Shown here piece after piece: positions 1-32,568 of a DNA stretch of 32,568 nucleotides. The notes under the pieces were generated by a model. That model made no database searches. It saw only the letters and a list, made by a program, of their open reading frames with translations, and was not told the DNA's origin. Source of the DNA: Clostridia bacterium (GTDB lineage Bacteria; Bacillota; Clostridia; Christensenellales; Aristaeellaceae); assembly GCA_017434085.1 (NCBI GenBank), contig JAFRFY010000006.1, positions 1-32,568 of the forward strand. The letters are read 5' to 3'. Each line of letters starts with the position of its first letter. Within the stretch, counting starts at the first letter, position 1. The translations under genes were made by a program, and so were the position numbers.

Positions 1-1
1 C

Positions 2-415
2 CGGCTCGACCACATCTACAGGGATACCGCGCTGGACGCGATCGTGTGCGATGTCAACCAGTTCCACGCGGTCAACGAAAAGTACGGGCGGCAGTTCTGC
101 GACCTCGTGCTGCGGAGCATCGGCATCGGCATACGGAAGCTCGCCCGCAGGACCGGCGGCATCGGCTGCCGACAGGGCGGGGATACCTTTCTGCTGTACT
201 GCCCGCACCAGGACGACTATGAACAGCTGCTGCGCGATTTCATGGACGACGTGCTCACCGTCGAGGACGCGGCCGACAAAATCCGCCTCCGGTTCGGCGT
301 GTTCAATGACGCCCGGCGGGAGGCGGATGTCGAGGGGCGGTTCATCCGCGCGAATATCGCCGCGGACAGGGTCAAGGACGACCCGCAGCAGGTGTGCGGG
401 TTCTACGGATTATAG
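2..415 (+). CDS. GGDEF-like domain protein, C-terminal part (5' end outside window)
   Basis: The reading frame is open from the window edge to a TAG at 413-415, so only the C-terminal ~137 residues are present. The segment reads as the core of a GGDEF (diguanylate cyclase) fold: a D-x-N-x-F-x-x-x-N-x-x-Y-G stretch matches the metal/GTP-binding region of the family, followed about 40 residues later by a signature loop reading G-G-D-T-F. The Glu of the canonical GGDEF is replaced by Thr, and that residue contributes to metal binding and catalysis, so the domain is more likely a degenerate sensor or regulatory GGDEF domain than an active cyclase (inference). It converges on the UPF0210 gene with only 16 bp between the stop codons and no visible terminator. 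The N-terminal sensory part cannot be judged. Confidence 0.72.
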   Translation, partial: RLDHIYRDTALDAIVCDVNQFHAVNEKYGRQFCDLVLRSIGIGIRKLARRTGGIGCRQGGDTFLLYCPHQDDYEQLLRDFMDDVLTVEDAADKIRLRFGVFNDARREADVEGRFIRANIAADRVKDDPQQVCGFYGL

Positions 416-431
416 GGCGAAGCCCGTCACA

Positions 432-1790
432 CTAATTCCTCAGCGAATGCAGCGGCGCGGGAATGCGGCCGCCGCGGCGGATGAAGGGCTCGGCGCTGAA
501 CGGGCGCACGGGGATGACGGGCGCGTGGCCCAGCAGCCCGCCGAATTCCACGCTGTCCCCCACCACCTTGCCGGGGGCGGGGATGACGCGCACGGCGGTG
601 GTCTTGTTGTTGACCATGCCGATGGCGGCCTCGTCGGCGATGATGGCGGCGATGGTCTCCGCGGGGGTATCTCCGGGGATGGCGATCATGTCCAGCCCCA
701 CGGAGCACACGCAGGTCATGGCCTCCAGCTTCTCCAGCGACAGCGCGCCCCGCTGGGCGGCCTGGATCATGCCGATGTCCTCACTGACGGGGATGAACGC
801 GCCGGACAGCCCGCCCACGTGGGAGGACGCCATCACGCCGCCCTTCTTCACCGCGTCATTCAATAGCGCCAGCGCCGCCGTGGTGCCGTGGGCGCCGCAG
901 ACCTCCAGGCCCATCTCCTCCAGTATCGCCGCCACCGAGTCGCCCACCGCCGGGGTGGGGGCCAGGGACAGATCCACGATGCCGAAGGGCACGCCCAGCC
1001 GGCGGCTGGCCTCGCGGGCCACCAGCTGGCCCACGCGGGTGATCTGGAAGGCCGTGCGCTTGATGGTCTCCGCCACCTCGTCAAAGGGCGCGTCCTTCAC
1101 CTTTTCAAGCGCTACCTTTACCACGCCGGGGCCTGAGACGCCCACGCTCACGGCGCAGTCGCCCTCGCCCGGGCCGTAAAACGCCCCCGCCGTGAAGGGG
1201 TTGTCCTCCACCGCGTTGCAGAACACCACCAGCTTCGCGCACCCCAGCCCGCCGTTGTCCGCCGTGGCAGCGGCGGTATTTTTGACCGCCTCGCCCATCA
1301 GATGCACGGCGTCCATGTTGATGCCCGCCCGGGTGGAGCCCACGTTGACCGATGAGCACAAAAAGTCCGTGACGGACAGCGCCTCCGGGATGGATTCGAT
1401 CAGCCGCCGGTCCGCCTCCGTCATGGCCTTGTGCACCAGCGCCGAGTAGCCGCCGATGAAGTCCACGCCGGTGGCCTTGGCGGCGTCGTCCAGCGCCTTC
1501 GCCACCTTCACGGGGTTTTTGATCGCGCCGGTGATCAGCGCCGCCGGGGTCACCGAGATGCGTTTGTTCACGATGGGCACGCCGATCTCCCGCTCGATGT
1601 CCCGGCCCACCTGCACCAGGCGCTCCGCCTGCCGGGTGATGCGGTCGTAGACGTTGGCGCACAGCTTCTTCTCGTCGTCCGTCACGCAGTTAAACAGCGA
1701 CACCCCCATGGTGATCGTGCGCACGTCCAGCTTCTGGTGGTCGATCATCTGCAGGGTCTCGAGGATCTCGGAGGTATTGATCATGTGCAT
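432..1790 (-). CDS. UPF0210 / PFL-like family protein
   Basis: A 452-residue protein matching the UPF0210 (DUF711) family in length and sequence, with the characteristic N-terminal stretch R-T-I-T-M-G-V-S-L and conserved glycine-rich segments; no signal peptide or membrane segment is seen. The family resembles a glycyl-radical enzyme fold without an established reaction, so no activity is assigned. The ATG at 1790 follows a GAGGAGG ribosome-binding site by about 9 nt; a second in-frame ATG lies two codons later. It is the last gene of a minus-strand operon, 14 nt behind an ACT-domain protein. This UPF0237(ACT)-UPF0210 pairing is widely conserved in Firmicutes and archaea, which suggests that the ACT protein regulates or partners it (established neighbourhood, inferred function). 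Confidence 0.88.
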
Positions 1791-1804
1791 GCGTCAATCC
1801 CTCC

Positions 1805-2086
1805 TCAAACCTGGTGCATCGCTTCAAAGATTTCGCTGCGCTGTATGCGGATCTGCACGCTGATGCGGTCGCTCAGGGCGTCCAGCTCGGTCTTGAGCGC
1901 GTCGAAGGAGCACGCCTCCGACGATATGTCCGCGATCAGTATCATGCTGAACAGCCCGGACACGATGGTCTGGGAGATGTCCAGTATGTTGGCGTCGTTT
2001 TCATACAGTATGCGGCTCACCTGCGCGATGATGCCCTTTTTGTCCGTGCCCAGCACGCTGATGACGGCTTTTTTCATTTCGTTCAT
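1805..2086 (-). CDS. ACT domain-containing protein (UPF0237 family)
   Basis: A 93-residue stand-alone ACT domain. The N-terminal half carries the family pattern of a beta strand (AVISVLG), a D-K-x-G-I turn, a helix and a second strand with N-I-L-D-I-S-Q-T, typical of UPF0237 proteins related to the GcvR-type regulators. ACT domains bind small ligands, usually amino acids, at dimer interfaces; the ligand here is unknown. The ATG at 2086 is chosen because TAGGAGG sits 7 nt upstream; an in-frame TTG two codons earlier would be too close to it. The TAG stop of the preceding metallo-hydrolase gene is part of this ribosome-binding site, so translation of the two is probably coupled. The gene is followed 14 nt later by UPF0210. 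Confidence 0.9.
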   Translation of the reverse strand: MNEMKKAVISVLGTDKKGIIAQVSRILYENDANILDISQTIVSGLFSMILIADISSEACSFDALKTELDALSDRISVQIRIQRSEIFEAMHQV

Positions 2087-2097
2087 GTACAAGCCTC

Positions 2098-2997
2098 CTA
2101 TTTCAGTTTAATGCGATTTGGCGCCTGGCGAAAGTCGCGGGTCTCGATGCCGTTCTCATGGCACCAGGCCTGGAGGTCCTTGGCGTCGTAGTCCTCCCCC
2201 GTCATCAGCCACTCCGGCCCGTCGGAGAAGATCAGCTTCGGGTGGAGCGCCTCGTAGAAGGCAATCGGCTGGCCCCAGTTGCCGTGGTGCCCGGCCTGCA
2301 CGTAATCGGCGTGAAGCTCGTCCGCGCCGTAGGTGTCCAGCAAGTACTGGCCGAGCTGCACGCCGCCCCGGCTGAGGTCGCCCAGGAACAGCACCGAATC
2401 CTCGCCGAAGCTGAACTTCATGACCAGCGAGCTGTCGTTGGGCCAGTCGTTGGACAGCTCCCGAACGTGCTCGTCGAACGCGCTGTACACCTTCACGTTC
2501 ACGCCGTCGATCTCCAGCGCGTCACCCGTGTGCAGCGTGACGATGTTGTCCGCGTCCGCCGTCTTCTCCAGAAAGGTCGAGAACGACTCCGGGGAATCCC
2601 AGTCGTGGGCGACCTGTATAAAGCTCTCCCAGTCCAGGGGGTTGACGTACACCGTGCCGATCCGGTCGCGGTATTCGTCCCACAGCTCGTTGAACGCGCC
2701 GATGTGGTCGACGTGATAGTGCGTCAGGAACCACACATCCACCGCGCCGCCGTTGGCCTTGATGACCTCCCGGACCGTATCGGCGTTGGCCGGATTGCCG
2801 CCGTCGATCAGCACCAGCTTGCCGTCAGCCTGATTCACCAGCGAATAGAACATGCCCTGTATGCCCGAGGCGTCCGGGTATTGCGTCAGCTCCCAGGTCC
2901 CCGGCCCCCCGTCCGCACGATCGCGCATGACGACGCCGTACAGCATCCCCGCGCACAGCAGCACGCACAGCAGCACAAGCAGCTTCCAATGCCGCAT
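2098..2997 (-). CDS. Exported or membrane-anchored metallo-beta-lactamase-fold hydrolase
   Basis: A 299-residue protein with a hydrophobic N-terminal segment (about residues 4-24), acting as an uncleaved anchor or signal peptide, followed by a metallo-beta-lactamase fold. The metal-binding motif H-Y-H-V-D-H lies at residues 93-98, followed by a strand ending in G-D-L-S and then A-G-H-H-G near residue 237. The arrangement is like the ComEC/Rec2-type MBL subgroup rather than true beta-lactamases; the substrate is unknown. The start ATG has a G-rich Shine-Dalgarno (GGGGGG) 5 nt upstream. It is the first gene of the operon with the ACT and UPF0210 genes, 11 nt before the ACT start, and is driven by the promoter at 3043-3071. 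Confidence 0.85.
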   Translation of the reverse strand: MRHWKLLVLLCVLLCAGMLYGVVMRDRADGGPGTWELTQYPDASGIQGMFYSLVNQADGKLVLIDGGNPANADTVREVIKANGGAVDVWFLTHYHVDHIGAFNELWDEYRDRIGTVYVNPLDWESFIQVAHDWDSPESFSTFLEKTADADNIVTLHTGDALEIDGVNVKVYSAFDEHVRELSNDWPNDSSLVMKFSFGEDSVLFLGDLSRGGVQLGQYLLDTYGADELHADYVQAGHHGNWGQPIAFYEALHPKLIFSDGPEWLMTGEDYDAKDLQAWCHENGIETRDFRQAPNRIKLK

Positions 2998-3042
2998 GTC
3001 GACCCCCCATTCGATTGTCCCTCCGGACGATTCACGTTTTTC

Positions 3043-3071
3043 ATTATATCTGTTCCGTTTCGGATTGTCAA
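3043..3071 (-). promoter_or_regulatory. Sigma-A promoter of the MBL-ACT-UPF0210 operon
   Basis: On the minus strand TTGACA (3066-3071) and TATAAT (3043-3048) are both perfect consensus hexamers separated by 17 bp. The promoter lies about 45 bp before the MBL start codon and is divergent from the rimM promoter 33 bp away. Confidence 0.88.
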
Positions 3072-3103
3072 TTCACGGCAGCGCGCTTTTCCGCAATCCC
3101 CAT

Positions 3104-3132
3104 TTGCTTTTTTCCCCGCGGGGCGCTATAAT
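3104..3132 (+). promoter_or_regulatory. Sigma-A promoter of rimM
   Basis: TTGCTT at 3104-3109, a 17 bp spacer and a perfect TATAAT at 3127-3132, 29 bp before the rimM ATG. The short leader leaves no room for a riboswitch. Confidence 0.82.
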
Positions 3133-3161
3133 GGGAGTATCATGACACATTGGAGGACGAC

Positions 3162-3686
3162 ATGCTTTCTGAATACCTGATGATCGGGGAAATCACGAAG
3201 CCCCAGGGGGTGCGGGGGGAGGTCAAGGTGCGGCCCTGCACCTGCGACCCGGACCGCTTTGACGGACTCAAAACGGTATACATCAAGAGGGGCGATGCCT
3301 ACGCGCCGGTGAAAATCGCCGTCAACCGCCTGAAGCCGGACGCGGTGTACATGAACGTGGAGGGCGTGGCGGACCGGGACGGGGCCGAGAAGCTGCGGGG
3401 CACGCTTCTGTACATCGACCGCGCCCACGCCGTTCAGCTCGACGAGGACACCACCTTCCTGTGCGACCTGTACGGCCTGCGCGGGCAGGTGAGCGACGGG
3501 CGCGACCTGGGCGAGCTCACCGACGTGATGCAGCCCGGCGGCAACGACGTTTACGTGTTCAAGGGCCCGCTCGGGGAGGTGCTGGTGCCCGCCCTCAAGA
3601 GCGTGGTGCTCTCGGTGGACCTCGAAAAGGGCGTGATGACGCTGGACGGTGTGCGCCTTGACGAGGTGGCGGTGTTTGAGGAATGA
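3162..3686 (+). CDS. rimM: Ribosome maturation factor RimM
   Basis: A 174-residue protein of normal length for RimM, the 16S rRNA processing factor that binds ribosomal protein S19 and assists maturation of the 30S head. The N-terminal RimM barrel begins with Y-L-M-I-G-E-I-T-K-P-Q-G-V-R-G-E-V-K-V, the diagnostic start of the family; the C-terminal PRC-barrel-like domain includes the D-L-x-G stretch and an L-V-P-A-L motif. The ATG at 3162 is preceded at 5 nt by GGAGG; a TTG four codons upstream overlaps that site and is rejected. The gene stands alone between its own promoter and a terminator, without the rpsP and trmD neighbours that usually accompany it. Confidence 0.95.
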   Translation: MLSEYLMIGEITKPQGVRGEVKVRPCTCDPDRFDGLKTVYIKRGDAYAPVKIAVNRLKPDAVYMNVEGVADRDGAEKLRGTLLYIDRAHAVQLDEDTTFLCDLYGLRGQVSDGRDLGELTDVMQPGGNDVYVFKGPLGEVLVPALKSVVLSVDLEKGVMTLDGVRLDEVAVFEE

Positions 3687-3700
3687 CAAACTGAAAAACC

Positions 3701-3737
3701 TAAAAAGCGACCTGCCGGTCTGACCGGCAGGTCGTTT
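3701..3737. terminator. Bidirectional intrinsic terminator between rimM and rpiB
   Basis: A perfect 11 bp stem (3709-3719 with 3723-3733) and a 3 nt loop lies between the two convergent stop codons. On the minus strand the stem is followed by two T runs, making a strong terminator for rpiB; on the plus strand only TTT follows, so it is weaker for rimM. Confidence 0.88.
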
Positions 3738-3749
3738 ATCGTCAGCCGC

Positions 3750-4199
3750 TCACAGCGTCTCCCCGTTCTCGATCGCGGTGATCATATCCACCCGCATCTG
3801 GTGGCGTCCCCCCAGGAAGCCGGTGGTCAGGAAGGTATCCACGATGGCCTCCGCCATCACGGGCCCGATCATGCGCGCGCCCATGGCGACGATGTTGGCG
3901 TTGTTGTGCTCCCTGGAAAGCTGGCAGCTCACGGGCTCGGAGCACAGCGCGCAGCGCACGCCCTTGACCTTGTTGGCGGCGATGGAGATGCCCAGCCCGG
4001 TGCCGCAGATCAGTATGCCGCGCTCGCAATCGCCGCTGACCACGGCGTCAGCCACCCTCTGGGCGAATATGGGATAGTGATTGCTGGCGGTGTCGTCGGT
4101 GCCGAAGTTGACCACCTCGTGGCCCTTGGCCGTCAGGTAGTCCGTCAGGTGCCGCTTGAGCTCCACGCCCACGTGGTCGTTGCCGATGGCGATTTTCAT
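3750..4199 (-). CDS. rpiB: Ribose-5-phosphate isomerase B
   Basis: A 149-residue RpiB/LacAB-family sugar-phosphate isomerase, interconverting ribose 5-phosphate and ribulose 5-phosphate in the non-oxidative pentose phosphate pathway. The N-terminal G-N-D-H phosphate/sugar-binding motif is at residues 6-9, the catalytic Cys65 sits in I-C-G-T-G-L-G-I-S-I, and the R-E-H-N-N-A-N stretch is at 96-102, as in the family. LacA/LacB or allose-6-phosphate isomerase are close relatives, but the lone gene and active-site layout favour RpiB. The ATG at 4199 has AAAGGAG 9 nt upstream; an in-frame GTG earlier overlaps that site. It follows the htrA-like gene by 22 bp, probably in one transcript, and ends at the terminator near 3720. 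Confidence 0.94.
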   Translation of the reverse strand: MKIAIGNDHVGVELKRHLTDYLTAKGHEVVNFGTDDTASNHYPIFAQRVADAVVSGDCERGILICGTGLGISIAANKVKGVRCALCSEPVSCQLSREHNNANIVAMGARMIGPVMAEAIVDTFLTTGFLGGRHQMRVDMITAIENGETL

Positions 4200-4221
4200 G
4201 GTGATGCCGCTCCTTTGCACA

Positions 4222-5343
4222 TTAATCCAGTATCTTGAGCTCCAGCTTGGCCTCCACCTCGATGTAGCCGGAGGTGAGGTTGCCGTCGGCGTCGTAGTTG
4301 TAGCGGTACAGCTTGAGGGTGATGGTGTCCCCGGCGCTGTACTTGTCGATGGCGGCGATGACGTCGCTTGCGGAGCGCACGCGCTTGTCGCCGATCTCGG
4401 TGATGACGTCGTTGACCTGTAAGCCGGCCTTCTCGGCGGGCGAATCGGGCTCCACGCTCATGATCTGCGCGCCGCAGGGCGGGAAGCGCTTCATGGCCTC
4501 GTCGGGGCCGTCGATGGAGGACACGGACACGCCCATGCGCGGGCGCACCACGTTGCCGTTGTCGATCAGCTGGTCGATGTACTCCTTCACGGCGCTGATG
4601 GGGATGCAGAAGCTCAGGCCCTCGAACACGTCGTAGTAGGTCAGGCCGATCTTGAGGGTGGGGATGCCCACCAGCTCGCCCTTGGCGTTCAGAAGCGCGC
4701 CGCCGGAGTTGCCGCTGTTGATGGGGGCGTCAGTCTGTATGACGTTGATGGAGCGGTGGAAGTTGCCGGCGTTGATGTCCTCGCGCTGCAGGCCTGAGAT
4801 GATGCCCGCGGTAACGGTGCCGAACAGCACCTCCTTGGAGGCGCCGGGGTTGCCGATGCAGATGGCCAGCTCGCCGATCTGCAGCGCGTCGGAATCGCCC
4901 AGCGGAATGGGCTCCGCGCCCTCGGGGGCGGCGTCCTCAAAGCGCAGCACGGCGATGTCGGTGCCGTCGTCGTAGCCCACCAGCTCCAGCTCCATCTCGG
5001 TGCCGTCCAGCCACAGCGCGGAGAACACGTCGGCGTCCTCGACGATGTGGTAGTTGGTCAGCATGTAGCCGCCCGTGCCGTCCTCGTCGGCGCGGATGTA
5101 GGTGGCGGAGCCGTAGAACCTGGGGTCCACGGAGGACTTGCGGGTCTCCGCGTCCCAGCTCTCCACCGAGCAGGTGATCTCCACGATCGCCGGGCGGCAG
5201 CGCGCCGCGATCTCCGGGATGGGGTTGGCGGAGGAATACACGATGTCATAGGTGGCGCTCTCCGCCGTGCACGGGATGCCGGTCAGCATCAGGAGCGCGG
5301 CGGCGATGGCAATGCCCTTGCGGAATGTCGTCTTGATGGTCAT
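4222..5343 (-). CDS. HtrA/DegP-like exported serine protease with PDZ domain
   Basis: A 373-residue trypsin-like serine protease of the HtrA family. Residues 1-27 form a signal peptide or anchor (positive start, hydrophobic core ending near A-E-S-A). The catalytic triad is visible: His99 in T-N-Y-H-I-V, Asp129 in G-T-D-I-A-V-L and Ser213 in G-N-S-G-G-A. A single PDZ domain spans about 268-360. Family members act outside the membrane in quality control of misfolded proteins. The final ~25 residues extend the PDZ with a short charged tail. AAGAGG lies 7 nt before the ATG. Promoter-like hexamers at 5373-5401 precede it, and rpiB follows by 22 bp, a pairing with no obvious functional logic. Confidence 0.93.
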   Translation of the reverse strand: MTIKTTFRKGIAIAAALLMLTGIPCTAESATYDIVYSSANPIPEIAARCRPAIVEITCSVESWDAETRKSSVDPRFYGSATYIRADEDGTGGYMLTNYHIVEDADVFSALWLDGTEMELELVGYDDGTDIAVLRFEDAAPEGAEPIPLGDSDALQIGELAICIGNPGASKEVLFGTVTAGIISGLQREDINAGNFHRSINVIQTDAPINSGNSGGALLNAKGELVGIPTLKIGLTYYDVFEGLSFCIPISAVKEYIDQLIDNGNVVRPRMGVSVSSIDGPDEAMKRFPPCGAQIMSVEPDSPAEKAGLQVNDVITEIGDKRVRSASDVIAAIDKYSAGDTITLKLYRYNYDADGNLTSGYIEVEAKLELKILD

Positions 5344-5372
5344 GGAAAAACCTCTTTTCCTAAGATATTCCT

Positions 5373-5401
5373 ATTATACATGATATCCCTTGGCAAACCA
5401 A
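5373..5401 (-). promoter_or_regulatory. Sigma-A promoter of the htrA-like gene and rpiB
   Basis: On the minus strand TTGGTT (5396-5401) and a perfect TATAAT (5373-5378) are separated by 17 bp, about 30 bp before the start codon. It lies just downstream of the histidine kinase stop codon (5435), and no terminator hairpin was seen in between, so some read-through from the kinase is possible. Confidence 0.72.
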
Positions 5402-5434
5402 GGCATAAACTGTGATGTTTTTCGTCCGGTTTGG

Positions 5435-6907
5435 TCATGTTCGCGTCACAATCCGGGGTTCCTCGTCGGCCACGGGCAGCGTGAAGTCGAAGGCGGTGTC
5501 GCCGGGGACGCTTTTAACGGTGATCTCGGAATCGTGCTGCCGCATGATGCGCTGGCAGATGGACAGCCCCAGCCCGGTGCCGCCGCCGGAGGTATGGGCC
5601 TTGTCGGCCTTGTAGAAACGCTCGAAGATGTAGGGCAGGTCGCTTTCCGCGATCACCGGGCCGTTGTTGCGGATGGACACCCGGATGTCCCTCCCCTCCC
5701 GCAGCGTGCGCACGGTCAGCACGCCGGTGCCGTCGTCGGGCATGAATTTGAGCGCGTTGTCGACGATGTTGGTGACCACCTGGCTGATGCGGTTGGCGTC
5801 GCCCATCACCGTGGCGCGGCCCTCCATGAGATCAGCCTCGACCCCGATATGCTTTTCATCGATGCGCCCCTCGAAGTTGATGAGCGTGCGCCTGATCAGC
5901 TCGTTTAGGTCAAAGGAAGCCAGCGTCAGCGGGAACTTGCCCGACTCCAGCCGGGACAGGTCCAGCAGGTCGCGCACCAGGTCCGTCAGCCGCGTGGTCT
6001 CGTCCATCACGATGCCCAGGTACTTGGGCATGTCCTCCGGGGGGATGGTGCCGTCCAGCATGGCCTGCACGTAGCCGCGCATGGAGGTCATGGGGCTGCG
6101 CAATTCGTGGGACACGTTGGCCACGAAGCTGCGGCGGGAGTCCTCCAGGCGGCTCAGCTCCGCCGCCATGCGGTTGATGGAATCCCCCAGCGCCTCCAGC
6201 TCGCCGCCGCAGTTGAGCTCCACGCGCCGGGTGAGGTCGCCCTTGGTAAACTCCGACACGGCGGAGTTGATCTCCCGGAGGGGCTTGATCTGGCTGTGGG
6301 CCAGAAAGAACGCCAGCACCGCGCCCACCAGCAGCGACAGTATCGCCTGGGGCAGTATCTGCCGGGCGATACTCAGAAGGCTGATCTGCAGCGACTTCGT
6401 GGGGATGTGCAAAAGCACCGCGCCCACCACCTGGTCGCCGCCGTAGCGCCAGGGCACGCCGATGGTGACGATCTGGTCCCCCAGCTCGGGAAACAGCCCG
6501 GTCACGCGGATCTCCTGCCCGGTCTGTATGGCGGAGAGCTGCTCCTTGACCGCGTCGGTGGCGATGGATTCCGAGGTGTTCCAGCTGCTGTCCAGGTACT
6601 GCACGATGCCGGAATCGTAGCTGACGATCCATATGTCCGCGTTGTAGCGCTGGTAGATGTCCCGTATCTTTTTTAATATGATGGGCTTCATCGTCAGGTT
6701 GCGCTGCACGTAGCTGAGCTCGGACAGGTTCGCCATGAAGTCCGCCACCTCGCGGGCCTGCAGACAGACCTCCCGCTCGTAGCTCTCCTGCGCCGCCTGC
6801 TGCCGCGCGGCCACCACCGCGCCGGAGAATATGATGATCGTGATCAGCAGCGCCGCCAGTATCACCGAATAGGTGCGCCACAACAGTCCGCCCTTCATAG
6901 GCCTCAC
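5435..6907 (-). CDS. Membrane sensor histidine kinase (PhoR/WalK-like)
   Basis: A 490-residue transmembrane histidine kinase. Two membrane segments (about 12-34 and 184-204) bracket a ~150-residue extracellular sensor domain; a HAMP linker follows (205-257), then the dimerization domain with the phospho-accepting His267 in S-H-E-L-R-S-P-M, and the ATPase domain with N-box N-I-V-D-N-A-L-K-F and G-box G-G-G-T-G-L-G-L-S-I. The GTG at 6907 overlaps the regulator stop codon (GTGA), the usual arrangement for a kinase behind its partner; an ATG at 6898 is an alternative. Domain order fits the PhoR/WalK group, but the signal cannot be read from the sequence; Pho-box-like repeats upstream of the operon hint at phosphate (inference). 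Confidence 0.92.
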   Translation of the reverse strand: MRPMKGGLLWRTYSVILAALLITIIIFSGAVVAARQQAAQESYEREVCLQAREVADFMANLSELSYVQRNLTMKPIILKKIRDIYQRYNADIWIVSYDSGIVQYLDSSWNTSESIATDAVKEQLSAIQTGQEIRVTGLFPELGDQIVTIGVPWRYGGDQVVGAVLLHIPTKSLQISLLSIARQILPQAILSLLVGAVLAFFLAHSQIKPLREINSAVSEFTKGDLTRRVELNCGGELEALGDSINRMAAELSRLEDSRRSFVANVSHELRSPMTSMRGYVQAMLDGTIPPEDMPKYLGIVMDETTRLTDLVRDLLDLSRLESGKFPLTLASFDLNELIRRTLINFEGRIDEKHIGVEADLMEGRATVMGDANRISQVVTNIVDNALKFMPDDGTGVLTVRTLREGRDIRVSIRNNGPVIAESDLPYIFERFYKADKAHTSGGGTGLGLSICQRIMRQHDSEITVKSVPGDTAFDFTLPVADEEPRIVTRT

Positions 6908-7596
6908 TTCACTTCAAATTTGTAGCCGACGCCCCAGACGGTCTTGATCTGCCAGCCCATGCGCTCGCCGCCCTCCAGCTTTTCGCGCAGGCGCTTGACG
7001 TGCACGTCCACCGTGCGGGAATCGCCGAAGTAGTCGTAGCCCCACACCTGCTCCAAAAGCTGCTCCCGGGTGAACACCTGGTTGGGATGGCTGGCCAGGA
7101 AGTACAGAAGCTCCAGCTCCTTGGGGGGCATTTCCAGCTCACGGTCCATGAAGGTCACGCTGTACTGGCTCAGGTTGACCGTCAGCCCCGGGAAGGACAG
7201 CGCCTTGCCGTCCGACGCCGCCTCCGGCTGCTGGAAGCGCCGCAGCACCGCCTTGATGCGTGCCACGAGCTCCTTCATGTCGAAGGGCTTTACGATGTAA
7301 TCGTCCGCGCCCAGCTCCAGGCCCAGCACCTTGTCGAAGGTCTCGTCCTTGGCGGTCAGCATGATGATGGGCACGTTGGAGGTCTTGCGCACCTCCCGGC
7401 ACACCTGCCAGCCGTCCATGCCCGGCAGCATCAGGTCAAGCAGTATCAGGTTCGGCTGGGTTTGCCTGAAGGCGTCCAGGGCCGTGTCGCCCCGGTCCGC
7501 CATGGCCACCTCAAAGCCCTCCTTCACCAGATAGAGGTTCACAAGCTGGCGGATGTTCGGGTCGTCGTCCACCAGCAGTATCTTCGCGTTCATCAT
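6904..7596 (-). CDS. OmpR/PhoB-family response regulator
   Basis: A 230-residue two-component regulator. The receiver domain has the acidic pair at residues 10-12 (V-D-D-D), the phospho-accepting Asp54 in L-L-D-L-M-L-P-G-M-D-G, Thr81 and Lys103 in K-P-F-D. The C-terminal winged helix (about 132-230) contains R-T-V-D-V-H-V-K-R-L-R, the OmpR/PhoB recognition-helix signature, and ends G-V-G-Y-K-F. A much longer frame upstream runs through promoter and repeat DNA and is rejected; the ATG at 7596 follows a GGGGGCGG stretch, with a second ATG directly after. It is the first gene of a two-gene operon with the kinase. The phased repeats in its promoter suggest autoregulation. Confidence 0.94.
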   Translation of the reverse strand: MMNAKILLVDDDPNIRQLVNLYLVKEGFEVAMADRGDTALDAFRQTQPNLILLDLMLPGMDGWQVCREVRKTSNVPIIMLTAKDETFDKVLGLELGADDYIVKPFDMKELVARIKAVLRRFQQPEAASDGKALSFPGLTVNLSQYSVTFMDRELEMPPKELELLYFLASHPNQVFTREQLLEQVWGYDYFGDSRTVDVHVKRLREKLEGGERMGWQIKTVWGVGYKFEVK

Positions 7597-7618
7597 ATTA
7601 CCGCCCCCTGTCGCACCG

Positions 7619-7681
7619 ATTATAACACAAAGCTGTGAACGCACTGTGAATAATGTGTAAGCGTTCTTTCCGACATTGTAA
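7619..7681 (-). promoter_or_regulatory. Regulator promoter with Pho-box-like TTMACA repeats
   Basis: On the minus strand an extended -10 (TG-T-TATAAT; hexamer 7619-7624) lies 22 bp before the regulator start, without a consensus -35. In its place are direct half-sites: TTCACA at 7634-7639 and 7645-7650, TTACAC at 7655-7660 and TTACAA at 7676-7681, spaced 11, 10 and 21 bp, i.e. on one helix face. This is the layout of Pho boxes bound by PhoB/PhoP-type regulators and of an activator-dependent promoter. The identification is from the pattern only. Confidence 0.6.
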
Positions 7682-7689
7682 GCGTTTGG

Positions 7690-7839
7690 GCGGGCGATGA
7701 GGGCATCGCCCCTACGGAATCCGTGTTGTTGTAGAGGCGATGAGGGCATTGCCCCTACGGAATCCGTGTTGTTGTAGAGGCGATGAGGGCATCGCCCCTA
7801 CGGAATCCGTGTTGTAGGGGCGATGCCCTCATCGCCCGC
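7690..7839. repeat. REP/MITE-like element: tandem 43-bp hairpin repeats with inverted ends
   Basis: Three tandem copies of a 43 bp unit start at 7693, 7736 and 7779, the third truncated and the second with one substitution at 7750. Each unit carries GGCGATG-AGGG-CATCGCC, a 7 bp stem and 4 nt loop. The right end (7814-7839) is the exact inverse of the left end (7690-7715), giving 26 bp inverted termini around a ~150 bp element with no coding capacity. Its extragenic position, palindromic units and inverted ends fit REP/REPIN-type repeats. No transposase is nearby. Confidence 0.82.
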
Positions 7840-7852
7840 GTCTTACCACGTG

Positions 7853-7875
7853 AAAAACCCCGGCGTATAGCCGGG
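7853..7875 (-). terminator. Intrinsic terminator of the YhcN-like gene
   Basis: On the minus strand a CCCGGC-TATAC-GCCGGG hairpin (7859-7875) is followed by a GTTTTT run (7853-7858), 19 bp after the lipoprotein stop codon. Confidence 0.82.
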
Positions 7876-7893
7876 ATAGCGTTCGTGGAAAGA

Positions 7894-8526
7894 TTACCTC
7901 AGCGTGGTCGCGTTGCGCACGATGGCGTTGATCTCCTGGGACAGCTCGCTGGCGGTGCGGCCCGCGCGAATCTGATCGGAGAGCTGGTAGACCTTCTGCA
8001 CGTCCCCGGCGTCGCTGGTGACGGCCACGGTCTGTATGGTCGGGTCGGCGCGCATGACCTCGGCGGCCACCATCTGGCGGATGCGCTCGGTCAGCTGGCC
8101 CTTGTACACGTTGTCAAACCTCACGCCCACCAGCGCCGTGGAGTTGGCGACCACCACGCGGCTCTCGGCGATCTCCGAGATGCGGGCGATGGCCTGCTCG
8201 ATCTGCGACGCGCCGTTGGCCCAGTCGAAGGGATTCAGCGCGCCGTTCGAGGTCGCGCCGGTATTGCCGTTGTTGCCGTTGCCGGCAGTGCCGGCGCCAT
8301 TCATGCCGTTGCCGTCGATCATGCCGTTCTGGTCGGTGACGGTGGGCTGTATGGTGGCGGCGGGATTGTTCACGCCCTGGCCGCCGTCGGTGGCGCCGGG
8401 CATGAAGTCCGCGGTGGCGGTGGGCGCGGGCTGCGCGTCGCGGGTCGTGCTGTTCATACATCCCGTCAGGGTCAGGCCGAGCGCCAGGATCAGCGCCGCC
8501 GCAAGGGTCATTCTGCGATTGATCAT
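7894..8526 (-). CDS. YhcN/YlaJ-family sporulation lipoprotein
   Basis: A 210-residue predicted lipoprotein. The signal peptide ends in a lipobox L-T-G-C at residues 20-23, so Cys23 would be lipidated and the protein anchored outside the membrane. A low-complexity Thr/Asn/Gly linker (about 24-95) contains runs such as G-N-G-N-N-G-N. The C-terminal ~110 residues match the YhcN/YlaJ domain, including A-L-V-G-V and helical segments around R-I-R-Q-M-V. Family members associate with the forespore or spore germination apparatus, which would mark the host as spore-forming. The ATG has GAGGAGG 8 nt upstream. It lies 56 bp behind the nucleoside kinase; a TATAAT-like hexamer at 8571-8576 (minus) has no recognizable sigma-A -35, and could suit a sporulation sigma factor (speculative). 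Confidence 0.86.
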   Translation of the reverse strand: MINRRMTLAAALILALGLTLTGCMNSTTRDAQPAPTATADFMPGATDGGQGVNNPAATIQPTVTDQNGMIDGNGMNGAGTAGNGNNGNTGATSNGALNPFDWANGASQIEQAIARISEIAESRVVVANSTALVGVRFDNVYKGQLTERIRQMVAAEVMRADPTIQTVAVTSDAGDVQKVYQLSDQIRAGRTASELSQEINAIVRNATTLR

Positions 8527-8582
8527 ATTGCATACCTCCTCGTGGCGTTATTGTTGCCCGAAGAGGCGCAATTATACAACCA

Positions 8583-10229
8583 TTAATCTTCTTCGCGGTA
8601 GAAACAGCATCCGCCGATGAACTCCCGGAGGATGGAATTGACGGGAATCTCGTCCTCCACGTCGGCGACCTGTATATAATTGAGGAACTTGACCAGCCGC
8701 CGCGCCAGCGTGTAGTGCGGGCTTTCGGGGGCCACGGCCTGCAGCGCGGGGTAGGCGTACTTCTTCATGATGGACAATTCGTAGGTCAGGGACGAATTGA
8801 ACATGGCGTCGGCCTTCTCCTGGTAGGGGAAGATGTAGCGCTCCTCGCCCCGGCGCACGGAGGGCCACATGGTCATGGTCTCCTCCGGCGGCGTGCCGCG
8901 GAACTTGTAGTCGCGCACGATGCGGCGCAGCAGCCGGGCGTCGGTGGTGCGTATGCGGTTGTGATCGTCCAGGTTCAGCACCGTCAGCGGGCTGATGTAC
9001 ACCTTGAACTTCAAGTCGTTGGGCACGGAGGCCGTGAGCCGGTCGTTCAGGCCGTGGATGCCCTCGATGATGATGGGCTGCCCCGGCGCGACGGTCAGCG
9101 AGTGGGTGACCTCGGCGCGGCGGCCGGTCTTGAAGTCAAAGCTCGGCAGCGCGACGGTCTCGCCCGCGAGCAGCCGGGTCAGATGCTCGCCCAGCAGCAG
9201 AAGGTCCAGCGTCTCGATGCGCTCCAGGTCGATACTGCCGTCCGGCTCCCGGGGGATGTCGTCCCGGTTCAGGTAGTAGTCGTCCAGCGAGACCTTCACG
9301 GGCCGCAGGCCGTGCACCCGCAGGGCGATGGACATCCTGTGGGAGAAGGTGGTCTTGCCCGAGGACGAGGGTCCCGCGATCAGCAGAAGCCGCGCGCCGG
9401 AGGCGATGAACTGGTCCGCGATGCGCTCGATGCGCCGCTCCTGCAGCGCCTCGTTGACGCGGATGAACTCCCGAAGCTGCCGGGAGCCGATCATGTCGTT
9501 CAGATCGGCGATGTTCTCGCAGTTCAAAATGGCGTGCCACTCCGCCGCCTCGGAGTAGGTCTTTAGAAGGTTGGGCGAGGACACGTATTTCGCGGGCTTC
9601 GAGGGGTCGGCCTCGTCGGGCAGCTGGAGGATGATGCCCTCGCCGCAGGGGAACAGGTCGAACACCTTAATCTGCCCCGTGGTCACCGCCATCTCGCCGT
9701 AGAAGTAGTCGTCCAGACCGTCGATGCGGTACAGCGTAAAGTGCGGCACCTTGCGGTAGTTCAGTATCCGCAGGCGGTCCGTCTGCCCCGTGCGGGCGAA
9801 GTAGTCCCGGGCGTCCTCCACGGACACCGTGTGCCGCTGTATGGGCAGGTCCTGCTCCACGATGGCGCGCATCTGCGCCTTGATCCGGTGCACGACCTCC
9901 GGGGTCACCGCCATGTTGGGCAGGTCGATGTAGTAGCCGTGGACGAAGGAATGGCGTATGCGCACCCGCTCGTCCGGGTAAAGGCGGTGCGCCGCCGTGA
10001 GGAATATGAATTGCAGCGAGCGCTCGTAGATGCGCCGGCCCTCCTCGTCCGCCTGGGTCAGCGTGTGGGCGAAGGCGTACTCCTCCACCCGGTCGTTCAA
10101 AGAGCAGGTGCGCCCCTGCACCGATATGCCCAGCGCGCCCGCGCCGCCGTCCGCAAGACGGGGCAGCAGGTCGCCCCAGCGCTCCTCCCCGGTGCAGCGC
10201 ATCTCAATGCCGTTCAGCTTCAGGTACAC
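8583..10229 (-). CDS. Nucleoside (uridine-type) kinase with TGS and threonyl-tRNA-synthetase-like N-terminal domains
   Basis: A ~548-residue protein joining an N-terminal TGS-like domain (about 1-60), a region resembling the second additional domain of threonyl-tRNA synthetase (about 80-260) and a C-terminal P-loop kinase. The Walker A motif G-P-S-S-S-G-K-T-T is near residue 290, followed by L-D-D-Y-Y and an I-I-E-G-I-H-G segment typical of uridine kinase/phosphoribulokinase folds. The family is common in Clostridia and Thermotogae and is annotated as nucleoside kinase. Start choice: the ATG at 10235 abuts GGAGGG with no spacing, whereas the GTG at 10229 is 7 nt from GGAGG and is preferred. 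It follows a phosphoribosyltransferase gene by 18 bp, suggesting nucleotide salvage. Confidence 0.9.
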   Translation of the reverse strand: MYLKLNGIEMRCTGEERWGDLLPRLADGGAGALGISVQGRTCSLNDRVEEYAFAHTLTQADEEGRRIYERSLQFIFLTAAHRLYPDERVRIRHSFVHGYYIDLPNMAVTPEVVHRIKAQMRAIVEQDLPIQRHTVSVEDARDYFARTGQTDRLRILNYRKVPHFTLYRIDGLDDYFYGEMAVTTGQIKVFDLFPCGEGIILQLPDEADPSKPAKYVSSPNLLKTYSEAAEWHAILNCENIADLNDMIGSRQLREFIRVNEALQERRIERIADQFIASGARLLLIAGPSSSGKTTFSHRMSIALRVHGLRPVKVSLDDYYLNRDDIPREPDGSIDLERIETLDLLLLGEHLTRLLAGETVALPSFDFKTGRRAEVTHSLTVAPGQPIIIEGIHGLNDRLTASVPNDLKFKVYISPLTVLNLDDHNRIRTTDARLLRRIVRDYKFRGTPPEETMTMWPSVRRGEERYIFPYQEKADAMFNSSLTYELSIMKKYAYPALQAVAPESPHYTLARRLVKFLNYIQVADVEDEIPVNSILREFIGGCCFYREED

Positions 10230-10247
10230 GCGCATCCCTCCATAGAA

Positions 10248-10808
10248 TCAGATCGGTCTTCCCTCCGCATCGAACAGCGGCAGCTTTTCCAGGAAGATCA
10301 GGTCGTCGCGGTCGGCGGCCTCGCCCTCGGCGAGTATGGCCATGCGGCCCACGATCTCGCAGCCCACCTGCTTTAGCAGGCCCTCCATGGCCCGCAGGGA
10401 TTCGCCGGTGGAGATCACGTCGTCCACGATCACGACCCGCTTGCCCTTCATATATTCGGCGTCCGCGCCGTCCAGGCACAGGGTCTGCTTATGGTCGGTG
10501 GTGATGGAATTGACCTCGACCGTCAGCACGTTCTTCATGTACAGCTTGGGCGCCTTGCGGGCCAGCACGTAGCGCTCGTTGCCCTGCAGGCGGGACATCT
10601 CGCAGATCAGCGGGATGCCCTTGGACTCGGCGGTGATCATCACGTCGTGCTCGGGGATGCGCGCCACCAGCGCCTTGGCGCAGGCGGTGGTCAATTCCAT
10701 GTCGCCGAAGATCACGAACGCGCCGATCATCAGCTTGTCGTTCAGGGGGCACAGCGGCAGGTCGCGCTCCAGCCCCGCGACGTTCATCCTGTAAAACATA
10801 TCCTTCAT
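10248..10808 (-). CDS. Purine-type phosphoribosyltransferase (adenine/xanthine PRTase-like)
   Basis: A 186-residue type I phosphoribosyltransferase. The PRPP-binding signature V-V-I-V-D-D-V-I-S-T-G-E-S lies at about residues 121-133, with hydrophobic strands before the acidic pair as in Apt, Xpt and PyrE. Upstream, I-T-A-E-S-K-G-I-P and a Tyr/Lys-rich segment (Y-V-L-A-R-K-A-P-K-L-Y) fit adenine or xanthine phosphoribosyltransferases better than PyrE; the base specificity is not assigned. The ATG at 10808 has GAGG about 11 nt upstream, a slightly long spacing; an upstream in-frame extension runs into the promoter and is rejected. Its own promoter starts 6 bp after polC ends. It heads a likely operon with the nucleoside kinase. 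Confidence 0.84.
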   Translation of the reverse strand: MKDMFYRMNVAGLERDLPLCPLNDKLMIGAFVIFGDMELTTACAKALVARIPEHDVMITAESKGIPLICEMSRLQGNERYVLARKAPKLYMKNVLTVEVNSITTDHKQTLCLDGADAEYMKGKRVVIVDDVISTGESLRAMEGLLKQVGCEIVGRMAILAEGEAADRDDLIFLEKLPLFDAEGRPI

Positions 10809-10831
10809 CGCGTCATACACCTCGTTTGTTA

Positions 10832-10841
10832 TTAACGTTAA
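10832..10841. promoter_or_regulatory. Palindromic operator candidate TTAACGTTAA
   Basis: A perfect 10 bp palindrome lies 5 bp downstream of the -10 hexamer, overlapping the expected transcription start, upstream of the phosphoribosyltransferase. A repressor bound here would block initiation. No regulator gene is adjacent, and a 10 bp palindrome can arise by chance in AT-rich DNA. Confidence 0.3.
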
Positions 10842-10845
10842 GTTT

Positions 10846-10874
10846 ATTTTATCATCAACCCGGGGCTTTGTCAA
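10846..10874 (-). promoter_or_regulatory. Sigma-A promoter of the phosphoribosyltransferase-kinase operon
   Basis: On the minus strand a perfect TTGACA (10869-10874), 17 bp spacer and TAAAAT (10846-10851). The -35 begins only 5 bp after the polC stop codon, and no terminator separates the two units, so read-through from polC is also possible. Confidence 0.85.
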
Positions 10875-10879
10875 TTCAT

Positions 10880-13800
10880 TCAGACATTGAGGTCGAACAG
10901 CGACACCTGGCTGGTCTCGGGCACGCCGTTCAGGCACCCGGCCAGCCGGAGCTGTTCGATGACGGACCGGGACACCTTGCGCCGCTCCATGTCGTCCTGG
11001 CTGATGAAAGGGCCGCCCTTTCGGGCCTCCACCAGCGCCTCGGCGGCGGCCAGGCCCACGCCGGGCAGGGCGTTGATGGGGGGCAGTATGCGCCCGTCGT
11101 CGTCGATCCGGTACTCCGCCGCGGCGGACTTATAGATGTCGATGGGCTTGATGTGCACCCCGCGCAGGTTCATCTCGATGAGTATCTCCAGTATGGTCAT
11201 CTCGTCGTCCTTGGTGGCGGTGCGCTCGGACTTGTCCAGCGCCTTGATGTCCTCGATCATGCCCCGGAGCCGGTCCACGTCCCCGGTGGTCATGCGCGTG
11301 GCGTCGAAGGACTCGGCGTTGCGGTGCAGGTAGCAGCAGTAGTACGCCGCCGGGTAGAATACCTTGAAGTAGGCGATGCGCAGCGCCATCACCACGTAGG
11401 CCACCGCGTGACCCTTGGGGAACATGTACTTGATCTTCTTGCAGGTGTCGATGTACCACTCCGGCCCGGAGGCATCGCGCATGGCTTCCTCCATCTGGGG
11501 GGTGAGGCCCCGACCCTTGCGCACGGATTCCATGGTCTTGAAGGCGACGGAGGCCTCCACGCCGTTTGCGATCAGGGCGTTCATGATGTCGTCGCGGGTG
11601 CAGAAGCACTCCCTCAAGGGTATGCCCTGTCGCACCAGATCCTGCGCGTTGCCCAGCCAGACGTCCGTGCCGTGGGACAGGCCCGATATGCGGATGAGCT
11701 CCTCCATGGTGGAGGGCTTCGTCTCCTTGAGCATGCCCCGCACGAACGACGTGCCGAACTCCGGCACGCCCAGCGTGCCCGTCTCCGCCACGCCCAGCTG
11801 CTCCGCCGTCAAACCCAGCGCCTCGGGCGAGGTGAACAGCGACAGTATCTTTGAAAACACCTCCGGGTCGTGAAGCGGCACTTCCTGCGGCGCGATGCCG
11901 GTGATGTCCTGCAATTTCCTGAGCATCGTCGGGTCGTCGTGGCCCAGCACGTCCAGCTTCACCAGCACGTCGTGCATGGAGTTGAAGTCGAAATGGGTGG
12001 TGATGGTGGGGCTGGTCATGTCGTCGGCGGGGTGCTGTATGGGCGTGAACTGGTAGATCTCGTACTGCTTCGGCAGCACCACCATGCCCGCCGGGTGCTG
12101 GCCCGTGGTGCGCTTGACGCCGGTGATGCCCCGCGCCAGCCGCTCCTTCTCGGCGTTGGTCAGGGAAAGTCCCCGCTTCTCCGCGTACTTGAGCACGTAG
12201 CCGTAGGCCGTCTTTTCCGCGATGGTGCCGATGGTGCCGGCGCGGAAGCAGTATTCCTCGCCGAACAGCTCCTGGATGTAGCGGTGCGCCCGGGGCTGGT
12301 ACTCGCCGGAGAAGTTGAGGTCGATGTCGGGCACCTTGTCGCCCTTGAAGCCCAGGAACACCTCGAAGGGGATATTGAAGCCGTCCTTGTTCATCATCGC
12401 CCCGCACACCGGGCACTTTTTGGGCGGCAGGTCCAGCCCGGTGGTGTAGCGGGGGTCGGGGTTGAACTCGGTGTGCCTGCACTCGGGGCAGGCGTAGTGG
12501 GGCGGCAGGGCGTTGACCTCGGTGATGCCCGAGAGAAACGCCACCAGCGACGAGCCCACCGAACCCCGGGAGCCCACGATGTAGCCGTCCGACAGGGACT
12601 TGGCCACCAGCTTCACGGCGATCATGTAAAGCGTCGAGAAGCCGTAGCCGATGATGGCGCCCAGCTCCTTGTCGATGCGCTTTTGCACGATCTCCGGCAG
12701 CGGGTCGCCGTAGAGGGCGTGGGCCTTGTCGTTGACCAGCGTCCGAAGCTCGTGCTCCGCCTCCGGCCAGAAGGGCTGGAAGGTCTCCTTGCCCTCCGGG
12801 TGGGGGATGAATATCTTCACGTCGCCGATGCGCTCCGCGATTCTGTTCGGATTGGTCACGACCACCTCTTTGGCCTTGTCCCTCCCCAGGTAGCCGAACT
12901 CCTCCAGCATGTCGTCGGTGGTGCGGAAGTACAGCGGCGGCTGGTCGTCCGCGTCCTCAAAACCCTTGGAATCCAGCAATATGGTGCGGTAGACGCCGTC
13001 GGTGGGGTTCATGAAGTGCACGTCGCCCGTGGCGCACACCGGCTTGTTCAGCTTCTCGCCCAGCGCCACGATCTTGCGGTTCAGGTCACGAAGCCCCTCG
13101 TCGTCCTTCACCGTGCCCTCGCGCTTCAGGAAGGCGTTGTTGCCGATGGGCTGTATCTCCAGATAGTCGTAGAAGGACGCGATCTTTTCAAGCGTCTTTT
13201 CGTCCCGCCCGTCCAGCACGGCGCGGAACAGCTCCCCCGCCTCGCAGGCCGAACCCACGATCAGCCCCTCGCGGTACTTTTCGATGAGGCTTCGGGGGAT
13301 GCGCGGCGTGCGGTGGAAGTAGTTCAGATGGCCCTCGCTGACCAGCCGGTACAGGTGGGCCATGCCCTCCTGGGTGGCGGCCAGCAGGATAATGTGGTAG
13401 CTCTGCTTGCCGGCGTCGGTGGGAAAGCAGGTGTTCAGCTGATCGAGCGTGGCGACGCCCTTCTGCTGCCGGACCTCGTTCAACACCTTGATGAGCAATA
13501 GCGACGTCGCCCGGGCGTCGTGCACCGCGCGGTGGGCGTTCAACAGGCTGATGCCCAGCAGCTTGCACATCGACCCCAGCTTGTGGCTCTTCTGGTGGGG
13601 GTACTGGTTGCGCACCAGCGCCAGGGTGTCCACCACGGTGAAGTCGAACGGATAGCCCGCCTGCCGGAACGCGCGGCGGAAGAAGGCCGTGTCAAAGGCG
13701 GCGTTGTGCGCCACCAGCACCGCGCCCTCGCAGAATCTGGCGAACTCCGGCATGACCTCCATGAGCGTGCGCCTGTCCCTGAGCATGGCGGTGGTGATGC

Positions 13801-15205
13801 CGGTGATCTCCACCACCTTCGGCGGCACCTCCCGGCCGGGGTTGACGAGCTCGGAGAACTCCGCCACCTCCACGCCGTTCTCGATACGCACCGCGCCGAT
13901 CTCGATGATCTCGTCCACGTGGGTGTTGAGGCCCGTGGTCTCCACGTCCAGCACGACAAAGGCGCAGTCGTCCAATCGCTGTCCCCGGGGGTCCTCCACG
14001 ATCCCCGCGTCGTCGTCGATCAAATACCCCTCGCAGCCGGGGATCAGCTTGACGCCGTTCTTCTTCGCCGCGCCGAAGGCCTCCGGGAAGGCCTGCACCA
14101 CGCCGTGGTCGGTGATGGCGATGGCCTTGTGGCCCCACTTGGCGGCCTGCTTGATGAGGTCGGAGGCCGTGGCGCAGGCGTCCATGGTGGAATAGGTGGT
14201 GTGGCAGTGCAGCTCCACGCGCTTTTCCGGGGCGCGGTCCTCCCGCACGGGCTTCTGCGCGGGCTGCAGGTCGTTGACCATCAGCACCATCTCGTGCTTG
14301 AAGTCGTCGTAGCGGTAGCTGCCCCGGGCCTTGACCCAGTTGCCGTTCTTCAGCGCGGCGGAAAGCGCCTCCGCCTGGGCTTGCAAGCCGCCTGCGGTTT
14401 CCCGGGAGGACTTGCCGCCCAGGAACAGCTTGCAGTTGACGGACCCCAGGTGGTCGGTCATGGAGAACGTGACGATCTTGGTGGCGCCGGACTTGGTGTC
14501 CTTGATCTCAAAGGCGGACACCTCCCCCACGGCGGTAAACCGGCCGATGTCCTCGGTGACGCGGTTCATGGGGGTGGGGGCGTCGGTGATGGCCCGGCCC
14601 AGCAGCACGTCCGAGGGCACGGCCCGCTTGCGCGCCTCCGGGGCGTCCGCGGCGACGGTCTGCGCCAGCAGCGCCTCCGCCCTCTGGCGGTCCTCGGTGA
14701 TGCGCTGTATGCGCTTTTCCTCGTCGCCGGTGACCTCGATGCGGGCGGTGGCGCGTATGCCGAACAGGTCGTAGAGCTTCTCGGCCAGTATGCGGTCCAC
14801 CCGGCGGGACTTCAAAAACGCCGCGCCCTCCTCGGTGGACACGCACACCGTCAGCACGCCGTCCTCCAGCTTCCAGCCCTTGCCGTCCCAGTCGATGAAG
14901 TGCATGCAGCCGGGGCTTTCGTGCTTGACCAGCGACTTCATCAGCCCCGAGGCGATGGAGATGTCCTCCGCGACCTTCTCCCGAAGCGAAGGGTACTCCA
15001 GCTGCACCTTCACCTGCACGGCGGGGAAGGCGGCGGTCATCAGGCGCTCCACGCGGGCGAACTGGGCGTCGTCGAGGATCTCGTCGCACGCAAACTTCAC
15101 CCGCATCCTGCCGGTGTTCTTCGATATGCTCACCCGGGACAGCCGCAGCCGGTTCGCCAGCGCGGCGTCCTCCCGTGCGATCAGGTTTCTCCAGAGTTCG
15201 GACAT
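10880..15205 (-). CDS. polC: DNA polymerase III PolC-type, alpha subunit
   Basis: A 1441-residue PolC, the replicative polymerase of low-GC Gram-positive lineages, of normal length. Domain order: N-terminal region, OB fold (about 225-310), PHP domain beginning with E-L-H-C-H-T-T-Y-S at 331 and including T-D-H-G, interrupted by a DnaQ-type 3'-5' exonuclease with D-V-E-T-T-G (Asp420, Glu422) and H-x-A-V-H-D near 558-563, then the rest of PHP and the polymerase. A four-Cys zinc site is formed by C906, C909, C931 and C934. Catalytic palm aspartates are D960 and D962 in P-D-I-D-L-N-F-S-G. Everything needed for synthesis and proofreading appears intact. The ATG follows GGAGG by 7 nt and lies one base after the ispG stop codon, so the two are translationally coupled. 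Confidence 0.98.
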   Translation of the reverse strand: MSELWRNLIAREDAALANRLRLSRVSISKNTGRMRVKFACDEILDDAQFARVERLMTAAFPAVQVKVQLEYPSLREKVAEDISIASGLMKSLVKHESPGCMHFIDWDGKGWKLEDGVLTVCVSTEEGAAFLKSRRVDRILAEKLYDLFGIRATARIEVTGDEEKRIQRITEDRQRAEALLAQTVAADAPEARKRAVPSDVLLGRAITDAPTPMNRVTEDIGRFTAVGEVSAFEIKDTKSGATKIVTFSMTDHLGSVNCKLFLGGKSSRETAGGLQAQAEALSAALKNGNWVKARGSYRYDDFKHEMVLMVNDLQPAQKPVREDRAPEKRVELHCHTTYSTMDACATASDLIKQAAKWGHKAIAITDHGVVQAFPEAFGAAKKNGVKLIPGCEGYLIDDDAGIVEDPRGQRLDDCAFVVLDVETTGLNTHVDEIIEIGAVRIENGVEVAEFSELVNPGREVPPKVVEITGITTAMLRDRRTLMEVMPEFARFCEGAVLVAHNAAFDTAFFRRAFRQAGYPFDFTVVDTLALVRNQYPHQKSHKLGSMCKLLGISLLNAHRAVHDARATSLLLIKVLNEVRQQKGVATLDQLNTCFPTDAGKQSYHIILLAATQEGMAHLYRLVSEGHLNYFHRTPRIPRSLIEKYREGLIVGSACEAGELFRAVLDGRDEKTLEKIASFYDYLEIQPIGNNAFLKREGTVKDDEGLRDLNRKIVALGEKLNKPVCATGDVHFMNPTDGVYRTILLDSKGFEDADDQPPLYFRTTDDMLEEFGYLGRDKAKEVVVTNPNRIAERIGDVKIFIPHPEGKETFQPFWPEAEHELRTLVNDKAHALYGDPLPEIVQKRIDKELGAIIGYGFSTLYMIAVKLVAKSLSDGYIVGSRGSVGSSLVAFLSGITEVNALPPHYACPECRHTEFNPDPRYTTGLDLPPKKCPVCGAMMNKDGFNIPFEVFLGFKGDKVPDIDLNFSGEYQPRAHRYIQELFGEEYCFRAGTIGTIAEKTAYGYVLKYAEKRGLSLTNAEKERLARGITGVKRTTGQHPAGMVVLPKQYEIYQFTPIQHPADDMTSPTITTHFDFNSMHDVLVKLDVLGHDDPTMLRKLQDITGIAPQEVPLHDPEVFSKILSLFTSPEALGLTAEQLGVAETGTLGVPEFGTSFVRGMLKETKPSTMEELIRISGLSHGTDVWLGNAQDLVRQGIPLRECFCTRDDIMNALIANGVEASVAFKTMESVRKGRGLTPQMEEAMRDASGPEWYIDTCKKIKYMFPKGHAVAYVVMALRIAYFKVFYPAAYYCCYLHRNAESFDATRMTTGDVDRLRGMIEDIKALDKSERTATKDDEMTILEILIEMNLRGVHIKPIDIYKSAAAEYRIDDDGRILPPINALPGVGLAAAEALVEARKGGPFISQDDMERRKVSRSVIEQLRLAGCLNGVPETSQVSLFDLNV

Positions 15206-15206
15206 G

Positions 15207-16262
15207 TCATGCCTCCGAGTGCGCCATTTTGCGTACTTCTTCGATCAGCAGCGCGGCGAGGTCGCCGGACACCGGCCGCGGGGCCAGGCCGCGCACGAAC
15301 AGCACGCCCTTGCCGTCCTTGCCGCCGGCGACGCCCAGGTCGGCCTCCCGCGCCTCGCCGGGGCCGTTGACCACGCAGCCCATCACCGCCACCTTGAGGG
15401 GCGTCTTGATGTCCGCGCACTCGGCCCGGACGCGCCGCGCGATGCCCTCCACGTCGATGCCCGTGCGGCCGCAGGTGGGACAGGAGATGATCTCGATGCC
15501 GTCCCTTCTCAGGCCGCAGGCCCGCAGTATCGACAGCCCCGCCGGGACCTCCTGCACCGGGTCGCCGGACAGGGACACCCGGATGGTGTCGCCGATGCCG
15601 TCCACCAGCAGCGCGCCGATGCCTATGGCGCTTTTCACCACGCCCACGTCCGCGGTGCCGGACTCGGTCACCCCGATGTGCTGGGGATAGCCGGTCTGCC
15701 TCGCGGCCAGGCGGCAGGCGCCGATCATCTTGTACAGGTCGGTGGCCTTGAAGGACATCACGATGTCCTCAAAGCCCGCCCGCTCCAGCATGCGCGCGTG
15801 GTTGAGCCCGCTCTCCACCATGCCCTCGGGGGTGACCCCGCCGTACTTTTGCAGGATGTCCTTTTCGATGGAGCCGGAGTTCACGCCGATGCGCACCGGC
15901 ACATGATGGGTCTTCAGACAGTCCGCCACCCTGCGCACGTTGGCCTCCCCGCCGATGTTGCCGGGGTTGATGCGCACCTTGGCGATGCCGTTCTCCGCGG
16001 ATTTGATGGCCAGCCGGTGGTCGAAGTGGATGTCCGCCACCAGCGGCACGGGGCTTTGGTCCACCAGCGCGCGCACGGCCTCGGCGCAGGCGTCGTCGTA
16101 CACGGATACCCGCACGATGTCCGCCCCCGCCGCCGCCATGGCGCGGATCTGGGCAAGCGTCGCCGCCACGTCCCGGGTGTCGGTGTTGGTCATGGTCTGT
16201 ACGGTCACCGGCGCGCCCCCGCCGATGGGAATACCGCCTACGTTTACGCGATGGGTGGACAT
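15207..16262 (-). CDS. ispG: 4-hydroxy-3-methylbut-2-enyl diphosphate synthase (IspG/GcpE)
   Basis: A 351-residue IspG, the [4Fe-4S] enzyme that converts methylerythritol cyclodiphosphate to HMBPP in the non-mevalonate isoprenoid pathway. The N-terminal TIM barrel opens with the T-M-T-N-T-D-T motif; the C-terminal cluster domain has C-P-T-C-G-R (C261, C264) and G-C-V-V-N-G-P-G-E (C296, E303), the three cluster cysteines and catalytic Glu. The length fits the short bacterial form. The ATG at 16262 has GGAG 9 nt upstream; a longer frame upstream crosses the promoter and is rejected. It directly precedes polC, a gene order common in Clostridia, although the usual upstream dxr and rseP genes are absent here. 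Confidence 0.97.
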   Translation of the reverse strand: MSTHRVNVGGIPIGGGAPVTVQTMTNTDTRDVAATLAQIRAMAAAGADIVRVSVYDDACAEAVRALVDQSPVPLVADIHFDHRLAIKSAENGIAKVRINPGNIGGEANVRRVADCLKTHHVPVRIGVNSGSIEKDILQKYGGVTPEGMVESGLNHARMLERAGFEDIVMSFKATDLYKMIGACRLAARQTGYPQHIGVTESGTADVGVVKSAIGIGALLVDGIGDTIRVSLSGDPVQEVPAGLSILRACGLRRDGIEIISCPTCGRTGIDVEGIARRVRAECADIKTPLKVAVMGCVVNGPGEAREADLGVAGGKDGKGVLFVRGLAPRPVSGDLAALLIEEVRKMAHSEA

Positions 16263-16308
16263 TGTTGAACTCTCCTTTGTTTGTGGTAGAGGGAATTTTC
16301 CATCCCCA

Positions 16309-16337
16309 ATTATACACCAAACCTCCCCGCCTTGCAA
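16309..16337 (-). promoter_or_regulatory. Sigma-A promoter of ispG-polC
   Basis: On the minus strand TTGCAA (16332-16337), a 17 bp spacer and a perfect TATAAT (16309-16314), 46 bp before the ispG start. It begins right after the symporter terminator. Confidence 0.83.
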
Positions 16338-16338
16338 T

Positions 16339-16366
16339 CAAAAAGCCCCGGGCATCCGCCCGGGGC
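16339..16366 (-). terminator. Intrinsic terminator of the AGCS symporter gene
   Basis: On the minus strand a 9 bp GC stem (16345-16353 with 16358-16366) with a 4 nt loop is followed by a T run (16340-16344), 13 bp after the symporter stop codon. Confidence 0.88.
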
Positions 16367-16379
16367 GCGCACGCGGGGA

Positions 16380-18074
16380 TCAGTCGCCGTCGGTTCTCGC
16401 GGCCTGCTCCCTCTGGATATCGGGGAAGTGGGAGAGCATGGGCTCTACCTTCGCGCCGCGGAAGGTGCGGTCGACGTAGTTCTTGGTGATCTTCATCACC
16501 ACGCCGGACAGCGCGATGACGCCGATCAGGTTGGGGATCATCATCATGCCGTTGAAGGTATCGGCCAGATCCCACGCCAGGTTGTCGCCCATCACCGCGC
16601 CGCCGAACACCAGCAGCACGAATATCACGCGATACGGTATGGTGCGCTTCTCGCCCAGCAGGTATTCCGCCGCGGTGGTGCCGTAGTGGCTCCAGCCCAG
16701 CACCGTGGAGAACGCGAACAGCATGACCGACACGGCCACGAACGCCGAGCCGATGAAGCCGAAGCGGATGTTGAACGCCGTGGAGACCAGGTTGGCCTTG
16801 CTCAGCGCCACGCCGTTGTACTCCGCCAGGGTCACGCCGGTGTTCAGGTCCACCAGGCCGGAGGACAGCACCGCGAAGGCGGTCAGCGTGCACACCACGA
16901 TGGTGTCCGCGAACACCTCAAAGATGCCCCACATGCCCTGCTGCACGGGCTCCCGCACGTTGGAGGAGGAGTGCACCATGACCGAGGAGCCGAGGCCCGC
17001 CTCGTTGGAGAACACGCCGCGCTTCATGCCCTGCTCGATGGCCAGCTTGATGCCGTAGCCGATCACGCCGCCGCCGGCCGCCTTGGCCGCGAAGGCGCCC
17101 TTGAAGATGGCCCCGAACACCGCGCCGATCTTGCCGATGTTGGTGAAGAATATGATCAGCGTGCCCAGGATGTACAGTATCACCATGAAGGGCACGATCT
17201 TCTCGGTCACCGAGGCGATGCGCTTCAGGCCGCCCACGACCACCAGGCCCACCATGACCATCACCACCACGCCGGTCACCCAGGTGGGCACGTGGAACAC
17301 GGTCTGCATGTTGCCGGAGATGGAGTTGACCTGCGTCATGTTGCCGATGCCGAAGGAGGCGATCAGGCAGAACAGGCTGAACAGCCACGCCAGCGCCTTG
17401 CCCACATGGTGCAGGCCGTTGTGGTCGCCCAGGCCGTCGCGCAGGTAGTACATCGCGCCGCCGGCCCACTCGCCCTTGGAGTTCTTGCGGCGGTAGTAGA
17501 TGCCCAGCACGTTCTCGGAGTAGTTGGTCATCATGCCGAAGAAGGCGATCACCCACATCCAGAACACCGCGCCGGGGCCGCCGACCATGATCGCGCCGGA
17601 CACGCCCACGATGTTGCCCGTGCCCACCGTGGCGGCCAGCGCCGTGCACAGGGACTGGAACTGGGAGATGGACTTGTCGGCGGTGTGGCCGGTGACGCGC
17701 TTGTCCGAGAACACCGCGCCGATGGTCTTCTTCATCCAGTGACCGATGTGGGTCAGCTGGAATACCTTGGTCAGAAGCGTCATCAAAATGCCCACGAACG
17801 CCAGCAGCACCAGCGCGGGAGGGCCCCACACGATGCCGTTGACGGTGCCGTTGACCTTCGCCACGCCGTCCAGGAAGCCGCCGGACTGCGCCTCGGCCGT
17901 CTCGATGGCGCCCTCCACCGCCTCGTTGACCTCCTCGGCGGTCTCCTCCACCGTCTCGACGAGCTCCGCCGCGGCGGATTCTGTAGCTTCGGATTCAGTA
18001 GCTGCGGGCTCCGCCAGCGCGACGATGCCAAACAGCAGCATCAGCGCCAGCAGCACCCCGATCAGTTTCTTCAT
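16380..18074 (-). CDS. Alanine/glycine:cation symporter (AGCS family) with exported acidic N-terminal extension
   Basis: A 564-residue sodium-coupled amino-acid symporter of the AGCS family. The canonical transporter starts near residue 78 (N-G-I-V-W-G-P-P) and shows the family segments A-A-T-V-G-T-G-N-I-V-G-V, G-G-P-G-A-V-F-W-M-W and S-N-E-A-G-L-G-S, with about ten to eleven hydrophobic helices. Ahead of it is an unusual ~70-residue head: a signal-peptide-like hydrophobic segment (1-20, ending A-L-A-E) and a Glu/Ala/Thr-rich, Lys-free acidic helix (about 22-62) that would lie outside the cell. Substrate is likely alanine or glycine (family knowledge). GGGAGGGG lies 5 nt before the ATG. It is a single-gene unit with its own promoter, a palindromic operator region and a terminator. 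Confidence 0.93.
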   Translation of the reverse strand: MKKLIGVLLALMLLFGIVALAEPAATESEATESAAAELVETVEETAEEVNEAVEGAIETAEAQSGGFLDGVAKVNGTVNGIVWGPPALVLLAFVGILMTLLTKVFQLTHIGHWMKKTIGAVFSDKRVTGHTADKSISQFQSLCTALAATVGTGNIVGVSGAIMVGGPGAVFWMWVIAFFGMMTNYSENVLGIYYRRKNSKGEWAGGAMYYLRDGLGDHNGLHHVGKALAWLFSLFCLIASFGIGNMTQVNSISGNMQTVFHVPTWVTGVVVMVMVGLVVVGGLKRIASVTEKIVPFMVILYILGTLIIFFTNIGKIGAVFGAIFKGAFAAKAAGGGVIGYGIKLAIEQGMKRGVFSNEAGLGSSVMVHSSSNVREPVQQGMWGIFEVFADTIVVCTLTAFAVLSSGLVDLNTGVTLAEYNGVALSKANLVSTAFNIRFGFIGSAFVAVSVMLFAFSTVLGWSHYGTTAAEYLLGEKRTIPYRVIFVLLVFGGAVMGDNLAWDLADTFNGMMMIPNLIGVIALSGVVMKITKNYVDRTFRGAKVEPMLSHFPDIQREQAARTDGD

Positions 18075-18130
18075 GGTAACCCCTCCCGTTGGTGTTCTTC
18101 GGCGTCGCCTGCAATCCGCACGCGCGGTTT

Positions 18131-18201
18131 ATTCATATTTCAGCGATGCCGGAAACATTCATACGTTAATATGAATATTGTAAACAATTATATATTCATA
18201 T
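18131..18201. promoter_or_regulatory. Multiple ATTCATA half-sites: operator candidate for the symporter
   Basis: Four ATTCATA/TATGAAT half-sites occur in 70 bp of AT-rich leader: 18131-18137, 18157-18163, 18170-18176 (inverted) and 18194-18200. Two pair as a 7 bp inverted repeat with a 6 bp gap (18157-18176), and ATATGAATAT (18169-18178) pairs with ATATTCATAT (18192-18201) across 13 bp, straddling the -10 and likely start site. Inside the latter is a near-palindrome ATTGTAAACAAT. A repressor bound here would occlude the polymerase. Confidence 0.5.
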
Positions 18202-18215
18202 TTTTATCGTGTCAA
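18187..18215 (-). promoter_or_regulatory. Sigma-A promoter of the AGCS symporter
   Basis: On the minus strand TTGACA (18210-18215), 17 bp spacer and TATAAT (18187-18192) are both perfect consensus. The transcript would carry a leader of about 105 nt containing the inverted repeats. Confidence 0.88.
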
Positions 18216-18260
18216 TCGCGTTTCAGCATATTAACGTGATGATTACAACGGGGCTGGGGG

Positions 18261-18288
18261 GCGTAAATCCGTGAACCGGGATTTACGC
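18261..18288 (-). terminator. Stem-loop overlapping the DUF4867-like stop codon
   Basis: A perfect 10 bp stem (18261-18270 with 18279-18288) with an 8 nt loop includes the TAA stop codon. The minus-strand sequence after it is C-rich rather than U-rich, so it may protect the mRNA end or act as a weak terminator. Confidence 0.45.
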
Positions 18289-18909
18289 GATGTCGATGTT
18301 CACGCCCTTTAAGCCGATGTGCGCGCCGCCCTTGGCCTCGTCGGACTCCGGATGGGCCAGCAGCCACTTGTTGCGGGCGGTCATCCACCTGTCCTCCTCG
18401 CAGGCGGGGGTGAAGTCGGGCACGGCGGTGTTGGTGCCCTTGGGCAGCACCACGGCGGTGCGGAAGCCGGCCCCGGCGTCCACATGGCAGGGCGCGTAGT
18501 GCAGCGAGGTGGCGTAGACCTCCACCGGCACGCCGGCGGGCACGCGGAAGGCCTTGACCAGGGCGGTGTCCACCACGCCGTCCACGATGTCGTCCTCGCG
18601 GGCCAGCAGCAGCACGAAGTCGTGGGTGCCCAGGTTGATCTCGCTGTCGCGGTGGTACTCCAGGCAGTTGAGCTTGGTGTTGCGGCCCCAGCACATGCCC
18701 AGCTGGATCGGCATGCCGCCGTAGCCGCGGTTCTCAAAGTCCTTGTAGATCGCGCAGGCCTCCAGCGAGGCGATGCCCGGCTCGTAGGCCACGCCGCGCT
18801 CCGGCAGGTCGATCTTCATCATGGCGTCCAGAAGCTCCCGGGTGTCGTAGCCCTCCAGCACCTTGCCATAGGGCTTGAATTCGGTGTCGTAAACGGAATA
18901 GAACTTCAT
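18283..18909 (-). CDS. DUF4867-like cupin-fold family protein
   Basis: A 208-residue soluble protein without signal peptide. The sequence resembles the DUF4867 family: an N-terminal F-K-P-Y-G-K-V-L segment, a central strand-rich stretch with G-x-C-W-G-R-N-x-K-L-N-C-L-E-Y-H-R-D-S-E, and a later L-H-Y-A-P-C-H-V motif. His and Glu residues in the central region (Y-H-R-D-S-E-I-N-L-G) are spaced like the metal ligands of cupins, but the fold is inferred. No reaction is established; members are often found in sugar-metabolism loci, and here no such neighbours exist. AAAGGAG lies 8 nt before the ATG, and a promoter at 18946-18974 makes this a separate transcription unit. Confidence 0.66.
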   Translation of the reverse strand: MKFYSVYDTEFKPYGKVLEGYDTRELLDAMMKIDLPERGVAYEPGIASLEACAIYKDFENRGYGGMPIQLGMCWGRNTKLNCLEYHRDSEINLGTHDFVLLLAREDDIVDGVVDTALVKAFRVPAGVPVEVYATSLHYAPCHVDAGAGFRTAVVLPKGTNTAVPDFTPACEEDRWMTARNKWLLAHPESDEAKGGAHIGLKGVNIDIA

Positions 18910-18945
18910 GTCGCTCGCTCCTTTGCGTTAAAATTTCTGTACTAT

Positions 18946-18974
18946 ATGATAGCACATTCCCCCGGTTTTTACAA
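18946..18974 (-). promoter_or_regulatory. Sigma-A promoter of the DUF4867-like gene
   Basis: On the minus strand TTGTAA (18969-18974), a 17 bp spacer and TATCAT (18946-18951), 36 bp before the start codon and just downstream of the terminator of the secreted-protein gene. Confidence 0.7.
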
Positions 18975-18984
18975 TAAGGAAATA

Positions 18985-19017
18985 TACAAAGCGCCGGGCC
19001 CGCGTGGAGCCCGGCGC
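18985..19017 (-). terminator. Intrinsic terminator of the acidic secreted protein gene
   Basis: On the minus strand a 9 bp GC stem (18991-18999 with 19009-19017) with a 9 nt loop is followed by TTTGTATATTT, 15 bp after the stop codon. Confidence 0.75.
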
Positions 19018-19032
19018 GATGAACACGACCGG

Positions 19033-20946
19033 TCAGAAGGTCATGGTGGAGAGCATGTGGGCGATGTCGTCGATGGTCAGGTCGTTTCCGCTGGGGAACA
19101 CGCTGACGACCGTCTTGCCGTCGTCCATGTTGTACATGCTGTAGCCGTCGCCGACCTCCTCGTTGAGCACGCTGCCCTCGAGGGGGTGGTAGCTGCCGTC
19201 GGGGCTGAGGATGTAGTGGTTGATGCCCGACGTGCCGTAGGAGGCGGAGATGTCTATGAACACGCTCTGGCCGTTGGCGGCGTTGACCAGCGTGCAGTTG
19301 GCGTCCTGGTACTCCTCGTCCACGTTGGTCTCCTGCACCGCGTAGCCCTCGGGCAGCCAGCCGAAGCTGGGTTCGCGGATGACGGTCTTTTCGGCGTCCT
19401 CGCCGGGCGCGGGTTCGTCGGCGTCCTCCGGCAGGATGTCCCCCGCCGCGTCGGCGACGTCCCCGCCCACCGTCTCAAGGGCCGCCTGGCCCATGGCGAT
19501 CAGCTTCTGCACGCTCTCGTCGGAATACAGCTTCATGGCGTCCGCGCTGACGCCCGACAGCAGGGCGGCGGGATCGAAGTCGTCCAGCCCCACGGCCGCG
19601 TCGGCGTCGATGCGCGCCTCGATGGGATCGTCGTTCAGCGCGACGTCGAGGTCGAAGCCGTAGGTATCCGCGCCGACGCTCACTTCGCCGGACACCTGGT
19701 AGTCGCCGTCGCCGTCGGACAGCGTGCCGTCCACGGAGAAGTCCGCGTGCAGGCCCTCCTCCGCCACGTCCATGCTGTAGACGAGGGACTCCGCGGCGGT
19801 GCGGGTGTCCGCCTCGTAGTTGCGGTCAAAGTCCATGGTGAAGAAGAAGGCGTCCTCCGCGTCGCCCTCGCCGTCGGGCGCCGCTTCCTCCTCCGCGCCC
19901 TCGTCCATGGGCGCCTCCGCCTCGACGGTCTCTGGGGCCGCGTCAGCCTCTGGGGCGGCGTTCTCAGAGGTGTCGCCGGTGGGATTGGCGGACACGGTCA
20001 GCGTCAGCTGGAGGTCGTCGTCGGCCTGGGTGGATTCCATGTACATCTCCACCGCCAGGTCGTCCACGTTGAAGGCGCCGTTCATCTCGGCGCTCTTCTC
20101 ATCGCCGTTTTTCACGCCGTGGACCACGAACTCCAGGGGCGTCTCCACGCCCGGCACGGCGAAGCGCACGATCACGTCGCTGACGTTCAGGCCGTCCTCG
20201 GAGATGGCCTCGTTGACGTGCATGCTCACCTCGCCGAACTTCTCCATCAGCGCCGCGAAGCTGTCCATGCCCCGCAGGCCGGAGTCCTCGGGCAGGGCGC
20301 CGAGCAGCTTGAAGTACACCGCGGCGTAGCGGGAGAGCGCCTCGTCCGAGGCGTACACGGCGTCGGTCAGCGCGCCGATCTGCGCGGCGGTCACGTCGTA
20401 CTCGTAGTTCATCACATCGACGGTCCTGTCGTCGTAGGCCAGCGTGCCGGGGGTGCCCTCGCCGCGGTCGATCATGTCGTCATACAGGGCGTCGGCCTTC
20501 TGCTGGATGGCCCGCATGGCCTCCGGATCGCCCATCAGCCGGATGATGTCGCCGTAGGCGCCGATATAATCGCCCATCAGCGCGAAGATCGCCGCGCCGT
20601 CCTCGTCCAGACCCAGGCCGTCGAGCATGGCGTCGATGTGCGCGCTGTCGATTTTGAGCGTCACATGGCTGTTGTCACTGAGCACCAGTATGCCGTTTTC
20701 GTCCGCCTGGGCCTGGAAGGGCAGGCAGACGTCGTCGCCGCTGCCGACGAAGAAATCCACCACGGCCTTCGCGCCGTCGGTCATCACGCCCAGGGAGGCG
20801 TAGGGCGTCAGGGCGACCTCCTCGTCGTTGTGCCGCACCACCAGATTGCTCAGTTGAAGTGTGCGGGACGCCGGCTCCGCCACCGGCGCGGTTGCGCCCG
20901 TGAACAGCATCGCCAGGCTCACCAGTATCGCAAGCAAATTTGTCAT
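19033..20946 (-). CDS. Large acidic secreted protein with DUF4367-like C-terminal domain
   Basis: A 637-residue protein of unknown function. Residues 1-20 are a signal peptide (hydrophobic core, A-T-A near the cleavage site; no lipobox Cys). The mature protein is strikingly rich in Asp and Glu, with few Lys/Arg, and consists mainly of alternating strand-like segments. A disordered Glu/Ala/Pro linker near residues 343-390 splits a beta-rich middle region. The last ~110 residues begin F-G-W-L-P-E-G-Y, the typical opening of DUF4367-type domains seen at the end of extracytoplasmic proteins. No catalytic motif or transmembrane anchor is visible. The ATG at 20946 follows AGGAGG by 8 nt; an upstream in-frame extension runs through the promoter. 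It is transcribed alone. Confidence 0.8.
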   Translation of the reverse strand: MTNLLAILVSLAMLFTGATAPVAEPASRTLQLSNLVVRHNDEEVALTPYASLGVMTDGAKAVVDFFVGSGDDVCLPFQAQADENGILVLSDNSHVTLKIDSAHIDAMLDGLGLDEDGAAIFALMGDYIGAYGDIIRLMGDPEAMRAIQQKADALYDDMIDRGEGTPGTLAYDDRTVDVMNYEYDVTAAQIGALTDAVYASDEALSRYAAVYFKLLGALPEDSGLRGMDSFAALMEKFGEVSMHVNEAISEDGLNVSDVIVRFAVPGVETPLEFVVHGVKNGDEKSAEMNGAFNVDDLAVEMYMESTQADDDLQLTLTVSANPTGDTSENAAPEADAAPETVEAEAPMDEGAEEEAAPDGEGDAEDAFFFTMDFDRNYEADTRTAAESLVYSMDVAEEGLHADFSVDGTLSDGDGDYQVSGEVSVGADTYGFDLDVALNDDPIEARIDADAAVGLDDFDPAALLSGVSADAMKLYSDESVQKLIAMGQAALETVGGDVADAAGDILPEDADEPAPGEDAEKTVIREPSFGWLPEGYAVQETNVDEEYQDANCTLVNAANGQSVFIDISASYGTSGINHYILSPDGSYHPLEGSVLNEEVGDGYSMYNMDDGKTVVSVFPSGNDLTIDDIAHMLSTMTF

Positions 20947-20992
20947 GGTTTTATCCTCCTGTGTTTTTTGCGCTTGGGTTCGCCGTGCCCCT

Positions 20993-21021
20993 ATATTAGC
21001 ATTTTTCCCGCCGCCGCGCAA
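20993..21021 (-). promoter_or_regulatory. Promoter of the acidic secreted protein gene
   Basis: On the minus strand TTGCGC (21016-21021), a 17 bp spacer ending in an extended -10 TGC, and TAATAT (20993-20998). The hexamers are imperfect, but the TG extension supports it. Confidence 0.55.
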
Positions 21022-21106
21022 CGCCTTTCGGCTGAAATATCCGTTTTCGGCCTCCATTTGTCACGATTTCGGCCCCAAATACGCCGCGTTAAATCCTATG
21101 GATCGT

Positions 21107-21178
21107 GTCGGATATACTTGACCCGGGAGGGCGCATGTGCTACAATAATCCTGACCTGAGAAGTCGGAATTTGTCGGA
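21107..21178 (+). promoter_or_regulatory. rrf2-nifS-nifU promoter with GTCGGA repeats (candidate Rrf2 operator)
   Basis: TTGACC (21118-21123), a 17 bp spacer and TACAAT (21141-21146) form a good sigma-A promoter. GTCGGA occurs at 21107-21112 just before the -35 and again at 21163-21168 and 21173-21178 in the leader, the last two exactly one helical turn apart. Rrf2/IscR-type regulators normally autoregulate such operons, so these may be its sites (inference; the promoter itself is more certain). Confidence 0.65.
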
Positions 21179-21201
21179 CGCGCCGGAGGGAGGGAGCGGT
21201 C

Positions 21202-21636
21202 ATGAAGCTGTCCACGCGGGGACGCTACGGCATCCACGCCATGTACGACCTGGCGGCGCACGCCGGGGACGGGCCGGTGCCGATCAAGGCGATATCGGAG
21301 CGGCAGGCGGTGCCGGAGGCGTATCTGGAGCAGCTGATGGCGGTTTTGAAGCGCGCGGGCCTGGTGCGGAGCACCCGCGGAGCCCAGGGCGGCTACGCGC
21401 TGTCCCGCCCGGCGAGCGAGATCAGCGTGGGCGAGATCCTCCGGGCGCTGGAGGGCGGCCTCAACCTGGTGGACTGCCTCACGGAGGAGGACGCCTGCGG
21501 CAAGGCGTGCGCGTGCCCGTCGCGCATCGTATACCGAAAGCTGCGGGACGGCCTGAACCGGCTGGCCGACGGCATCACGCTCCAGGATATGATCGAGGAC
21601 TATCAGCGCGAACGCGCAGGAGGCATACAGGTATGA
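21202..21636 (+). CDS. Rrf2-family transcriptional regulator (IscR-like)
   Basis: A 144-residue Rrf2-family winged-helix regulator. The start [10 protein letters not shown] is the family hallmark; the recognition helix lies around residues 36-60, followed by the R-G-A-Q-G-G-Y wing. Four cysteines, C92, C99, C103 and C105, sit where IscR-type members ligate a [2Fe-2S] cluster, so cluster sensing is likely; three are normally needed. GGAGGGAG lies upstream of the ATG. The stop codon overlaps the nifS start (ATGA), so regulator and desulfurase are co-translated. Placement ahead of nifS and nifU supports control of Fe-S cluster assembly; CymR-like control of cysteine metabolism is the alternative. 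Confidence 0.93.
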
Positions 21637-22811
21637 AGGTATACATGGACAACGGCGCCACCACCCGGGTCACCGAGCCGGTCATGGCGGCGATGCAGCC
21701 CTATTTCTGCGAAATCTTCGGAAACCCGTCGTCGTTCCACACGGCGGGGCGGGAGTCCCGCCGGGCGGTGGAGGCGGCCCGCGCCCAGGTGGCGAAGGCC
21801 ATCGGCGCCGAGCCGCGGGAGATCTACTTCACCGGCTGCGGCACCGAGGCGGACAACTGGGCCATCCGCGGCACGGCCTATGCCAACGTCAAAAAGGGGA
21901 AGCACATCATCACCACCAACTTCGAGCACCACGCGGTGCTGCACACCTGCGCCCAGCTCGAGAAGGAGGGCTTCGAGGTCACCTACCTGCCGGTGGATCA
22001 GTACGGCCTGATCACCCCGGAGCAGCTGGAGGCGGCCATCCGCCCGGACACGGTGCTGGTGACCGTCATGACCGCCAACAACGAGATCGGCACCGTCGAG
22101 CCCATCCCCGAGCTGGCGGCGGTGGCGAAAAAGCACGGCGTGCTATTTCACACCGACGCGGTGCAGGCCATCGGCCACGTGAAGATCGACGTGCACGCGC
22201 AGAACATCGACATGCTGTCCATGTCCGGCCACAAGTTCCACGCCCCCAAGGGCATCGGCGCGCTGTACATCAAACAGGGCGTGCGGCTTCAACCGCTGAT
22301 GCAGGGCGGCGCGCAGGAGCGCGGCCAGCGGCCCGGCACCGAAAACCTGGCGGGCATCGTGGGTCTGGGGAAGGCCATCGAGCTGGCCACCGCCGATATC
22401 GACGCCAAGGCCGCAAAGATGCGCGCCATACGCGACCACATGATCGACCGCATCTTAAATGAGATCCCCTACGCCCGGCTCAACGGCCACCCCACGCAGC
22501 GCATGTGCGGCAACGTGAACGTGTCCTTCCAGTTCATCGAGGGCGAGGGCATGCTGATCCACCTGGACATGAAGGGCATCGCGGCCTCCTCCGGCTCCGC
22601 CTGCACCTCCGGCTCCCTGGACCCCAGCCACGTGCTGCTGGCCATCGGCCTGCCCCACGAGATCGCCCACGGCTCCCTGCGCCTGAGCCTCTGCGAGGAA
22701 AACACCATGGAGGAAGCCGACTACGTGGTGGACAGCCTGGTGGAGATCGTCGCGCGGCTGCGCGCGATGTCCCCGCTTTACGATGATTTCCTCGCTTCAC
22801 AGAAGAATTAG
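21633..22811 (+). CDS. nifS: Cysteine desulfurase (NifS/IscS family)
   Basis: A 392-residue class V aminotransferase-fold PLP enzyme that takes sulfur from L-cysteine as a protein-bound persulfide for Fe-S cluster assembly. Visible features: Y-M-D-N-G-A-T-T at the N-terminus, catalytic His100 in F-E-H-H, PLP-binding Asp175 in H-T-D-A-V-Q, Schiff-base Lys201 in S-G-H-K-F-H, and persulfide Cys324 in S-S-G-S-A-C-T-S-G, the group I long loop. The ATG at 21633 overlaps the rrf2 stop by 4 nt and follows AGGAGG by 9 nt; a longer frame that includes the rrf2 region is rejected. The stop codon lies inside the GGAATTA repeat that separates it from nifU. Confidence 0.96.
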
Positions 22812-22916
22812 GAATTAGGAGTGAGGAATTAGGAATTATAGAATGTTGCTGCCGCCGTTTCTGTTAACGTGGCAGTCGGCACTCAATTCCTAATTCCTAA
22901 TTCCTAATTCCTCACT
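22807..22916. repeat. GGAATTA-repeat inverted element between nifS and nifU
   Basis: Left arm of AATTAGGAATTAGG-type units (22807-22843) and right arm of the inverse units (22884-22916). At least 18 bp, 22821-22838 with 22898-22915, pair perfectly and could form a long hairpin around a ~45 nt centre. It has no coding capacity. Such GAATTAGGAATTAG arrays are familiar dispersed repeats in Firmicute genomes. Sitting inside an operon, it may limit read-through or adjust the nifS:nifU ratio. Confidence 0.85.
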
Positions 22917-22951
22917 CTCCATTAACAACCGACCGAAGGGAGACTATACAC

Positions 22952-23374
22952 ATGGAATACACCGAGCAGGTCATGGACCACTTCATGAACCCCCGCAACA
23001 TGGGCGAGATGGCGGACCCCAGCGGCGTGGGCACCGTGGGCAACGCCAAGTGCGGCGACATCATGCGCATCTACATCAAGGTGGAAAACGACGTCATCAC
23101 CGACGTGAAGTTCAAGACCTTCGGCTGCGGCGCGGCCATCGCCACCTCCAGCAAGGCCACCGAGATCGTCAAGGGCATGACCCTGGAGGAGGCCGAGAAG
23201 GTCACCAACAAGATGGTCATGGAGGCCCTGGGCGGGCTGCCGCCGATCAAGGTGCACTGCTCCGTGCTGGCCGAGGAGGCCCTGCACGCCGCCATACAGG
23301 ACTACCGCGAGCGCCTCGCAAAGGGCCTGCCCCCGGTGACCGAGCCGGACGACGCGGACGTGAAGTACGTATGA
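22952..23374 (+). CDS. nifU: Fe-S cluster assembly scaffold protein (NifU/IscU-like)
   Basis: A 140-residue IscU/NifU N-terminal-type scaffold, on which [2Fe-2S] clusters are built before transfer to target proteins. The three cluster cysteines are C34 (C-G-D, with the stabilizing Asp36), C59 (F-G-C-G-A-A) and C103 (V-H-C-S-V-L). The N-terminal start with N-P-R-N-M-G is typical. The zinc-type SufU insertion is not obvious, so it belongs with the NifU-like group. AGGGAG lies 9 nt before the ATG. The stop overlaps the GNAT start (ATGA). Although preceded by a 140 bp gap containing an inverted repeat, no separate promoter was seen, so it is likely served by the rrf2 promoter. Confidence 0.95.
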   Translation: MEYTEQVMDHFMNPRNMGEMADPSGVGTVGNAKCGDIMRIYIKVENDVITDVKFKTFGCGAAIATSSKATEIVKGMTLEEAEKVTNKMVMEALGGLPPIKVHCSVLAEEALHAAIQDYRERLAKGLPPVTEPDDADVKYV

Positions 23375-23820
23375 GCGACGTGTTTATCCGCCCTATGCGC
23401 CCGGAGGACTACGACGCGGTGTACGCGCTGTGGATGTCCAGCCCCAACATGGGCTTCAATAATCTGGACGATTCCCGCGAGGGCATCGGGCGCTTCCTGC
23501 GCCGCAACCCGGACACCTGCTTCGTCGCCCTCACAGACTGCGGCCTGGCAGGCGTGATCCTGGCGGGCCAGGACGGCCGCAGGGGCTACATCTACCACAT
23601 GGCCGTGGCGGAGACCTGCCGCCGACAGGGCGTCGGCACGGCCCTGCTCGACCGCTGCCTCGACGCGCTGAAAAAGGAAGGCATCCACAAGGTCGCCCTG
23701 CTGGTGTTCAAGTACAATGAAGCGGGCAACGCCTTCTGGGAAAGGCAGGGCTTCACCGTCCGCGAGGACGTCGCCTACCGCAACCGGGAATTGACAAAGC
23801 TCATACGCATCGACACCTGA
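23371..23820 (+). CDS. GNAT-family N-acetyltransferase
   Basis: A 149-residue single-domain GNAT fold enzyme, which transfers acetyl from acetyl-CoA to an amine. Acetyl-CoA binding motif A is visible as M-A-V-x-x-x-C-R-R-Q-G-V-G-T-A-L-L (about 77-93), and the C-terminal N-E-A-G-N-A-F-W-E-R-Q-G-F stretch is typical of RimI-like and small-molecule acetyltransferases. Substrate is not predictable. The ATG overlaps the nifU stop codon, without its own strong ribosome-binding site, indicating translational coupling. A longer upstream frame overlaps nifU and is rejected. Its presence between nifU and hflX is probably operon sharing rather than a role in Fe-S assembly. Confidence 0.9.
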   Translation: MSDVFIRPMRPEDYDAVYALWMSSPNMGFNNLDDSREGIGRFLRRNPDTCFVALTDCGLAGVILAGQDGRRGYIYHMAVAETCRRQGVGTALLDRCLDALKKEGIHKVALLVFKYNEAGNAFWERQGFTVREDVAYRNRELTKLIRIDT

Positions 23821-23838
23821 CAAACGGGAGGACAACAC

Positions 23839-25593
23839 ATGATTCACGGCAACCTGACCGGCATCCGCGAGAGCGTATTGAACGAGCTGGAGCGGCTATA
23901 CGACGCGGAGTTTGAGCGCGACGCCTTCCTGCCCGACCGGCTGCTCGCCATACTGGTCAGGCACACCACGGCGCTGAACCGGGAGATGCTGGTGTATCTG
24001 GGCCGGGACGGCACGGTGCTGGAGATCGCCATAGGCTCGATCGGTTCCATCGCGCTGCCGGAGCTGCACCTGCGGCGCAACCTGGACCGGCTGGCGGGCT
24101 TTCGCTGCATCCACACCCATCCGGGCGGCGGCGCGCGGCTGTCGGACGTGGATCTGCAGGCCCTTCGGCTTTTGCGGTTCGACGCCATGTGCGCCGTGGG
24201 CGTGGAGGACGGCCTCTGCACCGGCATCAGCGCGGCCTTCCTGGGCGAGGTGGAGTACGACAACCTCTCCGTGGTCGTCAAAGGCCCGGTGAAGCCCGGC
24301 CGCATCCCCCAGAGCCTGTGGATGAAGGAGATCGAGCTGGCGGAGGAGCGGGTCAAGAAGGCTATCGAGAAGGGCGGCATCGTGGAGGAGGCCGAGAAGG
24401 TCATGCTGATCTCCACCGACTCCGATGAATCGCTGGACGAGCTGGCCTCGCTGGCCGAGACCGCCGGGGCGATGGTCATCACAAGGGTGCTTCAAAACCG
24501 CTTGAAGCCGGACCCCGCCACCTACATCGGTTCCGGCAAGGCGGAGGAGCTCTCTCTTGCGTGCCAGACGCTGGAGATCGACCTGGCCATACTGGACGAC
24601 GAGCTGACCGGCGCGCAACAGCGCAACCTGGAAAACGCCCTGGGGGTGCGGGTGATCGACCGCACCGCGCTGATACTGGATATATTCGCCCAGCGGGCCC
24701 AGTCCGCCGAGGGCAAGCTGCAGGTGGAGCTTGCGCAGATGAAGTACCGCCTGCCCCGGCTTCAGGGCATGGGCACGGTGCTCTCGCGGCTGGGCGGCGG
24801 CATCGGCACCCGCGGCCCCGGCGAGACGCGGCTGGAGGTGGACCGCCGCCGCATCCGCCGCAGGATCGACGATCTGGAGGGCCAGCTTAAGGAGATCAAG
24901 AAGCAGCGCGACCTGCGCCGCGCCCGTCGGGAAAAGACCGGCCAGAACACCGTGGCGCTGGTGGGCTACACCAACGCGGGCAAGTCCACGCTGTTGAACG
25001 CCCTCTCGGGCTCGGACGTGTACGTGGAGGACAAGCTGTTCGCCACGCTGGACCCCGTGATGCGCAAGGTCGCCCTGCCCGAGAACCGGGAGTGCCTGGT
25101 GGTGGACACCGTGGGCTTCATCCGCAAGCTGCCCCACCAGCTGGTGCAGGCGTTCCGCTCCACGCTGGAGGAGGCGCTGTACGCCGACCTGCTGGTGGTG
25201 GTCTCGGACCTCTCCAGCCCCCACTACGCCCCGCAGCGCGCCACGGTGTTCGAGGTGTTGAACGACCTGGGCGCCGCCGACCGGCCCATACTCGAGGCGC
25301 TGAACAAGACCGACGCGGCCCATATCACCGGCATGGTGGAGCCCGCCGACGCCATACTGATCTCCGCCAAAAACGGCGAAGGCCTGGACGCCCTCAAGGC
25401 CGAGATCAGCCGTCGCATCGCCGCGCTGCGCCACCGCGCCGAGCTCACCGTGCCCTACGCGAAGGGCAATGTGCTCTCCCTGATCCACGAAAGGGGCCAG
25501 GTGCTCTCCGAGGAGTACGCCGCCGAGGGCACCCGCGTCACCTGCCTGCTGGACACCGCGCTGTACCGGAAGGTGATGGGGATGTTGAAGTGA
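23839..25593 (+). CDS. hflX: Ribosome-associated GTPase HflX with N-terminal JAMM/RadC-like domain
   Basis: A 584-residue HflX, about 150-170 residues longer than typical. The C-terminal part is canonical: the HflX domain with G-G-G-I-G-T-R-G-P-G-E-T near 319-330, an R/K-rich coiled coil, then the GTPase with G1 G-Y-T-N-A-G-K-S-T (376-384), G3 D-T-V-G-F (423-427), G4 N-K-T-D (489-492) and G5 S-A-K (509-511). HflX binds and splits stalled or dormant ribosomes after stress. Residues 1-160 carry a JAMM-type motif, H92-T-H94-P then seven residues to S102 and two to D105, with candidate Glu49 in N-R-E-M-L-V-Y-L. This is the metal-binding pattern of MPN+ and RadC-like domains (family knowledge). 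GGGAGG lies 7 nt before the ATG; last gene of the rrf2 operon. Confidence 0.94.
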   Translation: MIHGNLTGIRESVLNELERLYDAEFERDAFLPDRLLAILVRHTTALNREMLVYLGRDGTVLEIAIGSIGSIALPELHLRRNLDRLAGFRCIHTHPGGGARLSDVDLQALRLLRFDAMCAVGVEDGLCTGISAAFLGEVEYDNLSVVVKGPVKPGRIPQSLWMKEIELAEERVKKAIEKGGIVEEAEKVMLISTDSDESLDELASLAETAGAMVITRVLQNRLKPDPATYIGSGKAEELSLACQTLEIDLAILDDELTGAQQRNLENALGVRVIDRTALILDIFAQRAQSAEGKLQVELAQMKYRLPRLQGMGTVLSRLGGGIGTRGPGETRLEVDRRRIRRRIDDLEGQLKEIKKQRDLRRARREKTGQNTVALVGYTNAGKSTLLNALSGSDVYVEDKLFATLDPVMRKVALPENRECLVVDTVGFIRKLPHQLVQAFRSTLEEALYADLLVVVSDLSSPHYAPQRATVFEVLNDLGAADRPILEALNKTDAAHITGMVEPADAILISAKNGEGLDALKAEISRRIAALRHRAELTVPYAKGNVLSLIHERGQVLSEEYAAEGTRVTCLLDTALYRKVMGMLK

Positions 25594-25612
25594 CAATATC
25601 CTCCCCCACGGG

Positions 25613-25642
25613 TTGACAGGGTCATCACAATTCCAATATAAT
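25613..25642 (+). promoter_or_regulatory. Sigma-A promoter of the FMN/FAD reductase
   Basis: TTGACA (25613-25618) and TATAAT (25637-25642) are perfect hexamers with an 18 bp spacer, 49 bp before the start codon and 20 bp after the hflX stop. No terminator hairpin separates the units. Confidence 0.85.
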
Positions 25643-25690
25643 AGAAACATCAGGGGAAACCCCCACGACAAATCAAAGGAGGAATGATCC

Positions 25691-27679
25691 ATGAAAGACC
25701 TGTCCCGTCGCAGCTTCCTTAAGGGCGCGCTGGCCGGCTCCGCCGCGCTGGCGATGTCCGCGGTGACCGGCCTGCCCGCGCTGGGCGAGGGCGCGATCTA
25801 CACGCCCGGCACGTACAGCGCCAAGGCCCAGGGCATCAACACCGTGATCGTCACCATGACCTTCTCCGAGACCGCCATCACCGACGTGGTGCTGGACGTG
25901 TCCGGCGAGACCGCCTCGATCGGGCAGGTCGCCGCCGAGGAGCTCAAGGCCGCGCTGATGGCCGCCCAGGGCGCCGAGATCGACGCCGTCGGCGGCGCGA
26001 CCGTCACCTCCAACGCCGTGATGGAGGCCGCCAACAAGTGTATCCAGCAGGCCAAGGGCGAGATCCCGGTGGAGGTCATCGAGACCGCCGCCGAGGACGC
26101 CGGTCCCGCGGACTGGCTGGGCGAGGCCCCTGAGATCGACGAATCCGACATCGCCGAGACCTGGGACACCGACTTTTTGATCGTCGGCGCGGGCAACGGC
26201 GGCCTGGCGGCGGCGGCCTACGCGGCCAGCAAGGGCTACAAGTTCCGCGTGATCGAAAAGGGCACCACCTGGGCCAGGGTGCGCGGCTGGTACGGCGCCA
26301 TCAACACCGACCAGATCGTGGCCGAGGGCGGCTTCTGCGACCGCGGCGCACTGCTTCGTGAGCTCAAGAAATACTCCTCCGGCAAGTGCGACCTGAGCCT
26401 GTTCAACACCTGGTACGACGAGTCCGCCGCCATGCACGAGTTCATCGCGGGCCTGATGGCGGAGTACCATCCCGAGTGCCGGTGCGACGTCACCGTGGGC
26501 GACGAAGCCCACTGGCCCGAGGAGGACCCCACCGGCCTGTTCTTCCCCGTCTGCGAGCACTTCTGGACCAGCGACCAGGGCCGTCCCGACCGCAACGAGA
26601 TGTTCGCCCAGGCGGCCAAGGACAAGGGCGGCGTGGACATCGACTACAACACCCCCATGGTCAAGCTGGAGAAGGACGATTCCGGCAAGGTGACCGGCGC
26701 CATCGCCCAGAACACCGAGACCGGCAAGTACATCCGCATCAACGCGGCCAGGGGCGTGCTGCTGGCCTGCGGCGGCTATCCCTTCAACTCCGACATGATG
26801 GAGCAGCTCGACCCGATGGGCACCGCCGTGACCACCTACAACAACGCCTGGCCGCTGGACACCGGCGACGGCATCAAGGCCGCCTGCTGGATCGGCGCGG
26901 ACATGCAGCAGGAGGCCGCGCCCATGCTGTTTGACCGCGGCATCGTAGCCCCCGGCGTGGACGCCGGCTACGCCGTCACCGCCGCGGGCGACAAGTACTT
27001 CCCCGCCACCGAGGGCCAGTTCAACGTGTCCACCCAGCCCTTCCTCAAGGTCAACCGCAAAGGCGAGCGCTTCACCTGCGAGGCCGGCACCTACGACCAG
27101 ATGGCCTACGCCGCCTACGGCCAGCCGGGCCACGTGTACGCCATTATATTCGACGCCAACATGCCCGACGACGTGCAGCGCTTCCACACCCTCGGCTGCT
27201 CCGCCCAGACCCGCGCCAACCCGCAGGGCCAGCTGGACAAGTTCGAGGAGCAGATCGAGAAGGGCAACGCCTTCAAGTGCGACACCCTGGAGGAGCTGGC
27301 CGACAAGCTGGGCTTCGACGCCGAGTCCAAGGCGACCTTCCTGAAGACCGTCGAGCACTACAATGAACTCTTCGACGCCCAGGACGACACCGACTTCGGC
27401 AAGCCCGCCTACCGGCTGAGCAGCCTGCGCAACCCGCCCTACTACGGCTACTGGCTGGGCGCGTGCCTGCTGACCACCGAGCAGGGCATACTCTGCGACG
27501 CCAAGGCCCGCGTGAAGTCCGCCGACGGCGGCGTCATCGAGAACCTGTACGTCTGCGGCGACAACGCCGGCGGCTTTTTCTACAACAACTACCCCTGCGT
27601 GATGCCCGGCATCGCCATGGGCCGCAACATGACCTTCGCCATCAAGGCCGTCAAGATGGCCTTCGGCGAGGACGAATAA
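25691..27679 (+). CDS. Tat-exported FMN-binding/FAD-dependent reductase (fumarate reductase-like flavoprotein)
   Basis: A 662-residue exported flavoprotein. A Tat signal peptide with S-R-R-S-F-L-K spans the first ~32 residues. An FMN-binding domain (about 35-125) ends in D-A-V-G-G-A-T-V-T-S, matching the ApbE flavinylation motif, with Thr104 as the likely covalent FMN attachment site. The FAD domain starts at 161 with D-F-L-I-V-G-A-G-N-G-G and ends with G-D-N-A-G-G-F-F and a final dinucleotide-fold segment. This architecture is shared by extracytoplasmic fumarate, urocanate and related reductases used for anaerobic respiration. Fumarate-specific residues are not evident, so the electron acceptor is open. 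AGGAGG lies 8 nt upstream. No cytochrome or ApbE gene is adjacent. Confidence 0.9.
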   Translation: MKDLSRRSFLKGALAGSAALAMSAVTGLPALGEGAIYTPGTYSAKAQGINTVIVTMTFSETAITDVVLDVSGETASIGQVAAEELKAALMAAQGAEIDAVGGATVTSNAVMEAANKCIQQAKGEIPVEVIETAAEDAGPADWLGEAPEIDESDIAETWDTDFLIVGAGNGGLAAAAYAASKGYKFRVIEKGTTWARVRGWYGAINTDQIVAEGGFCDRGALLRELKKYSSGKCDLSLFNTWYDESAAMHEFIAGLMAEYHPECRCDVTVGDEAHWPEEDPTGLFFPVCEHFWTSDQGRPDRNEMFAQAAKDKGGVDIDYNTPMVKLEKDDSGKVTGAIAQNTETGKYIRINAARGVLLACGGYPFNSDMMEQLDPMGTAVTTYNNAWPLDTGDGIKAACWIGADMQQEAAPMLFDRGIVAPGVDAGYAVTAAGDKYFPATEGQFNVSTQPFLKVNRKGERFTCEAGTYDQMAYAAYGQPGHVYAIIFDANMPDDVQRFHTLGCSAQTRANPQGQLDKFEEQIEKGNAFKCDTLEELADKLGFDAESKATFLKTVEHYNELFDAQDDTDFGKPAYRLSSLRNPPYYGYWLGACLLTTEQGILCDAKARVKSADGGVIENLYVCGDNAGGFFYNNYPCVMPGIAMGRNMTFAIKAVKMAFGEDE

Positions 27680-27693
27680 CCCATCAATGCCAG

Positions 27694-27730
27694 GCGCGGA
27701 CGCCCGACGGGCGTCCGCGCTTGACATTTT
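27694..27730 (+). terminator. Intrinsic terminator after the reductase, overlapping the next promoter
   Basis: A perfect 12 bp GC stem (27694-27705 with 27709-27720) with a 3 nt loop is followed directly by TTGACATTTT. The TTGACA is at the same time the -35 of the next gene, so terminator and promoter share bases. Confidence 0.85.
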
Positions 27731-27750
27731 GGGCATATCGCGGCTATAAT
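27721..27750 (+). promoter_or_regulatory. Sigma-A promoter of the homocysteine methyltransferase
   Basis: TTGACA (27721-27726) and TATAAT (27745-27750) are perfect hexamers with an 18 bp spacer, 31 bp before the ATG. The leader is too short for a SAM or T-box riboswitch. Confidence 0.85.
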
Positions 27751-27781
27751 CATACCATCAAAGCGACGGGAAGTGACGCGC

Positions 27782-28657
27782 ATGCGCATCGGGGAATTCA
27801 AAAAGCGCGCCTCGGAGGGCGTGATACTGCTGGACGGGGCCACGGGCTCCAACCTGCGGCTGGCGGGCATGCCGGTAGGGGTGTCCACCGAGCAGTGGGT
27901 ATACGACCACCCGGAGGCCATCCTCCGGCTGCAGCGGGCCTACGTCGAGGCGGGCAGCGACATCATCTATGCCCCCACCTTCATGGCGAACCGCATCGGC
28001 CTGGGCATGCACGGCATCGAGGACCGCCTCAAAGAACTGAACACGGGCCTGGTCAGGCTGTCAAAGGAGGCCGCGGACGGCCGGGCGCTGGTGGCGGGCG
28101 ACATCACCACCACCGGCAAGCCGCTGGAGCCCGTCGGGCCCATGAGCTACCAGGCGCTGTTCGACGTGTACCGCGAGCAGATCGAGGCGCTGGCCGAGGC
28201 GGGCGTGGACCTGCTGGTGGCGGAGACCATGATGGCCATCGACGAGACCGTCTGCGCCGTGGAGGCCGCCATGAGCGTGTGCGATTTGCCCATCATGTGC
28301 TCGCTGACCATGGAGGGCGACGGCCACCTGCTGCTGGGCGGCAGCGCCGCGGAGGCCGTGGAGACCCTGCAGGCGCTGGGGGCCTGCGCCGTGGGATTGA
28401 ACTGCTCGGTGGGGCCGGACCAGCTGGAGGCGGTGGTGCGCGGCATGAAGGCCGTGGCCGAGGTGCCCGTGATCGCCAAGCCCAACGCCGGGGTGCCGGT
28501 GATGGACGAACACGGTACCGCCCATTACAGCATGTCCCCGGAGGACTTCGCCCGGAGCATGGTCCCGCTGGTCGCCGCCGGGGCCGGCATCGTCGGCGGC
28601 TGCTGCGGCACGAATCCCGATTACATCCGTGCGCTCAGAGACGCGGTACGAGCGTAA
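27782..28657 (+). CDS. Homocysteine S-methyltransferase family protein
   Basis: A 291-residue zinc-dependent methyltransferase related to the N-terminal homocysteine-binding barrel of MetH and to BhmT/MmuM. Start V-I-L-L-D-G-A-T-G-S-N-L matches the family; zinc-binding cysteines are C208 (G-L-N-C-S) and the C274-C275 pair (G-G-C-C-G-T-N-P). It lacks the cobalamin and folate domains of full MetH, so it would use S-methylmethionine, betaine or another donor, or work with separate corrinoid proteins. The ATG at 27782 is chosen over a GTG three codons earlier; the ribosome-binding site is weak (GGGAAG about 9 nt upstream), so either start is possible. Single-gene unit ended by the palindromic element at 28665. 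Confidence 0.88.
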   Translation: MRIGEFKKRASEGVILLDGATGSNLRLAGMPVGVSTEQWVYDHPEAILRLQRAYVEAGSDIIYAPTFMANRIGLGMHGIEDRLKELNTGLVRLSKEAADGRALVAGDITTTGKPLEPVGPMSYQALFDVYREQIEALAEAGVDLLVAETMMAIDETVCAVEAAMSVCDLPIMCSLTMEGDGHLLLGGSAAEAVETLQALGACAVGLNCSVGPDQLEAVVRGMKAVAEVPVIAKPNAGVPVMDEHGTAHYSMSPEDFARSMVPLVAAGAGIVGGCCGTNPDYIRALRDAVRA

Positions 28658-28664
28658 AACAAAA

Positions 28665-28760
28665 GGGCTGTCTCAAAACGAATCATCATACTTTCCAATG
28701 TCATGTAGGGGCGCCCCTACGAATGGCACGGCTGTATAATAATTCGTTTTGAGACAGCCC
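28665..28760. mobile_element. MITE-like element between convergent genes
   Basis: A 96 bp sequence bounded by perfect 19 bp inverted ends, GGGCTGTCTCAAAACGAAT (28665-28683) and its inverse (28742-28760). The centre contains a perfect 16 bp palindrome, GTAGGGGCGCCCCTAC (28705-28720). It has no reading frame. The GGGCTGTCTCAAAA-type terminus is typical of short non-autonomous transposon derivatives in Firmicutes. It lies 7 bp after one stop codon and 10 bp before the other and may serve as a terminator for both genes. No target-site duplication was recognized. Confidence 0.75.
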
Positions 28761-28770
28761 CTTCGATTTT

Positions 28771-29757
28771 TTACGTCGGAAACAAATCGTTCAAATCCAT
28801 GGCCCGGTGCTCCTTCGCCCGGTCGTCGCGCTCGATTTCGGCGGCGGCGGTTCGGGAGAAGGCTCCGCCCACCCAGCGGTCCCGGCCCTTTTCCTTGGCC
28901 TCGTAGAGGTTATGGTCGGCCTGGTGGATCATCAGGCGCAGGTCGTGGGACAGCTCGCAGTCGCCGTAGACGTATCCCGCCGAGAAGCGCGCCGGCAGGT
29001 GCTTGTCGTTCAAGTAGATGCCGCTCAGGCTCTGCTTCAGCGTGTTGAGCCGGTCCGGGAACACGTCTTTATCCATGTCGACGCATATGATCAAAAACTC
29101 GTCCCCGCCGTAGCGGTAGCAGCTCTTCGCGCCGAAGCACTGGGAGAGCTCCTGCCCAACCCTCTTGAGTATGAAGTCGCCCACGGCGTGGCCGTAGGTG
29201 TCGTTGATGCGCTTGAAGCCGTCCAGGTCCATCATCATCACGTGGACGTAGCGGCTCTCGAACTGTCCGTAGTCCCGCCTCAGCCCGAACCGGTTGCGCA
29301 CGCCGGTGAGCGCGTCGGTCAGCGAGGCCTCCTCCAGCGTGTGGTTGTCGGTGCGCAGGAGTTGGTTCATCTCCGTGAGCCGCCGGGTGGTCCGGGTCTG
29401 CTTGCGCTTGAGGTCGCCGATCAAAAGCGTGTTGACCAGCGCGCCCAGCGCGATCACCGCCAGCTTTTGCAGGTTGAGAGCGCTGAACTCCACCCAGCTG
29501 TTGTTCTCGGAGAAGAAGAACATCGAATACGCCACGATCACCGCCGCGGACGCTAAGCCCGCGCCGAAGCCGTAGATCGAGGTGAAGAACACCAGGCCCG
29601 TCATCAGTATGATGTTGGGGTTGGGGACGCGGAAGAACCAGACCGCCGCCGAGAGCGCAAGCATCGTCCCGAGGGCAATCAGCACGCGGATGATTTCGCC
29701 GCGCGCGGCCGGACGATCGTCCCGGCGCGCGCCGAAGGGATTACCGGCGACCTTCAA
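28771..29757 (-). CDS. Membrane-bound diguanylate cyclase (GGDEF)
   Basis: A 328-residue protein with four likely transmembrane helices in residues 23-114, a short coiled linker (about 118-145) and a GGDEF domain. The catalytic loop is intact, G-G-D-E-F at 217-221, with the metal-binding Asp177 in M-D-L-D-G-F and N-D-T-Y-G-H for the guanine site, so synthesis of cyclic di-GMP is expected. No R-x-x-D inhibitory site is found five residues before the loop, so product feedback is probably absent. No ATG fits: the TTG at 29757 has GGGAGG about 9 nt upstream and is chosen. It follows recR by 34 bp and is probably co-transcribed. The final ~30 residues are charged and poorly conserved. Confidence 0.9.
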   Translation of the reverse strand: MKVAGNPFGARRDDRPAARGEIIRVLIALGTMLALSAAVWFFRVPNPNIILMTGLVFFTSIYGFGAGLASAAVIVAYSMFFFSENNSWVEFSALNLQKLAVIALGALVNTLLIGDLKRKQTRTTRRLTEMNQLLRTDNHTLEEASLTDALTGVRNRFGLRRDYGQFESRYVHVMMMDLDGFKRINDTYGHAVGDFILKRVGQELSQCFGAKSCYRYGGDEFLIICVDMDKDVFPDRLNTLKQSLSGIYLNDKHLPARFSAGYVYGDCELSHDLRLMIHQADHNLYEAKEKGRDRWVGGAFSRTAAAEIERDDRAKEHRAMDLNDLFPT

Positions 29758-29791
29758 TTCCCATTCCTCCCGTCCGATGTATTTCTGCGGG

Positions 29792-30388
29792 CTAAAGCTC
29801 CGTCCTGCCCTGGAAGGCCCGCATCAGCGTGACCTCGTCGGTGTACTCCAGCTCCCCGCCCACGGGCACGCCGTGGGCGATGCGGGTGACCCTCACGCCC
29901 ATGGGCTTGATGAGCCGGGAGATGTAGGCCGCGGTGGCCTCCCCCTCCACGTCCGGGTTGGTGGCCAGCACGACCTCCTCGATCTCGCCGGTGGCCAGGC
30001 GGCTCATCAGCTCGCGGATGCGGATGTCGTCGGGACCCACGCCGTCCATCGGGGAGATGACCCCGTGCAGCACGTGGTACAGCCCGTTGTAGTCCCGCAT
30101 GCGCTCCATGGCGTTGACGTCCCGTGGGTCCTTCACCACGCACACGATATCGTGGCGGCGGCTGTCGTCGGCGCAGATGGCACAGGGGTCCACGTCGGTG
30201 TAGTTACCGCACACCGGGCAGAAGTGGACCTGCTTTTTGCCGTTGAATATGGCCGCCGCCAGCTCCCGCACCTGCGCCTCCGGCAGGCCGATGATGTGGT
30301 AGGCCAGGCGCTGCGCCGTCTTGCGGCCCACCCCCGGCAGCTTGGAGAGCTGGTTGACCAGCCTGGCAATCGCCTCGATTTCGGCCAT
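29792..30388 (-). CDS. recR: Recombination protein RecR
   Basis: A 198-residue RecR, which with RecF and RecO loads RecA at single-strand gaps. Typical elements are the N-terminal helix-hairpin-helix (L-P-G-V-G-R-K-T-A-Q-R-L), a zinc site with C-P-V-C-G-N and C-A-I-C (four cysteines), and a Toprim domain containing T-N-P-D-V-E-G-E-A-T-A-A-Y. The length matches the usual ~198 residues. AAGGAG lies 9 nt before the ATG. It follows ybaB by 22 bp, the standard pairing, though dnaX, usually ahead of both, is not here. Confidence 0.97.
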   Translation of the reverse strand: MAEIEAIARLVNQLSKLPGVGRKTAQRLAYHIIGLPEAQVRELAAAIFNGKKQVHFCPVCGNYTDVDPCAICADDSRRHDIVCVVKDPRDVNAMERMRDYNGLYHVLHGVISPMDGVGPDDIRIRELMSRLATGEIEEVVLATNPDVEGEATAAYISRLIKPMGVRVTRIAHGVPVGGELEYTDEVTLMRAFQGRTEL

Positions 30389-30410
30389 GAACGCTATCTC
30401 CTTCGATTGA

Positions 30411-30755
30411 TCAGAACAGCCCGGGCATGTTGAGCCCGCCGGTCAGGCGGCCCATCTCGCGCTCCATGGTATCGTTCGCGGTGCGCAGGGCCTCGTTGAC
30501 CGCCGCCATCACCATGTCCTGGAGCATCTCCACGTCGTCCGGGTCCACGGCCTCGGGCTTGATCTCCAGAGAGACCAGCTCCTTCTTGCCGGTCACCTTC
30601 ACCGTCACCATGCCGCCGCCGGCGCTGGCCTCGTATTCGCGCTGTTCGAGCTCCTCCTGCACCTTCGCCATCTGCTGCTGCAGCTTCTGGGCCTGGCGCG
30701 CCAGCTGCTGCATGTTGCCGCCGCCCATCATGCCGGGAAATCCGCCTCTTGCCAT
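30411..30755 (-). CDS. ybaB: Nucleoid-associated protein YbaB/EbfC
   Basis: A 114-residue YbaB/EbfC-family DNA-binding protein, a homodimeric nucleoid-associated protein. The family core is a long coiled-coil helix (about 15-42, [11 protein letters not shown]) and a compact strand region with V-T-V-K-V-T-G. A Gly/Met-rich N-terminal segment (about 4-15) precedes it and the chain ends in a Gly/Met tail. AAAGGAT lies 9 nt before the ATG. It is followed by recR after 22 bp. With its promoter at 30829-30857 it opens this operon. Confidence 0.95.
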
Positions 30756-30828
30756 CGTGTTACCATCCTTTCTCAGGCGCGTCGCGCCACGTTCTTCATA
30801 ATCATGCCATCATATCAGGCCATTTTGT

Positions 30829-30857
30829 ATTATACACAAATCTCCCCGCCGCGTAAA
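30829..30857 (-). promoter_or_regulatory. Sigma-A promoter of ybaB-recR
   Basis: On the minus strand TTTACG (30852-30857), a 17 bp spacer and a perfect TATAAT (30829-30834), about 74 bp before the ybaB start. Divergent from the zapA promoter. Confidence 0.72.
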
Positions 30858-30902
30858 GCACTTTAACGCTAAATCGGGGTTGAACCTTGCGCGCGCCGCC
30901 GC

Positions 30903-30932
30903 TTTACTTATGCGCGTGGATTGTGCTATAAT
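30903..30932 (+). promoter_or_regulatory. Sigma-A promoter of zapA and the U32 gene
   Basis: TTTACT (30903-30908), an 18 bp spacer ending in an extended -10 TGC, and a perfect TATAAT (30927-30932), 56 bp before the zapA start. Confidence 0.72.
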
Positions 30933-30988
30933 GATAAAAACGGATTATCCCCCGGCACCCCATGACCGTCATCATCCAGGAGGCAGAC

Positions 30989-31327
30989 ATGCAGAACGAA
31001 AAAACCCGCGCCACGGTGCGCATCGCGGGCAGGGACTACACCATCGCCAGCTACGACAGCCCGGAGTACGTGTCCCGGGTGGCGGCCTACGTGGACCGCA
31101 AGATGAACGAACTGAGCCTGGCCACACGGCTGCCCGCGGGCCAGCTCGCGGTGCTGGCGGCGGTGAACGCCACCGACGACATGATGAAATCCCGGGACGA
31201 GATCGACCGCCTGCGCCGGGAGATCGAGGTCCTGCGGGACGAATCGGAGCGCATGAAGCTGGAAATCGCGGCGCGGGACCAGGAGCTCGAGCGCCTGAAG
31301 GCCCTAAACGGCGATGCGCAGGCTTGA
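30989..31327 (+). CDS. zapA: Cell division protein ZapA
   Basis: A 112-residue ZapA-family protein, which crosslinks FtsZ filaments at the division ring. The N-terminal globular head carries V-R-I-A-G-R-D-Y-T-I-A-S, the typical start, then a long heptad-like coiled coil (about residues 45-108) rich in Glu, Arg and Leu. The ATG at 30989 is chosen because AGGAGG precedes it by 5 nt; an ATG at 30962 has no such site. It overlaps the next gene by 14 nt, so both are coupled. The pairing of zapA with a U32-family gene is common in Clostridia, which supports the assignment. Confidence 0.9.
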   Translation: MQNEKTRATVRIAGRDYTIASYDSPEYVSRVAAYVDRKMNELSLATRLPAGQLAVLAAVNATDDMMKSRDEIDRLRREIEVLRDESERMKLEIAARDQELERLKALNGDAQA

Positions 31328-32568
31328 GCTGCTCGCCCCCGCCGGGGACATGGACGCCCTCAAAGCCGCGGTGCAGAACGGCGCGGACGCGGTGTACCTG
31401 GGCGCGGGCGGCTTCAACGCCCGGCGCAACGCGGGCAACTTCGACGGCGACGGCCTGAAAGCCGCCGTCGACTATTGTCATGCCCGCGGCGTGCACGTGC
31501 ACGTCACGCTGAACACGCTGGTGCGCCAGGACGAGCTGGAGGCGCTCTTCGACACCGTCCGGCTGGTCTGTGAAAGCGGCGCGGACGCCGCGATCGTGCA
31601 GGACCTCGGCGTCGCCCGGGCCGTGCGCGCCATGGCCCCGGACATGGAGCTCCACGCCAGCACCCAGATGGCGGCCCACAGCGCGCAGGCGGCGCGGTTT
31701 TTGAAGGCGCGGGGCTTCGACCGGGCGGTGCTGGCCCGGGAGTGCACGTTTGAGGATATGGCCGGGTGCGTCGACACCGGCATCGACGTGGAGGTGTTCG
31801 TCCACGGCGCGCTGTGCGTGGCCTGCTCCGGCCAGTGCCTGATGTCCTCGCTGGTCGGGGGCCGCAGCGGCAACCGGGGCCTGTGCGCCCAGCCCTGCCG
31901 CCTGCCCTGGCGGCTGGACGGGCGCGAGGGGTACCTGCTGTCCACCCGGGATCTGTGCGGCATCGGCGACCTGGCGCGGCTTCGGGACATCGGGGTCAAA
32001 AGCCTCAAGATCGAGGGGCGCATGAAGCGCGCGGAATACGTGGCCGTCACCGTGGCGGCCTACCGCCGGGCGCTGGACGCGCTGTACGAAGGAAAGCCCT
32101 TCGACGCCGACGCCGCGCGCGACGATCTCAAGCAGATGTTCAACCGCGGCGGCTTCACCTGCGGCTACGGCCCGGGCATGGCGGAGCGGGAGCTGATGTA
32201 CCCCGCCCGGCCCAACCACATCGGCGTGGCGGTCGGCGCGTGTTCAAACCCCGGCAGCGTGGCGCTGGAGGTGGACGTCGATATAGCCGACGCGCTGGTA
32301 TTGCGCCGGGCCGGCGAGGACGTGCCCGTGAAGCTGTCCGGCGCGGCGGGCGCGCGCGTGCCCTGCCCCGGGGCGAGCCGGGGCGACCGGCTGGTGCGGC
32401 TGGTCAGCGCGCGCCAGATGCGCGAGGCCCGGGAGAGCTTCGACGGCGAGCGCCGCGCGATCAGCCTGACCGCCCGGGCGACGCTCAGGGTCGGCCAGCC
32501 GGCGCGGCTTATCGTTTCCGACGGCATCTATACCGCGGAGGCCGCGGGGGATGCGGTGCAGGCCGCCA
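31314..32568 (+). CDS. U32-family protein (peptidase U32 / tRNA or rRNA hydroxylase-like), 3' end outside window
   Basis: A reading frame open to the window edge, giving the first ~418 residues. The start E-L-L-A-P-A-G-D opens the U32 barrel; the family signature E-V-F-V-H-G-A-L-C and S-G-Q-C-L-M-S-S, then G-R-S-G-N-R-G-L-C-A-Q-P-C-R, lies around 160-196, with cysteines at 168, 175, 191 and 195 placed as in iron-sulfur U32 proteins. Characterized relatives (TrhP/YrrO, RlhA) hydroxylate tRNA or 23S rRNA; the name peptidase is historical. The length beyond 418 residues suggests the long form with an extra C-terminal domain. The ATG overlaps zapA by 14 nt and has only a weak ribosome-binding site, implying translational coupling. 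Confidence 0.92.
   Translation, partial: MRRLELLAPAGDMDALKAAVQNGADAVYLGAGGFNARRNAGNFDGDGLKAAVDYCHARGVHVHVTLNTLVRQDELEALFDTVRLVCESGADAAIVQDLGVARAVRAMAPDMELHASTQMAAHSAQAARFLKARGFDRAVLARECTFEDMAGCVDTGIDVEVFVHGALCVACSGQCLMSSLVGGRSGNRGLCAQPCRLPWRLDGREGYLLSTRDLCGIGDLARLRDIGVKSLKIEGRMKRAEYVAVTVAAYRRALDALYEGKPFDADAARDDLKQMFNRGGFTCGYGPGMAERELMYPARPNHIGVAVGACSNPGSVALEVDVDIADALVLRRAGEDVPVKLSGAAGARVPCPGASRGDRLVRLVSARQMREARESFDGERRAISLTARATLRVGQPARLIVSDGIYTAEAAGDAVQAA

Follow-up and report, generated by a model that had tools for sequence, protein, structure and literature searches.

A predicted JAMM/MPN+ type metalloenzyme domain ahead of the ribosome-splitting GTPase HflX in Clostridia and other Bacillota

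What could an extra domain do when it is placed ahead of a complete HflX, the GTPase that splits stalled ribosomes (PMC12493154)? This question is raised by the hflX gene in the window, that is, the whole stretch of 32,568 nucleotides of a Clostridia bacterium that was analysed. The gene (23839..25593, + strand) starts with ATG, follows a GGAGG that is likely its ribosome-binding site (23827..23831, +), and encodes 584 amino acids, which combine a JAMM-like N-terminal domain with a complete HflX GTPase according to the open reading frame, TIGR03156 and the full-length model. The HflX proper (residues 187-584; 24397..25590, +) comprises the N-terminal, middle, GTPase and C-terminal regions of the family. 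The HflX model TIGR03156 (NCBIfam) scored 457 bits across residues 194-526 against a cut-off of 217, and PF13167, PF16360, PF01926 and PF19275 all exceeded their Pfam cut-offs inside residues 197-565, which places the window protein among the HflX GTPases. The original prediction had described residues 1-160 (23839..24318, +) as an additional domain preceding a complete HflX, and this architecture was borne out. Nothing within residues 1-160 exceeded any Pfam or NCBIfam cut-off. The genes immediately 5' of hflX on the same strand (window 21633-23817) are nifS-like, nifU-like and GNAT acetyltransferase genes.

JAMM enzymes are familiar mainly as the proteases of the proteasome and the signalosome that remove ubiquitin. 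The published JAMM motif is EXnHS/THX7SXXD (PMC300881), and the window motif, E49-x42-H92-T93-H94-x7-S102-x2-D105 in residues 1-160, is therefore an exact match; the domain thus carries the motif expected of a JAMM/MPN+ metalloenzyme. The H-x-H-x7-S-x2-D pattern announced by the original prediction was found here as the exact signature, and its guess that E49 is the JAMM glutamate turned out to be right. E49 is invariant in all three alignments inspected for it (A1, A2 and A4, described below). HxHx7SxxD occurs in only one of the 271 stop-to-stop frames of at least 60 amino acids in the window. In 20 neighbourhoods of 12 kb each, selected for carrying the domain, H[ST]Hx7SxxD was present in 20 of 20 HflX frames, and not one of the 556 other frames with 100 amino acids or more contained it. 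The motif in the window HflX is beyond chance.

All five residues of the motif are invariant across A1 (23 sequences), A2 (61) and A4 (57, in which identity to the window falls as low as 24%), and the complete set of invariant columns in A4, which contains motif-intact rows only, is E49, G66, H92, T93, H94, S102 and D105. These alignments differ in how they were drawn. For A1, 46 of 50 loci were compared; L022, which has an internal stop codon, and L031 were dropped because no start motif was found, and L033 and L049 gave no frame. The conservation in 46 of 46 loci, from which A1 was drawn, is biased, because L031 was later seen to lack the glutamate and both histidines. In this locus of the window's own family (genome G044), E49, H92 and H94 have been lost together and replaced by G, R and R, while S102 and D105 are kept. 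Apart from this same-family exception, H92, H94 and D105 proved conserved in the close orthologues, a check that the original prediction had itself set. The named loci of the species-genome scan (78 of 80 used; L114 and L117 dropped) supplied 60 sequences that form A2 together with the window; A3 is the window plus 44. They were fetched by a pattern containing RC[IL]HTHP, so the conservation of H92 and H94 in A2 is not independent, while E49 and S102 lie outside the pattern.

Computation supplied the domain, its motif, its predicted fold, its relatedness, its conservation and the repeated loss of its site, and as far as sequence and predicted fold go, the main interpretation of these findings is supported. 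We consider it likely that residues 1-160 form a genuine JAMM/MPN+ type metalloenzyme domain, most probably a zinc-dependent peptide or isopeptide hydrolase with a substrate near the ribosome interface. By analogy with the family, the domain would bind metal and carry out hydrolysis. The metal would be held by H92 and H94 (H92-T93-H94 at 24112..24120, +, with codons 24112-24114 and 24118-24120, at the end of the predicted strand 88-95) and by D105 as the predicted third zinc ligand (24151..24153, +, within the predicted helix 103-112). The water would be activated by E49, the predicted acid-base catalyst (23983..23985, +), and the reaction intermediate would be steadied by S102 (24142..24144, +), both roles being assigned by analogy (PMC300881).

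The site has been lost in some relatives, and these losses bear on the alternatives. An HflX frame was found in 170 of 179 loci, and looser patterns recovered 8 of the remaining 9; in the last one, L142, the frame seems to run off the contig. After removal of 25 named sequences (23 from near relatives within L002-L026, the window itself as L139, and L169, which is cut) as well as rows with identical ends, the wider set contained 147 HflX. Of these, 24 have no domain (all from the 30 best-scoring loci of an HflX genome search), 14 have the domain with a lost site, and the remaining 109 of the 123 domain-bearing proteins keep all five residues. In a tree built from the HflX part, these 14 represent four separate losses, which are forced by well-supported branches. 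Presence and absence of the domain itself need five changes on this tree, two of them forced, so that transfer or repeated gain is possible. The number of lost sites is an undercount, because the profile search missed a degenerate domain, recognized by eye and without a Pfam match, on a 616-amino-acid HflX frame (L319:1838-2300, genome G617).

The domain was kept in the 14 proteins after its site was lost, and hence has a role independent of catalysis, probably a structural or ribosome-contacting one that exists besides the site. One alternative is that the residues make a metal-sensing or structural zinc site, which binds zinc and cuts nothing, and which aids HflX docking or senses metal status. 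The 14 proteins argue for it, since R56, G58, L85 and D115 are retained in every one of them, pointing to a role without metal, and since E (in 8), S (in 7) or D (in 6) persists in some that do not have both histidines, chiefly within one lineage (L226-L231). A site of this kind would not need E49 or S102, yet both are invariant in the 23 rows of A1 and in the 61 rows of A2, whose selecting pattern does not include them. In AfJAMM, E and S bind no metal (PMC300881). Outside the 14 site-less proteins they nevertheless vary no more than the ligands do, which speaks for catalysis rather than a metal site with a structural purpose only. The structural pocket that the original prediction had offered as its second choice is weakened by this constancy, although a non-catalytic role must hold for the 14 of 123 site-less proteins, and we regard a metal-sensing or structural zinc site as unlikely for the window domain.

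Another alternative is that the domain is a pseudo-enzyme scaffold whose site is no longer used. MPN-minus subunits of this type occur in eIF3 and the proteasome. The four independent lineages that retain the domain without the site are compatible with such a scaffold, and the copy in L319 is a further degenerate one. However, all five residues persist in the lineage of the window and in most others despite deep divergence. In addition, an unused site should decay residue by residue, yet none of the 123 domain-bearing proteins lacks exactly one motif residue; by alignment, each of the 14 lacks at least two, always including a histidine. The E, S or D kept in some of the 14 speak against a strict all-or-nothing loss. 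For the window domain, we judge a disused site to be very improbable.

The metalloenzyme reading, which we prefer, also agrees with the predicted structure. The model of the domain has a pLDDT of 90.5 and a pTM of 0.88, and its fold resembles the JAMM/MPN proteins Pyrococcus JAMM1, RadC and Rpn11, so that the predicted structure has the MPN fold of JAMM/MPN+ metalloenzymes. The comparison with MPN and RadC-type folds which had been proposed along with the original prediction thus gave an MPN/JAMM-like outcome. Against solved structures, a family-wide profile matched AMSH-like proteases with an E-value of 5e-5 and RadC with 0.27. Single sequences were less informative. The window domain scored 12.9 bits (E 0.1) against Prok-JAB (PF14464), whose cut-off is 25 bits, and the best of 46 A4 members scanned singly reached 20.8 bits, also below it. 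For RadC (PF04002, cut-off 22.1 bits) the window domain gave no match at E <= 10, and 8 of 57 relatives matched at E <= 0.01. The N-terminal domain of one HflX frame (L188:54-533, genome G405) reached 33.4 bits, above the RadC cut-off, and judged by this match it is a bridge between the HflX N-terminal domain family and RadC.

Several other matches were set aside. When the window domain was searched with phmmer in the PDB, the outcome was a single weak match, 3irs (E 0.025), which is chance-like. The A1 profile found 13 JAMM chains at E 0.04-0.94, with chloroplast S19 ranked higher at 0.016 and 0.026. S19 still appeared at E 0.026-0.04 with the wider profile and was taken as a chance match, as was another unrelated chain at E 0.83; the wider profile also matched Prp8 chains, which we take to be MPN-like. 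We discarded the idea of a deaminase, since the one such chain, 9k3e, stands far lower in the fold ranking (E 0.18) and the motif is of the JAMM type. The match of the site-less copy L226 to the release-factor model bVLRF1 (E 0.069) was treated as chance, and two divergent copies gave weak matches to proteins of phage tails and phage repair (PHROGs, E 0.027 or worse), which are compatible with a JAB domain and prove nothing.

We know of no settled function for RadC. RadC rows carry HNHP and mostly PS in a profile built from the 13 of 30 fetched RadC loci in which an H[NDS]HP[SN] block was found, whereas rows of the HflX domain carry HTHP and mostly LS; a separate RadC gene is present in 58 of 60 of the same genomes. 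That the domain is instead a RadC-like module whose target is nucleic acid (e.g., rRNA or tRNA), or a partner bound to nucleic acid, rather than a peptide bond is the least probable alternative. In its favour, no member has a stronger Pfam match than that of L188 to RadC, RadC (2qlc) ranks third by fold, and its function is called unknown in PMC300881. Against it, the family profile favours the AMSH-type proteases, and the JAMM members with tested activity described there, Csn5 and Rpn11, cut isopeptide bonds (PMC300881).

The window domain shares with the JAMM/MPN+ metalloproteases (AfJAMM, PfJAMM1, Rpn11, Csn5 and AMSH) the exact catalytic motif, the fold and the AMSH-like profile match. It differs from them in being fused to a ribosome-splitting GTPase, in being known here from sequence and a predicted fold, and in having no ubiquitin-like system among the four annotated neighbour genes in the window. 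Residues 187-584, on the other hand, are an ordinary HflX. The full-length model, which is less confident (pLDDT 79, pTM 0.56), matches 50S-bound HflX structures, best 8a57 (Foldseek E 2.2e-38), and its HflX part matches those from Listeria, Mycobacterium, human GTPBP6 and others. The known HflX, HflXr and GTPBP6 proteins differ in the extra domain: the HflX chains listed among these matches have 267-468 residues and are too short for an HflX plus this domain. In HflX, the ND1 subdomain touches helix 69 of the 23S rRNA and a loop of the helical domain extends to the peptidyl transferase centre (PMC12493154). Mycobacterial HflX likewise carries an extra segment before HflX, which acts on the large subunit at the interface by contacting uL16 and helix 38 and reaching the H69-H71 region, though it is just 39-58 residues long (PMC12493154). 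In the window protein, a linking helix (residues 158-178) and a short linker (together 24310..24396, +; pLDDT <50 at residues 181-183) join the two parts in the full-length model, so the JAMM domain should sit near the ribosome-contacting face of HflX.

The fusion suggests that the putative hydrolase would act at the ribosome. HflX would carry the JAMM domain there, and the substrate would then most likely be a polypeptide that is accessible at the subunit interface, or close to it, on ribosomes that are stalled or being split. Candidates include the nascent chain, its poly-alanine tail or the tail of a ribosomal protein; to name the nascent chain is speculation. A bolder version, which we hold to be quite unlikely, is that HflX is a self-contained rescue-and-cut machine, in which the JAMM domain would cut a stalled or poly-alanine-tailed chain, or a ribosomal protein tail, during splitting and would so provide the release step missing from bacterial ribosome-associated quality control.

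Gene context favours none of these candidates over the others. Of 31 loci given, 5, including the window, were dropped because no HflX frame was found; among the remaining 26, seven have a cysteine-desulfurase (NifS-type) gene upstream of hflX, and these seven are named loci from the species-genome scan or belong to the window's family. Elsewhere the neighbours differ, with a putative YigZ/IMPACT-like protein in 5 cases, a putative aminotransferase-like one in 5 and others in at most 4. A fixed partner gene as a clue to the substrate was rejected, as the neighbours vary among loci.

We found no account of a ribosome-splitting GTPase with a JAMM-type metalloenzyme domain in the open-access literature searched, where the full text in PubMed Central gave no description of a JAMM-, JAB- or RadC-type domain on HflX. 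In the portion available, a 2006 survey of JAB domains in prokaryotes reports different fusions (PMC1779556). A 2025 review reports N-terminally extended HflX in several Clostridium and Paenibacilli species and does not name this domain in its accessible text (PMC12493154). A study from 2021 on bacterial ribosome-associated quality control, whose abstract concerns Bacillus subtilis, stated that it was not clear by which factors the stalled ribosome is split and by which the tagged polypeptide is released (PMC8373112). If a splitting factor brought a peptidase of its own, point mutants would make this question of splitting and release testable. If the domain cuts peptides, peptide cutting would be linked directly to ribosome rescue across many Bacillota families and Fusobacterium. 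Such a link, as a general one, is weakened by the 2021 study, which describes HflX as not essential for this quality control, since the double deletion of hflX and ssrA gave no synthetic growth defect (PMC8373112).

The original prediction regarded the extra domain as unusual for HflX; the domain is real, but the fusion is common in the window's group, where 73 of 100 relatives' genomes have it. It was found in 118 of 393 genomes of the class (120 matched; G100 and G310, with only a short frame of about 240 amino acids taken as RadC, were removed) and in 71 of 398 genomes of a phylum sample (77 matched; six short RadC-like frames were removed), all three counts including the window's own genome. 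Among the 196 sampled phylum genomes with HflX, the profile search detected the domain in 47 and not in 149, the latter including G617 with its degenerate copy. We take the HflX of B. subtilis to lack this domain. At the loci read, the domain is always on an HflX frame; a few frames are short, and L318 ends with its contig. The scan of the species-genome collection turned up 471 loci in which one conserved pattern is present and a relative is encoded. The 80 that were retained have titles naming Clostridia, Bacillota or taxa that we place there, and are mostly metagenome assemblies from rumen and gut.

The domain is not confined to Bacillota, as the Fusobacterium animalis HflX WP_016339937.1 carries an intact copy with HTHPGGNPHLSSVD. 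A Fusobacterium animalis record described as a 219-kb plasmid has hflX with an intact JAMM motif (L321:3001-4803). The plasmid collection gave two matching records, both from Fusobacterium, and phage records gave no match to the domain. We read the domain as a long-established part of HflX in many families of Bacillota; it is also present in Fusobacterium. A different extension was seen in one family (code f155), in which the HflX frames of L281, L284, L286 and L291 are 740-830 amino acids long and have no JAMM domain. The L281 protein has a C-terminal tRNA-dihydrouridine synthase domain (PF01207, E 2.2e-98), and the L291 sequence resembles it by eye.
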